Below are positions 1-64,000 of a stretch of 64,000 nt of DNA, piece by piece (within the stretch, counting starts at the first letter, position 1; each line of letters opens with the position of its first letter). A model generated the notes under the pieces. The model ran no database searches. It was not told where the DNA came from and saw only the letters and a list, made by a program, of their open reading frames with translations. The stretch is from Lacrimispora amygdalina. GTDB lineage: Bacteria; Bacillota; Clostridia; Lachnospirales; Lachnospiraceae. Where the stretch lies: assembly GCF_003432035.1 (NCBI RefSeq), contig NZ_QOHO01000049.1, forward strand, positions 1-64,000. Reading direction: 5' to 3'. The position numbers were made by a program, and so were the translations under genes.

Positions 1-406
1 ATGAATAATTCGGGTTTAATTTCTTTTTGTAGTCTTTCATTTTCCTGCCATCCAAAAGCAAAGGGAGCATGATGTTTTCTTCCACATTCAGGTTAGGAAT
101 CAGATTATAAAACTGAAATACAAATCCTATTTTCTGCCGCCGAAACCGGCTCATTTTTTCGTCTTCCAGGTGGGATATATCTGTGCCGTTGAGACGGATG
201 GAACCGCTTGTGGGAGAGTCAAGACCTCCAAGAATATAAAGCAGCGTGCTTTTCCCGGAACCGGAAGGTCCCATGATGGATAAAAATTCCCCCTGCTTTA
301 CTTGCAAAGACACATCTTTTAATACGTTGGTTATAGTATCGCCAAGCCGAAAATCTTTCACAATATGTCTGACTTCAACAGCGATGGAACCGGCTAATGG
401 TTTCAT
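1..406 (-). CDS. ABC transporter ATP-binding protein (partial, 3' end outside window)
   Basis: The first 135 codons of a LolD/MacB-type ABC ATPase read leftward off the window edge. The Walker A motif GPSGSGKST lies near residue 47 and the Q-loop FVFQFYNLIPN near residue 93. The signature, Walker B and H-loop are outside the window. The start ATG (404-406) has a GGAGG about 8 bases upstream. It lies 22 bases after the FtsX permease and would energise it. The family usually extrudes or senses peptides, antibiotics or lipoproteins using a membrane permease with large extracellular loops. The unusual order permease-then-ATPase follows a two-component system, which suggests an envelope-stress or antimicrobial-peptide module; the substrate is not knowable from sequence. 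Confidence 0.92.
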   Translation of the reverse strand, partial: MKPLAGSIAVEVRHIVKDFRLGDTITNVLKDVSLQVKQGEFLSIMGPSGSGKSTLLYILGGLDSPTSGSIRLNGTDISHLEDEKMSRFRRQKIGFVFQFYNLIPNLNVEENIMLPLLLDGRKMKDYKKKLNPNYS

Positions 407-428
407 GTGCAAAACCTCCAATCTCTTC

Positions 429-2906
429 TTAAAGTTTGATCTCTTCTATCAGTTTCATCTGCCGGCTTTTGAAAATTGGAATGACGGAACCGGACAAAGT
501 GATTAAAATTCCACTGGCCCCGGCCATTAGAAATGTTCTGGCACTAAGTGCCGGTACCATAGTGATTTTCGGCCCAGCCACAATAAAAATTATTTTTATC
601 TCCATATAGGATACAAATATCGCAATTATCGCTCCGATCATACCGCAGGAAAACCCCTCAATCAGTATCATTTTCATGTTTTGCCGGCTGCTTAGTCCAA
701 TCGATTTATACATGGCGATTGTACGGCGCTTTTGCATATAGTTAATGAGAAGATTATTAATAACACCGACCGCCGCAAGCAGCAAAATGAAGTAAGTCAT
801 GCTGTGCATAGGCTTTAAAAAGGCTCCGACTGTAGAATGGGTGTCTGCGTTAAATTCTTCCACCGTCCGGCTCCAGTTTGATGTATTTCCAAACAGGTCA
901 CGGATTTGAATCATGACTGCATCTGGATCAGCGGCTGTATAGGCTAAAAAGTCATAGCTTTCTTTGCCGAAATCAGAGGCTGCATAAAACGATGGAATCA
1001 CAGCTTCCACATCAGTTGCCCTCGATTTGAAACTGCCGGTTATAACATAAGAGCCGGCTGCGGTACCATTTGACAGAGTGAGCACATCTCCCACAGTAAA
1101 TCCCGTCCGCTTCAGACAACTTTCGCTTAATATCATGGTTCGATGGGCGGCAAATGCAGAAACGGCCTGCTCCTTCATAACGGGTTCTGTATAATGAAGT
1201 GCCAGCATGGAGCTATACCATTCCAGATTATCTGTTGCTTCAAGCCGTGAAAAAAGAATACCATTTCCATTTATTTCATTCTCGAACACATAGAGGGGCA
1301 GCACCTTTTCAACACCGTCCATATTTTTGACCTGATTTACAAACTCCGGAGTCATTTGCCCGTCTGCAAAACCCTGTAATTCTGCATCTCTAAATACGTC
1401 GCTGATATAGGTATTTACGAAATCGCCCACAACGCTGATTGCGATGACTGCAGAAATACTGATAAAAAGCAGTGTAATGTTCTGTGTGATATTTTTGTTG
1501 TCCCGCATGTTCCGGGCAGCGAGCCTGCCTATATTATTAAAAAGCAGACCGTATACGCATTCCAGTCCTTTAGAAATCAGATTTGTTAAAGGGGGAATGA
1601 CAAATATTGTTGCTGTAATCAGTCCTGATAAAGAAAAGCCGCCGGCCAGATTTAACATGTTTTCAGGAACAAACTTCGGAAAAATTATTGAAATCAGAAA
1701 CAATATAATCCCTGTTCCAATGATTATGTGCCGGGGAGGGGAACGCTCTTCAACGGTGCCAAGAACTACTTCCTTAATTGGAAGGCGGCTTGCCCGGTAC
1801 ACCGGAAGCCATGCACTAAGGAGAGAAACGGCTAAAGCCATAGTGAAGGAGATTATAATGCTGAACGGTGTAATAACTACGGGGATTTTAATTCCCTGTG
1901 GCAGAGATTTCCCCATACCCTGCAAAACCAGTTTCAGTACAAACATTCCAACAGGAATACCAGTCAGTCCGCCTGCGCTGCCATATAGCAGGCTTTCCAA
2001 AAGAAGAATACGGGTAACTGTTTTCCGGGTTGCTCCAATGCTGCGAAACGTTCCGATCACTGGTAACCGGTCTAATGTAATTACCTTGTAGCTGCTGTAA
2101 ATAATAAAAACGCTGATTGTGAGGGAGAAAAAGCTGATTAAAAAAAATGGCATGGATTTTTGCTTTGCGTCGGCTTTGATCTGTGCTTCATTTATAATCC
2201 CAGAGACCTGATATCTGCCGTCAGGTAGCACTGCCTCCAGCTCGTTTATCAGATCATCCGTAGAGATGCCTCTCGCAGGTTTTATTAATATCTCGCTGTA
2301 TCCATCTGTTTTCCCTGAAAGTCCGGACAACGTAGAAAGTGGTAAAAGAGCGGTCGCCCCCCGTGTTTTCCGCAGAAAAACAGTATCATAAGCAGCAATT
2401 TCAGCTACTTCAAAACGAACCGGAGTCCCCCCTGTCTGCAGAGTTATACTATCTCCTTTTTTAATTCCATACTTTAAAGTAAAACGGTCAGGAAGAATGA
2501 TTTTCCTGCCGGAGAAATCTGTGATTTCACCTCCATCGATCAGACGAGGCTTATTAATCTCATCAAGCTGTAACAGATCTGCTGCAATCAGATCGACTGT
2601 TTCATAATACCCGTTTTCGTGATAAATACAGCTTTGCTTCAGCACCCCCACTCTTGCGCCGATACAGGGTAAGTCGGGAATATCCCCGCTCCTGATGGTA
2701 CCCGGGTCTCCAGAAGCACTAATAGAAACCGTTGCACTTCCTGTCATACCCCGGGCCATTTTCTGCTGGGCACTTTCATAGGAAGCGGCAAGAGAAAAAG
2801 ATACGAACAGCAATGTGGAAGAAAGAAGAATTGACAGCAGCATAACAGCGGTTCTTGCTTTGTGCTCTTTTACATTAATCAAAATGTATTTTAGTATTAC
2901 TTTCAA
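429..2906 (-). CDS. FtsX-like ABC transporter permease
   Basis: A permease of about 825 residues with the FtsX/MacB layout. It has an N-terminal transmembrane helix (LLSILLSSTLLFVSFSL), a large extracytoplasmic domain, a three-helix FtsX block in the middle (near FFLISFFSLTISVFIIYSS), a second extracytoplasmic region, and a final FtsX block (MTYFILLLAAVGVINNLL, then ISLSG-type helix). An open reading frame continues upstream, but its extra 39 residues look non-coding and include promoter and operator DNA. The TTG at 2904-2906 with AGCAGGTG upstream gives the expected FtsX start LKVILKYILINVKEHK. It pairs with the ATPase at 1-406 and is probably controlled by the kinase and regulator encoded upstream. 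Substrate unknown. Confidence 0.9.
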   Translation of the reverse strand: MKVILKYILINVKEHKARTAVMLLSILLSSTLLFVSFSLAASYESAQQKMARGMTGSATVSISASGDPGTIRSGDIPDLPCIGARVGVLKQSCIYHENGYYETVDLIAADLLQLDEINKPRLIDGGEITDFSGRKIILPDRFTLKYGIKKGDSITLQTGGTPVRFEVAEIAAYDTVFLRKTRGATALLPLSTLSGLSGKTDGYSEILIKPARGISTDDLINELEAVLPDGRYQVSGIINEAQIKADAKQKSMPFFLISFFSLTISVFIIYSSYKVITLDRLPVIGTFRSIGATRKTVTRILLLESLLYGSAGGLTGIPVGMFVLKLVLQGMGKSLPQGIKIPVVITPFSIIISFTMALAVSLLSAWLPVYRASRLPIKEVVLGTVEERSPPRHIIIGTGIILFLISIIFPKFVPENMLNLAGGFSLSGLITATIFVIPPLTNLISKGLECVYGLLFNNIGRLAARNMRDNKNITQNITLLFISISAVIAISVVGDFVNTYISDVFRDAELQGFADGQMTPEFVNQVKNMDGVEKVLPLYVFENEINGNGILFSRLEATDNLEWYSSMLALHYTEPVMKEQAVSAFAAHRTMILSESCLKRTGFTVGDVLTLSNGTAAGSYVITGSFKSRATDVEAVIPSFYAASDFGKESYDFLAYTAADPDAVMIQIRDLFGNTSNWSRTVEEFNADTHSTVGAFLKPMHSMTYFILLLAAVGVINNLLINYMQKRRTIAMYKSIGLSSRQNMKMILIEGFSCGMIGAIIAIFVSYMEIKIIFIVAGPKITMVPALSARTFLMAGASGILITLSGSVIPIFKSRQMKLIEEIKL

Positions 2907-2997
2907 CGAAACACCTGCTTTCTGATGGAAACAGACCATTAACAGGTCTGTCCCATCTGTATTCTGGCTTGAATGACACATAAAAAGGCTGGCAGCT

Positions 2998-3062
2998 ATC
3001 ATAATTAAATGATAAACTGCCAACCTTAATCAGTGTTTCAGGCAACCTTAATTAACCTTAAT
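2998..3062 (-). promoter_or_regulatory. Promoter with three phased ATTAAGGTT repeats (candidate response-regulator operator)
   Basis: On the minus strand ATTAAGGTT occurs three times, at 3054-3062, 3044-3052 and 3022-3030. The spacings are 10 and 22 bases, so all three lie on one helix face. The last copy overlaps the -35 position of a -10 TATGAT at 2998-3003 (17-base spacer). OmpR-type regulators typically bind such direct repeats. The first copy covers the kinase stop codon. Confidence 0.6.
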
Positions 3063-4470
3063 TTATGGGAAACTGTATTTGAAAAGAAGATCCGATGTCC
3101 GGTATGCTGGATACGGCAATGATGCCTCCGTGAAGCTCTACAATGCTTTTTGCTATGGCGAGTCCTAATCCCGTTCCATCAGACCTGTGTTCTGTATTAG
3201 TTCCACGATAGTAACGCTGAAAGAGGGAGGGCGTTTCTGCTGCTGACATTCCCCTTCCGTTATCGGTCACAATAATCTGAAGCAGGGTATCAGAAACGGA
3301 TATTTGCAGAGCAACTGCCGTATTTTCATCGCCATGGACAAATGCGTTAAGAATGATATTTTGAAATACTCTTGTTAAAAGTATTGGATCGAATGAAAAT
3401 AAAATCGTTTCCACGGAAGTTTCAAAGTCTATTATACGTTGCTCATATTCTGGATTATTTAAGATATCAATTACCAGTTCTTTTAAGAAACGTATGAAAT
3501 TTTGCTCCTGCAGTTTCAGGGGAATCATACCATTATCTAATTGATAGGTTAATTTCATTTCATCAATCAGCGCTTCCATATAAGCGGCATTTTTTAATAT
3601 AACCTGCGAATATCGTTTGCATTGTTCCTCCGTTTTGGTGCCATTCTCCTGTAATAGTTCGGCATAGCCTTTTATGGGCGATAAGGGTGTTTTCAAATCA
3701 TGGGTAATGTTAGCGATCCAATCTTCCCGCATTTTTTCAATTTGTCTGAGAAGCCTGTCGCTTTCTCTAATCTCTGAATCCAGAGTGTTCAGGCTATCAT
3801 ATAGGTCCTTGTAAGCACCGTGAACTTTAATTGGAAGATAATTGCGTACCGAAATTTCTCTGATGGAAGTTATTAAGCGGTTCATGATGTGTGTAGTCCA
3901 GAATCCATAAATAATACCGGAAATTAGAACAACCGTAAACAACATACCGAGAATAAGAATGACAATTGTTTTTCCTCCTGTAAACCTGTCTCCATTGAGA
4001 TACATGGTTATTTTGGTAATCATCATAGGAAAATGTAGAATATAGACGTAGTCATTTCCATTGTTTGTAACCGTTCCGATGAAAGCTGTTGTATTGCTGC
4101 CTTTTAACTGTCCTGTCTGATAAAGCTTAAAAAGCTCTGTATTGGAGTATGTCAGATCAGCCTGATCCGGTTTTTCATAGCTGAATATTTCATTGCCGGA
4201 ATGATCTAAAATCTGCAGCCCGATATCATTTTTCTGCATCAGTTCCAGTCCCGGCTGCCGGATTTGTGCTTTCTCATTGATAAATATAATATATTCCCTG
4301 AAATTCTCCGTAAATGATTTGGGCCAGTCGCTTCTTGTGGTGGTGCCAGTGGAGGTTTTAACGGTAATCAATAAGTAAAAGAGAGCAAATGATGCGGCTA
4401 TCGTTCCAAGCAGCGACAGAAAGAAAATCAGATAAATATGAAAAGTGGTGAAGTATCCGGATTTTTTCAT
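3058..4470 (-). CDS. Two-component sensor histidine kinase
   Basis: A 470-residue membrane kinase. A transmembrane helix at about 11-37 and another at about 168-192 flank an extracellular sensor region of roughly 130 residues. The H-box ITHDLKTPLSP carries the phospho-acceptor His257. The ATPase domain shows the N-box (NIILNAFVHGD), the G1 box (VTDNGRGMS) and the G2 box (GTGLGLAIAKS). The start ATG directly abuts the stop codon of the response regulator gene, with GAGG in the end of that gene, so the two are translationally linked. The signal is unknown. Its position beside an FtsX-type ABC transporter suggests that the transporter genes are its output. Confidence 0.95.
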   Translation of the reverse strand: MKKSGYFTTFHIYLIFFLSLLGTIAASFALFYLLITVKTSTGTTTRSDWPKSFTENFREYIIFINEKAQIRQPGLELMQKNDIGLQILDHSGNEIFSYEKPDQADLTYSNTELFKLYQTGQLKGSNTTAFIGTVTNNGNDYVYILHFPMMITKITMYLNGDRFTGGKTIVILILGMLFTVVLISGIIYGFWTTHIMNRLITSIREISVRNYLPIKVHGAYKDLYDSLNTLDSEIRESDRLLRQIEKMREDWIANITHDLKTPLSPIKGYAELLQENGTKTEEQCKRYSQVILKNAAYMEALIDEMKLTYQLDNGMIPLKLQEQNFIRFLKELVIDILNNPEYEQRIIDFETSVETILFSFDPILLTRVFQNIILNAFVHGDENTAVALQISVSDTLLQIIVTDNGRGMSAAETPSLFQRYYRGTNTEHRSDGTGLGLAIAKSIVELHGGIIAVSSIPDIGSSFQIQFPIN

Positions 4471-5181
4471 CTAATCAGTCCTCTTCTTTAATTTGTATCC
4501 CAGGCCTTTTACTGTAATCAGCTGTTGGGGATTTGAGGGTGTATCCTCGATTTTTTCGCGGATATGCCGGATATGAACCATAATGGTATTATCACAAATG
4601 CTGCTGTAATCACCCCAGACCTGTTCGTACAGGCGCTCTTTGCTGATGATTTTATCCGTGTTTTCCATTAGATAAGACAATAACAGAAATTCACGCCCGG
4701 TCAGATTGATTTCCTGCCCTGACTTATAGACCCGGCAGCTTTCTTTATCAAGAGTAAGAGAGCCGGCATTTAAAATCACCACGTTTCCCAACCCGGGTGC
4801 AGCCTGATACTGCTGGCGGCGAAGCTGCGCTTTGATGCGGAAAACAACTTCCCGTGGGCTGAATGGTTTTGTAATATAATCGTCACCTCCGCAGGAAAGC
4901 CCCAGAATTTTATCAATATCATCATTTTTAGAGGAAAGAAACAGGATGGAGCAGTAGGAGAATTCCCGTATTTTTCTGCACACCTCCAGTCCGTCAAAAT
5001 CAGGAAGCATAACATCCAGCACAACAACGTCAGGCTGAAACTCCCGGCAGATTCGTAACGCTTCAAGACCTGTATATGCTTTCTCAATGACATGAAAACC
5101 ATCCTGCTGCAACACTTCCTGTATCAGATTGACAATATCTCTTTCGTCATCTACCAATAAAATTTTGCTGTTCATTTCCAT
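4471..5181 (-). CDS. OmpR/PhoB-family response regulator
   Basis: A 236-residue regulator: receiver domain with acidic pocket DD at 11-12, phospho-acceptor Asp56 (VVVLDVMLP) and Lys105 (YITKPF), then a C-terminal winged helix (LTGREFLLLSYLMEN, followed by TIMVHIRHIREKIED). The reading frame is open to 5226, but the ATG at 5179-5181 (MEMNSKILLVDD) has a strong GAGGGGGG seven bases upstream and gives the normal N-terminus. It is the first gene of the pair with the kinase and has its own promoter at 5212-5240. Inferred targets are the repeats upstream of the FtsX permease. Confidence 0.95.
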   Translation of the reverse strand: MEMNSKILLVDDERDIVNLIQEVLQQDGFHVIEKAYTGLEALRICREFQPDVVVLDVMLPDFDGLEVCRKIREFSYCSILFLSSKNDDIDKILGLSCGGDDYITKPFSPREVVFRIKAQLRRQQYQAAPGLGNVVILNAGSLTLDKESCRVYKSGQEINLTGREFLLLSYLMENTDKIISKERLYEQVWGDYSSICDNTIMVHIRHIREKIEDTPSNPQQLITVKGLGYKLKKRTD

Positions 5182-5211
5182 ATAGATACCCCCCTCTATC
5201 CTGATAGAACC

Positions 5212-5240
5212 ATCATATACGGTCAAACAGATAATATCAA
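5212..5240 (-). promoter_or_regulatory. Sigma-A-type promoter for the two-component genes
   Basis: On the minus strand TTGATA (5235-5240), a 17-base spacer and TATGAT (5212-5217), about 30 bases before the preferred start of the response regulator. Confidence 0.6.
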
Positions 5241-5256
5241 CAGGGAGTTTTTTTGT

Positions 5257-6138
5257 TCATGGTAATGATTTACTTTTTACCAGTTCCATAAAATGCAGCA
5301 TTACCGGATTTAAATACTTATTCTGATGATAAATTATCTGATATTCCCGCTTCAGTTCAACACCCTGCAGGTGCAGGGCAAACAGCGTTCCCTTTTCCAG
5401 GTATCCGGACACCTGGTGTTCCGGCAGTATGGCAATTCCAAGATTTGTATAAGCTCCCCATATGATTGCTTCAATGCTGGTGCTTTCGAGGACAGGGCGT
5501 AGGATAAAATCATGCAGGTGAAAGGCAGATTCAGCCAGTTTTCTGGTCTGACTGCCTTTTTCTCTTAATAGAAAACGTTCTTCTTTTAAGTCCTCCAGTG
5601 TTATTTTCGCTTTCTGTGCCAACGGGTGGGAAGGACTGCAAACTAAAATTAACTGTTCTTTGGCAAATGGTTCAGTCAGCATTTTATCAGAGCTGCTTAC
5701 TCCCTCGGTAAGAGCCAGATCAAGCTGATTCTCCAGGATAGCGGTTTCGATTCTGTCGGAAGTGTCAACCTTTATATATGGCATGGGAACCTGACCACTT
5801 TCCGTAAAACAGTGAATGATATCAGGCATCAGGCAGGCTCCGATGGTGCTGGAAAATCCGATCCGCAGCGGGGTGGTTTGGTCCTGCTTTTTAAACTCCG
5901 AATCCATTTCCTGATAAAGTGAGGTGATGTGGGAGGCAAATTCATATAAATGGCGGGCAGCACTGGTCTTTTGAATCCCCCTCCCGGCCCGTTCAAACAA
6001 CCGGATGGAATACTCATTTTCCAGTTCCCGGATTGCCAGACTCACCGCGGGCTGGCTGATATTCAGCTTGTTTGCAGCAGCAGTAATGCTTTCTTCCTTA
6101 TAGACCGTGACAAAGATCATCAATGTTTTAATGGACAT
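5257..6138 (-). CDS. LysR-family transcriptional regulator
   Basis: A 293-residue LysR protein. The N-terminal winged helix-turn-helix reads MSIKTLMIFVTVYKEESITAAANKLNISQPAVSLAIRELE when joined across short segments. The C-terminal half is the periplasmic-binding-protein-like effector domain (TPLRIGFSSTIGACLMP onward). The ATG at 6136-6138 has AGGAGG seven bases upstream; the longer upstream open frame is intergenic. It diverges from the sulfate uptake and activation operon, as CysB, Cbl and CysL regulators often do. It is therefore a candidate activator of that operon responding to sulfur status; the effector is unknown. A palindrome lies between the genes. Confidence 0.93.
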   Translation of the reverse strand: MSIKTLMIFVTVYKEESITAAANKLNISQPAVSLAIRELENEYSIRLFERAGRGIQKTSAARHLYEFASHITSLYQEMDSEFKKQDQTTPLRIGFSSTIGACLMPDIIHCFTESGQVPMPYIKVDTSDRIETAILENQLDLALTEGVSSSDKMLTEPFAKEQLILVCSPSHPLAQKAKITLEDLKEERFLLREKGSQTRKLAESAFHLHDFILRPVLESTSIEAIIWGAYTNLGIAILPEHQVSGYLEKGTLFALHLQGVELKREYQIIYHQNKYLNPVMLHFMELVKSKSLP

Positions 6139-6151
6139 GATTTCCTCCTGA

Positions 6152-6184
6152 ATATCATATTTACATACTGGTAATATATGATAT
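6152..6184. promoter_or_regulatory. Palindrome, candidate LysR autoregulatory operator
   Basis: ATATCATATTTAC (6152-6164) faces GTAATATATGATAT (6171-6184) across six bases, an almost perfect inverted repeat starting 14 bases upstream of the lysR start codon. It contains the TTTAC/GTAA core that recurs in the palindrome at 6262-6277. Confidence 0.5.
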
Positions 6185-6261
6185 ATAAGCAAAAAAATAT
6201 GGTTATAGGGGAATAGATAAGGAAATTCTAACATATAGTGAAAGAAAAAGCAATAACATAC

Positions 6262-6290
6262 TTTACAAATATGTAAATAGGGATTAAACT
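6262..6290 (+). promoter_or_regulatory. Promoter of the sulfate operon with embedded palindrome
   Basis: TTTACA (6262-6267), a 17-base spacer and TAAACT (6285-6290) form a sigma-A-type promoter. The -35 hexamer is the left arm of a perfect inverted repeat TTTACA-AATA-TGTAAA (6262-6277), so a dimeric regulator could bind over it. The predicted transcript starts about 30 bases before the first gene. Confidence 0.55.
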
Positions 6291-6325
6291 TCCAGATAAC
6301 ACACGTAGCATGCGGAGGTTCATGA

Positions 6326-7357
6326 ATGAGAAAAAGAGGAAAAAAGCGGGCAGCAGCCCTGGTGCTGATTATCACAGCTGCAGTAATGTCTGCAGGATGT
6401 GCCAGGCGGGCAGATTCCGGAAAAGACGGAACAATCACAATCACCAATGTTTCTTATGATCCCACCAGAGAGTTTTATCAGGAGTACAACAAAATCTTTG
6501 AATCCTATTACAGGGACACCTATCAAACCGGAATAACGGTGGTGCAGTCCCACGGTGGATCGGGCAGTCAGGCACGTTCGGTCATAGAAGGGGCAAAAGC
6601 AGATGTGGTGACTCTGGCTCTGGCCCATGATATTGGCATGATTGAAAAGTCCGGTTTGATTGATTCCGGATGGATTAAGGAATTTGAGGGAAATTCATCA
6701 CCTTATACCTCTGCCATCGTGTTTCTGGTGAGGAAAGGGAATGAAAAAAAGATAAAGGACTGGTCTGATCTGATTAAACCAGGTGTGGAGATTATTACCC
6801 CGGATCCAAAGAGCAGCGGGGGGGCAAGCTGGAATTTCCTGGCTGCATGGCAGTACGCGAAAGTCACCTTTCATGGAGACGAGGAAAAAATGAAATCCTT
6901 TGCGGCAGACCTTTTTAAAAATGTTTCTGTTATGGATTCAGGGGCGAGGGGAGCCACCACTACTTTTGTGGAAAACGGGCAGGGAGATGTGCTGATTGCC
7001 TGGGAGAATGAAGCCATTAATACGGTGAAAGAGTATCCGGATCAATATGAAGTTATCACTCCCGGCATCAGTATTCTTGCAGAGCCCAGTGTGGCGGTGG
7101 TGGATGAAAACGCCCGCAGAGACGGAGCAGAGAAGGTTTCTGAGGAATACTTAAAATACCTCTATTCCGATGAAGCTCAGAGGCTGATCGGCGAATACGG
7201 ATACAGACCTTCCAATAAAAAGATTCTTTCTGAATTTTCCGAAAAGTTCGATCTTAATGTAAATCTTTGTACCATTGATGATTTTGGCGGCTGGGATACC
7301 GCCTATGAAACCTTTTTTGCAGACGGTGGAATCTTCGACCAGATTTACGAAAATTAG
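6326..7357 (+). CDS. sbp: Sulfate/thiosulfate-binding lipoprotein of ABC transporter
   Basis: A 343-residue substrate-binding protein. A basic N-terminus and hydrophobic segment end in a lipobox MSAGC with lipidated Cys25, so it is anchored outside the membrane. The Sbp/CysP signature follows: SHGGSGSQARSVIEGAKADVVTLAL (in two adjoining pieces), then GVEIITPDPKSSGGASWNFLAAW. The start ATG has GGAGG eight bases upstream. It is the first gene of an operon with two permeases, an ATPase and sulfate-activation enzymes. It would deliver sulfate or thiosulfate to CysT/CysW. Thiosulfate versus sulfate preference cannot be decided from sequence. Confidence 0.95.
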   Translation: MRKRGKKRAAALVLIITAAVMSAGCARRADSGKDGTITITNVSYDPTREFYQEYNKIFESYYRDTYQTGITVVQSHGGSGSQARSVIEGAKADVVTLALAHDIGMIEKSGLIDSGWIKEFEGNSSPYTSAIVFLVRKGNEKKIKDWSDLIKPGVEIITPDPKSSGGASWNFLAAWQYAKVTFHGDEEKMKSFAADLFKNVSVMDSGARGATTTFVENGQGDVLIAWENEAINTVKEYPDQYEVITPGISILAEPSVAVVDENARRDGAEKVSEEYLKYLYSDEAQRLIGEYGYRPSNKKILSEFSEKFDLNVNLCTIDDFGGWDTAYETFFADGGIFDQIYEN

Positions 7358-7372
7358 AGGGAGGAAAGTCAG

Positions 7373-8224
7373 ATGACAAAACAGTCAGATCCAACAGGAA
7401 AAAGCCAGCGTGTCATACCGGGATTCGGGCTGAGTATGGGAATTACACTGTTCATGCTTTCGGGCATTATACTCATTCCACTTGCGTCAGTGCTGGTATA
7501 TTCCTTTCAGTTATCCCCCCGGGAGTTTATAAGCCTGATTACAAAGACCAATGTGGTAAATGCGTTTAAAACCAGCCTGCTCTGTTCCCTTTTTGCCGCA
7601 TTTGTAAACAGTGTGTTCGGGCTGATTCTCGCCTGGGTTCTGGTGCGTTACGAGTTTCCAGGCAAACGGATTATGGATGGGCTCATTGAACTCCCATTTG
7701 CCCTCCCCACTGCAGTAGCAGGAATCACTTTGTCCAAGCTGTATTCAGATACGGGGATTATGGGCCGATTTCTTGGATCGTTGGGGATAAAAGCGGCATA
7801 TACGAAGACCGGACTGACCATCGCCCTGATTTTTATTGGAATACCATTTGTGGTGCGGTCTATTCAGCCGGTACTTGAGACCCTTGATCCACGGTATGAG
7901 GAGGCGGCTGCAATTTTAGGAGCCGGGAAATTTCATACGTTTAGAAGGGTAATTCTGCCGGAGCTTGGCCCTGCGCTTCTGACTGGATTCGGTCTTGCCT
8001 TTGCAAGAGGCGTGGGGGAATATGGCAGCGTGATCTACATATCCGGAAACAACGCCAGGAATCAGACACAGGTGGTATCTTATGTGATCATGCAGAAACT
8101 GAACTATGTGGATTATCCCGGGGCGACGGCGATTGCTCTGGTGATGCTTTTCCTGTCCTTTCTGGTTTTACTGTTTGTAAATATGATTCAGGTGCATCAG
8201 GCGAAGCGCACCAGCTGCTTATAG
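7373..8224 (+). CDS. cysT: Sulfate ABC transporter permease CysT
   Basis: A 283-residue inner-membrane permease with about six hydrophobic helices. The EAA loop (EEAAAILGAGKFHTFRRVILPELGP, split here by family register) couples it to the ATPase. The family hallmark of the CysT/CysU subunit is visible in PFALPTAVAGITLSKLY and ARGVGEYGSVIYISGN. It starts 15 bases after the binding protein with a GGAGG site and is followed 12 bases later by cysW. It forms the heterodimeric channel with CysW. Confidence 0.95.
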   Translation: MTKQSDPTGKSQRVIPGFGLSMGITLFMLSGIILIPLASVLVYSFQLSPREFISLITKTNVVNAFKTSLLCSLFAAFVNSVFGLILAWVLVRYEFPGKRIMDGLIELPFALPTAVAGITLSKLYSDTGIMGRFLGSLGIKAAYTKTGLTIALIFIGIPFVVRSIQPVLETLDPRYEEAAAILGAGKFHTFRRVILPELGPALLTGFGLAFARGVGEYGSVIYISGNNARNQTQVVSYVIMQKLNYVDYPGATAIALVMLFLSFLVLLFVNMIQVHQAKRTSCL

Positions 8225-8236
8225 GAGGGTAAATGG

Positions 8237-9073
8237 ATGAAAATAAAAGGTAAATGGATTCTCATTGGAATCAGTACGTTATTTCTTTTTTTCATGCTGG
8301 TCCTGCCTCTGATCTCAGTCATTGTCAATTCACTGAAAGAGGGTATGGGCTTTTATTTAAAATCATTGGCTGCCCCTTCTGTAAAATCAGCGTTTGGGGT
8401 CACTGTGCTGGCAGCTGTGACTGCAGTCGCCGTCAATACCATCTTTGGGATCGCGGCAGCATGGCTGATAACCAGATTTTCGTTTAAAGGAAAGCAGATT
8501 CTTTCTGCAGTCATTGACATTCCATTTTCCATCTCTCCCGTGATTGCAGGGCTTGCCTTTTTAATGACATTCGGGAGAATGGGATGGGCGGGAGGTCTGA
8601 TTGCCAGACTTAATGAGGCTATTGGAACAAATATCCAGATCGTATTTGCCGTTCCCGGGGTGGTGCTTGCGACTGTATTTGTCACATTTCCATTTGTATC
8701 AAGGGAAATCATACCGGTTCTTCTTTCCATAGGAAAAGAAGAGGAAGAAGCGGCGGCGCTTATGGGGGCAGATGGATTTACCATATTCCGGAAGATTACG
8801 TTTCCTCATATACGCTGGGCACTTCTTTATGGGGTGATTCTCTGTACGGCAAGGGCACTTGGAGAGTTCGGGGCTGTCCATGCTTTGTCAAAAACCAGAG
8901 GGGAGACATTTACTCTTCCTCTTGAAATCGATGCCCTTTATCTTTCCAATTCATCGGAATCCATTACCTCGGCATTTGCGGTTTCTTCCATTCTGGTTCT
9001 TATGGCGGTGGCAGTGCTGATCATACGGAATGTGGCGGAGCATCAGGCAAAAAAAAGTGAGGCAAAGCAGTAG
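8237..9073 (+). CDS. cysW: Sulfate ABC transporter permease CysW
   Basis: A 278-residue membrane permease of the CysW type. The N-terminal helix (WILIGISTLFLFFMLVLPLISV) is followed by the conserved DIPFSISPVIAGLAF segment, an EAA loop (EEEAAALMGADGFTIFRKI) and ARALGEFGAVHALS. Two ATGs lie close together at 8233 and 8237; only 8237 is in frame and has GGAGGGT upstream. It lies within the sulfate operon and partners CysT. Confidence 0.95.
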   Translation: MKIKGKWILIGISTLFLFFMLVLPLISVIVNSLKEGMGFYLKSLAAPSVKSAFGVTVLAAVTAVAVNTIFGIAAAWLITRFSFKGKQILSAVIDIPFSISPVIAGLAFLMTFGRMGWAGGLIARLNEAIGTNIQIVFAVPGVVLATVFVTFPFVSREIIPVLLSIGKEEEEAAALMGADGFTIFRKITFPHIRWALLYGVILCTARALGEFGAVHALSKTRGETFTLPLEIDALYLSNSSESITSAFAVSSILVLMAVAVLIIRNVAEHQAKKSEAKQ

Positions 9074-9094
9074 AGATTTAGTCAGGAGGGTCTT

Positions 9095-10159
9095 ATGTAC
9101 ATAGAACTGAAACATGTTGAAAAATCATACGGAGATTTTAAGGCTTCAAAAGAGGTGAATTTCGGCCTGAAAAAAGGAACACTGGCAGCTCTTCTGGGAC
9201 CAAGCGGAAGCGGAAAAACAACAATTTTGCGGATGATTGCCGGTTTTGAAACGCCGGATTCCGGTGATATCGTTATCGATCAGAAAAGAGTCAATGATCT
9301 TCCGGCAGCTGATAGAGGAATCGGTTTTGTATTTCAAAATTACGCATTGTTCCGATACATGACAGTTTTTGAAAATATTGCCTTTGGTCTGGAAGTAAAA
9401 AAGGTTCACAAAAAGCTGATTAAGGAACGGGTTATGGAGCTGCTGTCCTTAACCGGTCTGGAGGGGTTAGAGAAACGCTATCCCAACCAGCTTTCCGGCG
9501 GACAGCGTCAGAGGGTTGCATTTGCCAGAGCACTGGCACCCAGCCCCGGGCTTTTGCTTCTTGATGAACCGTTTGCAGCCATTGATGCAAAGGTGCGTCA
9601 GGAACTTCGCAGCTGGTTAAAGGAAATGATTCATAAGGTAGGCATTACCAGCATCTTTGTCACCCATGATCAGGATGAAGCGGTGGAGGTAGCAGATGAG
9701 ATTATTGTCACCAATCAGGGAAGAATTGAACAGATCGCCAGTCCATTTGAGATCTATAAAAATCCTACAACTCCCTTTGTAGCTGAGTTTATCGGTCAGT
9801 CCGCGAGAATGGATGGGTATCATAAGCTGAAGGGATTTGAAAAAGGTGATTACATGGGGGCGATCATCCGGCCTGAATTTGTGGAAGCATTTAAAAGTGA
9901 TAATTTAAAGTTTCAGGATGTGATGGAGTATTCGGAGGAGGGAACCATTGAAGAGATTTCCTTTCGTGGAAACTATCTGGAGGTACGGCTCAATGTAAAT
10001 GGAGTTTCCCTTACCACCCGCCGGTCTCTGGAAAGGCGTCCTGTTTCCATTGGTGAAAAAATGCATGTGATCGTTTACCGGATTTATGCTTACGATGACA
10101 AAAGGGCGTATCTGCTGGAAAATGCACTGTTAAACGGAGCTAATATCGTCACATTCTGA
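9095..10159 (+). CDS. cysA: Sulfate ABC transporter ATP-binding protein CysA
   Basis: A 354-residue ATPase. The Walker A motif is GPSGSGKTT near residue 34, the Q-loop VFQNYALFRYMTV, the signature LSGGQRQR, Walker B GLLLLDEP and the switch histidine in IFVTHDQDEA. A C-terminal regulatory TOBE-like region of about 110 residues follows (from MGAIIRPEFVEAF). It is 21 bases after cysW, with AGGAGG upstream. It powers import by the Sbp-CysT-CysW complex on the cytoplasmic face. Confidence 0.95.
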   Translation: MYIELKHVEKSYGDFKASKEVNFGLKKGTLAALLGPSGSGKTTILRMIAGFETPDSGDIVIDQKRVNDLPAADRGIGFVFQNYALFRYMTVFENIAFGLEVKKVHKKLIKERVMELLSLTGLEGLEKRYPNQLSGGQRQRVAFARALAPSPGLLLLDEPFAAIDAKVRQELRSWLKEMIHKVGITSIFVTHDQDEAVEVADEIIVTNQGRIEQIASPFEIYKNPTTPFVAEFIGQSARMDGYHKLKGFEKGDYMGAIIRPEFVEAFKSDNLKFQDVMEYSEEGTIEEISFRGNYLEVRLNVNGVSLTTRRSLERRPVSIGEKMHVIVYRIYAYDDKRAYLLENALLNGANIVTF

Positions 10160-10192
10160 CACAGAAAAAAGGATCAGACAGAGGAGTTAAAG

Positions 10193-11881
10193 ATGAGTAT
10201 AAGGTTAAAACGGGAAGTTATGACGGCAGATGTTCTGATTATAGGCGGAGGGACGGCAGGTTGTTATGCGGCGCTGACTCTTTCAAAGAATTCGGATTTA
10301 AAGGTTATTATTGCCGAAAAAGCCGGGATCAGGCGGAGCGGCTGTCTGGCAGCAGGGGTAAATGCCATAAATGCCTACATTACAGAGGGGAAGACTGCTG
10401 AGGATTATGTGGATTACGCAATGAAAGATGCGGCAGGCATTGCAAGAGAAGATCTTCTGTTAACGGCAGCCTTAAGATTCAATAAAGTGACAGCTGATTT
10501 AGAACGGCTGGGGCTTGTGATACTAAAGGATGAAAAGGGCAATTATGTGGCCAGAGGAAAACGTAATATAAAGATTAACGGAGAAAATATAAAGCCCATT
10601 CTTGCTGATGCCGTATTGCAGGCACCAAATGTCACGGTTTTAGAGCATGTAAATGTGACGGATCTGCTTGTAGATAACAATAAAGTAAAGGGAGCTGCCG
10701 GCTTTCATATGGATGAAAATACCGCTTATGAAATCCGGGCAGCAGCAGTCATTGTTTCCACCGGAGGTGCAGCCGGTCTTTATAAGCCAAATAACCCGGG
10801 ATTTTCCCGGCATAAGATGTGGTACCCTCCCTTTAATACAGGAGCTGGTTATGCCATGGGAATTAAAGCCGGTGCAGAAATGACATCTTTTGAAATGCGC
10901 TTTATTGCACTCCGATGCAAGGATACCATAGCCCCCACCGGAACCATTGCCCAGGGAGTCAGGGCAAAACAGATCAATTCCAGAGGTGAGGTTTACGAAG
11001 AAAAATACGGAATCACCACCAGTGAACGGGTCTATGGAACCGTAAGGGAAAATCAGCTGGGTAATGGTCCCTGCTATCTTCACACGGGAGGAATTGACAA
11101 AGACACGGAGGAAGACTTACTGAAAGCATACTTAAATATGGCTCCCAGCCAGACTCTTAAATGGCTGCAAAATGACAGGACGCCTGGAAAAGAGGATGTG
11201 GAGATAGCGGGAACCGAGCCTTATATAGTTGGAGGCCATACTGCAAGCGGCTACTGGATTAATACAAACAGGGAGACCACAGTCAGCGGTTTATATGCGG
11301 CAGGAGATGCAGCAGGCGGCTGTCCCCAGAAGTATGTGACAGGAGCCATGGCAGAAGGGGAAATTGCCGCAATTGATATTATAAAAAAAGGCAGGCGGAT
11401 TGAAATCTCAGATCAGATTCCAGCCTTTGCTGATGAAAAGATCCGGGAGTATGAAAGCATTTTAAATGGCACAGAAGCCGTTTTTTCAGCAGAGGAGCTG
11501 GAAGAGGCAATGCAGAAGGTGATGGATGAGTATGCCGGAGGGATTTCAACCAATTATCAGTTTAATGAAAAGCAGCTGAAGCTTGGAGAAGAAAAAATAA
11601 TGGAAATCACGGAGCTGACCAGATATTTAAATGCCTCCGATATGCATGAGCTGATGTTTGTCTATGAGCTGAAGGAACGCCTGATTGTATGCCGTTCTGT
11701 CATTGCCCATCTGCGCTTTAGAAAGGAAACCAGATGGCATTCCTTCCAGGAGAATTTAGATTTTCCCAGGACAGATGAGGCTTACCATAAATTTGTTAAT
11801 TCCACACTGAAAGACGGCAGGTTGATTTTAAAACTCCGGGACATAGGAAAGGAGACCAGATATGAGCATACGGATTTCTAA
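10193..11881 (+). CDS. aprA: Adenylylsulfate (APS) reductase alpha subunit, AprA-like flavoprotein
   Basis: A 562-residue flavoprotein of the fumarate reductase/AprA superfamily. The FAD-binding glycine motif is ADVLIIGGGTAGCYAAL at about 12-28, followed by the AprA-like EKAGIRRSGCLAAGVNAINAYI. A C-terminal segment (GLYAAGDAAGGCPQKYVTGAM) completes the FAD site. The next gene encodes a two-cluster ferredoxin overlapping it by 20 bases, matching the AprAB arrangement. With CysD/CysN downstream, the likely reaction is reduction of APS to sulfite and AMP. The context is assimilatory: transporter plus ATP sulfurylase, with no dsrAB or qmo genes here. A different flavoprotein reductase role cannot be fully excluded. 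Confidence 0.85.
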   Translation: MSIRLKREVMTADVLIIGGGTAGCYAALTLSKNSDLKVIIAEKAGIRRSGCLAAGVNAINAYITEGKTAEDYVDYAMKDAAGIAREDLLLTAALRFNKVTADLERLGLVILKDEKGNYVARGKRNIKINGENIKPILADAVLQAPNVTVLEHVNVTDLLVDNNKVKGAAGFHMDENTAYEIRAAAVIVSTGGAAGLYKPNNPGFSRHKMWYPPFNTGAGYAMGIKAGAEMTSFEMRFIALRCKDTIAPTGTIAQGVRAKQINSRGEVYEEKYGITTSERVYGTVRENQLGNGPCYLHTGGIDKDTEEDLLKAYLNMAPSQTLKWLQNDRTPGKEDVEIAGTEPYIVGGHTASGYWINTNRETTVSGLYAAGDAAGGCPQKYVTGAMAEGEIAAIDIIKKGRRIEISDQIPAFADEKIREYESILNGTEAVFSAEELEEAMQKVMDEYAGGISTNYQFNEKQLKLGEEKIMEITELTRYLNASDMHELMFVYELKERLIVCRSVIAHLRFRKETRWHSFQENLDFPRTDEAYHKFVNSTLKDGRLILKLRDIGKETRYEHTDF

Positions 11882-12173
11882 AGAAACATGTGTGGGCTGT
11901 CTTGCCTGCATCCGGGTCTGTCCGGGCAGTCTGATTAAGGAAAAAGACGGCAAAGCATTTATCAAATATCCCAGAGACTGCTGGGGCTGTGCCTCCTGCG
12001 TGAAGGAGTGCCGGTTTGGAGCCATTGATTTTTACCTGGGAGCTGATATGGGAGGAAATGGAACTGTGATGAACGTGTCCGTGGAAGGGGACCGCCTTCT
12101 CTGGAACATCACCAGACCCGATGGTACCGTACGCATGATTGAAGTGGACGGTAAAAATTCGAATAAGTATTAG
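11862..12173 (+). CDS. aprB: APS reductase beta subunit, AprB-like 2[4Fe-4S] ferredoxin
   Basis: A 103-residue ferredoxin with two cluster motifs, [13 protein letters not shown] (about 10-22) and [16 protein letters not shown] (about 39-54). A tail of about 45 residues follows ([20 protein letters not shown]). It is shorter than the roughly 150-residue AprB of dissimilatory sulfate reducers, whose tail wraps around AprA. The start ATG has AAAGGAG upstream within the end of aprA, and the 20-base overlap implies coupled translation. It would pass electrons to the AprA flavin. The electron donor is unknown. Confidence 0.87.
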
Positions 12174-12186
12174 AGGAGAAAATATT

Positions 12187-13089
12187 ATGAGCAGATTATC
12201 CCATCTTGATGAGTTGGAAGCAGAAGCAATTTATATTATCAGAGAGGTAGCCGCCCAGTGCGAGAAGCCGGTTATGCTCTATTCAATCGGAAAGGACAGT
12301 TCCGTCATGCTCCACCTGGCATTAAAGGCGTTCTATCCGGAGAAGCCGCCTTTCCCATTTCTTCATGTCAACACCACCTGGAAGTTTAAAGAAATGATTG
12401 AATTCCGGGACAGGACAGCTAAGGAACTGGGGATTGAGCTGCTGGAATACATCAACGAAGACGGTGTCGCAAGGGGGATCAATCCATTTGACCATGGCTC
12501 CTCCTATACGGATATCATGAAAACCCAGGCATTAAAGCAGGCGCTTAATAAATATGGGTTTACTGCAGCCTTTGGCGGGGGCAGACGGGATGAGGAAAAA
12601 AGCCGTGCAAAAGAACGGATCTTTTCCTTCCGAAATGCTTCCCACGCCTGGGATCCTAAAAATCAGAGACCGGAAATGTGGAAGCTTTACAACACAGAGA
12701 TTTATAAAGGGGAGAGCATCCGGGTATTTCCTATTTCCAACTGGACGGAAAAGGACATCTGGCAGTACATAAAACAGGAGAATATTCCCATTGTTCCATT
12801 GTATTTTGCCGCAGAAAGGCCGGTTGTTTACCGGGATCACGATATTATCATGGTGGATGATGACCGGATGAGGTTAAATCCCGGAGAGGTTCCCCAGCTT
12901 AAAAAGGTTCGTTTCCGGACGCTGGGCTGTTATCCTCTTTCCGGCGGAGTTCTTTCAGAAGCAGTTACCATTGATCAGATTATTGAAGAGACTCTAAGCT
13001 CCGTAGAATCAGAGCGGACCAGCCGGGTGATTGACAAAGACGGCGGAGCCGCCAGTATGGAAAAGAGAAAGAGGGAGGGTTATTTCTAA
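12187..13089 (+). CDS. cysD: Sulfate adenylyltransferase subunit 2 (ATP sulfurylase small subunit)
   Basis: A 300-residue CysD. The N-type PP-loop [18 protein letters not shown] is followed by [15 protein letters not shown] and the conserved [20 protein letters not shown] and [17 protein letters not shown] blocks. It forms APS from ATP and sulfate together with the CysN GTPase. An open frame extends upstream to 12139, but the ATG at 12187 with AGAGGAGAA in front gives the family start [15 protein letters not shown]. Its TAA stop shares one base with the cysN ATG, so the two are translationally coupled. Confidence 0.96.
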
Positions 13090-14777
13090 TGAACGGATTG
13101 CTGAAATTTATTACATGCGGAAGTGTGGACGACGGAAAATCTACTCTGATCGGTCATATACTCTACGATTCCAAACTGCTGTATGCAGATCAGGAAAAGG
13201 CGCTGCTGCTTGACAGTAAGGTGGGCTCCAGAGGCGGTGAGATTGATTATTCCCTTCTTTTAGACGGTCTGATGGCGGAACGGGAGCAGGGAATTACCAT
13301 TGATGTGGCTTACCGGTATTTTACAACGGAGAGAAGAAGCTTTATCGTGGCGGATACACCGGGGCATGAGGAATATACAAGAAATATGGCGGTAGGGGCT
13401 TCCTTCGCCCAGTTAGCGGTTATTCTCGTGGATGCGAAGCAGGGCGTTCTGGTACAGACAAGGCGCCACTTAAGGATCTGTTCCCTTATGGGAATCCGTC
13501 ATTTCATCTTCGCAGTCAACAAGATGGATCTGGCCGATTACAGTCAGGAACGCTTTGAAGAGATCAGCCGGAGTGTTGCAGCTCTGACAGAGGAATTGTC
13601 TTTAAAGCATGTGACCATAATTCCTGTCAGTGCCACGGAAGGGGATAATGTGACAGCAAAATCAGATCATATGCCCTGGTATCTGGGAGAAACGCTGCTT
13701 TCCTGTCTGGAGCAGACCGAAGTTGCAAAGGAGGATGGGAATGGTTTTTATATGCCTGTTCAGAGAGTGTGCCGTCCTGACCATGAATTTCGCGGTTTTC
13801 AGGGCCAGGTTGAATCAGGAACCGTTTCAGTCGGACAAAGCCTAACCGTTCTTCCTGGAAATGAGACAGCAAAGATAAAGAGCATCCTGGTGGGGGACCG
13901 GCCGTCGGACCAGGCATCTGCAGGCCAGGCAGTTACCATACAGCTTGACAGAGAGGTGGATGTGAGCAGGGGAAGTGTTCTGACCGATCAGGATCAGCTG
14001 CCGGTAAGCAAAGAGGTGAAAGCCTCCATTCTGTGGATGGATGAAGCACCACTTAAGGAAGGCAATGATTATCTGCTGAAGCTGGGAACAAGAATGCTTC
14101 CCGCCGTGGTAAAGCGCATTGATTACCGGGTGGATATTAATTCAGGTGAGCATTTACCCGCCCAGGAGATTGGTAAGAATGAGATTGCGTCCTGTCTGAT
14201 TGAATTTTCCCAAAGAATCCCGGTTGATGAATTTAAAAGAAACAAAACTCTTGGGGAACTGATTTTAATTGACAGAGTCAGCCATATGACATCAGCCTGC
14301 GGAGTAGTAGAGCATGTGGAGAGCGGAGAAGAAAAACCTTACTTTGAGAAAGGCGGGTTACGGGCAGGCGGATACATTTTTGAAGAGTTCTATTTTAATC
14401 TGGAAAATGCCTTTCTTTCCAGACAGAAGACAAAAGAGACCACATACCGCCAGGGTGACTTAGTCCCTGTTTCGGGAGACAGTTTCCATTATCCTGACTT
14501 TTTTGATGTAATATCTCTGGATGATTCTGCAGCAGTTCTTGTGCGAAACAGAACAATACTGGATATCATAAGCCTTGATGATTATGGTTATTCCGGATTA
14601 CCGATTCTGGATGAGAGAGGCTTTGCCTTAAAAATCGGTTCCAGAGAAGATTTGTTAAACTGCCTGGCTGAATATAAAAAACTGGCGCCTGGTAATAAAA
14701 TCGCTTTCCATAATAAATGGTCTAAATTTGAAACGTACAGACGGATTGTATGTAATGAAAATTTCTGGATTATTTAA
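13089..14777 (+). CDS. cysN: Sulfate adenylyltransferase subunit 1 (GTPase) with C-terminal extension
   Basis: A 562-residue CysN. The EF-Tu-like GTPase motifs are GSVDDGKST (11-19), DTPGHEEY (89-96) and NKMD (144-147), followed by two beta-barrel domains to about residue 420. Typical CysN ends near there or continues into an APS kinase domain (CysNC). Here the remaining roughly 140 residues (GYIFEEFYFNLENAF to FWII) have no P-loop and are not an APS kinase; I do not recognise this extension. It is the last gene of the sulfate operon and is followed by a terminator. GTP hydrolysis drives APS formation by CysD. Confidence 0.94.
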   Translation: MNGLLKFITCGSVDDGKSTLIGHILYDSKLLYADQEKALLLDSKVGSRGGEIDYSLLLDGLMAEREQGITIDVAYRYFTTERRSFIVADTPGHEEYTRNMAVGASFAQLAVILVDAKQGVLVQTRRHLRICSLMGIRHFIFAVNKMDLADYSQERFEEISRSVAALTEELSLKHVTIIPVSATEGDNVTAKSDHMPWYLGETLLSCLEQTEVAKEDGNGFYMPVQRVCRPDHEFRGFQGQVESGTVSVGQSLTVLPGNETAKIKSILVGDRPSDQASAGQAVTIQLDREVDVSRGSVLTDQDQLPVSKEVKASILWMDEAPLKEGNDYLLKLGTRMLPAVVKRIDYRVDINSGEHLPAQEIGKNEIASCLIEFSQRIPVDEFKRNKTLGELILIDRVSHMTSACGVVEHVESGEEKPYFEKGGLRAGGYIFEEFYFNLENAFLSRQKTKETTYRQGDLVPVSGDSFHYPDFFDVISLDDSAAVLVRNRTILDIISLDDYGYSGLPILDERGFALKIGSREDLLNCLAEYKKLAPGNKIAFHNKWSKFETYRRIVCNENFWII

Positions 14778-14797
14778 AGCATATATTAAAACCAAAT

Positions 14798-14848
14798 AAA
14801 AAACAGCTTTCCGTCTGCTATGATTGCAGCTGGGAAGCTGTTTTTTAT
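14798..14848 (+). terminator. Rho-independent terminator of the sulfate operon
   Basis: AAACAGCTTTCC pairs with GGGAAGCTGTTT around an 18-base loop, with A-rich and T-rich flanks on either side, so it could also work in reverse. It lies 20 bases after the cysN stop. Confidence 0.85.
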
Positions 14849-14909
14849 TGAATGAGATAACCTGGTAATTACATACTTTTTGGATAGTTTTATTGGTAAA
14901 TATATACAA

Positions 14910-14936
14910 AATATACGCAGTATACTTGATACTGCG
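14910..14936 (+). repeat. Left arm of long-range inverted repeat
   Basis: The core is an internally near-palindromic site of 21 bases, CGCAGTAT then ACTTG then ATACTGCG (14916-14936). The identical core occurs in reverse orientation at 15261-15281. Including outer flanks the two arms match at 26 of 27 positions. The asymmetric ACTTG centre defines the orientation. Confidence 0.9.
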
Positions 14937-15260
14937 TGGTGAATATTGATGAAAATAATGATATATTTTTATTATACAACGCCCTAAATTAATTGTCAAA
15001 TAATAGTATATTATGTAGAAATATGTATATTGATAAAAATTATACATAGTTTTTAAGCTTTAATACGCCTGTTTTACTTAAATCACCAGTTAAGCCGTCA
15101 GAATTTAAGTCAGTTAATATTTTTAGAGAAATTAGTATGCTATATATTGTTAATTATAATAGAGAGTTTATTTTTATGCAAAGATATAAATTCTTATACC
15201 GTCATTTTCAGCGTCCCATATAAAATAAACATTGATAAATAAAAGGATTTTTTTAAAATG

Positions 15261-15287
15261 CGCAGTATCAAGTATACTGCGAATATT
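15261..15287 (-). repeat. Right arm of long-range inverted repeat
   Basis: CGCAGTAT then CAAGT then ATACTGCG (15261-15281) plus outer flank to 15287. This is the reverse complement of the left arm at 14910-14936, 324 bases away. It ends 120 bases before the chemoreceptor start codon. Confidence 0.9.
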
Positions 15288-15406
15288 ATCGGCGGCGTGT
15301 ATTTTATGCAACACATTTAAACTGAGTTTCGCAGTATCCTGCTAAAAAGCCGGAGAGCTGAAAACACTGCACGCCCAGAAACAGGTTAAATAAAAAGGAG
15401 AAAACT

Positions 15407-17461
15407 ATGTCGGAGCATGCTTCAGGAAAAAACGTGAGAAAGATTCACAAATTTGGTTTAAAAAGTCTACTGACTAAAATACTTTTTTTCGTCGGAATCC
15501 CTGTCATTCTGTCCTTTTGTATTGTGGGTGCGGTCATCTTGTTTCTGGTTAAATCCAGCGTGGACGACATGACTGAAAAAGAGTTGATTGCAAAATCACA
15601 GGTGGCTGCTGAGGAGATGGAAGGTTACTTTAATCAATACAAACACAAAGCCGGCCAGCTGTCAGATACGGTGGCGCTTCAGAAATTTTTCCAGGATTTA
15701 AGGCCAGGCACAGTCATTACATCGGAATCAGGATTTGATGATATCAAACAGACTATGGTTCGGTCTTACGAGAAAGATAAGGATTCCATTGTGGCTTTCT
15801 GGATTGCTGACATAGATTCCAGCCAGCTGGCCCAGTCAGACGGATTTGTGTCTGATCAGACTTATCATGTCACAGAACGTCCCTGGTATCAGCGCCTGGT
15901 GGATTCGGGAAGTACAATTATGACAGAGCCTTTTGAGGATTTCGCAACAAAGGCACAGATTGTAAGTATTATAGCCCCTGTTTTTGGAACAGATGGCAAG
16001 GAAATCATAGGAGCCGTAGGAATTGACTTTTCTCTGGATGGACTTGTAACAACCATTGGCTCCTATCAGCTTGGAGATACGGGATTTTACATACTTACAT
16101 CAAAAGAAGGACAGGTTATTTACCATCCGGACAAGGAGATGGTAAATAAAAAAATTGCCGATTTAGATATGTCACAGAACATGAAAGATGCTCTTACCTC
16201 CTCTTCGGAAGGATTTCTTTCTTTTACCTCAAAACAGTCAGAGGCAGAGGGGTATGTGCGTAAGGTGGGAGATACGGGCTGGACTGTAGCTGCCGGACTT
16301 CCGGTGAATGAATTTTACCAGGGTTACAGGGCAATCACGGTCTCTATGATTGGGGTATTTGCGATTGCAGTACTGGTGGTAGTTGTCATGATTCTGCTGA
16401 TTTCCAGGATGATCGTTGCACCAATTAAGAAGCTGACCAGAACGGCTGACTTAATCGCTGACGGCAGACTGGATATTTCGGCAGATGTAAGCTCCAGCGA
16501 TGAGACCGGGCAGATGGCGTTTGCTTTAAACCGCACGGTAGTCCAGTTAAACCGGTATATCGATTATATCCGCGAGATCACCCAGGTGCTTGAAGTGATG
16601 GCAGACGGGAATATGCAGATAGAGCTTAATCAGGATTATAAAGGGGAATTTGCGCCTGTAAAAGATGCACTTTTAACCATTTCCCAGTCGCTGAACCACA
16701 CTTTGAAATTAATACAGGCAAGTGCAGATGAGGTGGGGATCGGAGCAGATCAGGTATCCCAGGGAGCTCAGACTCTGGCTTCAGGTTCGGCAGAACAGGC
16801 AGCCACCATTGAAGAATTAAGTGCTTCCATTGAAGGAATGTCAGAGCAGGCGGAATTAAATATGGAGAAGGTGAAAAAAGCAGCGGAGTCTGTCCTTCAA
16901 TCAGCACAGGGACTTTCAAAGAGCAATGAATTTATGGAACAGCTAAGATCAGCCATGAAAGATATCAGCAGTTCCTCCGATAAAATAAACAGCATTACAA
17001 AGGTAATTGAAGATATTGCCTTCCAGACGAATATTCTTGCTTTAAATGCGGCAGTGGAAGCTGCCAGAGCAGGAGAAGCCGGGAAGGGATTTGCAGTAGT
17101 TGCTGATGAGGTCCGCAGTCTGGCTGAGAAATCAGCACAGGCAGCAGGGCAGACTGCAGCCATCATTGTACACTCTTCAGATACCGTTTCAAGAGGAGAA
17201 AAACTGGTTGGTATTACGTCTGAGACTTTAAATGAGGTTGCGGTAAGCTCTGGTTTTGTTGAACAGGTCATTGGTGAAATCGAAGCTGCATCAAGATCAC
17301 AGGCAGAATCGGCAAAACAGATGGCACTGGGACTTAACCAGGTATCGGCAGTGGTGCAGTCCAATGCTGCCACTGCACAGGAAAGCTCCGCTTCCAGCGA
17401 AGAACTGGCCGCTCAGGCCCAGACTCTCAGGGATGAAGTCGGCAAGTTTAAGCTCAGCTGA
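15407..17461 (+). CDS. Methyl-accepting chemotaxis protein with dCache-type sensor
   Basis: A 684-residue transmembrane chemoreceptor. One hydrophobic helix ([24 protein letters not shown], in two parts) near residues 25-48 and a second near 305-330 flank an extracellular Cache domain; [10 protein letters not shown] is typical. A HAMP linker follows the second helix ([23 protein letters not shown]). The cytoplasmic signalling hairpin carries the conserved tip [36 protein letters not shown]. No C-terminal CheR-binding pentapeptide is seen. It would modulate CheA for taxis to an extracellular small molecule. It is probably monocistronic and lies downstream of the inverted-repeat region. Confidence 0.95.
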
Positions 17462-17534
17462 AACACATAAATAAGAACGCAGTCAGCTGTGAAAATTTTT
17501 ATCAATAAATCTGCGGGAAATTTGTAAAACCTTT

Positions 17535-17563
17535 TTGACACGTGGCGAAAAAAGGATTATACT
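17535..17563 (+). promoter_or_regulatory. Strong sigma-A promoter for second chemoreceptor
   Basis: TTGACA (17535-17540), 17 bases and TATACT (17558-17563), one mismatch from consensus. The expected transcript start is near 17570, leaving a leader of about 98 bases. Confidence 0.85.
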
Positions 17564-17575
17564 GGTGATATATGG

Positions 17576-17605
17576 AAAAAGGGGGGGAGTAATCTCCCTT
17601 TTTTT
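17576..17605 (+). terminator. Hairpin with T-run in the leader of the second chemoreceptor gene
   Basis: GGGAG (17585-17589), loop TAAT and CTCCC (17594-17598) are followed by seven T. An upstream A-run and G-run extend the pairing with the T-run. It begins only about 10-15 bases after the predicted transcript start, so it could attenuate this transcript, or catch readthrough from the previous chemoreceptor gene. Confidence 0.55.
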
Positions 17606-17667
17606 CTCCGGAAATCTCAACAGAAATCTGAATTTCGGACTTTATCACGGAGGAGGCACCAGGATTT

Positions 17668-19623
17668 ATGAAGTATTTAAAAAACAAGCTTATACTTTTT
17701 ATTTCGTTATTATTGGTTTCTACAGTAACTTTTTTAACAGCAATTTCATCCTTTTTTTATTATCAGAGTTCTCTGGTAGAAGCAAAGAAAAACTCCTCTT
17801 ATCTGGCAGCATCGTATCAGCAGGGGATTGACTCAGTGCTTGATATCTACCGGAACCAGATTAAGATCACTGCATCAAAGAGCTTTCTTACAGATGGAAA
17901 AACCTCTGCTGCAGAACAGAAGCGCCTTCTGGAAGAGGAGGCTCAGGCTTCCGGCTTTGAGTATATTACGATTGCCGATTCCAATGGGAGCAATGAAAAG
18001 GGAGACCAGATTGCAGATCAGGAGTTTTTTAAGCAGGCAGTCAGCGGAGTAACCTATATTTCCAGCCCGTTCCTTAAGGGAGATAATAATTTAATGTTTT
18101 ATATCGGTGCGCCCATCGGCAGTACCGGAAAAGTGCTTTATGGCCTGCTTCCTTACAAAGCATTCAGTGATGAGCTGACGAAGATCAAAATTGGAGAAAG
18201 CGGATACGCATTTGTAGTAAATAAGGAAGGAAGAACCGTCATTCACCCCGACGCTGAGAACGTGATCAATCCGAAAGATTATGTTGAACTTGCAAAAAAG
18301 GATGCATCCTATAAACCTACAGCTAAGATTTTTCAGGAGATGATGGCTGGAAAGACAGATACGGGATTCAGCTATTACAAGGGAGTCCGCCGTCTGGTGG
18401 GATACATTCCTCTGGACGGCCCGGAGGGCTGGTCTGTTGCAGTAACTACGCCATTAACACAGATCGAAGGAAATGTCCGTTTCACGCTTTTTATGTGTGT
18501 GCTTACCGGTCTGGTTCTCCTCGCAGCTTCCAACTTAATTATAAGAGCATTTGCAAAGCGGATTACAAAGCCAATCATTGAAGCGACACAGCGTATCGAA
18601 CGTCTGGCTCATGGAGATTTGCAGGAGGATGTGGAGCTTACCAAAGGAAAAGATGAAAGTGCCCGTCTGGTTCTTGCGCTTCACAATACCATCAGAGAAC
18701 TTCGGTCTTACATTATGGATATTTCCCATGTGTTGGATGCAGTGGCAGATAATGATTTGACAGTGACAAGTTCCGTAGTGTACATGGGTGATTTTGTTCC
18801 CATTCAGACCGCTCTTAAGAAGATTCTGTCCTCTCTTAACAAGACATTACATAACATTGCCTGTTCTGCAGAACAGGTAGGTGCAAGCTCTGCCCAGGTC
18901 GCTTTGGGTGGACAGAACCTGGCTGCCAATTCCACAGAGCAGGCGGCTACTACGGAAAGCCTCAGCTTATCCCTGGAGACGGTTTCCGCCCATATTAAGG
19001 ATAATGCCCAGTATTCCCTTACCATAAAGAACATGACGGAGGCTGCTATCCTTGAGACCAGACAGGGAGATGAGGAGATGAAAAAGCTGCTGGAATCCAT
19101 GGCTAGCATCGATTCATCCTCCAAGAAGATTCAGGAGATCATTCGTATTATTGATGATATTGCTTTCCAGACCAATATTCTGGCATTAAATGCAGCCATT
19201 GAAGCAGCCCGTGCAGGAGAGGCAGGAAAAGGCTTCTCCGTTGTTGCCGATGAAGTGAGAGAGCTGGCTGGAAAAAGTGCTGATGCAGCAAAACAGACAA
19301 CGGATTTGATACACAGCACAATGGAGTCTGTTGCTCAGGGAAAACAAAACACCGAATCGACTGCCCAGGTATTTAATAAGATCGTGGAGCAGACCAATAC
19401 CATCGATACCCTTGTGTCCAAGGTGTCCCAGTCCTTAAAGAGCCAGGCAGACAGTGTGGCCCAGTTAGAAGACGGTATGTCAAAGATTTCCATGGTTACC
19501 CAGGCAAACTCAGCAACAGCGGAAGAAAGCGCTGCCACCAGCGAAGAACTGTTAAGTCAGATGCAGATGTTAAAAGAACTGATTATGGAATTCAGGCTTT
19601 CTAATGCGTCCGATCAGCTTTAA
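17668..19623 (+). CDS. Methyl-accepting chemotaxis protein with Cache-type sensor
   Basis: A 651-residue chemoreceptor. It has an N-terminal helix ([20 protein letters not shown]), an extracellular Cache region with [20 protein letters not shown], a second helix near residues 272-292 and HAMP ([23 protein letters not shown]). The signalling domain shows [29 protein letters not shown]. It resembles its upstream neighbour in layout but the sensor differs, which suggests related receptors for different ligands. The ribosome site GGAGGAGG lies 11 bases before the ATG. No CheR-tether pentapeptide at the C-terminus. Confidence 0.95.
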
Positions 19624-19685
19624 TTTAAAACATGATAACTTTTATCGATGAAACAAAAATAAGCATTATTGAGAAAAAATAACCG

Positions 19686-19714
19686 GCAGGGCGTGTTGAC
19701 GCCCTGCATTTTTT
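19686..19714 (+). terminator. Rho-independent terminator after second chemoreceptor gene
   Basis: GCAGGGCG (19686-19693), loop TGTTGA and CGCCCTGC (19700-19707) followed by six T. Confidence 0.92.
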
Positions 19715-19748
19715 GTATGATAATAACATTGTTATATAACAGTGTTAT
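19713..19748. promoter_or_regulatory. TetR promoter with two tandem palindromic operators
   Basis: TTGTAT (19713-19718), 16 bases and TATAAC (19735-19740) form a promoter. Two abutting 13-base palindromes cover it: ATAAC-ATT-GTTAT (19723-19735) and ATAAC-AGT-GTTAT (19736-19748). Binding by the TetR protein encoded 12 bases downstream would block the -10 region, implying autorepression and control of the ABC genes. Confidence 0.65.
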
Positions 19749-19760
19749 AAAGGAGAATAA

Positions 19761-20378
19761 ATGGGTACTCAGGGAAATGATACACGCCTCGCTATCCTGG
19801 AAGCGGGGAAACAGGAGTTTTTAAAATACGGGTACGAAGGGGCTTCCTTAAGGCGGATTGCCAGAGAGGCATGTGTAACAACCGGAGCGATTTACGGTTA
19901 TTTTCCGGGCAAGGAGGCGCTTTTTGAGGAACTGACCGGAGATGCGGCAGACGGGCTGATGGAAAGATACAGAAAGATGCATGTTGATTTTGCCGCTCTG
20001 CCTCCCGAAAAACAGGCAGCAGCCCTTGATGTGATCTCAGACGAAAACATTCCATGGATGGTGGATTATGTTTATGACCGGTTTGATTTATTTAAACTGA
20101 TCTTCTGTAAAAGCAGCAAAGAATACTGTGACAGCTACTTAAGCCAGCTGACTGAAATTGAAGAAGCCTCAACCTGGGAATTTGTTAAAGCGATGAAGGA
20201 ACTGGGGCATGAGGTCATGGATATTGACAGCACCATCATTCATATTTTGTCCCGGTCGTTTTTTCAGCAGCTATGGGAGTTTGTAGCACATGACGTTCCC
20301 AGGGAAAAGGCCCTGTCTTACGGGCTGGTACTTGGAACATTCCAGCATGCGGGCTGGAAAAAAATTATGGGGCTTTAG
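19761..20378 (+). CDS. TetR/AcrR-family transcriptional regulator
   Basis: A 205-residue repressor. The N-terminal helix-turn-helix reads FLKYGYEGASLRRIAREACVTTGAIYGYFPGKEALF across about residues 18-57. The C-terminal half is a variable ligand domain. An AGGAG site lies a few bases before the ATG. It directly follows two tandem palindromes and precedes two ABC exporter half-genes on the same strand, so it most likely represses this operon and is released by a compound the exporter handles. Ligand unknown. Confidence 0.93.
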   Translation: MGTQGNDTRLAILEAGKQEFLKYGYEGASLRRIAREACVTTGAIYGYFPGKEALFEELTGDAADGLMERYRKMHVDFAALPPEKQAAALDVISDENIPWMVDYVYDRFDLFKLIFCKSSKEYCDSYLSQLTEIEEASTWEFVKAMKELGHEVMDIDSTIIHILSRSFFQQLWEFVAHDVPREKALSYGLVLGTFQHAGWKKIMGL

Positions 20379-20456
20379 ATGCTCCATATTATTTTGAATA
20401 ATAATTAGCCATAACTAACTAATGGCTGACCAGGTTATGCCTAAGGAGGAAAAAAG

Positions 20457-22271
20457 GTGGAAGAAAAAAAGAATTTGATGACAGAGCTTCCGGATACCGG
20501 TAAGGTCAAACTCCTGACATTTGCAGGAAATTACAAATATTTAACGTGGTTCGGATGTCTTCTGTCAGGAATCAGTGCTGTGGTTGGACTGTTTCCGTAT
20601 GTATTTATGTGGAAGGCGGTGAAAGCAGCAGTAACAGCCTGGCCGGATACCAGCGCAGCAGGTGAGATGATCACGTATGGATGGTATGCTGTGGCAGCAG
20701 CCCTTGGCAGTATGCTCATTTATTTCAGCGCTCTTATGTGCACACATTTATCCGCATTCCGTACAGCCAGGAATATGAAGACAGTTGCCCTTCATCATTT
20801 AACAAAGCTGCCTGTGGGATACGTGAAACGGGCGGGAAGCGGAAAACTGCGCCGGATCATTGATGACGGGGCAGGACAGACGGAAACCTATCTGGCCCAC
20901 CAGCTTCCGGATTTAACGGGGGCTATGGTAACCCCCGCAGCGGTGTTACTGCTCCTTTTGTTTTTTGACTGGAGATTTGGCTTAATCAGCCTTCTGCCCA
21001 TGGCAGCCGGACTCTTTGTCTTAACCCGGGTAATGATGGGAAACATGGAAGATGCCATGACACAGTACCAGAACGCCTTAGAGGATATGAACAATGAGGC
21101 TGTGGAATATGTGAGGGGAATTCCGGTTGTGAAAACATTTCAGCAAAGCATTTTTTCCTTTAAAAATTTTCATGAGGCCATTCTCCGCTATAAAAACTGG
21201 GCAGTTGCCTATACCGTTTCTTTGCGGATTCCCATGTGTGCCTATACCGTAAGCATCAATGGAATCTTTGCTTTTCTTATTCCGGCAGGGCTTATTCTGA
21301 CTGCGGATTTAGGATATGGTGCCTCTTATCTTAAGGTTGTCCTGGATATTCTCTTTTATGTCCTGTTCACACCTGTCTGCGTTACCATGATGGACAAAAT
21401 CATGTGGACCAGTGAGAATACCTTAAAAGCGAAAGATGCTTTGAACCGGGTTATGGCCATTGTAAAAGAGCCGCCGTTAAAAGAGCCGGATCAACCGAAA
21501 GTTCCCGGGGATTCTTCTGTGGAATTTAAAAATGTAACCTTTTCCTATGAAAAAGGAAAGGAGCCTGCCTTAAGGAATGTGTCGTTTCAAATCCCCCAGG
21601 GAGCTACTGTGGCAATTGTAGGTCCATCGGGAGGCGGAAAGACGACAGCAGCCAGCCTTATCCCCCGCTTTTATGACGTAGATGATGGCAGCATCTGTGT
21701 GGGAGGCGTGGATATCAGGGAAATGAATACGGAAAAACTGATGGAGAATATAAGCTTTGTATTTCAGGACAGCCATCTTTTTAAAGATACGATTCTTAAT
21801 AATATCAGGGCCGCAAGACCACAAGCATCGAGAGCGGAAGTAGAACAGGCAGTAAAAGCAGCCTGCTGTCAGGACATTATTGACAAATTTCCCGATGGGT
21901 ATGAGACCGTGGTGGGCACAAGGGGCGTCTACTTATCAGGCGGAGAATGCCAGCGAATCGCCATAGCCAGAGCCGTGCTTAAGAATGCTCCCATCGTTCT
22001 TCTTGATGAAGCAACGGCATTTGCTGATCCTGACAATGAATATCAGATTCAGAAAGCCTTTGAAACATTGATAAAAGGAAAGACAGTACTGATGATTGCC
22101 CACCGCCTTTCCACTGTCCGGGGGGCAGACCGGATTTTAGTCATGAATCAGGGCAGGATAGAAGAGGAAGGAAGCCATGAGGAGCTGATTCACAGACAGG
22201 GGCTGTATGCCGCTATGTGGAGGGATTATCAGACCTCAGTTTCATGGAAAGTAGGTGAAAAGCATGAGTAA
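20457..22271 (+). CDS. ABC exporter half-transporter (permease fused to ATPase), first of pair
   Basis: A 604-residue type I exporter: six-helix membrane domain in about residues 20-310, then a nucleotide-binding domain with Walker A GPSGGGKTT, signature LSGGECQRIAIARA, Walker B IVLLDEA and H-loop MIAHRLSTV. The D-loop region reads TAFADPDNE instead of the common ASLD; the catalytic Glu is kept. It starts with GTG at 20457 after AAGGAGGA. Its stop overlaps the next gene by 8 bases. With the following protein it should form a heterodimer. The pair resembles YbtP/YbtQ or IrtA/IrtB-type siderophore-linked ABC proteins, but the substrate is only a guess. Confidence 0.92.
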   Translation: MEEKKNLMTELPDTGKVKLLTFAGNYKYLTWFGCLLSGISAVVGLFPYVFMWKAVKAAVTAWPDTSAAGEMITYGWYAVAAALGSMLIYFSALMCTHLSAFRTARNMKTVALHHLTKLPVGYVKRAGSGKLRRIIDDGAGQTETYLAHQLPDLTGAMVTPAAVLLLLLFFDWRFGLISLLPMAAGLFVLTRVMMGNMEDAMTQYQNALEDMNNEAVEYVRGIPVVKTFQQSIFSFKNFHEAILRYKNWAVAYTVSLRIPMCAYTVSINGIFAFLIPAGLILTADLGYGASYLKVVLDILFYVLFTPVCVTMMDKIMWTSENTLKAKDALNRVMAIVKEPPLKEPDQPKVPGDSSVEFKNVTFSYEKGKEPALRNVSFQIPQGATVAIVGPSGGGKTTAASLIPRFYDVDDGSICVGGVDIREMNTEKLMENISFVFQDSHLFKDTILNNIRAARPQASRAEVEQAVKAACCQDIIDKFPDGYETVVGTRGVYLSGGECQRIAIARAVLKNAPIVLLDEATAFADPDNEYQIQKAFETLIKGKTVLMIAHRLSTVRGADRILVMNQGRIEEEGSHEELIHRQGLYAAMWRDYQTSVSWKVGEKHE

Positions 22272-24009
22272 GTATTTACAGAGACGGTTTGCACTCAGTG
22301 AGCAGGGAGGAAAAGATCTTACAAGAGCAGTTCTTGCCTGTGCAGCAGCGAATGTGGGACTTATTTTTCCCATGGGACTGTTAATTCTTTTTCTTGAGAA
22401 GCTGCTGATGCCTGTCACAGGAGAAAAAGGAATGGAAATGGGGCTTTTGGGGTTTGTTGGAATGAGTGTGCTCTTTCTCCTCCTTATTTTTATTCTTCAG
22501 TATATCCAGTATAACAAAACCTTCCTGGCCTCCTATCAGGAAAGTGCCAATTTACGTATCCGGCTTGCGGAAAAATTAAGAAAAATCCCCCTTTCTTTCT
22601 TTGGCAAACGAGATTTGGCAGATTTAACAACCACCATTATGGCAGACTGTGCATGGATGGAGACAGCATTCTCCCATTTTATTCCGGAACTCATCGGTGC
22701 ACTTCTTTCCACCGCTTTTGTCGGACTGGGAATGTTTTTCCTGGACTGGAAAATGGCACTGGCCCTTTTGTGGGTGATTCCTGCGGCATTTATGCTTTCA
22801 GCAGGTACCAGGCCAGTCATTGACCGTCTGGAGCGGAGGGAAAAATGTAAGAAGCTGGCAGCCTCCGATGGAATCCAGGAGTGTATTGAGAATATTCAGG
22901 ACATCAAGGCAAATAATCAGAGAGAGTCTTATTTAAAGGATTTAGATTCAAAAATCATTGCAGTAGAAAAGGGCACCGTCAAAATGGAGACACTAAACGG
23001 CAGCTTAGTGACGGCATCCCAGATGGTATTACGTCTTGGAATGGCAACAACGGTTCTTTCCGGCGCGTTTCTCATGACGGAGAGGAAGCTGGATCTCATG
23101 GTATTTCTCATTTTCATGGTTGCGGCTGCCCGTATCTATGGTCCGCTCACAGGCAGCTTAAATAATTTATCAGCAGTTTATTCCACACTGCTGCAGGTTG
23201 AGCGGATGAGGGCGGTTGAGGAGGAACCGGTACAGGACGGAGCGGAGACAAAACAGCTGAATGGATACGATATCGTATATGATCATGTGGGATTTTCCTA
23301 CCATCAGAACGAGACTGTTTTAGAGGATGTGTCCTTTTGCGCCAGACAGGGCCAGGTTACCGCGCTGGTAGGGCCCTCAGGCGGAGGAAAAAGTACAGCA
23401 GCCAGACTGGCAGCCCGTTTCTGGGATGCGGAAAAGGGAAGAGTTACAATTGGAGGCGCAGAGGTAAAGGAGATTGATCCGGAACATCTTTTAAAGCACA
23501 TCTCTGTGGTATTTCAGGATGTCATGCTTTTTAATAATACAGTCATGGAAAATATCCGGATCGGAAGAAAGGATGCATCAGACAAAGAAGTGATGGAAGC
23601 GGCAAAAGCTGCCCAGTGTATGGAATTTATCAGCCGGCTGCCGGAAGGCTTTCAGACCAGGATCGGTGAGAACGGGTCAGCACTTTCCGGAGGAGAGCGG
23701 CAGCGGCTGTCCATTGCAAGAGCTTTATTAAAGGATGCCCCGGTTATTATTCTTGATGAAGCTACCGCATCTCTTGATGTGGAAAACGAATCTCTGATTC
23801 AGAGTGCCATATCAAACCTGATCCGAAGCAAGACCGTTCTCATTATCGCCCACCGGATGAGAACCGTTGCCCAGGCGGACAAAATCGTGGTTTTAAAAGA
23901 CGGAAAAGTGGCGGAAGAGGGGAGCCCGGAAGCTCTTTATCAGAAGGGAGGAATCTACCGTCATATGACCGACTTACAGAATCAGAGCCAGAACTGGTCA
24001 ATCGGCTAG
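22264..24009 (+). CDS. ABC exporter half-transporter, second of pair
   Basis: A 581-residue exporter half with an N-terminal six-helix domain and a C-terminal ATPase: Walker A GPSGGGKST, signature LSGGERQRLSIARA, Walker B VIILDEATASLD, H-loop IIAHRMRTV. The ATG at 22264 lies inside the end of the previous gene (8-base overlap), so synthesis of the two halves is coupled. An in-frame start at 22255 is possible but less well placed relative to GTAGGTG. Function is with the preceding half as a heterodimer, under the TetR regulator upstream. Confidence 0.92.
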   Translation: MSKYLQRRFALSEQGGKDLTRAVLACAAANVGLIFPMGLLILFLEKLLMPVTGEKGMEMGLLGFVGMSVLFLLLIFILQYIQYNKTFLASYQESANLRIRLAEKLRKIPLSFFGKRDLADLTTTIMADCAWMETAFSHFIPELIGALLSTAFVGLGMFFLDWKMALALLWVIPAAFMLSAGTRPVIDRLERREKCKKLAASDGIQECIENIQDIKANNQRESYLKDLDSKIIAVEKGTVKMETLNGSLVTASQMVLRLGMATTVLSGAFLMTERKLDLMVFLIFMVAAARIYGPLTGSLNNLSAVYSTLLQVERMRAVEEEPVQDGAETKQLNGYDIVYDHVGFSYHQNETVLEDVSFCARQGQVTALVGPSGGGKSTAARLAARFWDAEKGRVTIGGAEVKEIDPEHLLKHISVVFQDVMLFNNTVMENIRIGRKDASDKEVMEAAKAAQCMEFISRLPEGFQTRIGENGSALSGGERQRLSIARALLKDAPVIILDEATASLDVENESLIQSAISNLIRSKTVLIIAHRMRTVAQADKIVVLKDGKVAEEGSPEALYQKGGIYRHMTDLQNQSQNWSIG

Positions 24010-24021
24010 CGGAGGATTTGG

Positions 24022-24050
24022 TTGTAAGATAGTGGAATTTATGGTATAAT
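24022..24050 (+). promoter_or_regulatory. Sigma-A promoter of superoxide reductase gene
   Basis: TTGTAA (24022-24027), 17 bases and a perfect TATAAT (24045-24050), just after the ABC exporter genes. Confidence 0.8.
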
Positions 24051-24096
24051 TACCATGCAGTTTTACAGCAGTCAGAAGAAAAAGGAGGGTATTCAC

Positions 24097-24471
24097 ATGA
24101 AGTTTTTAAAGTGTAATCATTGCGGAAATATTGTAGCGGTTGTAGAAGAAAAAGGCGGCACCATTACCTGCTGCGGAGACAACATGCAGGAGATGAAAGC
24201 CAATACCACAGATGCGGCGACTGAAAAACATGTTCCGGTTATTGAGATTGATGGCCAGAGCGTTACTGTTACGGTTGGTTCTGTAGAACACCCCATGCTT
24301 CCTGAACATTTCATTGGCTGGATTGTATTAGAGACAAAGATGGGTAACCAGAGAAAGATCTTAAACCCGGGTGACAAACCGGTGGCAAAATTCATGATGT
24401 GCGAAGGCGATGAGGTCCTGGCAGCCTATGAGTACTGCAATCTTCACGGATTGTGGAAAGCAGAGAAATAA
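24097..24471 (+). CDS. dfx: Desulfoferrodoxin-type superoxide reductase
   Basis: A 124-residue two-iron superoxide reductase. The N-terminal rubredoxin-like centre uses Cys6, Cys9, Cys25 and Cys26 (CNHC and CC). The catalytic Fe(His4Cys) centre is seen as EKHVPV (His45), EHPM (His65), EHF (His71) and YCNLHGLW (Cys114, His117). It reduces superoxide to hydrogen peroxide in the cytoplasm without making oxygen, a common defence of anaerobes. The ATG at 24097 with AAGGAGGG upstream is preferred to an in-frame start at 24055, which overlaps the promoter. It is monocistronic between its promoter and a terminator. Confidence 0.96.
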   Translation: MKFLKCNHCGNIVAVVEEKGGTITCCGDNMQEMKANTTDAATEKHVPVIEIDGQSVTVTVGSVEHPMLPEHFIGWIVLETKMGNQRKILNPGDKPVAKFMMCEGDEVLAAYEYCNLHGLWKAEK

Positions 24472-24478
24472 ATAGAAT

Positions 24479-24515
24479 AAAAAAGCTCACAGACCTTTGG
24501 TGTGTGGGCTTTTTG
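24479..24515 (+). terminator. Rho-independent terminator of superoxide reductase gene
   Basis: AAAAAAGCTCACAGACC pairs with GGTGTGTGGGCTTTTT across TTT with one mismatch and a wobble pair; five T follow. Confidence 0.85.
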
Positions 24516-24562
24516 TCGATATCTAAGGAAACAGACAGCAATAAGACAGGAGAACATCTTTC

Positions 24563-25726
24563 ATGAATAAGAAGGAAGCAAGTGAGTTAAAAAAACTTTT
24601 TACGCCAGCCAACTGCGCCATCAGCCGGATCTGCGGCTGCTATGTAGACGCAGAAAAGAATAAACGGACAGAGTTAAAGGAGGCCTTTCTCTCCCTTCCG
24701 GAAGAGGAGGCGTTTAAATATTTTACCATCTTTAAAAGCGCTCTCTCAGGTACGTTTGGAAAGAATCTGGTGAATATGGAATTCCCCCTCCATACAGAGG
24801 AAGAGGGAGGAACCCAGAATTTCCTGTTAAAGCTGAGAGACAGCCAGTTAAAGGATGACAGCCTGATTGAAGAGTTTTACGATAAAGTCATTGCAAGCTA
24901 TGATTATGGTGAGAACTATTACATAATCCTGATTCATTGTGCCTACGATATACCGGCAAGATCTTCCGACGGGCTTGAGATGTACGATGCCTCTGATTTT
25001 GTCTACGAATTTATCCAGTGCACCATCTGCCCCGTAAAGCTGTCAAAGGCTGGCCTCTGCTATAATTCCCAGGCGAATGTAATTGAGAACAGGAACAGGG
25101 ACTGGATCGTGGAGGCTCCGGAAACAGGCTTTTTATTTCCGGCATTTACGGACCGTAACACGGACATTCATGGTCTTGTTTATTATTCCAAAAATCCGGA
25201 GCTGCTGCCGGAGCGTCTGATTGACGAACTCTTAGGATGCGTCATTCCAATGACTGCAAAGAGCCAGAAGGAGACTTTTCAGACGATTATAGAGGAAACT
25301 CTGGGAGAAAACTGTGATTTTGAGACAGTAAAGAACATTCATGAAACCATCAATGAGATGCTGGAAGAAACAAAGGATGAACCGGCTCCCTTTACCATTG
25401 ATAAATACCAGATGAAGAAGCTTTTGGAAAACAACGGCGCATCACAGGAGAAGCTTGAGGAATTAGAACAGCGATTAACCCAGGAAGAACAGGATAAGAA
25501 TCCGGGATTCCTTGCCTCCAATATCGTAAATGCAAGAAGCTTTGAAATCAAGACAACGGATGTGAGCATAAAGGTGGCTCCGGATAAAACCTACCTTGTA
25601 GAGAACCGGATGATCGAGGGGCGCCCCTGTATTGTAATCGGGATCAGTGAGCATGTGGAGATTAACGGAATAACAGTACGACCAATTGCGGCACAACGCT
25701 CCTATGAAGAAGAGGCGGATGAATAA
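24563..25726 (+). CDS. DUF4317 family protein
   Basis: A 387-residue soluble protein that I recognise as the DUF4317 family found mainly in clostridia. It begins MNKKEASELKKLFTPANCAISRICGCYVD and contains YYIILIHCAYDIP and DFVYEFIQCTICPVKLSKAGL. No signal peptide, membrane segment or known catalytic motif is visible. The C-terminal third is acidic and helical (LEELEQRLTQEEQDKN). AGGAGA precedes the ATG. Function is unknown. Its neighbours, a superoxide reductase and a chemoreceptor pair on the other strand, do not suggest one. Confidence 0.9.
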   Translation: MNKKEASELKKLFTPANCAISRICGCYVDAEKNKRTELKEAFLSLPEEEAFKYFTIFKSALSGTFGKNLVNMEFPLHTEEEGGTQNFLLKLRDSQLKDDSLIEEFYDKVIASYDYGENYYIILIHCAYDIPARSSDGLEMYDASDFVYEFIQCTICPVKLSKAGLCYNSQANVIENRNRDWIVEAPETGFLFPAFTDRNTDIHGLVYYSKNPELLPERLIDELLGCVIPMTAKSQKETFQTIIEETLGENCDFETVKNIHETINEMLEETKDEPAPFTIDKYQMKKLLENNGASQEKLEELEQRLTQEEQDKNPGFLASNIVNARSFEIKTTDVSIKVAPDKTYLVENRMIEGRPCIVIGISEHVEINGITVRPIAAQRSYEEEADE

Positions 25727-25745
25727 CCTTCATTGCCTGTCAGGA

Positions 25746-25799
25746 TTCGGACCAGACGGGAGATTATTTCCGAAAGAAATAGACAACCGTCTGGCCGAA
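25746..25799. repeat. Long hairpin between convergent genes
   Basis: TTCGGACCAGACGG (25746-25759) pairs with CCGTCTGGCCGAA (25787-25799) with one bulged A, and an inner ATTTC/GAAAT stem closes the loop. There is no T-run on either strand, so it is not a standard terminator. It could still end or stabilise both convergent transcripts. Confidence 0.7.
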
Positions 25800-25819
25800 G
25801 AGAGAAAAGGCTGTAACTA

Positions 25820-26767
25820 TTATCTTACCGTACAGCTTTTGATTATGTTTTTTATCTGATCTAAATGATTTAAAATATAGGAATAAAATTTTGTCTTTCG
25901 GTTGACGCCTGTTACCAGTTCATTTAACTTGAGTCGTTCCTCAGCCGATTTATGAGCCACATTTGCCATATTTTCTGTAATATTTTTCACTGCCTCTAAA
26001 TTTGTGCTTTGAGACTCTTTTACATGGGTAACTTTAATCCCTACATGATTCTCAGCCTCTACGATTCCGTCGATCAGCTTTTCGGATTCTTCTACCATAG
26101 ATTTTGCTTCTTTCACAACCTTTCCGCCGTCACTGGATTTCTCAATCAGTTTTTCGAAGGTTTCCGTCATGTTTTTTAATGATTCAATGATATCGTCAGC
26201 ATTTTTCTGGGATTCATCGGAAAGTTTTTTGATTTCATTTGACACAACGGCAAATCCCACACCTGCTGAGCCGGCTCTGGCTGCTTCTATGGATGCGTTA
26301 AAAGACAATAGCCTGGTCTGCTGGGCAACACTGGTTATCATATTGGTAAATCCGGTGATCTCATTATATTGAAGCTTCAGCAGCTCGAACAGGCTGTAGA
26401 AATCTTTAAATACATTTGAAACCTCATCCATCTTGTTTGACATACGTAAGTAAGCATTCCGCGTATCCTCAATCGCTTCTGCGGATACCTTTAAGCTGCC
26501 GGATACGGCATCTACCGAATCATTTGTTGTATTAATGCTGTCATCAAGACGTTTCAGCTGCATCTCAACCTTGTGTATTTCATTCAGTGTAAATTCAGTC
26601 CCAGCCAGAAGCTCATTTAACCCGTGAGTTAAGTTCCCCTCTTCTTTTAAGAGACCATTCATGTTGCGGTCGGCATCAATTGCTAAATCGCCAATTAATT
26701 CCTGTGTATCTTCGGATCTGTTTTGAGCTTCGTTAATTAATTTCTTATCATGCCCATAGTTAAACAT
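25820..26767 (-). CDS. Soluble methyl-accepting chemotaxis protein
   Basis: A 315-residue chemoreceptor without transmembrane segments. The N-terminal half is a long coiled-coil. The signalling tip is divergent: VAQQTRLLSFNASIEAARAGSAGVGFAVVSNEIKKLSDESQ. It starts 9 bases after the FIST-domain gene on the minus strand, with AGGAGG upstream, so the two are co-transcribed. The FIST protein probably serves as its separate sensor subunit. No ligand domain is present in this protein itself. Confidence 0.93.
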   Translation of the reverse strand: MFNYGHDKKLINEAQNRSEDTQELIGDLAIDADRNMNGLLKEEGNLTHGLNELLAGTEFTLNEIHKVEMQLKRLDDSINTTNDSVDAVSGSLKVSAEAIEDTRNAYLRMSNKMDEVSNVFKDFYSLFELLKLQYNEITGFTNMITSVAQQTRLLSFNASIEAARAGSAGVGFAVVSNEIKKLSDESQKNADDIIESLKNMTETFEKLIEKSSDGGKVVKEAKSMVEESEKLIDGIVEAENHVGIKVTHVKESQSTNLEAVKNITENMANVAHKSAEERLKLNELVTGVNRKTKFYSYILNHLDQIKNIIKSCTVR

Positions 26768-26776
26768 AGCGGCCTC

Positions 26777-27805
26777 CTATTCTATTGCCAGCAATATCAT
26801 GGTCTGATTCACGTGTCGCTGATAAAATTGTTCGCCATAACTGATGAATCCGGTCGTATTCTGGCATGCACCGGTCAGATTCTGATCAATTACGGGCCAC
26901 AGACCTTCCTGCTGGAATTTGAGACATCTCAGTATGCAGTTAATTGCCAGCAGAAACTGGGGTTTAAAGGGAATTCCCTTCAGCGTTTCTTTTATGACTT
27001 CTTCCGGCGATAACGGTTCTAAGATTTTCACAAAGGAATTGGGCATGATCTGGCAATAAAAAGACAGTGACTGATTACCGTTTATCTTTTGGGGTGATGC
27101 AATATAGATTTCTGAATCGTATTCAATCCCTAACGGATGATTCATGAAATGATTATTTAAATCCCTTTCAGAAACTCCAAGATTTTTCGCATATTGTGTA
27201 CTAGCCGGGCTGCCGTTAAAGGATCTGACAATTCTGTTCATAGGGTCAGCATCGGTTACCAGCATTTCTTTACCGGATGGCCTGTAAATGTTCTCCCTGG
27301 CTAAATACGTTCTTCTTTTACAGTCAAAGAACAACCCCACACTATGTACCTTTTCTCTTCCTATATAAACAGGAGTTTCTGTAAAAGATAAATCGTCTCC
27401 GGCGGAACCTCCGATCACCTTAAAATCCTTGTCCATAAAATAGAGTGATGTCATTATCTTCTCTTCAATTTTAGAAAGACCCTCACATAATAACAGTAAA
27501 AATGCATTTGGGTTATTCTTTACTTTCTGGTAGGCCTGTTTCATATCTTTTATGCTCAGGGCAGGAACCGGATCAATCGGTACAATTTCGGCCATCTGGG
27601 GATCATATTCGAATCCGGATATAATACCGTTTTGATAACCCAGGGAACAATATTCACCTGCTGCTGAACATAAGACTGTGGATTGCTTGACCTGTTGTGA
27701 TAATTCATGCACAGCGGAAGGTGCACAAAATAATACAAAAGCAGCATTGCTGCGGTTAACAGCATCAAGAGCAGTGCGGCTGTCTTTGAAATAAACTGAT
27801 TTCAT
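26777..27805 (-). CDS. FIST (N and C) domain sensor protein
   Basis: A 342-residue soluble protein with a FIST_N region (residues about 20-200, including VIGGSAGDDLSF and VGLFFDCKR) and a FIST_C region (about 210-335, including HPLGIEYDSEIYIASPQ and NTTGFISYGEQF). FIST domains are predicted small-ligand, possibly amino-acid, sensors linked to signal transduction. Here it is the first gene of a two-gene operon with a soluble chemoreceptor, so it likely feeds intracellular ligand status into chemotaxis. GGAGA precedes the ATG. Confidence 0.9.
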   Translation of the reverse strand: MKSVYFKDSRTALDAVNRSNAAFVLFCAPSAVHELSQQVKQSTVLCSAAGEYCSLGYQNGIISGFEYDPQMAEIVPIDPVPALSIKDMKQAYQKVKNNPNAFLLLLCEGLSKIEEKIMTSLYFMDKDFKVIGGSAGDDLSFTETPVYIGREKVHSVGLFFDCKRRTYLARENIYRPSGKEMLVTDADPMNRIVRSFNGSPASTQYAKNLGVSERDLNNHFMNHPLGIEYDSEIYIASPQKINGNQSLSFYCQIMPNSFVKILEPLSPEEVIKETLKGIPFKPQFLLAINCILRCLKFQQEGLWPVIDQNLTGACQNTTGFISYGEQFYQRHVNQTMILLAIE

Positions 27806-28022
27806 TCGTTTCTCCTTTTTGTTGGTTGTAACGACTGCTTCCTTTATAAGTTTTTATTCCACGCACCGATGTCTAAAGTAGTCGAAAAATGACGTTACAT
27901 TTTGGTGAATAACGATGTTATTTCCCTATATTATATAATAAATGACAAAATTTTACCATAGTTTTACACAAAGTTATTGGATATATAATGATGCAGGAAG
28001 AGGAGATGGAGATCAAAATATT

Positions 28023-28051
28023 TTGCCTATCTGCTTTCCCTATGCTATACT
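28023..28051 (+). promoter_or_regulatory. Sigma-A promoter of FokI-like endonuclease gene
   Basis: TTGCCT (28023-28028), 17 bases and TATACT (28046-28051), about 29 bases before the GTG start. Confidence 0.7.
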
Positions 28052-28079
28052 GTAAGAAAACTACAGTGAGGAATGAAAC

Positions 28080-29816
28080 GTGGCTGAGAGAACATTTGGC
28101 TGGGTACAGGAGGCCTATACCCTGGACAATTTAAAAAATGTGATATCCGTATTTGTAACGGATTCCAGAATAAACCGGCTGCTGAAAACGGATAAGATTC
28201 CAAGGCTCATTCAGGATGAGGACAAACGGGAGGAATTCATAAAAGAACTGGATCAGGAAGAAATCCGCATTCCCTATACCCATTTAAAAGGAAAAGGTAC
28301 ACCAAAAGGCTATACCAGAAGCAATGCACCCTGTTCCGGAATCATTCAGGCGGTACTTCCCGGACAGAGAAAAGAGTATCAGTCCGACTGGCCGGCAGAT
28401 TCATTTTTAAGATGGGCGGTCAGCATCGGCTTTCTCGATTATGACAGGGAGACTGATGAATGCTCCCTATCCGTTATGGGAAGGCAGTATGCCAAGGCAG
28501 AGGAAGGAAGCAAAGAAGAGGAAGAAGTATTAAAAACGGCTCTTCTTTCCTATCCTCCGGTGTGCAGAGTGCTGTCCCTTCTGATGAAGGAAGGGCATAT
28601 GACAAAATTTGAGATAGGTGCAAAGCTTGGATTTATTGGAGAAGCGGGATTTACTTCCATTCCCCAGTCCATGATTGTGGAGGGGCTTGGGGCAGCGCAC
28701 GAGAAGGAAGAAAAGACAAAGCTGCTTCAGGATACGGAAGGAACCAGCGATAAGTACGTCAGAACGATCTGCAGCTGGCTGATTTCTGTGGGCTGGGTGA
28801 AGAAAATACCGAAAGAGGTTCCCGGACTGTATGGGAGCGGGGAAAATACTGAGGTCATTCCCCAGTCCTACCAGCTGACTTTAAAGGGAAGGACCATATG
28901 CAACCATATAACCGGGGGATCCAGATGCAGGAAGATACCAAAGCGGGTGATGTGGGATATGCTGGCGACCAAAGCGGCAGACCGGGAATATTTAAGAAAC
29001 CGGAGAGCCCATATTATTATGTGCCTGGAAAAATCGGCACTTACTCCTTTGCAGATTCAGGAATATTTAAAGCAGAAGGGGCTGGAGGAAGAGACTGAAA
29101 CCATCCTTGACGATTTAAAGAGTCTGGAAAATATCGGACTGCAGGTTCAAAAGACCAGAGATACATACCGGATTACAGATGAGATTACGGGGCTATTGTT
29201 CCCGGAGACACTTAAGTCCTTCCTTCCGGTGAAATCAGAGGTTTCCATACTGAAGGATTATCTGCGGTCCCATTTAACCCACATTGACCACAAATACTTA
29301 ATTCTTGTAGATCTTGGCTATGACGGCACCTCAGACCGGGATTACGAGATTCAGACAGCCCAGCTGCTTACGGCAGAACTATCATTTCTTGGGGGAAGGC
29401 TTGGAGATACCAGAAAGCCTGATGTGTGCATTTACTACGAAGACAACGGACTGATCATCGACAATAAAGCATATGGGAAGGGATATTCCCTTCCCATAAA
29501 ACAGGCAGATGAGATGTACCGCTATATAGAAGAAAATAAGGAGCGCAGCCAGCTGTTAAACCCCAACTGCTGGTGGGACATTTTTGGCAAAGATGTGAAA
29601 ACATTTCACTTTGCTTTTGTGTCAGGAGAATTTACGGGCGGTTTCCGGGACAGGTTAAACCATATTTCCATGCGCTCCGGCTTAAAAGGAGCAGCAGTGA
29701 ATTCCGCTAATCTGCTTATTATGGCAGAAAAGTTAAAAGCAGGAACTATGGAATACGGGGAATTTTTCCGATTTTTTGATACCAATGATGAGATTTTATT
29801 TTTGCATGAATCATGA
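28080..29816 (+). CDS. FokI-like type IIS restriction endonuclease
   Basis: A 578-residue protein that resembles FokI (583 residues) along its whole length. At the N-terminus RTFGWVQ, SNAPCSGIIQA, WPADSFLRWA and LTKFEIG-like blocks match the FokI recognition subdomains. The C-terminal cleavage domain has LGDTRKPDVCIYY and IIDNKAY, placing Asp448, Asp461 and Lys463 at FokI Asp450, Asp467 and Lys469. The dimer residues Asp483/Arg487 of FokI are kept (Asp477/Arg481 in QADEMYRYIEEN). FokI cuts at a distance from GGATG; the same or a similar site is likely but unproven. Start is GTG with GTGAGGA upstream. No DNA methyltransferase gene lies in this window, although the gene itself contains GGATG (28214-28218). 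Confidence 0.93.
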   Translation: MAERTFGWVQEAYTLDNLKNVISVFVTDSRINRLLKTDKIPRLIQDEDKREEFIKELDQEEIRIPYTHLKGKGTPKGYTRSNAPCSGIIQAVLPGQRKEYQSDWPADSFLRWAVSIGFLDYDRETDECSLSVMGRQYAKAEEGSKEEEEVLKTALLSYPPVCRVLSLLMKEGHMTKFEIGAKLGFIGEAGFTSIPQSMIVEGLGAAHEKEEKTKLLQDTEGTSDKYVRTICSWLISVGWVKKIPKEVPGLYGSGENTEVIPQSYQLTLKGRTICNHITGGSRCRKIPKRVMWDMLATKAADREYLRNRRAHIIMCLEKSALTPLQIQEYLKQKGLEEETETILDDLKSLENIGLQVQKTRDTYRITDEITGLLFPETLKSFLPVKSEVSILKDYLRSHLTHIDHKYLILVDLGYDGTSDRDYEIQTAQLLTAELSFLGGRLGDTRKPDVCIYYEDNGLIIDNKAYGKGYSLPIKQADEMYRYIEENKERSQLLNPNCWWDIFGKDVKTFHFAFVSGEFTGGFRDRLNHISMRSGLKGAAVNSANLLIMAEKLKAGTMEYGEFFRFFDTNDEILFLHES

Positions 29817-29833
29817 CAGGGAGGTTTGATACT

Positions 29834-30502
29834 ATGACACTGGGAGATTATCTTCCCTTTTGGAACAAGCTGACAGATAAACAGAGAGAGAAGCTGTCAA
29901 CGAAATCAAAGAAAATCAGATTTGAAAAGGGAATGCTGGTACATGGGGAATCCGATGAATGCAGCGGTTTTCTTCTTGTAACAGAAGGTCAGTTAAGAGT
30001 GTTTACCATATCGGATGAAGGGCGGGAACTGACTTTATACCGGTTGTTTGAACGGGATATCTGTCTGTTTTCCGGTTCCTGTATGGTGAAAAACATTCAG
30101 TTTGATGTGACAGTGGAGGCAGAACAGGATACGGTAGTGTTCCAGATTCCCCCCGATGTCTATCGTGATTTAATGGAAGAGTCGGCTGTAGTCTCAAACT
30201 TCACCAATGAACTGATGGCATCGAGGTTCTCTGATGTCATGTGGCTGATGGATCAGGTGATGAACAAGAAAATGGATGGAAGACTGGCTGCATTTTTACT
30301 GGAAGAATGCAGACTCAATGAAACAAAGGAACTTTCCATTACCCATGAACAGATTGCCCGGCATTTAGGTACTGCCAGAGAAGTGGTAACCCGTCTGCTT
30401 CGCCTGTTTCAGGGAGAAAATCTGGTGAAGATTACCCGTGGAACTGTGGAACTGCTTGACGAAGATGGTCTCGAAGTGCTGGCTGCCCATAGTCTTAGAT
30501 AA
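29834..30502 (+). CDS. Crp/Fnr-family transcriptional regulator
   Basis: A 222-residue regulator with an N-terminal cyclic-nucleotide-binding-type beta barrel and a C-terminal HTH_Crp (ITHEQIARHLGTAREVVTRLLRLF). A start at 29813 overlaps the endonuclease stop, but the ATG at 29834 with GGGAGG nine bases upstream is better placed. It keeps cysteines in DICLFSGSCMV that are common in clostridial members, but no classic N-terminal Fnr four-cysteine cluster. It sits 17 bases after the FokI-like gene, probably on one transcript. A SulP transporter with its own promoter follows. Effector and targets are unknown. Confidence 0.92.
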   Translation: MTLGDYLPFWNKLTDKQREKLSTKSKKIRFEKGMLVHGESDECSGFLLVTEGQLRVFTISDEGRELTLYRLFERDICLFSGSCMVKNIQFDVTVEAEQDTVVFQIPPDVYRDLMEESAVVSNFTNELMASRFSDVMWLMDQVMNKKMDGRLAAFLLEECRLNETKELSITHEQIARHLGTAREVVTRLLRLFQGENLVKITRGTVELLDEDGLEVLAAHSLR

Positions 30503-30540
30503 ATTATTCTTGTACTATTTCAGGAACATGGAAAATAGAC

Positions 30541-30569
30541 TTGCTTTCTTCTAACTGGAACGTTATATT
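30541..30569 (+). promoter_or_regulatory. Sigma-A promoter of SulP gene
   Basis: TTGCTT (30541-30546), 17 bases and TATATT (30564-30569). A second TATAAT-like element lies at about 30590-30596. Confidence 0.65.
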
Positions 30570-30613
30570 ATAAAAAGTTTATGAAAATTTTATAATAGAC
30601 AAAGGATGAAGAA

Positions 30614-32251
30614 ATGAAAGATTTGGTACCTCAATTTTTTTTATCAATGAAGCATTACACAAAGGAACAGTTTTTTAAAGATTTTGTTTCCGGAATCATT
30701 GTTGCCATCATTGCCCTTCCGCTTTCCATTGCTCTGGCGTTAGCCAGCGGCGTTACTCCGGAACAGGGGCTTTACACCGCCATTACAGCCGGTTTTGTGA
30801 TCTCGTTTCTGGGAGGAAGCAAGGTACAGATCGCAGGTCCCACTGCTGCATTTGCATCAATTGTGGCGGGGATTGCTGCAAAAAACGGCTTTGACGGACT
30901 GGTTATTGCAACGATTATGGCAGGAATCTTTCTGGTTATCATGGGAAGTTTACGGATGGGAAGCCTGATCCGTTTTATTCCTTACACCATTACCACAGGG
31001 TTTACGACTGGAATTGCAGTTACTATTTTCATCGGACAGATCAAGGATTTTCTTGGACTTACCTTTGAGCATGCACCCATTGAAACCCTTGAAAAAGTCA
31101 ATGAGATTGTACACCGTATGGGTACGCTTAATCCCATGGCTCTTGCGGTAGGGTTGACAGCGCTCTTAATTCTTATTGTATGGCCCAGATTTTTTAAGAC
31201 CATACCGCCTTCGCTGATTGCAGTCATCGTTACAGCAGGGCTTGTGAAATTGTTTCAACTTCCTGTAAATACCATTGGGGATTTATATACCATATCATCG
31301 GATCTTCCTGCATTTCATCTTCCCGTATTTTCATTGGGTATGGTGCAGACGGTAATGCCGGATGCAGTGACAATAGCGGTGCTGGCAGCGGTGGAATCCT
31401 TATTGTCCTGCGTTGTGGCAGATGGGATGGTTGGGAGCAGGCATAATTCCAACATGGAGCTGGTAGCTCAGGGCGCCGGCAATATCTGTTCCGCCCTTTT
31501 TGGAGGAATTCCGGCGACAGGAGCCATTGCAAGAACTGCAGCAAACATAAAAAACGGCGGAAGAACACCGGTTGCAGGCATGGTTCACGCTGGGATGCTT
31601 CTGCTGGTACTTGTATTTTTAATGCCTTATGCTGCGTTAATTCCCATGCCCGCCATAGCAGCCATTCTTTTTATGGTTGCTTATAACATGAGTGAGTGGA
31701 GAGTTTTCCTTTCCATCATGAAAACAGCTCCCAAAAGTGACTGGTCCGTGCTTCTTGTCACCTTTGTATTTACCGTTGCATTTGATCTGGTTACGGCCAT
31801 TGCAGTAGGAATTTTATTTGCTTCCCTGCTGTTTATGAAACGTATGGCAGACGTGACGGAAATAAGCAGCTGGAAATATTTAGAGGATGAAGAGGAGAAC
31901 AGCGGGGAGTCCATAGACTTAAAACCTGTGCCAAAGCATGTGGCAGTCTTTGAGGTGAGCGGTCCCATGTTTTTCGGCGCTGCGGAAAAGATTTCCCAGC
32001 TGATTATAGAAGAGGGGAAGAGAGTTCTGATTCTTCGCATGAGAAGTGTTCCGGCAATGGATGCGACGGCGTTAAAAAGTCTGGAAAAACTGTATCAGAA
32101 TTTAAAGAGGAAACATGTGACCCTTATTTTATCCCATGTCAATGAACAGCCCATGTCCATGATGGAACGGGCGGGCTTTTTGGAGTCAGTGGGAAGGGAG
32201 AATCTGGCGGGCTGTATCGATGAGGCTCTTTCTTTTGCAGCAGATCTTTAA
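30614..32251 (+). CDS. SulP family inorganic anion transporter with STAS domain
   Basis: A 545-residue SLC26/SulP transporter with 10 or more hydrophobic segments. It shows the family signature around GGSKVQIAGPTAAFASIVAGIA, NGGRTPVAGMVHA-type loops, and a C-terminal cytoplasmic STAS domain (about 440-545, VAVFEVSGPMFFGAAEK and RSVPAMDATALKSLEKLY). SulP proteins move sulfate, bicarbonate or other anions; the substrate is not fixed by the sequence. It is separate from the ABC sulfate operon and follows a Crp/Fnr regulator gene that may control it. A terminator follows. Confidence 0.94.
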   Translation: MKDLVPQFFLSMKHYTKEQFFKDFVSGIIVAIIALPLSIALALASGVTPEQGLYTAITAGFVISFLGGSKVQIAGPTAAFASIVAGIAAKNGFDGLVIATIMAGIFLVIMGSLRMGSLIRFIPYTITTGFTTGIAVTIFIGQIKDFLGLTFEHAPIETLEKVNEIVHRMGTLNPMALAVGLTALLILIVWPRFFKTIPPSLIAVIVTAGLVKLFQLPVNTIGDLYTISSDLPAFHLPVFSLGMVQTVMPDAVTIAVLAAVESLLSCVVADGMVGSRHNSNMELVAQGAGNICSALFGGIPATGAIARTAANIKNGGRTPVAGMVHAGMLLLVLVFLMPYAALIPMPAIAAILFMVAYNMSEWRVFLSIMKTAPKSDWSVLLVTFVFTVAFDLVTAIAVGILFASLLFMKRMADVTEISSWKYLEDEEENSGESIDLKPVPKHVAVFEVSGPMFFGAAEKISQLIIEEGKRVLILRMRSVPAMDATALKSLEKLYQNLKRKHVTLILSHVNEQPMSMMERAGFLESVGRENLAGCIDEALSFAADL

Positions 32252-32260
32252 TATTTTATA

Positions 32261-32304
32261 AAAAAGAACCGAAGTTCAATTATTGAACCCCGGTTTCTTT
32301 TTTA
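32261..32304. terminator. Bidirectional terminator between convergent genes
   Basis: AAAAAAGAACCG and CGGTTTCTTTTTT pair, with an inner GTTCAA/TTGAAC stem. It serves the SulP gene rightward and the deacetylase gene leftward, whose stop codon lies in its T-run. Confidence 0.85.
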
Positions 32305-33159
32305 TTGACTTACTAACTGATCCAGAGATTTAAACTGATAACCCATCTCTTCCCACTTGGCCAGCAGCTCATCAAGTATCTGGGCGTTAGTACTGGAAGT
32401 GCTGTGCAAAAGCACGATGGCGCCGGGATGAATCCGTCCTAAAAGTTTCTTGAAGGCCTCTTCCTTTGAAGGCTGTTTATCCTGGTACCAGTCCACGTAG
32501 GCCAGGCTCCAGAAAAAGGTTTTGTATCCCATATCTTTAGCCATCTGCAAATTGGCTTCACTGTATTTGCCCTGGGGCGGACGGTAATACTTTTTCATCT
32601 GCTGTCCTGTGGTCTGTTCAAACAATGTTTCCAAATCTCCAAGCTCTTTTTCAAAGGTTTCCTTCGAACTCATTTTGGACATATCCGGATGATGGTAGGT
32701 ATGATTGCCCACGGTGTGTCCTTCGGCTATCATTCGTTTCACAAGCTCCGGTGCTGTTTCTATGTAGTTGCCCACAACAAAAAAGGTAGCAGGTGCGTGG
32801 TGTTTTTTTAATGCATCCAGAATCGCGGCAGTATTTCCATTTTCATATCCGGCGTCAAAGGTGAGATATAAGACCTTATCCTGGGTTTTTTGTGCATAAT
32901 AGGCATTGTATTGCTTTAAATAGTCCATGGTGGCATTGGCCACCGGAGCCTGCCCTTCCTGCTGGAAGCTTAATCCCCAGTTTCCCTCTGCAGCAGTTTC
33001 TACAGCACGATGATGCCCGGTCAGCATAGCTCCCAGACGCCCGGCAAAAAAGGCGCATAATAGGAACAGAAATATTATCAGGGCTTTCTTTCCCTTTTCC
33101 GGCGAAACGGAAAATGTTCTGATTTTTTCCGTCAGTCTTAATCGGTTGAACCATTTCAT
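32302..33159 (-). CDS. PdaA-like polysaccharide deacetylase (NodB domain)
   Basis: A 285-residue protein with one N-terminal membrane anchor (ALIIFLFLLCAFFAGRLGAML) and an extracellular NodB domain from about residue 95. Motif 1 is TFDAGYENG, with Asp102 kept but the usual second Asp replaced, as in PdaA-type enzymes (TFDNGYE). Motif 2 is HTYHHPDM (His153, His157) and motif 3 RPPQGKYSE. PdaA removes acetyl groups from muramic acid during spore cortex muramic-lactam synthesis; that role is plausible but other peptidoglycan or polysaccharide substrates are possible. GGAG lies eight bases before the ATG. Single gene. Confidence 0.88.
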   Translation of the reverse strand: MKWFNRLRLTEKIRTFSVSPEKGKKALIIFLFLLCAFFAGRLGAMLTGHHRAVETAAEGNWGLSFQQEGQAPVANATMDYLKQYNAYYAQKTQDKVLYLTFDAGYENGNTAAILDALKKHHAPATFFVVGNYIETAPELVKRMIAEGHTVGNHTYHHPDMSKMSSKETFEKELGDLETLFEQTTGQQMKKYYRPPQGKYSEANLQMAKDMGYKTFFWSLAYVDWYQDKQPSKEEAFKKLLGRIHPGAIVLLHSTSSTNAQILDELLAKWEEMGYQFKSLDQLVSQ

Positions 33160-33225
33160 AGTAAAACTCCGTCATGTACGTTTGTTTCAATATATGACAG
33201 AGTTTCGGGAATATATGCTGCAGGA

Positions 33226-33555
33226 TTAACGTTCAGACCATTTTTCTCCCCAGATTTTCATCTGATTGACGACGTTTTGTAAATCCATGCCTTTCTCTGT
33301 CAGCGTGTAACGGACTTCAGGCGGTATGGTGGGGATGACTTCTCTTGTTAAAATGCCATGGGATTCTAAAGAGCGCAGACAGGCAGTCAGTGTTTTAGGG
33401 CTGATTCCGTGTAAGCTGCTTCGTAGTTCTCCGAACCGCTTCGTGCCTGGAAAGAGATTTTTTATAATAAGAAAGGACCATTTTCCGCCGATAATATTAA
33501 ACATTTTTTCTACATGGCATTCCAGGGTTTTGGGTTTTATTTCTTTATTCTTCAT
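33226..33555 (-). CDS. HxlR-family transcriptional regulator
   Basis: A 109-residue winged helix protein of the HxlR type: MFNIIGGKWSFLIIKNLFPGTKRFGELRSSLHGISPKTLTACLRSLESHGILTRE covers the helix-turn-helix and wing (quoted here in joined short pieces), then VRYTLTEKG. A conserved N-terminal Cys (LECHVEKMF) may be redox active, as in several HxlR members. It diverges from a PhzF-family gene, 131 bases away, and is likely to regulate it and itself. Confidence 0.93.
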   Translation of the reverse strand: MKNKEIKPKTLECHVEKMFNIIGGKWSFLIIKNLFPGTKRFGELRSSLHGISPKTLTACLRSLESHGILTREVIPTIPPEVRYTLTEKGMDLQNVVNQMKIWGEKWSER

Positions 33556-33602
33556 AGTTATTCTGCCTCGATATTATTATTTAGATAGTTAGTATATTTA
33601 AG

Positions 33603-33629
33603 GTAATTTTATAACGAAAATGTAATTAC
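33603..33629. promoter_or_regulatory. Inverted repeat between hxlR-type and phzF-type genes
   Basis: GTAATT (33603-33608) and AATTAC (33624-33629) are separated by 15 bases in the divergent intergenic region. It is a weak operator candidate for the HxlR-type regulator. Confidence 0.3.
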
Positions 33630-33686
33630 TTGTCAATAGGAACTAACCGTATTAAGATAGAAAAAACAAGAATGAGGAGGATTTTT

Positions 33687-34589
33687 ATGAAAAAATCATA
33701 TCGGATCTATCAGGTGGATTCATTTACCAGAGAGCGGTTTACCGGCAATCCGGCAGGTGTGGTGGCCAATGCCGACGGTCTAAGTGACAGTATGATGCTT
33801 AAAATAGCAAGAGAATTAAATAATTCGGAAACAGCCTTTCTTTTTCCGGGATCAGAGGGAGAGTATGACGTTCATGTCCGTTTTTTCACACCCCGGTGTG
33901 AAGTGCCCATCTGCGGTCACGCGACAATTGCAGCTAACTATGTAAGAGCATTGGAGCGTGGTATGGCTTCCGGAGTGGTCATACAGAAAACAGGGGCGGG
34001 AATCCTTCCTGTTGAAATCCAATCAGAGGATGGAGATTATACCATCACTATGACACAGGGGGAAGTGGAAGTGGAAGAGCCGCTGCCGTTACCGGTTCAG
34101 ATGGAGATTATAGAAGCCCTTGGGATTCCGGAAGAAAAACTCAGAAGGGACTGCCCCATTGCCATAGCATCAACCGGTCATTCCAAGGTGATGATTGGCA
34201 TAACTGAGTTAAACCTGCTGCACAGCTTAAAGCCTGACCTTGCAAAACTGACAGAAATCAGCTCCAGGACCAGCTGCAACGGATATTATGTATTCACGCT
34301 TCATCCGGAGGAAGCAACCCTTGTTCATGGGAGGATGTTTGCACCTGCCATTGGGATTGCAGAGGATCCTGTGACAGGAAATGCCAATGGACCTTTAGGG
34401 GCTTACTTCGTTACTTATGGACTGTTTGGAACGAATAAAGAGGAGTTTTCTTTTGAGGCGGTACAGGGAGAAGCCATCGGACGTATGGGAAAAATTTCAG
34501 TTACTGTAGCAATAAAAGGAGGCAAACCGGTTAAAGTGAAAATCACAGGCAAGGCTGTGACTGCCTTTTCAACGGAAATGGAACTGTAA
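33687..34589 (+). CDS. PhzF-family isomerase/epimerase-like protein
   Basis: A 300-residue protein of the PhzF/DapF-like fold. The N-terminal half has VDSFTRERFTGNPAGVV, then NNSETAFLF with the family catalytic Glu, then FFTPRCEVPICGHATIAA. The C-terminal half has GIAEDPVTGNANGPLGAYF. Members isomerise small hydroxy-amino or aromatic acids; the substrate here is unknown. The ATG at 33687 follows GAGGAGG and is preferred to an in-frame ATG-like start at 33630. It is divergent from an HxlR regulator and is followed by a long hairpin terminator. Confidence 0.92.
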   Translation: MKKSYRIYQVDSFTRERFTGNPAGVVANADGLSDSMMLKIARELNNSETAFLFPGSEGEYDVHVRFFTPRCEVPICGHATIAANYVRALERGMASGVVIQKTGAGILPVEIQSEDGDYTITMTQGEVEVEEPLPLPVQMEIIEALGIPEEKLRRDCPIAIASTGHSKVMIGITELNLLHSLKPDLAKLTEISSRTSCNGYYVFTLHPEEATLVHGRMFAPAIGIAEDPVTGNANGPLGAYFVTYGLFGTNKEEFSFEAVQGEAIGRMGKISVTVAIKGGKPVKVKITGKAVTAFSTEMEL

Positions 34590-34592
34590 TAG

Positions 34593-34644
34593 AAAGAAGG
34601 ATTCTTGTCCGGCGTATTCTGTCCGGGCAAAAATCCTTTTCTTT
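34593..34644. terminator. Bidirectional terminator between convergent genes
   Basis: AAAGAAGGATTCTTGTCCGG (34593-34612) pairs nearly throughout with the segment at 34623-34644 (CCGGGCAA then AATCCTTTTCTTT). T-rich tails occur in both directions. Confidence 0.85.
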
Positions 34645-34646
34645 GT

Positions 34647-35585
34647 CTATGCTTCTGTTATAATGGTACCTGCTTTATCATCCAGGCTTTCTTCTGCTTT
34701 TTCCAGGGAAGTAATGATCGCTTTCCGGTTTCTGCCATGTTCAATGAAATCCAGGGAGGCCTCAATCTTTGGAAGCATGGAGGCGGATTCGAACTGATTG
34801 TCCTCAATATAAGCAACAGCTTCCTTAATGCTCATGCGGCCGATTGGACTTGCCTCCGGTTTTCCGAAGTTTAAGGTAACGTTATCCACGTTTGTTAAAA
34901 TCATCAGAACATCGGCATCAATTTCTTTTGCCAGCAGTCCGGCAGCTCTGTCCTTTTCAATCACAGCACTGGCGCCCTTTAAGTAGCAGCCCTGTTCCAT
35001 AACAGGAATGCCGCCGCCTCCGCAGGCGATCACAATCTGATCTGCATCCATAACTGCCTTTATGATATCAATCTCAACGATAGAAACTGGCTTTGGGGAA
35101 GCGACAACTCTGCGGAATCCTTTGCCCGGAACCTCTTCCACATAGTTTCCTTTTTCCTCTTCTTCCTTTGCTTCCTCTGCAGACATGAAACGGCCGATGG
35201 GCTTCATGGGTGTATAGAAAGCCTCGTCATATGGGTTTACCATCATCTGGGTTAAAATCGTAGCTACGGATTTATAGATGCCCCGGGTCATGAGTTCTGC
35301 ACGGATGCCGTTTTGTAAGTCGTAGCCGATGTATCCCTGGCTCATGGCAGAACAGACAGACATGGGGGCGCAGGTGTATCCATCATGCTGTTTTCCGAAT
35401 TCATTCATTGCAGTGTGGATCATTCCAACCTGGGGAGCATTGCTGTGAGTAACGGCCACCTGCCAGCCGGACTGAATAAAATCTGCAATTACTTTGGCAG
35501 TGCGGGCAACTGCCGTCTTCTGTTCCGGAAGGTTTGTTCCCAAAGCATGATGTCCCAAAGCTATCACAATACGTTTTTTTGCCAT
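34647..35585 (-). CDS. Carbamate kinase-like amino acid kinase
   Basis: A 312-residue amino-acid-kinase fold protein close to ArcC. It has VIALGHHALGTNLPEQ (the first glycine-rich loop, with HH where ArcC usually has GN), THSNAPQVG, VASPKPVSIVEID and ACGGGGIPV, and the C-terminal MLPKIEASLDFI. Carbamate kinase makes ATP from carbamoyl phosphate in fermentation of arginine, agmatine or allantoin-type substrates. The ATG at 35585 with GAGAGG upstream gives MAKKRIVIALG. The gene stands alone; the ornithine carbamoyltransferase gene is 21 kb away with its own promoter. Confidence 0.9.
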   Translation of the reverse strand: MAKKRIVIALGHHALGTNLPEQKTAVARTAKVIADFIQSGWQVAVTHSNAPQVGMIHTAMNEFGKQHDGYTCAPMSVCSAMSQGYIGYDLQNGIRAELMTRGIYKSVATILTQMMVNPYDEAFYTPMKPIGRFMSAEEAKEEEEKGNYVEEVPGKGFRRVVASPKPVSIVEIDIIKAVMDADQIVIACGGGGIPVMEQGCYLKGASAVIEKDRAAGLLAKEIDADVLMILTNVDNVTLNFGKPEASPIGRMSIKEAVAYIEDNQFESASMLPKIEASLDFIEHGRNRKAIITSLEKAEESLDDKAGTIITEA

Positions 35586-35633
35586 ATCATTTCCTCTCAG
35601 TTTCATGTAGTTTTAATCAGAAATTATAAAGAC

Positions 35634-35662
35634 ATTATATTATCAGCGGAAAAAAAAAGCAA
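35634..35662 (-). promoter_or_regulatory. Sigma-A promoter of the carbamate kinase-like gene
   Basis: On the minus strand TTGCTT (35657-35662), 17 bases and a perfect TATAAT (35634-35639). Confidence 0.78.
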
Positions 35663-35759
35663 CCGCTTTCGGGTATACAGGAATATGAGAAAAGATTTCA
35701 ATAGATTTTAGAAATATTTTTAAAAAAATTAAGTAGATATCCTGAAATCAGGTGGTATA

Positions 35760-36551
35760 ATGTTTAAGAAGATACAGAAAATGAAAGGACAGGTACTTAT
35801 GATAATACTCATTCTGCATCTGATTCTTCCTTTGTTTACCTATACGTTAGCCACCACTTTCCTGTATTTGGCGGTGCCGTTGGAACCTCTTTTTGCTACG
35901 GGATTATCTGCAGTACTGAATATTCCGGTCTTGCTGTGGGTCTATTTTTATGATCAGAAAAACAGGGGATATTCACTGACAGAGAGTTTTAAGCTTACAA
36001 ACAGTCCTGTTTCCATATGTCTGCTTGGAGCCGCTCTTTGCATTCTGGGCAATTCGGTAGTGGAAGTCATGGGACTGACCAGGATATCAAAGGCATATCA
36101 GGAAGCGGCGAATGCCCTGTATTCCCCGCCGTTTGCGCTGCAGCTTCTGGCTTCCGGTTTTGTTATTCCGGCAGCAGAGGAACTGATTTTCAGAGGGATG
36201 ATATTTGCTTCCCTTCGGGATAAATTTTCGTTTGGGCTTTCGGCTGTCATATCAGCCGGCTTATTTGGACTTTACCATGGAAATCTTCCCCAGGGAGTAT
36301 ATGCTTTTTTAATCGGTCTTGCGGCAGCCTGGCTTTATGAGAGAACAAAAGCCCTGTCAGCAGCCTTCATGCTTCATATCCCGGCTAATTTACTTTCGCT
36401 TTTCATAACCAACACGAAGCTGTCCGGATTACTGTTTCAAAGGGGACATGCTGCCGTGACTGTGGCTGTTGTAGCTGCGGCAGTTGTTGTGACTGTATTT
36501 TGTATTGTCCGGATTTATTGGAAAAACAACCTAAAGGAGGATATTGTGTGA
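35760..36551 (+). CDS. CPBP-family intramembrane metalloprotease
   Basis: A 263-residue membrane protein with about seven to eight hydrophobic segments. It has the three CPBP/Abi motifs: EELIFRG near residue 140, FGLYHGNLPQG near 171 and HIPANLLS near 204. Such proteases cleave membrane substrates; some protect against bacteriocins. The start is uncertain. ATG 35760 has AGGTGG only five bases upstream and overlaps a TATAAT-like string. ATG 35799, with AAAGGACAGG upstream, is an alternative that would remove 13 residues. Its stop overlaps the GTG of the glycosyltransferase gene. Confidence 0.88.
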   Translation: MFKKIQKMKGQVLMIILILHLILPLFTYTLATTFLYLAVPLEPLFATGLSAVLNIPVLLWVYFYDQKNRGYSLTESFKLTNSPVSICLLGAALCILGNSVVEVMGLTRISKAYQEAANALYSPPFALQLLASGFVIPAAEELIFRGMIFASLRDKFSFGLSAVISAGLFGLYHGNLPQGVYAFLIGLAAAWLYERTKALSAAFMLHIPANLLSLFITNTKLSGLLFQRGHAAVTVAVVAAAVVVTVFCIVRIYWKNNLKEDIV

Positions 36552-37567
36552 AACTCTTATCTGTAGCAATTCCATGTTATAATTCAGAAGCCTATATGAG
36601 GAACTGTATCGATTCCCTGCTGCCAGGCGGAGAAGAGGTGGAGATCCTTATTGTAGATGACGGTTCAGTAAAGGACCGTACAGCCGAAATTGCAGATGAA
36701 TATGAACGGAATTATCCGGGAATCTGCAGGGCCATCCATCAGGAGAATGGCGGACATGGAGAAGCGGTTAATGCAGGATTAAGGAATGCATCCGGAATCT
36801 ATTTTAAGGTAGTGGACAGCGATGACTGGGTGGATGAATCAGCTTATATGGAAATTCTCAATACGCTCAGGCATTTTGTATACGGTGAAAAGACACTTGA
36901 CATGCTGGTGAGCAATTTTGTATATGAAAAACAGGGATCAAAAAGGAAAAAGGTAATGAATTACCGGACTGCACTCCCGGAGAATGAACTGATAGACTGG
37001 GACGACGTAAAGGTATTTATACTGGGACAATACATTCTTATGCACTCTGTCATTTACAGGACCGAGCTTTTAAGACAGTGCGGTCTGGAACTGCCCAAAC
37101 ATACCTTTTACGTAGATAATATTTTTGTATATCAGCCGCTTCCCCATGTGAAGACCATGTATTATTTAAACGTGAACTTTTACCGCTATTTCATAGGCAG
37201 GGAGGACCAGTCAGTCAATGAACAGATTATGATTGGAAGGATTGATCAGCAGATCCGTGTAACAAAGCTGATGCTTTCCTATTATGACGTCATGAAGATA
37301 AAACAGCGCAAGCTTCGCCGTTACATGGTAAGGTATTTAGAGATTATGATGGTAATAACCTCCATTCTTGCAATCAAGTCCGGAACAGAGGAAAATATGG
37401 AGAAAAAGAAAGAATTATGGCAGAGCCTTCGAAAACAGAATTTAAAACTCTATCTAAGGCTTCGTTACGGATTTCTGGGACAGGGAGTCAATCTGCCGGG
37501 CAAGGGCGGGATGAAATTCCCCATCGCCATTTATAAAATGACTCAGAAATTTTTTGGCTTTAATTAA
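36548..37567 (+). CDS. Family 2 glycosyltransferase
   Basis: A 339-residue cytoplasmic GT-A enzyme. It opens VKLLSVAIPCYNSEAYMRNCIDSLL and has ILIVDDGSVKDRT and the metal-binding FKVVDSDDWVD. No transmembrane tail is clear. The GTG at 36548, with AAAGGAGG eight bases upstream, overlaps the CPBP stop (GTGTGA). Donor and acceptor sugars are unknown; the likely role is in cell-surface polysaccharide or glycolipid assembly. A terminator follows. Confidence 0.92.
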   Translation: MKLLSVAIPCYNSEAYMRNCIDSLLPGGEEVEILIVDDGSVKDRTAEIADEYERNYPGICRAIHQENGGHGEAVNAGLRNASGIYFKVVDSDDWVDESAYMEILNTLRHFVYGEKTLDMLVSNFVYEKQGSKRKKVMNYRTALPENELIDWDDVKVFILGQYILMHSVIYRTELLRQCGLELPKHTFYVDNIFVYQPLPHVKTMYYLNVNFYRYFIGREDQSVNEQIMIGRIDQQIRVTKLMLSYYDVMKIKQRKLRRYMVRYLEIMMVITSILAIKSGTEENMEKKKELWQSLRKQNLKLYLRLRYGFLGQGVNLPGKGGMKFPIAIYKMTQKFFGFN

Positions 37568-37573
37568 TATGAG

Positions 37574-37613
37574 TAAAAAAAAGACCTCCCCGGCGTGGGG
37601 AAGGCCTTTTTTT
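37574..37613. terminator. Bidirectional terminator between convergent genes
   Basis: A-run, GACCTCCCC, a short loop, GGGGAAGGCC and a T-run form an imperfect strong stem. It is shared by the glycosyltransferase gene and the convergent PAP2-like gene. Confidence 0.88.
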
Positions 37614-38274
37614 AACTGATTGCTTTTTCGGAAACCTTCTTTCTGTTTGGAACAAGGGAATCGGAATAAACAAACTGATACATGATATATGCCATGGCAA
37701 TGGAACCAAGACCGTCAAAAGCAGAATGCTGCTTTAAGAATACAGTTGCCAGGCAGATTGAAACCATTAAAACAAAGGATCCGGTTCTTAACAGCCCGTA
37801 TTTTTTCAAACGTTCACTCCGGCAGACTGCGATATGCACACAGATGGAATTGTACACATGTATGCTTGGAAATACATTGGTGCAGGTATCTGCAGAGTAG
37901 AGAAGATAAACAATTGCAGAAGGAATATTCTTATTCGGATCAACGAGCGGCCTGAAATCCGTTCCGTTTGGAAAGACGGTGCAGATTACAAGGCTTATGG
38001 TCATACCTGTAAACAGCATGGTGCACAGTCTGTAATATTCTTTTACATCATGAAAGAAAAAATAACAGATGGAAACTGCCACATAAGCAAACCACATCAG
38101 GTAAGGAATAATGAAATATTCATTAAACGGGATATAGTCATCAAGGGCTATATGCATGATATGGTAGTTGCTGGTCACCGTTTTTTCCAGGTAGAAAAAC
38201 CATGGTAAATAGAGGAAGGCGTAGCTGAGAAACCATACATGCCGGTATTTCGTTAATAACTGTTTTATATTCAT
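37612..38274 (-). CDS. PAP2-like membrane phosphatase
   Basis: A 220-residue protein with about six transmembrane segments. The PAP2 superfamily pattern is partly visible: NVFPSIHVYNS (motif 2, Ser and His) and LKQHSAFDGLGS (motif 3, His and Asp). Motif 1 is degenerate (FRPLVDPNK). It may dephosphorylate or exchange lipid phosphates such as undecaprenyl or phosphatidyl species. ATG 38274 (MNIKQLL) has GAAGG nine bases upstream and is preferred over the ATG at 38283. It is transcribed from a TTGTAC-N17-TATAAT promoter. Confidence 0.82.
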   Translation of the reverse strand: MNIKQLLTKYRHVWFLSYAFLYLPWFFYLEKTVTSNYHIMHIALDDYIPFNEYFIIPYLMWFAYVAVSICYFFFHDVKEYYRLCTMLFTGMTISLVICTVFPNGTDFRPLVDPNKNIPSAIVYLLYSADTCTNVFPSIHVYNSICVHIAVCRSERLKKYGLLRTGSFVLMVSICLATVFLKQHSAFDGLGSIAMAYIMYQFVYSDSLVPNRKKVSEKAIS

Positions 38275-38326
38275 AAAAGACATCCTTCTTAACTGTGTGT
38301 GGAATGATAATAATCAACTTTTGAGG

Positions 38327-38355
38327 ATTATATCACACTCGTTTTGTCAGTACAA
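38327..38355 (-). promoter_or_regulatory. Sigma-A promoter of PAP2-like gene
   Basis: On the minus strand TTGTAC (38350-38355), 17 bases and TATAAT (38327-38332). Confidence 0.7.
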
Positions 38356-38434
38356 TAGTATTTCAGAAATGTTAATATTTTATTCAGTAAAGGTTTCGAA
38401 TCATGTATGTAAATATAATCTTTTTATAAAACAG

Positions 38435-38463
38435 TTGATAGACGGTCCATCTTTGTGTATAGT
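38435..38463 (+). promoter_or_regulatory. Sigma-A promoter of small export protein gene
   Basis: TTGATA (38435-38440), 17 bases and TATAGT (38458-38463), 31 bases before the ATG. Confidence 0.7.
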
Positions 38464-38494
38464 ATAAAAGCAGACTTTTTTATGAAAGGAATAG

Positions 38495-38977
38495 ATGATG
38501 TTACAAAAATATATAACGGTATTTTTAATTTCCATGGTTCCGCTTATAGAACTAAGGGGAGCGATTCCTTACTCTGCAGTGATGGGACTGCCTTTGTTCC
38601 AGTCCTACCTTGTTGCGATAATCGGCAATCTGCTTCCTGTACCTGTTATCTATCTGTTTGCCAGGAGGGTTCTTGAGTGGGGAGCAGATAAGCCGGTAAT
38701 CGGCGGCTTCTTTACGTGGTGTCTGGAAAAAGGAAAGCGCGGCGGAGAAAAACTGCAGGCGAAAGCCGGAAGGGGACTGTTCATTGCTCTTTTGATATTT
38801 GTTGGAATCCCTCTTCCTGGTACCGGTGCCTGGACTGGCACATTGGCAGCCAGCCTGCTTGATATTGATTTTAAATCCAGTATTTTAGCTGTGATGGGAG
38901 GCGTTCTGATGGCGGGAGTTATTATGGGACTTGCCAGTGCAGGTGTGCTTGGAGCGCTTCGGTCCGTCATATTTTAA
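38495..38977 (+). CDS. Small multidrug export family (COG2426) membrane protein
   Basis: A 160-residue protein with four to five hydrophobic segments. It begins MVPLIELRGAIPYSAVMGLPL, and later has IFVGIPLPGTGAWTGTLAASLL, the recognisable core of the Sm_multidrug_ex family (related to SNARE-associated/DedA-like re-entrant proteins). The family name overstates what is known; transport has rarely been shown. AAAGGA precedes ATG 38495 (an adjacent ATG at 38498 is equally usable). A NUDIX hydrolase gene follows after 24 bases, probably in the same operon. Confidence 0.88.
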   Translation: MMLQKYITVFLISMVPLIELRGAIPYSAVMGLPLFQSYLVAIIGNLLPVPVIYLFARRVLEWGADKPVIGGFFTWCLEKGKRGGEKLQAKAGRGLFIALLIFVGIPLPGTGAWTGTLAASLLDIDFKSSILAVMGGVLMAGVIMGLASAGVLGALRSVIF

Positions 38978-39001
38978 AAAACTGGTAGGAAGAAGGGCAG
39001 A

Positions 39002-39673
39002 ATGGAACGAAAGAATGAAGAAGGGCTGACGGAAAAAGAGTTTCTTTTACAATACCGTCCGGGAGATTACGAACGCCCGTCGGTAACGGTGGATATGCTG
39101 ATATTTGCATGGGACCAGGAGGAGTCAAAGACAGATATTCTTCTTATCAAACGGAAAAATCACCCCTGCATAGGCCAGTGGGCGATTCCGGGAGGATTTG
39201 TGAACATGGATGAATCTCTGGAAGAAGCAGCCGCCAGAGAACTGTTTGAAGAAACCGGGTTAAAAGGAATCTATATGGAACAGCTTTATACCTGGGGCGG
39301 CGTAAAGCGGGATCCCAGGACCAGAGTGATTTCCGTTTCTTACTTAGCTGCTGTACCAAAGGATCAGCTGACTGTACAGGCCGGTGATGATGCCAAAAAG
39401 GCGTGTTGGTTTGAAGTAAAGAAAAAGAAGCTTTCCGACCTTGAGAACGGAGCAACCTATGCGCTTACCATAGAGAATGAGGACGAACATATTTTTATCA
39501 GCTATCGGATCACGGAGACGTTTGAACGGGATGGCCTGATGTGGAAGAGAGATGTTGACATTGAACTTCTTCCTGCAATTGACATGTTAGACCAGGAAAA
39601 GCTGGCCTTTGACCATGCGGAGATTTTAAATATTGCCATGGACAGGCTGGAAGAGTTGGAAAAAGAGGATTAA
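39002..39673 (+). CDS. NUDIX hydrolase
   Basis: A 223-residue NUDIX protein. The Nudix box GGFVNMDESLEEAAARELFEETGL lies at about residues 62-84 (family pattern GX5EX7REUXEEXGU). The segment preceding it (DILLIKRKNHPCIGQWAIPGG) and the C-terminal LAFDHAEILNIAMDRL are typical of ADP-ribose pyrophosphatase-like members. The C-terminal part is too short for a full NrtR-type DNA-binding domain. It hydrolyses a nucleoside diphosphate linked compound, exact substrate unknown. Likely co-transcribed with the membrane protein upstream. Confidence 0.93.
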   Translation: MERKNEEGLTEKEFLLQYRPGDYERPSVTVDMLIFAWDQEESKTDILLIKRKNHPCIGQWAIPGGFVNMDESLEEAAARELFEETGLKGIYMEQLYTWGGVKRDPRTRVISVSYLAAVPKDQLTVQAGDDAKKACWFEVKKKKLSDLENGATYALTIENEDEHIFISYRITETFERDGLMWKRDVDIELLPAIDMLDQEKLAFDHAEILNIAMDRLEELEKED

Positions 39674-39693
39674 TTCAGGATATTTTACAGGTT

Positions 39694-39725
39694 ATGCATC
39701 ACTTTTATGAGTGGTGCATTTTTTT
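39694..39725 (+). terminator. Rho-independent terminator after NUDIX gene
   Basis: ATGCATCAC (39694-39702) pairs with GTGGTGCAT (39711-39719), with one wobble pair, followed by a run of seven T. Confidence 0.85.
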
Positions 39726-39740
39726 GGATTGTAAGAAAAT

Positions 39741-39769
39741 TTTAAGCAGAATTTACTGGATTATATGAT
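39741..39769 (+). promoter_or_regulatory. Probable promoter of D,D-carboxypeptidase gene
   Basis: TTTAAG (39741-39746), 17 bases and TATGAT (39764-39769). Confidence 0.5.
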
Positions 39770-39818
39770 ATACTGATAAAAGAAAAAACAGGCAGAAAGA
39801 TACAGGAGACAATAGGCT

Positions 39819-41039
39819 ATGACAAAAAACACATGCAGATTAATGAGTCTGGTAATAAGCTTTTCCATGATGGCATCCGGCATCTCTTACGCAACCGTGA
39901 TACCTACGGTTTCGCCCTTTCCAGGCTCCGCACAGGAGACACAGGCAGCAGCCGGACCGGGTGCTGCTATAAGCGGACAGGCAGACCAGAACAAAGACAG
40001 CCAGAAACCCGCACCTGCTTCCACAGCGGCATCCACAGACACTTCCACAGCCGCTTCTACAGTAAGTGTGCCCCAGATTTCTTCAGAGGGAGCAGTATTA
40101 ATGGATGCCGATACCGGCACACTCCTTTATTCCAAAAACAGTGAGTCCAAGTATTATCCGGCCAGCATTACAAAACTGATGACGGCGCTGCTGGTGGCAG
40201 AACGGACCAGCCTTTCGGATACCGTTACTTTCTCGAAGGCAGCCACGACCAATCTGGAAGCAGGGGCGGTCACCTTAAATATGACGGAAGGCGATAAGCT
40301 CACAGTGGAGCAGTGTCTCTATGGTCTTATGCTCAAGTCCGCCAATGATGTTGCAAATGGTCTGGCTGAGCATGTATCCGGCAGCGTCAGCTCCTTTGCC
40401 CAGCTGATGAATGCCAAAGCGAAAGAACTTGGCTGTACCAATACTAATTTTGTCAATCCCAACGGTCTTAATAATTCCAATCATTATACAACACCGCATG
40501 ATATGGCGCTGATTGCAAAAGCTGCCTTTCAAAACAGTGTGGTAAGAAACGTGTGCTCTACTGTCCGCTATCAGATTCCAGCCACCAAGAAGGCAGGCGC
40601 CAGAACCGTAACCATGGGACATAAGATGATTAATTCCTCCGACTCCCGTTATTATCCCGGTGTGGTGGGCGGAAAGACAGGTTTTACATCTCTGGCAGGC
40701 AATACACTGGTTACATATGCGGAAAAGAATGGATCCCGTTTAATTGTAGTGATCATGAAAAGCAAATCAACTCATTATGAGGATACCAAAGCTCTTCTTG
40801 ATTATGGCTTTGCCTTAAAAGCGACTGGAAGCAGCAATTTAAAAGCGTCTGCTTCCACCGGCTGGCTGCAGTCAGGTGATAAGTGGTATTATTACCGGCA
40901 GGATGGGACCATGGCATGCAATTACTGGGTGAAAACCAATGAGAAGTGGTATTATCTTGGCAGTGACGGTGTTATGTTAAAGGATACGGTTACACCGGAT
41001 GGATACCGCCTCGATTCATCTGGTGTCTGGATCTCCTGA
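39819..41039 (+). CDS. Secreted D-alanyl-D-alanine carboxypeptidase with cell-wall-binding repeats
   Basis: A 406-residue penicillin-binding protein of the DacA/S11 type. It has a signal peptide (about 1-26) and a Ser/Thr/Ala/Pro-rich linker (about 38-85), then the catalytic domain: SxxK as Ser116-Lys119 (SITK), SxN as Ser174-Asn176 (SAN) and KTG at Lys286. Instead of the usual membrane-anchoring amphipathic helix, the C-terminus carries about two choline/cell-wall-binding-type repeats (GWLQSGDKWYYYRQDGTM, YWVKTNEKWYYLGSDGVM). It trims the terminal D-Ala of peptidoglycan pentapeptides. It is a single gene between two terminators. Confidence 0.93.
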   Translation: MTKNTCRLMSLVISFSMMASGISYATVIPTVSPFPGSAQETQAAAGPGAAISGQADQNKDSQKPAPASTAASTDTSTAASTVSVPQISSEGAVLMDADTGTLLYSKNSESKYYPASITKLMTALLVAERTSLSDTVTFSKAATTNLEAGAVTLNMTEGDKLTVEQCLYGLMLKSANDVANGLAEHVSGSVSSFAQLMNAKAKELGCTNTNFVNPNGLNNSNHYTTPHDMALIAKAAFQNSVVRNVCSTVRYQIPATKKAGARTVTMGHKMINSSDSRYYPGVVGGKTGFTSLAGNTLVTYAEKNGSRLIVVIMKSKSTHYEDTKALLDYGFALKATGSSNLKASASTGWLQSGDKWYYYRQDGTMACNYWVKTNEKWYYLGSDGVMLKDTVTPDGYRLDSSGVWIS

Positions 41040-41050
41040 GATGGTTGAAA

Positions 41051-41086
41051 CATGAAAAAAAGAGCCTTCCGGCTCTTTTTTTCATG
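41051..41086. terminator. Perfect 16-bp bidirectional terminator
   Basis: CATGAAAAAAAGAGCC (41051-41066), loop TTCC and its exact complement (41071-41086). It serves the carboxypeptidase gene and the convergent XRE-family gene. Confidence 0.93.
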
Positions 41087-41111
41087 CCAAATCCCCTGAA
41101 GGAAAAGCCTG

Positions 41112-41363
41112 TTATTTATTTTCCTCTGGGTCAGTATTACAGGTTATGTCTGCTGCCTCGCAAATATCGGCCCGATATTCCATAATTTCTTCCACGCCGC
41201 AGTTTAAAATTTTGCAAAGCATGTCAATCGTATGAGTCGATACGAAATTGTTTTTCTTAAGCCGTCCGATTTGTCCGGCACTGACCTTGCAATATTTGAT
41301 CAGATGATACTGGCTGACGTTTTTCTTTTTCATGGTTTCCCAAAGTCTGTCATAAACAATCAT
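41112..41363 (-). CDS. XRE-family helix-turn-helix regulator
   Basis: An 83-residue Cro/CI-type DNA-binding protein: SQYHLIKYCKVSAGQIGRLKKNNFVSTHTIDMLCKILNC spans the helix-turn-helix (residues about 17-55). A short tail of about 25 residues with several Cys and acidic residues follows. GAGGTG precedes the ATG. Small stand-alone members of this type are common in clostridia. It may regulate itself or the divergent metallophosphoesterase gene; nothing in sequence fixes the targets. Confidence 0.88.
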   Translation of the reverse strand: MIVYDRLWETMKKKNVSQYHLIKYCKVSAGQIGRLKKNNFVSTHTIDMLCKILNCGVEEIMEYRADICEAADITCNTDPEENK

Positions 41364-41471
41364 AGTTAGTCACCTCACACTCTTATTAAACCGTGATTAT
41401 CCAGTATTGCATATTATCCATAATTGGTATCCATTATACGGGTTTCGGATGCAATTATAAAAGCCTTTTAC

Positions 41472-41501
41472 TTGACGCAGACGTGTTATTCATTGTATGA
41501 T
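41472..41501 (+). promoter_or_regulatory. Sigma-A promoter of metallophosphoesterase gene
   Basis: TTGACG (41472-41477), 18 bases and TATGAT (41496-41501). Confidence 0.65.
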
Positions 41502-41532
41502 GAAAAGACAGCAAAAAAAGGAATGAGAAAAG

Positions 41533-42408
41533 ATGAGGAATAAACAGATGTGGTTTGCTGCCGGAGTTTTTTGTGCTGCTGCAGGCGCAGTATCATTGCT
41601 GCGATCTGAATACGAGAGAGAACAGCTTTCTGTAGAGAGGACAGTTGTAAAAAGCAGTAAGATCGGAAAAAACTTAAGGCTGGTATTCCTTTCGGATCTT
41701 CACAGTCACTGTTTTGGAGCAGACAATGAGAGACTGCTAAAGACGATTGATCATGTGAATCCGGATGTGGTGCTTGTCGGCGGTGATATGATGGTGGTAA
41801 AGAAAACAGCAGATACATCGGTCAGTTTAAGACTGATGGAGAAGCTGACGTCCCGTTATCCCGTTTTTTACGGCAACGGGAATCATGAAAACCGGATGGA
41901 CCGGGAGCGTTTCGTTTACGGTGACCAGTATGATACGTATGAGAACAGCTTAAAAAAGCTTGGCGTGATTGTTTTAAGAGACCGGACGGAATTATACCGG
42001 AAGGATATTGCGATTACAGGTGTTGATTTAAAGGAAGGGTGCTATAAGGATTTTCGTCCGGAGCGTCTTCTTCCAGTTGAACTGGAACAAAAAGCAGGGA
42101 AGGCATCAAAAGAACGGTATCAGATTCTATTGTCCCATTCCCCCCTTTATTTTCCGGCTTATCAGGGATGGGGGGCGGATTTGACCCTTTGCGGTCATTT
42201 TCATGGGGGTACCATACGCCTTCCGTTTCTGGGAGGAGTCATGACCCCTCAATACCAGTTTTTTAACCCCTGCTGTGCAGGGACGTTTCAGAAAGATGAG
42301 AAATACATGATTGTAAGCAGGGGCCTGGGAACCCACTCCATTAACATCCGGCTGAATAACAAGCCCCAGGTGGTGGTGGTTGATTTAAAACCCAAATCCT
42401 TAATTTGA
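41533..42408 (+). CDS. Membrane-anchored metallophosphoesterase (YkuE-like)
   Basis: A 291-residue protein with one N-terminal hydrophobic segment (MWFAAGVFCAAAGAVSLL). The calcineurin-like metal site follows: SDLHSH, GGDMM, GNHEN, LSHSP and CGHFHGG. The layout matches YkuE-like phosphoesterases that act at the membrane, with reported lipid-related roles (for example UDP-2,3-diacylglucosamine-like hydrolases); the actual substrate is unknown. It has its own promoter. The gap of 79 bases to scpA holds a new promoter, so it is likely monocistronic. Confidence 0.92.
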   Translation: MRNKQMWFAAGVFCAAAGAVSLLRSEYEREQLSVERTVVKSSKIGKNLRLVFLSDLHSHCFGADNERLLKTIDHVNPDVVLVGGDMMVVKKTADTSVSLRLMEKLTSRYPVFYGNGNHENRMDRERFVYGDQYDTYENSLKKLGVIVLRDRTELYRKDIAITGVDLKEGCYKDFRPERLLPVELEQKAGKASKERYQILLSHSPLYFPAYQGWGADLTLCGHFHGGTIRLPFLGGVMTPQYQFFNPCCAGTFQKDEKYMIVSRGLGTHSINIRLNNKPQVVVVDLKPKSLI

Positions 42409-42420
42409 ACCTTCCATATG

Positions 42421-42449
42421 TTTACAGATTGGTCTGAATTTGGTATACT
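42421..42449 (+). promoter_or_regulatory. Sigma-A promoter of scpA operon
   Basis: TTTACA (42421-42426), 17 bases and TATACT (42444-42449), 38 bases before scpA. Confidence 0.75.
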
Positions 42450-42487
42450 GCTTTTTAGCATGTTTTCAATCTGCTTTGGAGGAATAT

Positions 42488-43294
42488 ATGGGAATCTCTT
42501 ATAAACTGGATAATTTCGAAGGACCGCTTGATCTGCTTCTTCACTTGATTGATAAAAACAAAGTGAATATTTATGACATTCCCATTGTGACTATTACAGA
42601 ACAGTATTTAGATTACATGAATCATATGGAAACTGAGGATTTGAATATTGTCAGCGAATTTCTTGTCATGGCTGCAACGCTCATTGACATTAAAGCGCGC
42701 ATGCTTCTTCCGAAAGAGATCAATGAAGAAGGGGAGGAAGAAGATCCAAGAGCAGAGCTTGTTGCCCGCCTTCTGGAATACAAATATTTTAAATATATGG
42801 CATCGGAGTTAAGAGACCGGGAGATAGGAGCCGACCGCCTGCTTTTTAAGACTCCTACTGTACCTGCACAGGTGGCAAAGTATGAGCCTCCCGTAGATTT
42901 AGACAAGCTTCTTGACGGACTTACCCTGGCAAAGCTGCAGGAAATTTTCCGTGCGGTGACGAAGCGGACGGAAGACCGGGTGGATCCCATCAGAAGCCGT
43001 TTTGGCAACATTCGCAAGGAAGCAGTAAGTCTGGAAGATAAGATAAAATCGGTTATGGATTTTGCCAGACGAAACCGGAAGTTTTCCTTTCGGAAGATGC
43101 TTGAGGGTCAGCCTGACAAGATTGAGGTAGTCGTAACTTTTTTAGCGCTTCTGGAACTCATGAAGATCGGTAAGATCACTTTGACCCAGGAGCATTTATT
43201 TGATGATATGATGATTGAAACCCTGGAGCCGGAAGGCGAGGAAGGGGAACTGGATTTTTCGGATCTGGGAGAGGAAGAGAAAGTCAATGGATAA
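42488..43294 (+). CDS. scpA: Segregation and condensation protein A
   Basis: A 268-residue kleisin of the bacterial SMC condensin. The N-terminal YKLDNFEGPLDLLLHLIDKNKVNIYDIPIVTITEQYL is diagnostic (quoted in joined pieces); an acidic middle and a C-terminal winged helix follow. It bridges the SMC heads and binds ScpB dimers to organise and segregate chromosomes. ATG 42488 follows GGAGGAATAT; the longer upstream frame runs through the promoter. It overlaps scpB by 8 bases. Confidence 0.96.
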   Translation: MGISYKLDNFEGPLDLLLHLIDKNKVNIYDIPIVTITEQYLDYMNHMETEDLNIVSEFLVMAATLIDIKARMLLPKEINEEGEEEDPRAELVARLLEYKYFKYMASELRDREIGADRLLFKTPTVPAQVAKYEPPVDLDKLLDGLTLAKLQEIFRAVTKRTEDRVDPIRSRFGNIRKEAVSLEDKIKSVMDFARRNRKFSFRKMLEGQPDKIEVVVTFLALLELMKIGKITLTQEHLFDDMMIETLEPEGEEGELDFSDLGEEEKVNG

Positions 43295-43946
43295 AGAAAC
43301 TCTGACAGCAAACGGGTCAGGAAAGAGCGCAAAAGAAGAAAAGAAATGGGAAGCGGTCATTGAGGCAGTTCTTTTTACCATGGGAAATTCGGTGGAGCTT
43401 GGCCGGCTGGCTGCAGCCATCGACCAGGATGAGGAAACAGCAAAAGAAGCGGTTCTTCGTCTGATGAAGCGGTATGAGACGGGCAAGAAGGGAATGCAGA
43501 TCATTGCGCTGGAGAACAGCTATCAGATGTGCACCCGCCCGGAATACTATGAGAATTTAATCCGTGTTGCCTGTGCACCGAAAAAACAGGTATTATCGGA
43601 AGTGGTTTTGGAGACGCTTTCCATCATTGCATACAAACAGCCGGTTACAAAGCTTGAGATAGAGAAGATCCGCGGAGTAAAGTCGGATCATGCGGTAAAC
43701 AAGCTGGTGGAATATAATCTGGTTTATGAGGTCGGACGTTTGGATGCACCGGGACGTCCTGCACTTTTTGCAACAACAGAAGAATTTTTAAGAAGATTTG
43801 GCATTGGTTCCACTCAGAATTTACCGGCGGCAGATCCCATGGTAGCAGCGGAGATTCGAATGGAAGTGGAAGAAGAACTTTCGGGAAGCGGAGTATTGCT
43901 TGCCAAAGAAGAAAACGGCGACAGTCAGCAGGAGGACATACAGTGA
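43287..43946 (+). CDS. scpB: Segregation and condensation protein B
   Basis: A 219-residue ScpB with two winged-helix domains. [23 protein letters not shown] opens the first, and [39 protein letters not shown] is the family core (in joined pieces). It forms the condensin complex with ScpA and SMC. The ATG lies inside the end of scpA, and the final TGA overlaps the GTG of the dUTPase gene, so the operon is tightly coupled. An in-frame start at 43215 would run far into scpA and is unlikely. Confidence 0.96.
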
Positions 43947-44380
43947 GTGCGAACATAAAAATTAAATATTTTACAGATGAGATAGAAAAACTGAGATACA
44001 TAGACGGCAAATCCGACTGGATTGATTTACGGGCTGCAAAAGAAGTGGAGTTAAAAGCCGGTGAATTCAAACTGATCCCTCTTGGAATTGCCATGGAACT
44101 TCCTGCCGGTTATGAAGCCCATGTGGTTCCGAGAAGCAGTACGTTTAAAAATTACGGCATTATTCAGACCAACAGTATGGGAATTATTGATGAAACTTAC
44201 TGCGGAGACAATGACCAGTGGTTTTTCCCGGCGTATGCACTTCGGGATACCGTGATTCATATCAATGACCGGATCTGCCAGTTCCGTATTACAGAGCATC
44301 AGCCAGCCATCTGTTTTGAGGCTGTGGATTCTTTAAATCATGAGGACAGAGGCGGACACGGAAGCACTGGAATACAATAA
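43943..44380 (+). CDS. dut: dUTP diphosphatase
   Basis: A 145-residue trimeric-type dUTPase. The five motifs are visible: [26 protein letters not shown] and the C-terminal RGGHGSTG. It converts dUTP to dUMP and pyrophosphate, limiting uracil in DNA and feeding thymidylate synthesis. It starts with GTG inside the scpB stop (GTGA) with AGGAGG upstream, which shows translational coupling. It is in the scpAB operon. Confidence 0.94.
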
Positions 44381-44414
44381 CATTTATAGAATTGTCAAAG
44401 TTGGAGATATTAAC

Positions 44415-45191
44415 ATGAAAAGAAAAACCGGATATGGAACACTTTTAATTGTTCTGATTCTGATTCTTACAGTGACGGCCGGTTGCGGCAAAAAAGAGAA
44501 TCGGTACACGTACCGGGATGATGGAATTAAGGCCCTTGAGGAAGGAAACTACAAGGATGCCATTGCGTCATTTGACCGGGCCATTGATGCCAAAAAGGGC
44601 CTGGTAGGAAAATTCGATATGGATGTATTAAAATACAAAGCAGAAGCGGAGTATCTTTCCGGTGATTACCAGGCAGCTGTCGGCACCTATGATATTTTAA
44701 TCAAGGTTGATGGGGAAAAACCGGAATATTTAAACATGAGGAGTGCATCGAAAGCCGGTGCGGGAGATGATGACGGTGCCATAGCTGATTATAACCGGAG
44801 CCGTGAACTTGACCCGGACAGCACAGCGCCTGGAAGAATGAATGCGCTTATGGCAGCAGGTGCAGCTATGGAAAAGGCGGGATCTCCATCGGATGCAATG
44901 ACTCTCTATGAAGGTGCAGCCGCCGCAGGAGAGGCAGGTCCCATGATCTACAACCGGATGGGATTATGCAGGATGGCAGAAAAGGACTGGGATGGAGCGC
45001 TGGAAGCATTTCAAAAAGGCTTAGCAGCACCGGAAGCGTCAAAAGCACCGGAGTTATTGTTTAATACCGCTGTTGTTTATGAGCGGAAGGGAGAGTTTAA
45101 AAAGGCGCTGGATACCATGGAGCAATATGTTTCTGTACATGGACCGGATGAAGAAGCACAACGGGAAATTACATTTTTGGAGTCAAGATAG
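44415..45191 (+). CDS. TPR-repeat lipoprotein
   Basis: A 258-residue exported lipoprotein. A signal segment (LLIVLILILTVTAGC) ends in a lipobox with Cys24. At least four tetratricopeptide repeats follow: IKALEEGNYKDAIASFDRAI, AEYLSGDYQAAVGTYDILI, GDDDGAIADYNRSRELDPDS and AEKDWDGALEAFQKGL. Such proteins act as scaffolds at the outer membrane face. The partner is unknown. The ATG at 44415 has TTGGAGAT upstream; the in-frame start at 44340 lies inside dut. The hflX gene follows 12 bases later. Confidence 0.9.
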   Translation: MKRKTGYGTLLIVLILILTVTAGCGKKENRYTYRDDGIKALEEGNYKDAIASFDRAIDAKKGLVGKFDMDVLKYKAEAEYLSGDYQAAVGTYDILIKVDGEKPEYLNMRSASKAGAGDDDGAIADYNRSRELDPDSTAPGRMNALMAAGAAMEKAGSPSDAMTLYEGAAAAGEAGPMIYNRMGLCRMAEKDWDGALEAFQKGLAAPEASKAPELLFNTAVVYERKGEFKKALDTMEQYVSVHGPDEEAQREITFLESR

Positions 45192-45203
45192 GTTGGAGAG
45201 GGA

Positions 45204-46475
45204 ATGGCAGAACTGATAGAGTTAAAAGAAATAGAAGAAAAGGTTATTTTGACAGCAGTAAGTACGGGAGACGGCACAGATGTGAGCGCATCCTTAGATG
45301 AGCTGGAAGAGCTGGTTAAGACAGCGGGTGCAGTTACTGTGGATAAGGTCATTCAGAACCGTGAGAGGATTCATCCGGGAACTTATCTTGGAAAAGGTAA
45401 GATTGAAGAAATCCGGGAAAGGATCTTTTTACTTGGTGCAACGGGAGTGGTCTGTGACGATGAGCTTTCACCTGCCCAGATGCGCAATTTAGAGGATGCC
45501 CTGCAGATAAAGGTGATGGACCGTACCATGGTTATTCTGGATATATTTGCAGCAAGAGCTACCACCAGAGAAGGAAAGATACAGGTGGAGCTTGCCCAGT
45601 TGAAATACCGTTCTGCCAGGCTGGTCGGCTTAAGAAGCTCGTTATCCAGACTTGGCGGAGGAATCGGAACCAGAGGACCTGGCGAGAAGAAGCTGGAGAT
45701 AGACCGAAGGCTGATTCATGACCGGATCAGTGTTCTGAAAGCGGATTTAGAGGATGTAAAGCGCCACAGAGAGGTGGCAAGACAGCAGAGGGATAAAAAT
45801 CATATGCCTGTGGCCGCCATAGTCGGCTATACCAATGCCGGTAAATCCACTCTGTTAAACCGGTTAACCGGTGCAGGAATTCTGGCAGAGGACAAGCTGT
45901 TTGCAACACTGGATCCTACAACAAGGAACTTAAGCCTGCCGGGCGGCCAGCAGATTCTTCTAACCGATACGGTTGGTTTTATCAGAAAACTGCCCCATCA
46001 TCTGATTGAAGCATTTAAAAGTACGTTAGAAGAGGCCAAATACAGTGATATTATTCTTCATGTAGTGGACTGCTCCAATCCTCAGATGGAAATCCAGATG
46101 CATGTGGTATATGAAACGCTAAGGGAACTGGGAGTAACGGATAAGATCATGGTTACCGTATTTAATAAAATCGATGCTTTAAGACCGGATACCACCCTTA
46201 AGGACATCTCATCGGATTATCAGGTCAGGATCTCCGCGCGTACAGGAGAAGGGATAGATGAACTGGAAAATCTGATTGAATCTATATTGAGAAGCAGAAG
46301 GATTTATTTAGAGAAGGTTTATTCCTATAAAGACGCTGGAAAGATCCAGCAGATCCGTAAATACGGCCAGCTTTTAAAAGAAGAATACCAGGAAGACGGA
46401 ATACTGGTGAATGCTTATGTACCGGCAGAATTATTTGCAGGTCTGGCAGGCAGCCAGGACTTTTTCGACGAATGA
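45204..46475 (+). CDS. hflX: GTPase HflX
   Basis: A 423-residue HflX. The N-terminal ND1 region (GTYLGKGKIEEIRERI) and the family linker ARLVGLRSSLSRLGGGIGTRGPGEKKLE precede the GTPase motifs GYTNAGKST, DTVGFI and NKID. HflX splits or rescues stalled ribosomes under stress. It ends the scpA-scpB-dut-lipoprotein-hflX run, and a very strong terminator follows 3 bases after the stop. Confidence 0.96.
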   Translation: MAELIELKEIEEKVILTAVSTGDGTDVSASLDELEELVKTAGAVTVDKVIQNRERIHPGTYLGKGKIEEIRERIFLLGATGVVCDDELSPAQMRNLEDALQIKVMDRTMVILDIFAARATTREGKIQVELAQLKYRSARLVGLRSSLSRLGGGIGTRGPGEKKLEIDRRLIHDRISVLKADLEDVKRHREVARQQRDKNHMPVAAIVGYTNAGKSTLLNRLTGAGILAEDKLFATLDPTTRNLSLPGGQQILLTDTVGFIRKLPHHLIEAFKSTLEEAKYSDIILHVVDCSNPQMEIQMHVVYETLRELGVTDKIMVTVFNKIDALRPDTTLKDISSDYQVRISARTGEGIDELENLIESILRSRRIYLEKVYSYKDAGKIQQIRKYGQLLKEEYQEDGILVNAYVPAELFAGLAGSQDFFDE

Positions 46476-46477
46476 CA

Positions 46478-46535
46478 AAAACACAATATGTAGATTTTGA
46501 AATAAACAAAATCCACATATTGTGTTTTCTTTTTT
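46478..46535 (+). terminator. Very long hairpin terminator after hflX
   Basis: A 22-base arm (46478-46499) pairs with 46507-46528 with a single mismatch and a 7-base loop; a T-rich tail follows. The right arm also carries the -35 of the nrdD promoter. Confidence 0.9.
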
Positions 46536-46548
46536 CTTCTGCTATAAT
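46520..46548 (+). promoter_or_regulatory. Sigma-A promoter of nrdD nested in the hflX terminator
   Basis: TTGTGT (46520-46525), 17 bases and TATAAT (46543-46548). The -35 box lies inside the right arm of the preceding terminator. Confidence 0.7.
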
Positions 46549-46603
46549 ACATTTGTATGCTAAAAAAAGTCGTGACGGTTTTTGTGAAAGGAGTAAAGGT
46601 TAG

Positions 46604-48970
46604 ATGATCCAGGTAGTGAAAAGAGACGGGGAAGAAGCTGAATTTAGCTTGGGGAAGATCACGGAAGCCATTAAGAAAGCATTTAAGGCAACCGGAAAGG
46701 AGTACAATAATGAAATTTTAGAGCTTCTGTCTCTGCGGGTGACGGCAGATTTCCAGGAGAAAATGAATGATGGTAAGATAACTGTGGAACAGATCCAGGA
46801 CAGCGTGGAGCATGTGCTGGAGCACGCGGGATATACGGATGTAGCCAAGGCCTACATATTATATAGAAAACAGCGGGAAAAGATACGGAATATGAAAAAC
46901 ACCATCCTGGATTATAAAGATGTGGTGAACAGTTATGTTAAGGTTGAGGACTGGCGTGTAAAAGAGAACTCAACGGTAACTTATTCCGTAGGAGGACTGA
47001 TCTTAAGCAATTCCGGTGCAGTTACGGCGAATTACTGGCTGTCAGAGATCTATGATCACGAGATAGCAGAGGCACACAGGAATGCGGATATTCATATCCA
47101 TGATTTGTCCATGCTTACCGGATACTGTGCAGGCTGGTCGTTAAAACAGCTGCTTTTAGAGGGACTGGGGGGAATTCCGGGAAAGATTACCTCTTCTCCG
47201 GCCAGACATTTATCCGTACTCTGCAACCAGATGGTTAACTTTCTTGGAATTATGCAGAATGAATGGGCGGGCGCCCAGGCATTTTCATCCTTTGACACCT
47301 ATCTGGCACCTTTTGTAAAGAGTGACCGGTTATCCTACCCGGAAGTGAAAAAGTGTATCGAATCCTTTATTTATGGTGTGAACACTCCCAGCCGCTGGGG
47401 CACCCAGGCACCATTTTCCAATATCACCCTGGACTGGACTGTTCCGTCTGATATGGCAGAGCTGAATGCCATTGTAGGCGGAAAAGAGATGGCTTTCAAA
47501 TATAAAGACTGTAAAAAAGAGATGGACATGGTCAATAAGGCATTTATTGAAACCATGATTGAGGGGGATGCCAACGGAAGAGGATTTCAGTATCCAATCC
47601 CCACCTATTCCATAACCAAAGATTTTGACTGGAGTGATACTGAGAACAACCGCCTGTTGTTTGAAATGACCTCCAAGTACGGAACTCCTTATTTTTCCAA
47701 TTATATCAACAGCGATATGGAGCCCAGCGATGTAAGAAGCATGTGCTGCCGTCTCAGACTGGATTTAAGAGAGTTAAGAAGGAAGACCGGAGGTTTCTTC
47801 GGGTCAGGAGAGAGTACAGGGTCTGTTGGCGTGGTAACCATTAATATGCCGAGAATTGCTTATCTGGCAAAAGATGAAGCGGATTTCTACAAGCGTCTTG
47901 ACCGCATGATGGATTTGTCGGCCAGATCCTTGAGAACAAAGAGAGAGGTTATTACAAAGCTTCTGGATCAGGGGCTTTATCCTTATACAAAGCGCTATCT
48001 GGGAAGCTTTGAAAATCACTTTTCCACCATTGGACTGATCGGTATGAATGAGGTTGGTTTAAATGCAAAATGGCTGGGGAAAGACTTAACCGATACAAAG
48101 ACCCAGAAGTTTACAAAAACCGTTTTAAATCATATGAGGGAACGGCTTTCCGATTATCAGGAGATGTATGGAGATCTTTATAATCTGGAAGCGACTCCGG
48201 CGGAATCCACCACCTATCGTCTTGCCAAACATGACAGGAAGTATTATCCGGACATTAAAACAGCCGGTCATGAGGGAGATACCCCTTATTATACCAACAG
48301 TTCCCATCTTCCGGTGGATTACACGGCGGATATTTTTGATGCACTGGACATTCAGGATGAGCTTCAGACACTTTATACCTCCGGAACCGTATTTCATGCA
48401 TTCCTGGGCGAGAAGCTGCCTGACTGGGCAGCAGCAGCAAAGCTGGTTAAAACCATTGCCGATCATTATAAACTGCCTTACTACACCCTGTCTCCAACCT
48501 ATTCCATCTGTGCAGAGCATGGATATCTGGCAGGAGAACATAGTGTCTGCCCGGTATGCGGAAAGAAAGCGGAGATTTACAGCCGCATTACCGGCTATTA
48601 CCGCCCGGTTCAAAACTGGAATGAAGGAAAGACGCAGGAGTATAAAAACCGTACTACCTACAATATCTCCGGCTCCGTTTTAAAAAACGCTGCTCATGAG
48701 CAGAAGGCGGAAAAGGGAACGGACAAGAAGCCGGAGATGCCGTCAGGTGCTTATCTGTTTACTACAAAAACCTGCCCCAACTGCAGGCTGGCAAAGCAGT
48801 TCCTTAAGAATGTGGATTATGAAACAGTGGATGCAGAAGAGAATGCAGAGCTGGCAGACAAGCTGGGAATTATGCAGGCACCTACACTTGTAGTGGTGAA
48901 AGACGGACTGATTCAAAAGATCACCAATGCTTCTGATATCCGTAAATTTGCAGAAAGCATTCCGTGCTGA
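46604..48970 (+). CDS. nrdD: Anaerobic (class III) ribonucleotide reductase with C-terminal thioredoxin-like domain
   Basis: A 788-residue class III reductase. An N-terminal ATP-cone (about 1-95, MIQVVKRDGEEAEFSLGKI) precedes the glycyl-radical barrel. Near the C-terminus a zinc site (CAEHG then CPVCG) precedes the radical motif RITGYYRP, with Gly664 the likely radical site. The last roughly 75 residues form a thioredoxin/glutaredoxin-like domain with CPNC (Cys724, Cys727), VDAEENAELADKLGI and the cis-proline APT. This fused domain could supply reductant. It makes deoxyribonucleotides without oxygen. The activase NrdG, often adjacent, is not in the window. Confidence 0.95.
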   Translation: MIQVVKRDGEEAEFSLGKITEAIKKAFKATGKEYNNEILELLSLRVTADFQEKMNDGKITVEQIQDSVEHVLEHAGYTDVAKAYILYRKQREKIRNMKNTILDYKDVVNSYVKVEDWRVKENSTVTYSVGGLILSNSGAVTANYWLSEIYDHEIAEAHRNADIHIHDLSMLTGYCAGWSLKQLLLEGLGGIPGKITSSPARHLSVLCNQMVNFLGIMQNEWAGAQAFSSFDTYLAPFVKSDRLSYPEVKKCIESFIYGVNTPSRWGTQAPFSNITLDWTVPSDMAELNAIVGGKEMAFKYKDCKKEMDMVNKAFIETMIEGDANGRGFQYPIPTYSITKDFDWSDTENNRLLFEMTSKYGTPYFSNYINSDMEPSDVRSMCCRLRLDLRELRRKTGGFFGSGESTGSVGVVTINMPRIAYLAKDEADFYKRLDRMMDLSARSLRTKREVITKLLDQGLYPYTKRYLGSFENHFSTIGLIGMNEVGLNAKWLGKDLTDTKTQKFTKTVLNHMRERLSDYQEMYGDLYNLEATPAESTTYRLAKHDRKYYPDIKTAGHEGDTPYYTNSSHLPVDYTADIFDALDIQDELQTLYTSGTVFHAFLGEKLPDWAAAAKLVKTIADHYKLPYYTLSPTYSICAEHGYLAGEHSVCPVCGKKAEIYSRITGYYRPVQNWNEGKTQEYKNRTTYNISGSVLKNAAHEQKAEKGTDKKPEMPSGAYLFTTKTCPNCRLAKQFLKNVDYETVDAEENAELADKLGIMQAPTLVVVKDGLIQKITNASDIRKFAESIPC

Positions 48971-49016
48971 TTTCATGTCCCGTCCATGGCACATACGCCA
49001 ATATATGGTAGTCAGT

Positions 49017-49053
49017 CAAAAGATTCTGTGCTATAATAGTACAGAATCTTTTG
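49017..49053. promoter_or_regulatory. 13-bp perfect inverted repeat with a -10 box in its loop
   Basis: CAAAAGATTCTGT (49017-49029) and ACAGAATCTTTTG (49041-49053) flank an 11-base loop containing TATAAT (49032-49037). It can be read as an operator over the promoter of the next small gene or as a terminator-like hairpin after nrdD; there is no T-run beyond the arm. Confidence 0.6.
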
Positions 49054-49081
49054 ATGTTTCAGACAGAAAGGGGCATAGCAG

Positions 49082-49351
49082 ATGGAATATGAGAATACGT
49101 GGGTCCTGTTTGGGGAGATGGGTGCTGTAGCCAGAAAGAGTATTGAAGCAGAACATCACTATATCAGCCTGCAGATACAGACACATGGAGACGGTGCTTT
49201 TACACTGGTGATTGAGGCAGGAATTGAAGCAGTATCCGTAGAACTTCAGTCGAAGACACTGGAAGAAGCTTTACAGGAGGCTGATGGATTTTCAAGAGAT
49301 TATTTTCGTGACAAGGCCCGCCTGTTTGAGGAAATAGCGGACCGGATCTGA
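49082..49351 (+). CDS. Small protein of unknown function
   Basis: An 89-residue, acidic, soluble protein: a short N-terminal part (TWVLFGEMGAVARKSIEAEHHY) then a beta-rich and helical C-terminus (LEEALQEADGFSRDYFRDKARLFEEIADRI). I do not recognise a family. AAAGGGG lies about 10 bases before the ATG, a promoter-like hairpin stands 30 bases upstream and a strong terminator lies just downstream, so it looks like a real monocistronic gene. No function can be inferred from its neighbours nrdD and an Rrf2 regulator. Confidence 0.7.
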   Translation: MEYENTWVLFGEMGAVARKSIEAEHHYISLQIQTHGDGAFTLVIEAGIEAVSVELQSKTLEEALQEADGFSRDYFRDKARLFEEIADRI

Positions 49352-49362
49352 CAGATAAATTC

Positions 49363-49414
49363 AAAAATCCGTTGGATTGCAGCCCAGCTTCTGCTGCAGT
49401 CCGACGGATTTTTT
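49363..49414. terminator. Bidirectional terminator
   Basis: AAAAATCCGTTGGATTGCAG pairs with CTGCAGTCCGACGGATTTTT (with a mismatch) around a short loop, giving A-rich and T-rich ends for both convergent genes. Confidence 0.9.
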
Positions 49415-49431
49415 ATGGCCATACGGATTTG

Positions 49432-49860
49432 TCAGTCTTCCATTCCCTCCAGGCGCTTCTGCTCTTCCACAAGATCTGCAAGAGTGATGTTATCTACCAC
49501 ATCGGAGATGGCCTGATCCAGTTTTTTAAAGACCAGCATGCTGGCACATGTATCAGCCCTGCTGCAGGAGTTGACTTCTTCCTCCATACAGGATACCGGG
49601 GCCAGACTGCCTTCTGCAAGGCGCAGAATCATGCCTACCGTGTATTCGGAAGGATCTTTTGTAAGATAATAACCGCCCTGAGCGCCTCTCCGGCTTTTCA
49701 CATATCCGGCACGGCTCAGAATCGTAACAATCTGCTCTAAATACTTATCAGATATGTCCTGCCGCTCTGCAACATGGTTAATCTTCGTGCATTCACCTGG
49801 CTGAAGGGCAAACTCAATCATCATTCGGAGCGCGTAACGCCCCTTGGTAGAAAATTTCAT
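49432..49860 (-). CDS. Rrf2-family (IscR-like) transcriptional regulator
   Basis: A 142-residue Rrf2 protein: MKFSTKGRYALRMMIEFAL, the winged helix with ISDKYLEQIVTILSRAGYVKSRRGAQGGYYL, and three cysteines Cys91, Cys99 and Cys105 positioned like the Fe-S ligands of IscR (spacing CX7CX5C rather than CX5CX5C). It probably senses Fe-S, redox or NO status. ATG 49860 is used; a TTG immediately upstream is possible. No isc genes or other clear targets are adjacent; it is divergent from a MATE transporter gene. Confidence 0.92.
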   Translation of the reverse strand: MKFSTKGRYALRMMIEFALQPGECTKINHVAERQDISDKYLEQIVTILSRAGYVKSRRGAQGGYYLTKDPSEYTVGMILRLAEGSLAPVSCMEEEVNSCSRADTCASMLVFKKLDQAISDVVDNITLADLVEEQKRLEGMED

Positions 49861-49913
49861 CAAAATAAATTCCCCCCCTGATTATTCTTATCTGTTTAGT
49901 AGGATATTAAAGT

Positions 49914-49942
49914 ATTTTACACGATCATCATGAAAAAGTAAA
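49914..49942 (-). promoter_or_regulatory. Sigma-A promoter of the Rrf2-type gene
   Basis: On the minus strand TTTACT (49937-49942), 17 bases and TAAAAT (49914-49919). Confidence 0.65.
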
Positions 49943-50028
49943 CCTTAAATTATCCGGCTTCCAAATTGTCGAAAAAGGATGTATACTAATATTCATTGGG
50001 AGATTGGAAAAAAGTAGGAGGATTATTT

Positions 50029-51408
50029 GTGAGTAAAAAACTGCATACAACTCAGGTGATCATGACAGAAGGCGTAATCTGGAGACAGCTTCTTGCTTTT
50101 TCTCTGCCTCTCCTGGTTGGAAATTTATTTCAGCAGCTCTACAATACTGTGGACTCTGTAGTAGTAGGCAACTTTATCGGCAGTGATGCACTGGCAGCTG
50201 TGGGTTCCAGTAATTCCCTGATTAACTTGATTATCGGTATGTTTATGGGGATTGGAACCGGAGCCGGAGTAATTATATCCCAGTATTACGGGGCGGGAGA
50301 AAAGCAGAAGCTGCACTGGGCGGTACACACCACTATGGCATTAAGCATCGTGGGAGGTCTCATTCTCATCGTACTGGGTGTTTTTTTATCCCCGCTCATT
50401 CTCGTTTTAATGGGAACACCTCAATCGGTTATGCCGGCATCTGCTGCATATCTGCGGATTTTTTTCTGCGGTTCTTTATTTAATCTGGTATATAATATGG
50501 GATCGGGTGTTCTCAGGGCTGTGGGGGACTCCAAACGTCCGCTCATTTTTCTGTGTATTTCCTCTGTCATTAATATCGTACTTGATCTTGTATTTGTAGT
50601 TATCTTTCAGCTGGGAACGGCAGGAGTGGGATATGCAACAGTGGCAGCCCAGGGAGTATCGGCTCTCCTCACAGTCAGGGCACTGGTGCATACGGATGAT
50701 AGTTATCGTCTGGAACTGAGTAAAATAAAAATTGACCGGCGCATGATGGCCCGCGTTTTAAAAATCGGAATTCCAAGCGGCATACAGCAGTCAATTATCT
50801 CCCTTTCCAACGTAATCGTTCAGGCGAATGTCAACAGCTTCGGTGCAGCAGCCATGGCAGGATTTGGTTCCTATAGCAAGATTGACGGCTTTGCCATGCT
50901 TCCGCTTCAGAGCTTCTGCATGGCAGCAACCACATTTACCGGGCAGAATATCGGAGCCCAAAAAAACAGACGGGTGAAACAGGGAGTTTTTCAGGGGCTT
51001 GTCATCAGTATGATTTATACCATTCTTATTTCCATCATTCTTTATCTGAATGCGGAACGTATTTTAAGAATATTTTCCCCTGATCCGGATGTAATCGCAT
51101 ACGGATATACCTCCATGCTGATTCTGCTTCCGTTTTACTGGACGATGGCCATACACCAGATCTTAATGGGAAGCATCCGGGGAAGCGGCAGAACGATGGT
51201 CTCCATGCTGATCGGAGTGGGAAACATGTGTATTCTGCGGATGATTTATATTAATTTACTGGTACCATTTTTCCCCAGTTTTGAAGCGGTGATGTGGTGT
51301 TATCCTATAACATGGCTTACTACTATGGGAATGGACTGTATCTATGCAATGAAAGCAAAATGGATACCAAAAGGGAAAGAAGAACAGATAGGAGAAAAAA
51401 GTCAATGA
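50029..51408 (+). CDS. MATE-family efflux transporter
   Basis: A 459-residue multidrug/Na+ antiporter-type protein with about 12 helices in two six-helix halves. The N-terminal helix region reads LLAFSLPLLVGNLFQQLYNTVDSVVVGNFIG and the second half begins near KIGIPSGIQQSIISLSNVIVQ. The start is GTG 50029 with GGAGG eight bases upstream. A longer frame from 49996 would use TTG and overlaps the promoter-like TTCCAA-N17-TATACT. The stop overlaps the nadE ATG (ATGA), so nadE is co-translated. Substrate unknown. Confidence 0.93.
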   Translation: MSKKLHTTQVIMTEGVIWRQLLAFSLPLLVGNLFQQLYNTVDSVVVGNFIGSDALAAVGSSNSLINLIIGMFMGIGTGAGVIISQYYGAGEKQKLHWAVHTTMALSIVGGLILIVLGVFLSPLILVLMGTPQSVMPASAAYLRIFFCGSLFNLVYNMGSGVLRAVGDSKRPLIFLCISSVINIVLDLVFVVIFQLGTAGVGYATVAAQGVSALLTVRALVHTDDSYRLELSKIKIDRRMMARVLKIGIPSGIQQSIISLSNVIVQANVNSFGAAAMAGFGSYSKIDGFAMLPLQSFCMAATTFTGQNIGAQKNRRVKQGVFQGLVISMIYTILISIILYLNAERILRIFSPDPDVIAYGYTSMLILLPFYWTMAIHQILMGSIRGSGRTMVSMLIGVGNMCILRMIYINLLVPFFPSFEAVMWCYPITWLTTMGMDCIYAMKAKWIPKGKEEQIGEKSQ

Positions 51409-53315
51409 AACATGGATATATCAGGGTTGCAGCTGCAACCCCCGACGTAAAAGTTGCAGATCCCCGGTTTAACAGAGAGAATATTGTGAGACTCATCAGG
51501 GAAGGAGTAGAAAGAAAGGCAAAAATCATGGTGTTCCCGGAGCTTTGTCTCACTGCTTACACCTGCGGAGATTTATTCGGGCAGGATGCGCTGCTTGCCG
51601 GTGCAAAAGAAGAGTTAAAGGTGATTGCCAAAGAGACAGAGGGCAGTGATATACTTGTGTTTGTGGGACTGCCCTGGGAGCGGGACGGGAAGCTTTACAA
51701 TACGGCTGCGGCAGTGCAGAGCGGCAGGGTGCTTGGAATTATTCCGAAGACAAATCTGCCGAATTATTCTGAATTTTATGAAATGCGGTATTTTGAGCCG
51801 GGAAACACAAAACCGGTCATGATAACCTGGGAGGGATATGAGATTCCCATGGGAACTGATCTGCTCTTTTCCTGTAACGAGATCCCCGGACTTGTAATCG
51901 GAACGGAAATCTGCGAGGATGCCTGGGTTCCCAATCCGCCGTCCATCCGCCATGCAGTTGCTGGTGCTACCGTCATTGTAAACTGTTCTGCAAGTGATGA
52001 GACGACGGGGAAGGACCTTTACAGAAGAAGCCTGATTACAGGACATTCTGCCACTCTGGTCTGCGGCTACATTTATGCCAATGCAGGAGAAGGCGAGTCC
52101 ACTCAGGATCTGGTATTCGGTGGGCAGAACCTAATCGCTGAGAACGGACTTTTGCTTGCGGAATCAAAGCGTTTCGGCAATGAGACTGTTTACGGTGATA
52201 TGGATCTGGAACGTCTCATTCATGACCGGAGAAGAATGACTACGTTTCCGGCACCTGACAGAGAACATTATCTGGTGATTCCATTTTCCATGAAGCAGGA
52301 AGCGCTGGATTTAAAAAGAAGGATTGATCCAAGACCTTTCGTTCCGGATGGAGCGGCAGAGCGGAACCGCAGATGTGAGGAGATTCTTTCCATACAGGCG
52401 ATGGGGTTAAAAAAGAGACTGGCGCATACAGGCTGCAGGGATGCAGTGATCGGTATTTCCGGAGGTCTTGATTCCACGCTTGCTCTTTTGGTTACAGCCC
52501 GGGCATTTGATATGCTTGAAATTCCAAGAAATCAGATTCATGCGGTGACCATGCCCTGTTTTGGCACCACAGACCGTACTTATCAGAACGCCTGCCTTCT
52601 GACGGAAAAGCTAAATGCAGAATTAACAGAAGTAAATATCAGGGAAGCGGTATCCGTTCATTTCAGGGATATCGGCCATAATCCTGAGCAGCACGATGTT
52701 ACCTATGAAAATTCCCAGGCAAGGGAACGGACCCAGATTCTCATGGATCTTGCCAACCGTCTGGGAGGTATCGTCATCGGTACGGGGGATATGTCGGAGC
52801 TGGCTCTGGGCTGGGCCACCTACAACGGTGACCACATGTCCATGTATGGAGTCAATTCATCGGTTCCAAAGACTCTGGTCCGCCATTTAGTCCGCTACTA
52901 TGCGGATACCTGTGAGGAGGAAGCTTTAAAGAAAGTGCTCCTGGATGTTCTTGATACGCCTGTAAGCCCGGAGCTGCTGCCTCCCAAGGATGGAGAGATT
53001 GCCCAGAAGACAGAAGATCTTGTTGGACCATATGAGCTTCACGATTTCTTCCTCTATCAGATCTTAAGATTCGGTACCCGTCCTTCAAAGGTATACCGGC
53101 TGGCAGTCTCTGCCTTTGAAACGCAATACGAACCGGAGGTCATTTTAAAGTGGCTGAGGGTATTTTACAGAAGATTTTTCAGCCAGCAGTTTAAACGCTC
53201 CTGTATGCCGGACGGACCAAAGGTCGGTTCTGTTGCAGTATCCCCAAGAGGGGATTTACGTATGCCCAGTGATGCAGTAAGCCGCTTATGGCTGGAAGAA
53301 CTGGAAAATTTATAA
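51405..53315 (+). CDS. nadE: Glutamine-dependent NAD+ synthetase
   Basis: A 636-residue two-domain enzyme. The N-terminal nitrilase-type glutaminase has the triad Glu46 (FPELCLTAY), Lys115 (IPKTNLPNY) and Cys170 (GTEICEDAW). The C-terminal synthetase has the PP-loop GISGGLDSTLALL near residue 350 and GTGDMSELALGWATYNGDHMS. It amidates nicotinate adenine dinucleotide to NAD+ with glutamine as ammonia donor. The ATG lies within the stop of the MATE gene with AGGAGA upstream; the longer frame from 51294 lies inside that gene. Confidence 0.96.
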   Translation: MKHGYIRVAAATPDVKVADPRFNRENIVRLIREGVERKAKIMVFPELCLTAYTCGDLFGQDALLAGAKEELKVIAKETEGSDILVFVGLPWERDGKLYNTAAAVQSGRVLGIIPKTNLPNYSEFYEMRYFEPGNTKPVMITWEGYEIPMGTDLLFSCNEIPGLVIGTEICEDAWVPNPPSIRHAVAGATVIVNCSASDETTGKDLYRRSLITGHSATLVCGYIYANAGEGESTQDLVFGGQNLIAENGLLLAESKRFGNETVYGDMDLERLIHDRRRMTTFPAPDREHYLVIPFSMKQEALDLKRRIDPRPFVPDGAAERNRRCEEILSIQAMGLKKRLAHTGCRDAVIGISGGLDSTLALLVTARAFDMLEIPRNQIHAVTMPCFGTTDRTYQNACLLTEKLNAELTEVNIREAVSVHFRDIGHNPEQHDVTYENSQARERTQILMDLANRLGGIVIGTGDMSELALGWATYNGDHMSMYGVNSSVPKTLVRHLVRYYADTCEEEALKKVLLDVLDTPVSPELLPPKDGEIAQKTEDLVGPYELHDFFLYQILRFGTRPSKVYRLAVSAFETQYEPEVILKWLRVFYRRFFSQQFKRSCMPDGPKVGSVAVSPRGDLRMPSDAVSRLWLEELENL

Positions 53316-53328
53316 AGAGAGGTACCAT

Positions 53329-54126
53329 ATGATAACCAGCAGTGCCAATGGGAAAGTAAAGCAGGTGATGAACCTGATAAAGAAAGCAAAGGCCAGGAAT
53401 GACAGCGGATTATTCGTGGCAGAAGGCCTACGCATATTCAAGGAGATTCCGCCGGAGTTAATTGACAGCGTATTTGTATCGGAAAGCTTTTTAAAAGAGG
53501 CTGAGCAGAGACGGCTGGTGAGTGGGTTAAAGCATGAGGTGCTTACCGATGAGGTCTTTTCTGCCATGTCAGATACCAGGTCGCCCCAGGGCATACTCGC
53601 TCTTGTAAAACAGCGTTCTTATACTACGGAGGATCTTATCCGTGCTCCCGGACCTGCCTTTCTGCTCATACTTGAAACGATACAGGATCCTGGAAATTTA
53701 GGTACGATCATAAGGGCAGGAGAAGGTGCAGGGATCACCGGGGTGCTTATGAACAGCACCACTGCGGATATTTACAATCCCAAGGTAATCCGGTCCACAA
53801 TGGGTTCTGTATTCCGGGTTCCTTTTGCCTATACCAGTGATTTAACTGCCTCCATTCTTCAGTTAAAAGAGCGGGGGATTCAGCTATATGCTGCCCATTT
53901 AGATGGCAGGAATAATTATGAAAAAGAAGATTATACTGTTGATACAGGGTTTTTAATCGGAAATGAAGCCAATGGCCTGTCGGAAGACATTGCAAAACTG
54001 GCAGATGCCTATATTAAGATCCCCATGATGGGGAGGGTGGAATCACTGAATGCGGCAGTGGCTGCCTCTGTGCTGATGTTTGAGACTGCAAGACAGCGCA
54101 GAGAGCAGAGTTTATTAAAAAAATAA
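53329..54126 (+). CDS. SpoU/TrmH-family RNA 2'-O-methyltransferase
   Basis: A 265-residue RNA methyltransferase. An N-terminal RNA-binding substrate domain (SGLFVAEGLRIFKEI) precedes the knotted SPOUT fold with motif 1 (IQDPGNLGTIIRAGEGAG), motif 2 (FLIGNEANGLS) and motif 3 (IPMMGRVESLNAAVAASVLMFE). It methylates ribose in rRNA or tRNA, RlmB-like; the exact nucleotide is unknown. GAGAGG precedes the ATG. It follows nadE by 13 bases and ends the MATE-nadE run. Confidence 0.93.
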   Translation: MITSSANGKVKQVMNLIKKAKARNDSGLFVAEGLRIFKEIPPELIDSVFVSESFLKEAEQRRLVSGLKHEVLTDEVFSAMSDTRSPQGILALVKQRSYTTEDLIRAPGPAFLLILETIQDPGNLGTIIRAGEGAGITGVLMNSTTADIYNPKVIRSTMGSVFRVPFAYTSDLTASILQLKERGIQLYAAHLDGRNNYEKEDYTVDTGFLIGNEANGLSEDIAKLADAYIKIPMMGRVESLNAAVAASVLMFETARQRREQSLLKK

Positions 54127-54147
54127 GTCTTTTTTACAGCGGGAATG

Positions 54148-54176
54148 TTGAGAAATGACTGAACATATAGTATGAT
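54148..54176 (+). promoter_or_regulatory. Sigma-A promoter of NfeD/SPFH operon
   Basis: TTGAGA (54148-54153), 17 bases and TATGAT (54171-54176). Confidence 0.65.
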
Positions 54177-54239
54177 AGTGTCAACGGATAGATTCGCCGT
54201 GATACTTTGCCTATCATGGCAGGGAAGGGGAATGAGAAA

Positions 54240-54680
54240 ATGGCAGCGATCTATTGGCTTATAGGTTTTGTGGTGCTCCTTGGAATTGAAGCAGCGACGA
54301 TGGCGCTTACTACCATCTGGTTTGCTGGCGGGGCACTGGTTGCATTTGTGCTTGCATTATTTGGTGTCAATACGCAGGTGCAGCTTGCAGTGTTTGTAAT
54401 TGTATCCTTTGTACTTTTGTTTTTTACCAGACCCTTTGCCTTAAGATATGTAAACCGGTATACAGTTAAAACCAATACGGAAAGCCTGGTTGGTAAGTAT
54501 GCCCGGGTTACTGCAGAGATTAATAATCTGGAAGGAAAAGGCGCCGCAGTCTTAAACGGACAGGAATGGACTGCAAGGGCATTGGAAGATGACAGCATCT
54601 ATCCGGTGGGAGTCATGGTGGAAGTAAAGGACATTAAGGGAGTCAAGCTGATTGTAAGCAGGAAACAGGAGGAATTATAA
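54240..54680 (+). CDS. NfeD-family membrane protein (short, YbbK-like)
   Basis: A 146-residue protein with two to three N-terminal helices (IYWLIGFVVLLGIEAATMALTT and VQLAVFVIVSFVLLFFT) and a C-terminal OB-fold (SLVGKYARVTAEINNLEGKGAAVLNGQEWTARA, in joined pieces). It lacks the ClpP-like protease domain of long NfeD. It is followed immediately by an SPFH gene, the classic NfeD-stomatin pairing thought to organise membrane microdomains. ATG 54240 follows AAGGGGAATGAG; an in-frame start at 54207 is possible. Confidence 0.92.
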   Translation: MAAIYWLIGFVVLLGIEAATMALTTIWFAGGALVAFVLALFGVNTQVQLAVFVIVSFVLLFFTRPFALRYVNRYTVKTNTESLVGKYARVTAEINNLEGKGAAVLNGQEWTARALEDDSIYPVGVMVEVKDIKGVKLIVSRKQEEL

Positions 54681-54681
54681 G

Positions 54682-55611
54682 ATGGGAGCAATTGGATTTT
54701 CAGCAGTTATTATTATTTTAATCATTATTCTGGCAGTACTTGCCTCTTGCGTGAGAATTGTTCCGCAGGCACAGGCACTTGTTGTAGAACGTCTGGGAGC
54801 ATTTCTTGAGACGTGGTCAGTAGGCGTACACATTAAGCTGCCTTTTCTGGACAGAGTGGCTAAGAGAGTGAATTTAAAGGAACAGGTAGCAGATTTTCCG
54901 CCGCAGCCGGTTATTACCAAGGATAACGTTACCATGAGAATCGACACTGTGGTGTTTTTTCAGATTACAGATCCAAAGCTTTATGCCTATGGTGTGGAAA
55001 ATCCCATCATGGCCATTGAGAATTTAACAGCAACAACTCTTCGTAATATTATCGGTGACTTGGAGCTTGACCAGACTCTTACCTCCAGAGAAACCATTAA
55101 TGCAAAGATGAGAGAAACTCTGGATATTGCAACAGACCCATGGGGAATTAAAGTAAACCGCGTGGAGCTTAAGAATATTATGCCTCCGGCAGCCATTCAG
55201 GATGCCATGGAAAAACAGATGAAAGCGGAACGTGAACGACGGGAAGCGATCTTAAGGGCAGAAGGAGAGAAGAAGTCAACGGTTCTTGTGGCTGAAGGTA
55301 AAAAGGAATCCGCAATTCTGGATGCTGAGGCTGAAAAACAGGCTGCGATTCTTCGCGCAGAAGCCGAAAAGGAAAAGAGAATCCGTGAGGCAGAAGGTCA
55401 GGCAGAAGCTACTTTAAAGATCCAGCAGGCCAATGCGGATGGTATCCGTATGATTAAAGAAGCAGGAGCGGACAGAGCTGTTCTTGTTATAAAAAGTCTG
55501 GAGGCATTTAAGGCTGCAGCTGACGGCAAGGCAACCAAAATCATTATTCCGTCTGAGATTCAGGGGCTGGCAGGACTAGTTTCTTCCATTACGGAGATAC
55601 CCAAAGAATGA
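54682..55611 (+). CDS. SPFH/band-7 (stomatin-like, QmcA-type) membrane protein
   Basis: A 309-residue protein with one N-terminal membrane helix (AVIIILIIILAVLASCVRIVPQ) and the SPFH domain (AQALVVERLGAFLETWSVGVHIKLPF to NRVELKNIMPPAAIQDAMEKQMKAERERR), then an alanine- and glutamate-rich coiled coil of EAEKQAAILRAEAEKEKR type. It makes ring oligomers in the membrane and may scaffold proteases or microdomains with the NfeD protein just upstream. A terminator follows. Confidence 0.94.
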   Translation: MGAIGFSAVIIILIIILAVLASCVRIVPQAQALVVERLGAFLETWSVGVHIKLPFLDRVAKRVNLKEQVADFPPQPVITKDNVTMRIDTVVFFQITDPKLYAYGVENPIMAIENLTATTLRNIIGDLELDQTLTSRETINAKMRETLDIATDPWGIKVNRVELKNIMPPAAIQDAMEKQMKAERERREAILRAEGEKKSTVLVAEGKKESAILDAEAEKQAAILRAEAEKEKRIREAEGQAEATLKIQQANADGIRMIKEAGADRAVLVIKSLEAFKAAADGKATKIIIPSEIQGLAGLVSSITEIPKE

Positions 55612-55614
55612 GTT

Positions 55615-55655
55615 AACCGCAGCAGATGTCATATGACTTCTTGCTGCGGTTTTTG
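55615..55655 (+). terminator. Rho-independent terminator after SPFH gene
   Basis: AACCGCAGCA (55615-55624) pairs with TGCTGCGGTT (55642-55651), with T-run. Confidence 0.88.
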
Positions 55656-55684
55656 CAGACACAGACAGGATTTGGGAGGTTTAT

Positions 55685-56839
55685 ATGGAGCTTAAACTGG
55701 ATTTGGAACGGGAATACGGGCTTGTTCTGGAAGGCGGAGGCGCCAAAGGTGCATATCAGATCGGGGCATGGAAGGCTCTTCGGGAAGCCGGAGTGAAGAT
55801 AAAGGGGGTAGCAGGAGCTTCTGTAGGCTCTTTAAACGGTGCCCTGATCTGTATGGATGACCTGGAACGGGCAGAGGAGATCTGGAAAAACATTGATTAT
55901 TCCCAGGTGATGTCAGTCAGCAATGAAACCATGGAAGCGTTGAAGAAAAAGGATTTCAAATCCCTGAATTTGCAGGAACTGATTGCCAGAGGCTTTCAGC
56001 TTGTAAAGGAAGGCGGTTTTGACATCACCCCTCTGAAGAATTTAATAGCGGATGTGGTGGGGGACGAAGAGAAAATCGTAAACTCAAACAGAGAGCTGTA
56101 TTCCGTTACCTATTCCGTGTCCGACCGCAAAGAGCTGGTGGTTGATTTGAGAAAAGGGGAAATGGGAACTGTCAAGGAAATGCTTCTGGCAAGTGCATAT
56201 TTTCTGGCTTTTAAAAATGAGAAGCTGGGCGGAAAACGGTATATGGATGGCGGCGGATTTAACAATGTTCCGTTAGATGTTCTGATTGATCATGGTTATG
56301 AGGATATTATCGTGATCCGGATTTATGGCTGGGGATTTGATAAGGAACGTGTGGTTAAAATACCGGATGGAATTAAAGTCTACCACATTGCTCCCAGACA
56401 GGATCTTGGCGGAATACTGGAATTCGATAAAAAACAGGCAAGAAAGAATTTAACACTGGGTTATTACGATGCCAAGCGGTTCTTATATGACCTGGCCGGA
56501 CGAATCTATTATATTGATGCACCAAAGACCGAACCCTATTATTTTGATAAAATGATGTCGGAGATGGAACTTTTAAAACTGTATATTAAGGATATGACAG
56601 GAGCAGACGGACTGGAGGCGCTTTCCGGATACCGGGCGTTTACTGAGACGCTTTTTCCAAAGCTTGCAGTTGATTTTAAATTAAAAGAAGGCTGGAATTA
56701 TAAGGATATGTATCTGGGCCTTCTGGAGGATCTGGCTAAGCGGTTAAAGGTGAAACGGTTCCGGATTTATACTGTGGAAGAACTGCTTTTAGAGATACGC
56801 AGAAAGATTCATAAACTGGGAGCAGTGGTTTCCTTTTAG
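55685..56839 (+). CDS. Patatin-like phospholipase
   Basis: A 384-residue protein with a patatin domain in the N-terminal 200 residues: the oxyanion loop GGGAKGAY, the nucleophile elbow GASVG (Ser) and DGGGFNN (Asp) for the catalytic dyad. The C-terminal part (about 200-384) is unassigned helical sequence. It probably hydrolyses acyl lipids at the inner membrane face. It begins 30 bases after a terminator, and no clear promoter is visible in that gap; GGGAGG precedes the ATG. Confidence 0.93.
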
Positions 56840-56865
56840 CTTATTTGTATTTTAAAAAAAATAAC

Positions 56866-56894
56866 TTGCATGAATATTCACCATATACTATAAT
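56866..56894 (+). promoter_or_regulatory. argF promoter with overlapping ARG-box-like site
   Basis: TTGCAT (56866-56871), 17 bases and TATAAT (56889-56894). TGCATGAATATTCA (56867-56880) overlaps the -35 and fits the ArgR/AhrC box pattern TGNAT-4 bases-ATNCA, with one unfavourable G in the central AT part. Arginine repression is therefore likely. Confidence 0.6.
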
Positions 56895-56928
56895 AATGTA
56901 TAAAAATACAGAAAGCGGAGGAAATTAT

Positions 56929-57864
56929 ATGAATCTGAAGGGAAGAAATTTTATTACATTAAAGGATTATACACCGGAAGAGATTCAGTACTTACTGGAT
57001 CTGTCTGCGGATTTAAAGGCGAAAAAGAAGCAGGGGATTACAGGAAGCTCTTTAAAAGGGAAAAACATCGCCCTCATTTTTGAGAAACCGTCTACCCGCA
57101 CCAGATGTGCATTTGTAGTTGCTGCAGTGGATGAGGGAGCCCATCCGGAATATCTGGGAAAGGATGACATACAGCTTGGCCATAAAGAAAGTGTGGAGGA
57201 TACGGCAAGAGTTCTGGGCAGAATGTTTGACGGCATTGAATTCCGCGGTTTTAAACATAAAACGGTGGAGGCTCTGGCCCAATATGCAGGTGTTCCTGTA
57301 TGGAACGGTCTGACAGAGGATTATCACCCGACACAGATTCTTGCAGATTTACTGACTATAAAAGAGCATTTTGGATATTTAAAAGGGCTGAAGTTTGTTT
57401 ATGCAGGAGACGGGCGCAATAATATGGCTAACAGCCTGATGATCGGCATGAGCAAAATGGGAGTGCATTTTACCATTCTGGCACCGGAATGCCTCTGGCC
57501 AAATAAGGAACTGACAGAGCTTTGCCAGGGATATGCAGATTTAAGCGGAAGCACCATTACACTGACAGAGGACAGTGAGAAGGTGAAAGACGCAGATATT
57601 ATATATACAGACGTATGGTGCTCCATGGGAGAGGAAGAGAAGGCGGCAGAACGTGTTGCACTCTTAAAGCCATATCAGGTGAATAAGGAACTGATGAATA
57701 AAACAGGTAAGGATACTACCATATTTATGCACTGCCTGCCGGCGGTAAAAGGCAACGAGGTGACTGAAGAGGTCTTTGAATCCGGCGTATCGGTGGTATT
57801 TGATGAAGCGGAAAACAGGATGCATACTATTAAGGCAGTGATGGTTGCAACGTTAGGAGAGTAG
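56929..57864 (+). CDS. argF: Ornithine carbamoyltransferase
   Basis: A 311-residue OTCase. The carbamoyl-phosphate loop STRTR is at 55-59. [25 protein letters not shown] and the ornithine-binding [10 protein letters not shown] and [10 protein letters not shown] motifs follow. It makes citrulline from ornithine and carbamoyl phosphate (arginine synthesis), or the reverse in the deiminase pathway. ATG 56929 follows GCGGAGG; the longer frame from 56845 crosses the promoter. The ARG-box-like site points to the biosynthetic role (argF rather than arcB). Confidence 0.95.
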
Positions 57865-57866
57865 AT

Positions 57867-58175
57867 ATGTATTTACAGGAACGAGGAAAAAATTTAAGAA
57901 ATGCTTCCATGATAGTGGATTTAGTCCACATTGTGGTAGGAATCTTAATTGTGGTACTGGCGGTTATTTCTTTTTTGAATCCGGAAGACAATATGCTGAT
58001 GTTCCCGGTCATATTTTTTCTGGCAGGGGCTTTGAATTTCATTAACGGAATTTATAAAATAAGGCTGAGCGGCAGAGAAAAGCGGAAGAAAGCGGCAGGA
58101 GGCGCCTCCGTAATTGCAGGCTGCCTGCTGTTTGCTCTGGCAGTGATCAGTGCAGTAAGCATCTGGTGGGGGTGA
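57867..58175 (+). CDS. Small membrane protein (DUF6637-like)
   Basis: A 102-residue protein with about three hydrophobic segments (IVDLVHIVVGILIVVLAVISFL, LMFPVIFFLAGALNFINGIY and VIAGCLLFALAVISAVSIWWG) and a basic loop (RLSGREKRKKAAGG). It resembles small DUF6637-type proteins of Lachnospiraceae but I am not sure of the family. It starts 3 bases after argF, with AGGAG in the end of argF, and its stop overlaps birA, so it is co-translated. Function unknown. Confidence 0.8.
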   Translation: MYLQERGKNLRNASMIVDLVHIVVGILIVVLAVISFLNPEDNMLMFPVIFFLAGALNFINGIYKIRLSGREKRKKAAGGASVIAGCLLFALAVISAVSIWWG

Positions 58176-59158
58176 AGGGCTTGAAAACCGAGATTTTAAA
58201 GCTGTTAAAGGAAAGTGATGGATATATCTCCGGTCAGGAAATATGCCAGCGGTTTCATGTTTCCAGAACAGCTGTCTGGAAAGTGATCCGCCAGCTTCAG
58301 GAAGAAGGATATCAGATTGAAGCGGTGCGAAATAAGGGATACCATTTACTCGATACCTGTGATATAATGACGAAAACAGAGATAGAAAGCTGTATAAAGG
58401 GAAGTTTCGGACGAATTGTTGATTTTCATGAATCCATTGATTCCACGAATTTAAGAGCCAGGCGTCTGGCAGAGGAAGGCGCCGGAAGTGAAACACTTGT
58501 GGCAGCAGATGCCCAGGAGGCGGGAAGAGGCAGAAGAGGCCGCAGCTGGGTTTCTCCTCCGGGAAAGAATATATTTATGAGCCTTATTTTAAGACCGGAT
58601 ATTCTTCCTGCAAAAGCTTCCATGCTGACGCTGGTGGCTGCATTGGCTGTCCGCGACGGGATCGGGACCATAACGGGACTCGATCCGGTTATTAAGTGGC
58701 CGAACGACATTGTTTCCAGTGGAAAGAAGCTGTGCGGAATTTTAACAGAGATGAGTGCGGAGCTGGAGGGTATCCACTATGTGGTAGTCGGCATCGGAAT
58801 CAATGCCAATATGGAAGAATTTCCTTCGGAAGTCAGTGATACAGCGACCTCTCTGCTTCTTGAGACAGGAAAAAAGGTAGTGAGAAGCCAGCTGATTGCC
58901 GCTGTTTTAGAAGCATTTGAGCATTATTATGAAGAATTTATCAGCCAGGGTGATTTATCCGGGCTGATAAGTGTCTATAATAAGTATATGGTCAATGCAG
59001 GAAAGGAAGTAAGAATTCTGGATCCATCTGGTGAATACAGAGGGAGAGCTTTGGGAATTAATAAAACAGGAGAGCTTCTTGTAGAAATGCCGGATGGTGA
59101 GGTCAGACATGTGATTTCAGGAGAAGTGTCTGTCCGGGGAATTTATGGATATGTATAA
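58166..59158 (+). CDS. birA: Bifunctional biotin-protein ligase / biotin operon repressor
   Basis: A protein of about 330 residues. The N-terminal winged helix (SGQEICQRFHVSRTAVWKVIRQLQEEGY) marks the repressor-type BirA. The central catalytic domain has GRGRRGRSW, IKWPNDI and KLCGILTE, and a C-terminal SH3-like domain follows. It biotinylates carboxylases and may repress biotin genes. The start is uncertain: GTG 58166, GTG 58172 or TTG 58181, the last with GGGGGTG six bases upstream. Its stop overlaps the mutY ATG (TAATG). Confidence 0.94.
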   Translation: MGVKGLKTEILKLLKESDGYISGQEICQRFHVSRTAVWKVIRQLQEEGYQIEAVRNKGYHLLDTCDIMTKTEIESCIKGSFGRIVDFHESIDSTNLRARRLAEEGAGSETLVAADAQEAGRGRRGRSWVSPPGKNIFMSLILRPDILPAKASMLTLVAALAVRDGIGTITGLDPVIKWPNDIVSSGKKLCGILTEMSAELEGIHYVVVGIGINANMEEFPSEVSDTATSLLLETGKKVVRSQLIAAVLEAFEHYYEEFISQGDLSGLISVYNKYMVNAGKEVRILDPSGEYRGRALGINKTGELLVEMPDGEVRHVISGEVSVRGIYGYV

Positions 59159-60252
59159 TGAATCATTCCCTATATGACAAATTACAGGTTTTAGAGCCGG
59201 CCGGCCAGGTTATGGATCGGGAAGAACGGTTAAGGGCAGCCGGACGCCCTCTGCTTAACTGGTATCACGAGCACAGAAGAATCCTTCCGTGGCGTGAGAG
59301 ACCGGAGCCTTACCGCGTATGGATATCGGAAATCATGCTTCAGCAGACGAGAGTGGAAGCGGTAAAACCGTATTTTGACCGTTTTATGGAAGCTCTTCCT
59401 GGAGTTACAGACCTGGCTGAAGTGACAGAGGACCGTCTTTTAAAACTCTGGGAAGGATTAGGCTATTACAGCAGGGCAAGGAATTTAAAAAAAGCGGCAG
59501 AGCTTCTTGTAGAGAAGTACGGAGGACAACTTCCGTCATCCTATGAGGAGCTTAAAACACTTCCGGGGATTGGATCCTATACAGCAGGAGCCATTGCCTC
59601 CATTGCATTTAGACTTCCGGTTCCTGCAGTGGATGGCAATGTTCTGCGGGTAATATCGAGAATGACAGGGAGTATGGAGGATATTACAAAGCAGTCTGTA
59701 AAGAAAGCCATGGAAGAACTGATAAAAGAGGTTATGCCAAAGGAAGACCCAGGCTCCTATAATCAGGCACTTATTGAGGCAGGGGCGATTGTGTGTGTTC
59801 CGAATGGAACTCCGTTGTGCGGCAGCTGCCCCCTTTTCTCCTTATGCATAGCCAGAGAGAAGGAACTTACCGGAGTGATACCGGTTAAAGCACCTAAAAA
59901 GGCCCGCAGAATAGAATACAGAACAATTCTCATCCTGATAAAGGACGGACGCGTGGCAATCCGTAAAAGAGACAGTAAAGGACTTCTTGCCTCTCTTTAT
60001 GAGCTGCCGGGGCTCGACGGACTGGTTCCCCGGGAGCTGATAAAGAAAACACTTGGGATTAATGAGGGGAGGATTACACCCCTTCCTGAGGCGAAACATA
60101 TTTTCAGCCATGTGGAATGGCATATGACTGGTTTTCGTGTGGAACTGACTGAAATACCGGAAGGTGACTATTTATGGGTTACTCCGGAAGAAATGAATAA
60201 AACTTATTCCCTGCCTGGGGCATTTAAGGCGTATACAAAGTTGATTAGGTGA
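59158..60252 (+). CDS. mutY: A/G-specific adenine DNA glycosylase
   Basis: A 364-residue MutY. The helix-hairpin-helix with catalytic Asp reads LPGIGSYTAGAIASIAF then VDGNV. The [4Fe-4S] loop is CVPNGTPLCGSCPLFSLC (CX6CX2CX5C). The C-terminal NUDIX-like 8-oxoG recognition domain starts near residue 255. It removes adenine paired with 8-oxoguanine. It is coupled to birA by a one-base overlap, and the lipid kinase gene follows. Confidence 0.95.
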   Translation: MNHSLYDKLQVLEPAGQVMDREERLRAAGRPLLNWYHEHRRILPWRERPEPYRVWISEIMLQQTRVEAVKPYFDRFMEALPGVTDLAEVTEDRLLKLWEGLGYYSRARNLKKAAELLVEKYGGQLPSSYEELKTLPGIGSYTAGAIASIAFRLPVPAVDGNVLRVISRMTGSMEDITKQSVKKAMEELIKEVMPKEDPGSYNQALIEAGAIVCVPNGTPLCGSCPLFSLCIAREKELTGVIPVKAPKKARRIEYRTILILIKDGRVAIRKRDSKGLLASLYELPGLDGLVPRELIKKTLGINEGRITPLPEAKHIFSHVEWHMTGFRVELTEIPEGDYLWVTPEEMNKTYSLPGAFKAYTKLIR

Positions 60253-60257
60253 TAATA

Positions 60258-61154
60258 ATGAAGAAGATGCTTTTTATATTTAATCCGCGGTCCGGAAAAG
60301 CCCAGATCAAAAACAAGCTGGTGAATATTCTGGATATTTTTACGAAAGCCGGTTATGAACTGACGGTACATGTAACCCAGAGGCAGGGAGATGCCATGGA
60401 GGCAGCTTTCCGCTATGGGGAGAATAAGGATCTGGTCGTATGCAGCGGCGGTGACGGAACTTTAAATGAAACCATCAGCGGTTTGATGAAGCTTAATGAG
60501 TATCCGGATCTTGGTTATATTCCGGCAGGCTCCACCAATGATTTTGCCTCAAGCTTAAAAATCTCCAAAGATATGTTAAAAGCAGCGGAAGCAGCTGTTT
60601 CCGGACAGGCTTATCCTATCGATATCGGCGGCTTCTGCGAAGACAAATATTTTATCTATATCGCGGCTTTTGGTGCTTTTACAGAGGTTTCCTATCTGAC
60701 ACCCCAGGATAAGAAGAATGTTCTGGGACATCAGGCTTATATGCTTGAGGGAATGAAGAGTCTTGCCTCCATCAAATCCTACTCCATGCGGGTTGAATGT
60801 GAAGAGATCATGCTGGAAGGAGAATTCATCTTTGGAATGATTACCAATACCATCAGTGTGGGAGGCTTTAAAGGCCTTGTCACCCAGGATGTGGCTCTTG
60901 ACGACGGTGAATTTGAAGTCCTTTTAATACGGTCACCAAAAACTGCTCTTGATTTAACTAATATCATTAATTATATGTTTTTAAAAGAAGAACCCAACGA
61001 ATACGTCCATAAATTCCGGACACGGTCCTTGAAACTCATCTCCGATGAACCAATTGACTGGGTGCTTGACGGAGAATTCGGGGGTGCCAGAAGAGAAGTT
61101 TCTATCACTAACTTGGAGAAAAAAATCCGTATTATGAGAAAAAATCTGAAATAG
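60258..61154 (+). CDS. YegS/DgkB-like lipid kinase
   Basis: A 298-residue diacylglycerol-kinase family protein. MLFIFNPRSGKAQIKNKL is the N-terminal motif, VVCSGGDGTLNETISGL the nucleotide-binding GGDGT loop, and AGSTNDFASSL and DGEF the remaining motifs. It phosphorylates diacylglycerol or a related lipid. ATG 60258 with AGGTG upstream is preferred to a GTG at 60249 that overlaps the mutY stop. It is the last gene of the birA-mutY run; the sigma factor promoter follows. Confidence 0.92.
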   Translation: MKKMLFIFNPRSGKAQIKNKLVNILDIFTKAGYELTVHVTQRQGDAMEAAFRYGENKDLVVCSGGDGTLNETISGLMKLNEYPDLGYIPAGSTNDFASSLKISKDMLKAAEAAVSGQAYPIDIGGFCEDKYFIYIAAFGAFTEVSYLTPQDKKNVLGHQAYMLEGMKSLASIKSYSMRVECEEIMLEGEFIFGMITNTISVGGFKGLVTQDVALDDGEFEVLLIRSPKTALDLTNIINYMFLKEEPNEYVHKFRTRSLKLISDEPIDWVLDGEFGGARREVSITNLEKKIRIMRKNLK

Positions 61155-61185
61155 CAACAAAACTGCCTGTTTAGGAAGAAATATG

Positions 61186-61214
61186 TTGAAATATGGGTTC
61201 TGGTAGTATATAAT
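61186..61214 (+). promoter_or_regulatory. Sigma-A promoter of the primary sigma factor gene
   Basis: TTGAAA (61186-61191), 17 bases and TATAAT (61209-61214). One further TATACT-like string lies at about 61236-61241. Confidence 0.75.
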
Positions 61215-61265
61215 GAAAAGTTGTGTGGGCTTTATGTATACTTCTTAGCGAAAGGACGTTATTAA

Positions 61266-62408
61266 GTGGAAAAAGATAATTTTTTAGATAAGCTGGGTAA
61301 ACTTGTCGAACTTGCAAAGACAAAGCATAATGCTTTGGACGTTACAGAGATTAATAACTTCTTTATGGGAGAAGAGCTGACTGCAGAGCAGATGGATCAG
61401 ATTTATACGTACCTGGAGAATCGCGGCGTTGACGTGATCCCGGTCATGGATGATTCCTCTTTAGCTGATGATGTGCTTATGGCAGATGACCTGCTCCTTG
61501 ATGATGATCTTGACGACGGTTTTATTAAAGATGTAGATGAAGAAGATATTGATTTAGACGCCATTGATTTATTGGAAGGCATCGGCACAGAAGACCCTGT
61601 CCGCATGTATTTAAAAGAAATCGGCACGGTACCGCTCTTAAACGCAGAGGAAGAACTGCGTCTTGCCAAGAGAAAGGCGGATGGTGACGATGATGCCAAG
61701 GAGCGTCTGATTGAGGCCAATCTGCGTCTTGTTGTCAGTATTGCAAAACGTTATACAGGCCGTGGTATGAGTTTCCTGGACCTGGTACAGGAGGGAAATT
61801 TAGGTCTGATTAAGGGTGTTGAAAAATTTGATTATACCAAAGGTTATAAATTAAGTACATATGCTACTTGGTGGATTCGTCAGTCTGTAACCCGGGCATT
61901 AGCAGATCAGGCAAGAACGATCCGGGTTCCGGTGCATATGGTAGAAACAATTAATAAGATGTCCAAGATGCAGAGAAAACTGACTCTTGAACTGGGATAT
62001 GAACCTTCTGTGGCAGAGCTTGCAGAAGCACTTGACATGTCCGAGGACAAGGTTATGGAGATCATGCAGATTGCCAGAGAGCCTGCATCCTTAGAGACTC
62101 CCATTGGTGAGGAAGATGATTCTAACTTAGGCGATTTTGTGGCTGATAATAATGTGGTAACACCGGAAGGCAACGTTGAGTCTGTCATGTTAAGAGAACA
62201 TATTGACGCGCTTTTAGGTGATTTAAAGGAAAGAGAGCGTCAGGTAATTGTTCTGAGGTTCGGCTTGGAAGACGGACATCCGCGCACATTGGAAGAAGTG
62301 GGGAAAGAATTTAATGTTACCCGCGAACGTATCAGGCAGATTGAGGCTAAGGCACTTAGAAAGCTGAGAAATCCAGTCCGCAGCAAGCGAATCAGAGATT
62401 TCTTATAA
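61266..62408 (+). CDS. rpoD: Primary RNA polymerase sigma factor (RpoD/SigA)
   Basis: A 380-residue group 1 sigma factor. It has region 1.1 (about 1-75), then an acidic stretch, region 1.2 ([16 protein letters not shown]), region 2 ([55 protein letters not shown], in joined pieces), region 3 and region 4 ([28 protein letters not shown]). It starts with GTG at 61266 after AAAGGACG. It has its own promoter and terminator; no dnaG gene is adjacent. It directs housekeeping transcription from TTGACA/TATAAT promoters like those seen across this window. Confidence 0.97.
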
Positions 62409-62415
62409 GACATAG

Positions 62416-62449
62416 AAAAGGCGCGGCTGATACTGATCTGCGCCTTTTT
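62416..62449 (+). terminator. Rho-independent terminator of rpoD
   Basis: AAAAGGCGC (62416-62424) pairs with GCGCCTTTTT (62440-62449). Confidence 0.9.
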
Positions 62450-62482
62450 GTCATTTCTGAAGACGGCAGGGAGGAAGACACC

Positions 62483-63118
62483 ATGAACCCAAGGAATTAT
62501 CAGAAGGAATTGGACCAGATCATAGAAGGATTAAAGGAGCAGAAAAAAGTTCCGAAACTGCTGATACACAGCTGCTGTGCTCCATGCAGCAGCTATGTAT
62601 TGGAATATTTGTCCCAATATTTTGAAATTACTGTTTATTTTTACAATCCCAATATATATCCACCGATGGAATATATAAGACGTGTGGAGGAACAGGAACG
62701 GCTTATTAATGAGATGAAATTCGTACATCCGGTTATCCTGCAGACCGGGGCCTATGAACCGGGAGAGTTTTACCGGATCGTAGAAGGTCTTGAGAAAGAA
62801 CCGGAAGGCGGATTACGGTGCTTCCGCTGCTATGAGCTCCGCCTCCAGGAGGCAGCCAAGATAGCCCAGGCGGGCAGATTTGATTACTTTACAACCACCT
62901 TATCCATAAGCCCCCTTAAGAATGCAGATAAGCTGAATGAAATTGGTGAAAAGCTTGGCAAAGAATACCGGGTTTCTTACCTTCCTTCTGATTTTAAAAA
63001 GAAAAACGGGTATAAGCGTTCCGTGGAGCTGTCAAAGGAACATGATCTTTACAGACAGGATTACTGCGGCTGCGTATTTTCTCAAAGAGAAAGGCAGTCA
63101 AAAGAATCTTCCTGCTGA
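62483..63118 (+). CDS. queH: Epoxyqueuosine reductase QueH
   Basis: A 211-residue QueH (former DUF208). The Fe-S and active-site cysteines lie in HSCCAPCSSYVLEYL, CFRCYELRL and YCGCVFSQ. TTTLSISPLKNADKLNEIG is diagnostic. It reduces epoxyqueuosine to queuosine in tRNA by an oxygen-independent alternative to QueG. GGGAGG precedes the ATG. No other queuosine genes are adjacent; it stands between the rpoD terminator and the HPr promoter. Confidence 0.94.
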   Translation: MNPRNYQKELDQIIEGLKEQKKVPKLLIHSCCAPCSSYVLEYLSQYFEITVYFYNPNIYPPMEYIRRVEEQERLINEMKFVHPVILQTGAYEPGEFYRIVEGLEKEPEGGLRCFRCYELRLQEAAKIAQAGRFDYFTTTLSISPLKNADKLNEIGEKLGKEYRVSYLPSDFKKKNGYKRSVELSKEHDLYRQDYCGCVFSQRERQSKESSC

Positions 63119-63165
63119 CAGTGCCCTTACTTTGGAAATTATATGAAAGACATACCGGGTTTGTC

Positions 63166-63194
63166 TTGACACAAATTCGATATTGTAATAGAAT
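63166..63194 (+). promoter_or_regulatory. Sigma-A promoter of HPr gene
   Basis: TTGACA (63166-63171), 17 bases and TAGAAT (63189-63194). Confidence 0.8.
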
Positions 63195-63239
63195 TAACAG
63201 CGTGGAGTATAAAAAATTGAGGATAAAGGAGTGAACATT

Positions 63240-63506
63240 ATGTTATCAAAATCACTGACTGTTGTAAATCCATCCGGACTTCATTTAAGACCGGCAGGCG
63301 TTCTGTCTCAGACAGCTATGAAATTTAAATCTGATATAATTATTGAATACGGAGAGAAGAGGATTGTTGCCAAGAGCGTATTAAACGTAATGGCAGCAGG
63401 AATCAAATGTGGCGCTCAGATCAATGTGATCTGCGACGGCGAGGACGAAGAAACGGCTATGAAGACCATGACTGAAGCGATTGAGAGTGGTCTTGGGGAG
63501 ATGTAA
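63240..63506 (+). CDS. ptsH: HPr-family phosphocarrier protein
   Basis: An 88-residue HPr. His15 lies in NPSGLHLRPAG, and Ser46 in AKSVLNVMAAGIKCG, the site phosphorylated by HPr kinase in Firmicutes. It carries phosphate from Enzyme I to sugar-specific PTS enzymes and, when Ser-phosphorylated, acts in catabolite control. ATG 63240 follows AAGGAG by eight bases; an in-frame GTG at 63231 is inside the ribosome site. No ptsI gene is adjacent, so a Crh/HPr-like auxiliary role is possible. Confidence 0.93.
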   Translation: MLSKSLTVVNPSGLHLRPAGVLSQTAMKFKSDIIIEYGEKRIVAKSVLNVMAAGIKCGAQINVICDGEDEETAMKTMTEAIESGLGEM

Positions 63507-63539
63507 TCCGTATCTTTTTATCGTATATAATTGGAATGA

Positions 63540-63574
63540 AAGGCCCTGGAACGATGGTTCCGGGTCTTTTTTTG
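63540..63574 (+). terminator. Rho-independent terminator after HPr gene
   Basis: AGGCCCTGGAAC (63541-63552) pairs with GTTCCGGGTCT across GATG with one wobble, then a run of T. Confidence 0.9.
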
Positions 63575-63946
63575 TATCCGCTGATTTTTTATTTATTTCT
63601 CTGTTGTATGGAAATGTTTGAAAAGCAGATTGAATGGCAGCAGTATCCAAGAATTGACTTAATGAAAAAAATAAACACTTAATAATAATAAGCCATAACT
63701 TAAAAAAATTAGAAATTTATACCACCGAAGGAAAATCTGACTTTAATTGTGTTTAAACAATAAAATATATCAATGATAAACATAAAAAATCAGAAATAAA
63801 TATTATAAATGTAAAATAATCTAATTATCTGACAATAGCAAAATAAAACACATTTACAAAGTGCGAAAAATGTAGTATTATCAACTAAAATCACTGTTAC
63901 ACTTTAGCACCTCAAAGCAGAGGAGCAGTCAGGAAAGGATGAGATT
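63575..63946 (+). promoter_or_regulatory. AT-rich intergenic region with promoter for the next gene
   Basis: No gene is seen in about 370 bases of strongly AT-rich DNA. TTTACA (63853-63858), 17 bases and TATTAT (63876-63881) form a likely promoter. The leader after it contains a small CCTC/GAGG hairpin (about 63911-63924) and AAAGGATGAG before the ATG. I see no recognisable riboswitch. Confidence 0.55.
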
Positions 63947-64000
63947 ATGGATAAGAGTTTACAATCCCCTAATAAAACAGGTACTCCGGGACTTTATGAT
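63947..64000 (+). CDS. Start of an unidentified gene (cut by window end)
   Basis: Only the first 18 codons are present (MDKSLQSPNKTGTPGLYD). They follow a ribosome site AAAGGATGAG and a promoter about 65 bases upstream. The N-terminus is hydrophilic with no signal peptide in view. No family can be assigned. Confidence 0.6.
   Translation, partial: MDKSLQSPNKTGTPGLYD

Follow-up and report, generated by a model that had tools for sequence, protein, structure and literature searches.

The 64,000 nucleotides of Lacrimispora amygdalina DNA analysed here (the window) carry a gene, R, that encodes a full-length FokI-type endonuclease (Table 1). The four FokI Pfam domains lie in one chain, all above cut-offs and in the order found in FokI, and phmmer aligns residues 4–572 of R with residues 6–577 of FokI (2fok_A) at an E value of 1.8e-127. 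Domain content and alignment agree with the original prediction of a complete FokI-type enzyme, and a match over the full length rules out chance or fragment similarity. A search of NCBIfam returned no match for R. Its closest named public orthologues are from Lacrimispora (89–93% identity), and it is the single FokI-type R gene in the genome to which the window belongs (G000).

Table 1. Features of the R locus in the window and of the methyltransferase pair on another contig of the same genome
Feature	Position	Strand	Details
R gene, full-length FokI-type (Type IIS) restriction endonuclease	28080..29816	+	GTG start; 578 aa
FokI_D1 recognition subdomain	28089..28496	+	aa 4-139; PF02981, E 2.7e-32
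FokI_dom_2 recognition subdomain	28518..28922	+	aa 147-281; PF02980, E 3.4e-41
FokI_D3 subdomain	28962..29150	+	aa 295-357; PF16902, E 2.5e-15
FokI cleavage domain (FokI_cleav_dom)	29235..29789	+	aa 386-570; PF09254, E 1.5e-56
Promoter-like TTGCCT-17-TATACT, TG before second hexamer	28023..28051	+	promoter-pattern scan
Ribosome-binding-site-like GTGAGGA, 5' of GTG start	28066..28072	+	sequence; similar purine-rich stretch in aligned relatives
Crp-family regulator gene	29813..30502	+	ATG overlaps R end by 4 bp
M1, D12 adenine methyltransferase	G000:C99:6711-7763		350 aa; PF02086
M2, D12 adenine methyltransferase	G000:C99:7754-8602		282 aa; PF02086

Alignment with FokI places D448, D461 and K463 of R on FokI D450, D467 and K469, which we take to be the catalytic residues, and D477 and R481 on D483 and R487, presumably the dimer-interface pair. 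Retention of these five positions had been proposed from the R sequence; they prove invariant in 26 of 26 core R orthologues and in all 11 relatives from other genera. A frameshifted genome (G024, with R and M1 disrupted) was dropped from the residue counts and from the dN/dS analysis below, and G009 contributes no R. Ten of the 11 other-genus relatives have a methyltransferase adjoining R, and the locus of the eleventh (L051) ends at a contig end. One of two plasmid-borne relatives deviates at both dimer positions.

Promoter-like sites in the scan are no more numerous than in shuffled sequence (6 versus 5.1); in an alignment of 17 sequences upstream of R, from which L033 and L038 were excluded, the TATACT box is retained in 14. 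The gene neighbourhood is as first described, a FIST/chemoreceptor (MCP) pair upstream and a Crp/Fnr-type regulator followed by SulP downstream. Comparison of 18 core-type loci disposes of two candidate partners for R. The Crp-family gene follows R in 13 of them, including two titled Hungatella, and its absence next to R in the other five argues against an obligate control gene; the FIST/chemoreceptor arrangement is found only in the window and in L030. Other neighbours are steadier: among the 15 closest public loci (L030–L044) SulP lies downstream of R in all 15 and a DUF4317 gene upstream in 14, each at varying distance, with L033 shortened by a contig end.

The original prediction had also pointed to the lack of a neighbouring methyltransferase, and this was borne out. 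A search for D12-family methyltransferases across the entire contig that holds the window (C120) gave no match. Elsewhere in G000 the D12 family has nine matches, among which there is a sole tandem pair, M1 and M2, at G000:C99:6711-8602, with genes that overlap by 10 bp. The whole-genome search for an M.FokI-like methyltransferase that had been proposed as a check therefore leads to a different contig. Relatives of M1 or M2 are found in none of the 18 closest orthologous R loci (L030–L046 and L059; up to 8 kb per side, some shortened by contig ends), and no endonuclease was found beside M1-M2 on C99, where the pair is flanked by a GGDEF protein gene and a polyamine-transporter-like operon (the latter named from sequence).

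M1 covers positions 1–339 and M2 positions 362–641 of a single 646-position Type II methyltransferase model from PADLOC, and the DPPY motif is present in 27 of 27 M1 and 27 of 27 M2 sequences. M.FokI is, we assume, a fusion of two methyltransferase units. Fused methyltransferases of the M1-M2 kind adjoin a FokI-type R in two of three plasmids inspected (Weissella and Lacticaseibacillus); the third, from Psychrobacter (L132), has the fused enzyme and no match to a FokI-type R. Since the pair fits two halves of one model and has fused counterparts on plasmids, it resembles an M.FokI-type enzyme in two pieces, and M1-M2 is likely to be the missing half of the system to which R belongs. With M1/M2 at G000:C99, R is not a solitary endonuclease in a genome without a FokI-type methyltransferase; among the options first listed, protection encoded elsewhere is strongly supported by a pair of this type on another contig and its conservation throughout the genus. 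Other D12 genes were considered as protectors and rejected, because G000 has only the one tandem pair and because three R-bearing single-contig genomes (G005, G015 and G023) contain exactly two D12 matches each, namely M1 and M2.

Both halves are core to the genus. Of 25 genus genomes 24 contain R, as do all 22 high-quality ones; the genome without it (G009) is 67% complete. M1 and M2 are present, adjacent, in all 25. R is full length in 23 of the 24 genomes that carry it. The exception is G024, a single-contig assembly with frameshifts in R and M1 (L018 and L090) and a broken rpoB; because M1 and rpoB are disrupted together with R, an assembly error is likely. M1-M2 follows the GGDEF gene in ten of ten genus genomes examined, with transporter genes nearby in nine (within the 18 kb fetched). 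In three genomes of other genera the neighbours of M1-M2 differ from those in Lacrimispora, which may mean that the pair has changed place or was acquired repeatedly.

Eight single-contig genomes contain both R and M. For six of them the distance between the halves was computed, assuming circular chromosomes, and amounts to 1.21–1.63 Mb, or 23–32% of the chromosome; in the remaining two (G019 and G024) the R and M coordinates differ by about 1.5 Mb. Separated R-M systems have been defined by genes more than 4 kb apart (PMC3488263, in the part drawn on here). R and M1-M2 lie well beyond this distance, and linked orthologous systems are known.

Beyond the genus, a family sample of 397 genomes contains an R relative in 11 and an M1 relative in 36 (E 1e-20). 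Core-type R (68–100% identity) occurs in five of the 397, two Lacrimispora, one genome of genus g34 and two of g47, and the same five are those with M1 at 78% identity or above. The core M1-M2 pair is confined to three genera of the sample, and its co-occurrence with R partly reflects shared ancestry within one clade; both g47 genomes hold R and the M halves, each with more than 5% contamination. In the other six R-bearing genomes R, or a piece of it, lies on a contig with an M1 relative: R is split over two contigs in G293, the first piece with M1, it contains stops in G315 and G409, and G190 has a second, partial R on a contig without M1. A separate observation concerns G087, which carries a core-type M1 at 67–68% identity (L218, G087:C95, 477-1538). 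M2 is absent beside it and R was not found in this assembly, from which rpoB is also missing; it is the single case of M1 at 68% without R in the family sample.

Purifying selection acts on all three genes. Median pairwise dN/dS, taken over pairs with dS of 0.1–1.5, is 0.082 for R (70 of 325 pairs), 0.064 for M1 (104 of 351) and 0.079 for M2 (83 of 351), with 0.037 for rpoB (337 of 351). Over 325 pairs the protein distances of R correlate with those of M1 at 0.91, of M2 at 0.90 and of rpoB at 0.85; restricted to the genus (253 pairs), the values are 0.91, 0.88 and 0.81. Low dN/dS and correlated distances fit long vertical inheritance of genes that presumably work.

These patterns bear on two other accounts of R. 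That it is the isolated leftover of a recent horizontal transfer might be suggested by 13 plasmid records with related FokI-type genes and by one genus genome with a second, IS-broken FokI-type system, but R is present in 24 of 25 genus genomes, is syntenic in the 15 closest public loci and has distances that correlate with those of rpoB. Presence and synteny rule out a recent mobile insertion, and we give the leftover account almost no credence. The second system (L219, G006:C89:24000-38000, 5234-9911) comprises a fused 672-aa M.FokI-like methyltransferase and an R of which a 260-aa C-terminal ORF remains, with IstB (IS21) and rve-type transposase genes adjoining.

The other account holds that R no longer restricts, whether silent or put to another use such as recombination or DNA turnover, and that M1/M2 are separately regulatory. 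It would accommodate the lost linkage of R and M, as well as core, vertical inheritance that is atypical of restriction systems: in the portion of Oliveira et al. 2014 (PMC4176335) that we draw on, core genomes hold about 4% of R-M systems. Catalytic and dimer-interface residues kept in 26 of 26 orthologues, a median dN/dS of 0.08 and full length in 23 of 24 genomes nevertheless make a loss of restriction distinctly improbable, and the silent enzyme that had been offered as one option is further disfavoured by the TATACT box retained in 14 of 17 upstream regions.

More distant relatives of R bear on the history of the pairing. At 16 further public loci (L047–L058 and L060–L063; R identity 45–64% where unbroken), relatives of M1 and/or M2 adjoin R in 14, and in 11 of these M1-M2 precedes R; the two loci that lack them (L051 and L056) are shortened by contig ends. 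In the R tree the core R sequences fall inside this operon clade: core plus ten operon-type sequences have 100/99 support, and the deeper nesting of core R 88/84 and 99/96. This careful R tree omitted L219 and L130 (partial, very long branch). In the M1 and M2 trees, both quick trees made without bootstrap, the core pair falls outside the operon methyltransferases, and core M1 is nearest to G087 and Streptococcus phage Javan105. The conflict is significant in AU tests, for which the groups were named after the trees had been seen: the R data reject the M topology (p 0.0008), and the R topology is rejected by the M1 data (p 1.3e-82) and by the M2 data (p 6e-6). A weaker test on R, with the closest operon R sequences as a clade beside rather than around the core, gave p 0.04. 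Taken together, the trees suggest that the core M1 and M2 are not the original partners of the R lineage, and place them in another lineage, kin to the pair on the Streptococcus phage. The original prediction had held that a distant M.FokI-type gene would make this an ordinary split R-M system. Split it is; 'ordinary' does not fit a genus-wide system whose methyltransferases seemingly are not the original ones.

Two further loci deserve description. L050 (6966-10632) is a hybrid operon, on one metagenome-assembled contig with ambiguous bases, in which an old-type M1 (78% identical to that of L049) and R are followed downstream by a core-type M2. This M2 is 68% identical to that of G000 and 44% to that of L049, and its grouping with the old M2 sequences is rejected (p 1.2e-18); the hybrid suggests that M2 of either lineage can serve to protect against this type of R. 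Integrase-bearing Streptococcus phage Javan105 (L234, 4754-7800) encodes relatives 71% and 63% identical to core M1 and M2, along with a third methyltransferase and an RloC-annotated gene, a set that is possibly an anti-restriction cassette. An R relative occurs in none of the phage records, and viral contigs scanned with M1 and with R yielded no relative.

We considered which site the system might recognize. The occurrence of GGATG in the R gene itself (28214-28218) and elsewhere in the window had been pointed out, and our count of GGATG/CATCC in the window, 161 sites against 158.8 expected, confirms it; extrapolation from the window gives about 15,000 in the genome. Over 150 kb GGATG has an observed/expected ratio of 0.88 and ranks 80th of 1024 pentamers. 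It is only mildly under-represented, and site avoidance is uninformative.

The FokI residues that we take to contact DNA are Q12, N13, R79, W105, S106, N217, E220, K225 and R228, with W219 neighbouring. By alignment, core R keeps Q12, R79, W105, E220, K225 and R228; N13 is replaced by E and S106 by P in 26 of 26 orthologues, W219 by T in 26, and N217 by Q in 25 and K in one. Given these replacements, the site of R may not be GGATG. Relatives from other genera share most of them, with N13E in 11 of 11, W219T in 10 of 11, S106P in 9 of 11 and S or Q at position 217 (none of the 11 has N). As the remaining contact residues are kept and the changes are common to these relatives, R is expected to recognize GGATG or a close variant.

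A more radical reading of the same residues is that R has drifted to a new specificity, that M1/M2 are an unrelated orphan pair and that a third, unrecognised methyltransferase or site avoidance protects the chromosome. In its favour are the four replaced positions, the trees in which M1/M2 are apparently not the historical partners of R, and the only mild under-representation of GGATG (0.88). Against it, largely the same replacements occur in the other-genus relatives, 10 of 11 of which have an adjoining methyltransferase; three genomes hold no D12 gene besides M1 and M2; core-type M1 and R coincide in five of five family genomes; and the L050 hybrid joins a core-type M2 with this type of R. 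We regard this reading as improbable, if somewhat less so than a loss of restriction.

Several described systems offer points of comparison. R has all four domains and the catalytic residues of FokI, and a model of a fused 646-aa Type II methyltransferase is matched in one half by M1 and in the other by M2; the system differs from FokI in that the M halves are separate genes more than 1 Mb from R and that several contact-region residues are changed. The M1-M2-R operons of other Lachnospiraceae and Ruminococcus (L047, L049, L052, L054 and others) share the R clade and the separate M1 and M2, whereas their methyltransferases lie directly upstream of R and belong to another lineage. At L047, L049, L052 and L054, R is 61–62% identical to core R, M1 39–42% and M2 44–45% identical to the core pair.

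In separated R-M systems, too, cognate R and M lie far apart. For 57 solitary endonucleases, in 11 groups, Ershova et al. 2012 (PMC3488263) predicted membership of such systems; as of that year only a Type I case in S. aureus had been proven, according to the part of the paper used here, and its main text does not mention FokI. The present case differs in being Type IIS and genus-wide and in the evidence that its methyltransferases were replaced. MhoVII of Mycoplasma hominis, in the portions of the report used here (PMC12898733), likewise has two methyltransferase activities and an asymmetric GATG/CATC site, and both activities are required for complete protection against FokI; it differs in its fused M, in an R without an identified FokI-like catalytic core motif and in its presence in only some isolates. 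The part of a 2026 review drawn on here (PMC13076061) mentions GGATG only for a prophage methyltransferase. Searches of openly licensed papers (FokI and Lachnospiraceae, Hungatella methylomes, Lacrimispora R-M, GGATG and Clostridium) did not find the system. Oliveira et al. warn, in the section used here, that comparative genomics alone cannot link R and M genes that are not co-localised (PMC4176335), and the warning applies to the present pairing.

Our preferred explanation, to which we assign a probability of roughly 0.8, is a functional Type IIS R-M system whose halves, both core, lie far apart and in which the linked methyltransferases have been replaced by an unlinked pair. R would recognize a short asymmetric sequence (GGATG or one close to it) and cut beside it as a FokI-type dimer, while M1 and M2 would each methylate one adenine, one per strand, to shield the chromosome. 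R would derive from an ordinary M1-M2-R operon whose linked methyltransferases were lost in the lineage leading to Lacrimispora and its relatives; protection would have been taken over by a second, unlinked M1-M2 pair from the same superfamily, and both halves would then have been inherited vertically. We infer enzymatic activity, the specificity shared by R and M, the strand served by each methyltransferase and this order of events from the genomic patterns.

Linkage and mobility are what one expects of restriction-modification genes. With the likely protector of R more than 1 Mb distant in almost all species of the genus, a defence system of a usually mobile kind seems to have become fixed in these bacteria. 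A Type IIS system split over more than 1 Mb, in 24 of 25 genomes and with apparently replaced methyltransferases, would offer a natural case in which to study how a toxic endonuclease can persist unlinked. The system also predicts a genus-wide methylation mark, relevant to transforming these organisms. More speculatively, it may have been domesticated, GGATG-like methylation and the endonuclease having both become core to Lacrimispora and related genera once the unlinked pair had assumed protection, the methylation perhaps serving regulation or genome maintenance and being policed by R. If that tentative idea were true, neither half could be lost or moved alone, unlike what is expected of a selfish module.
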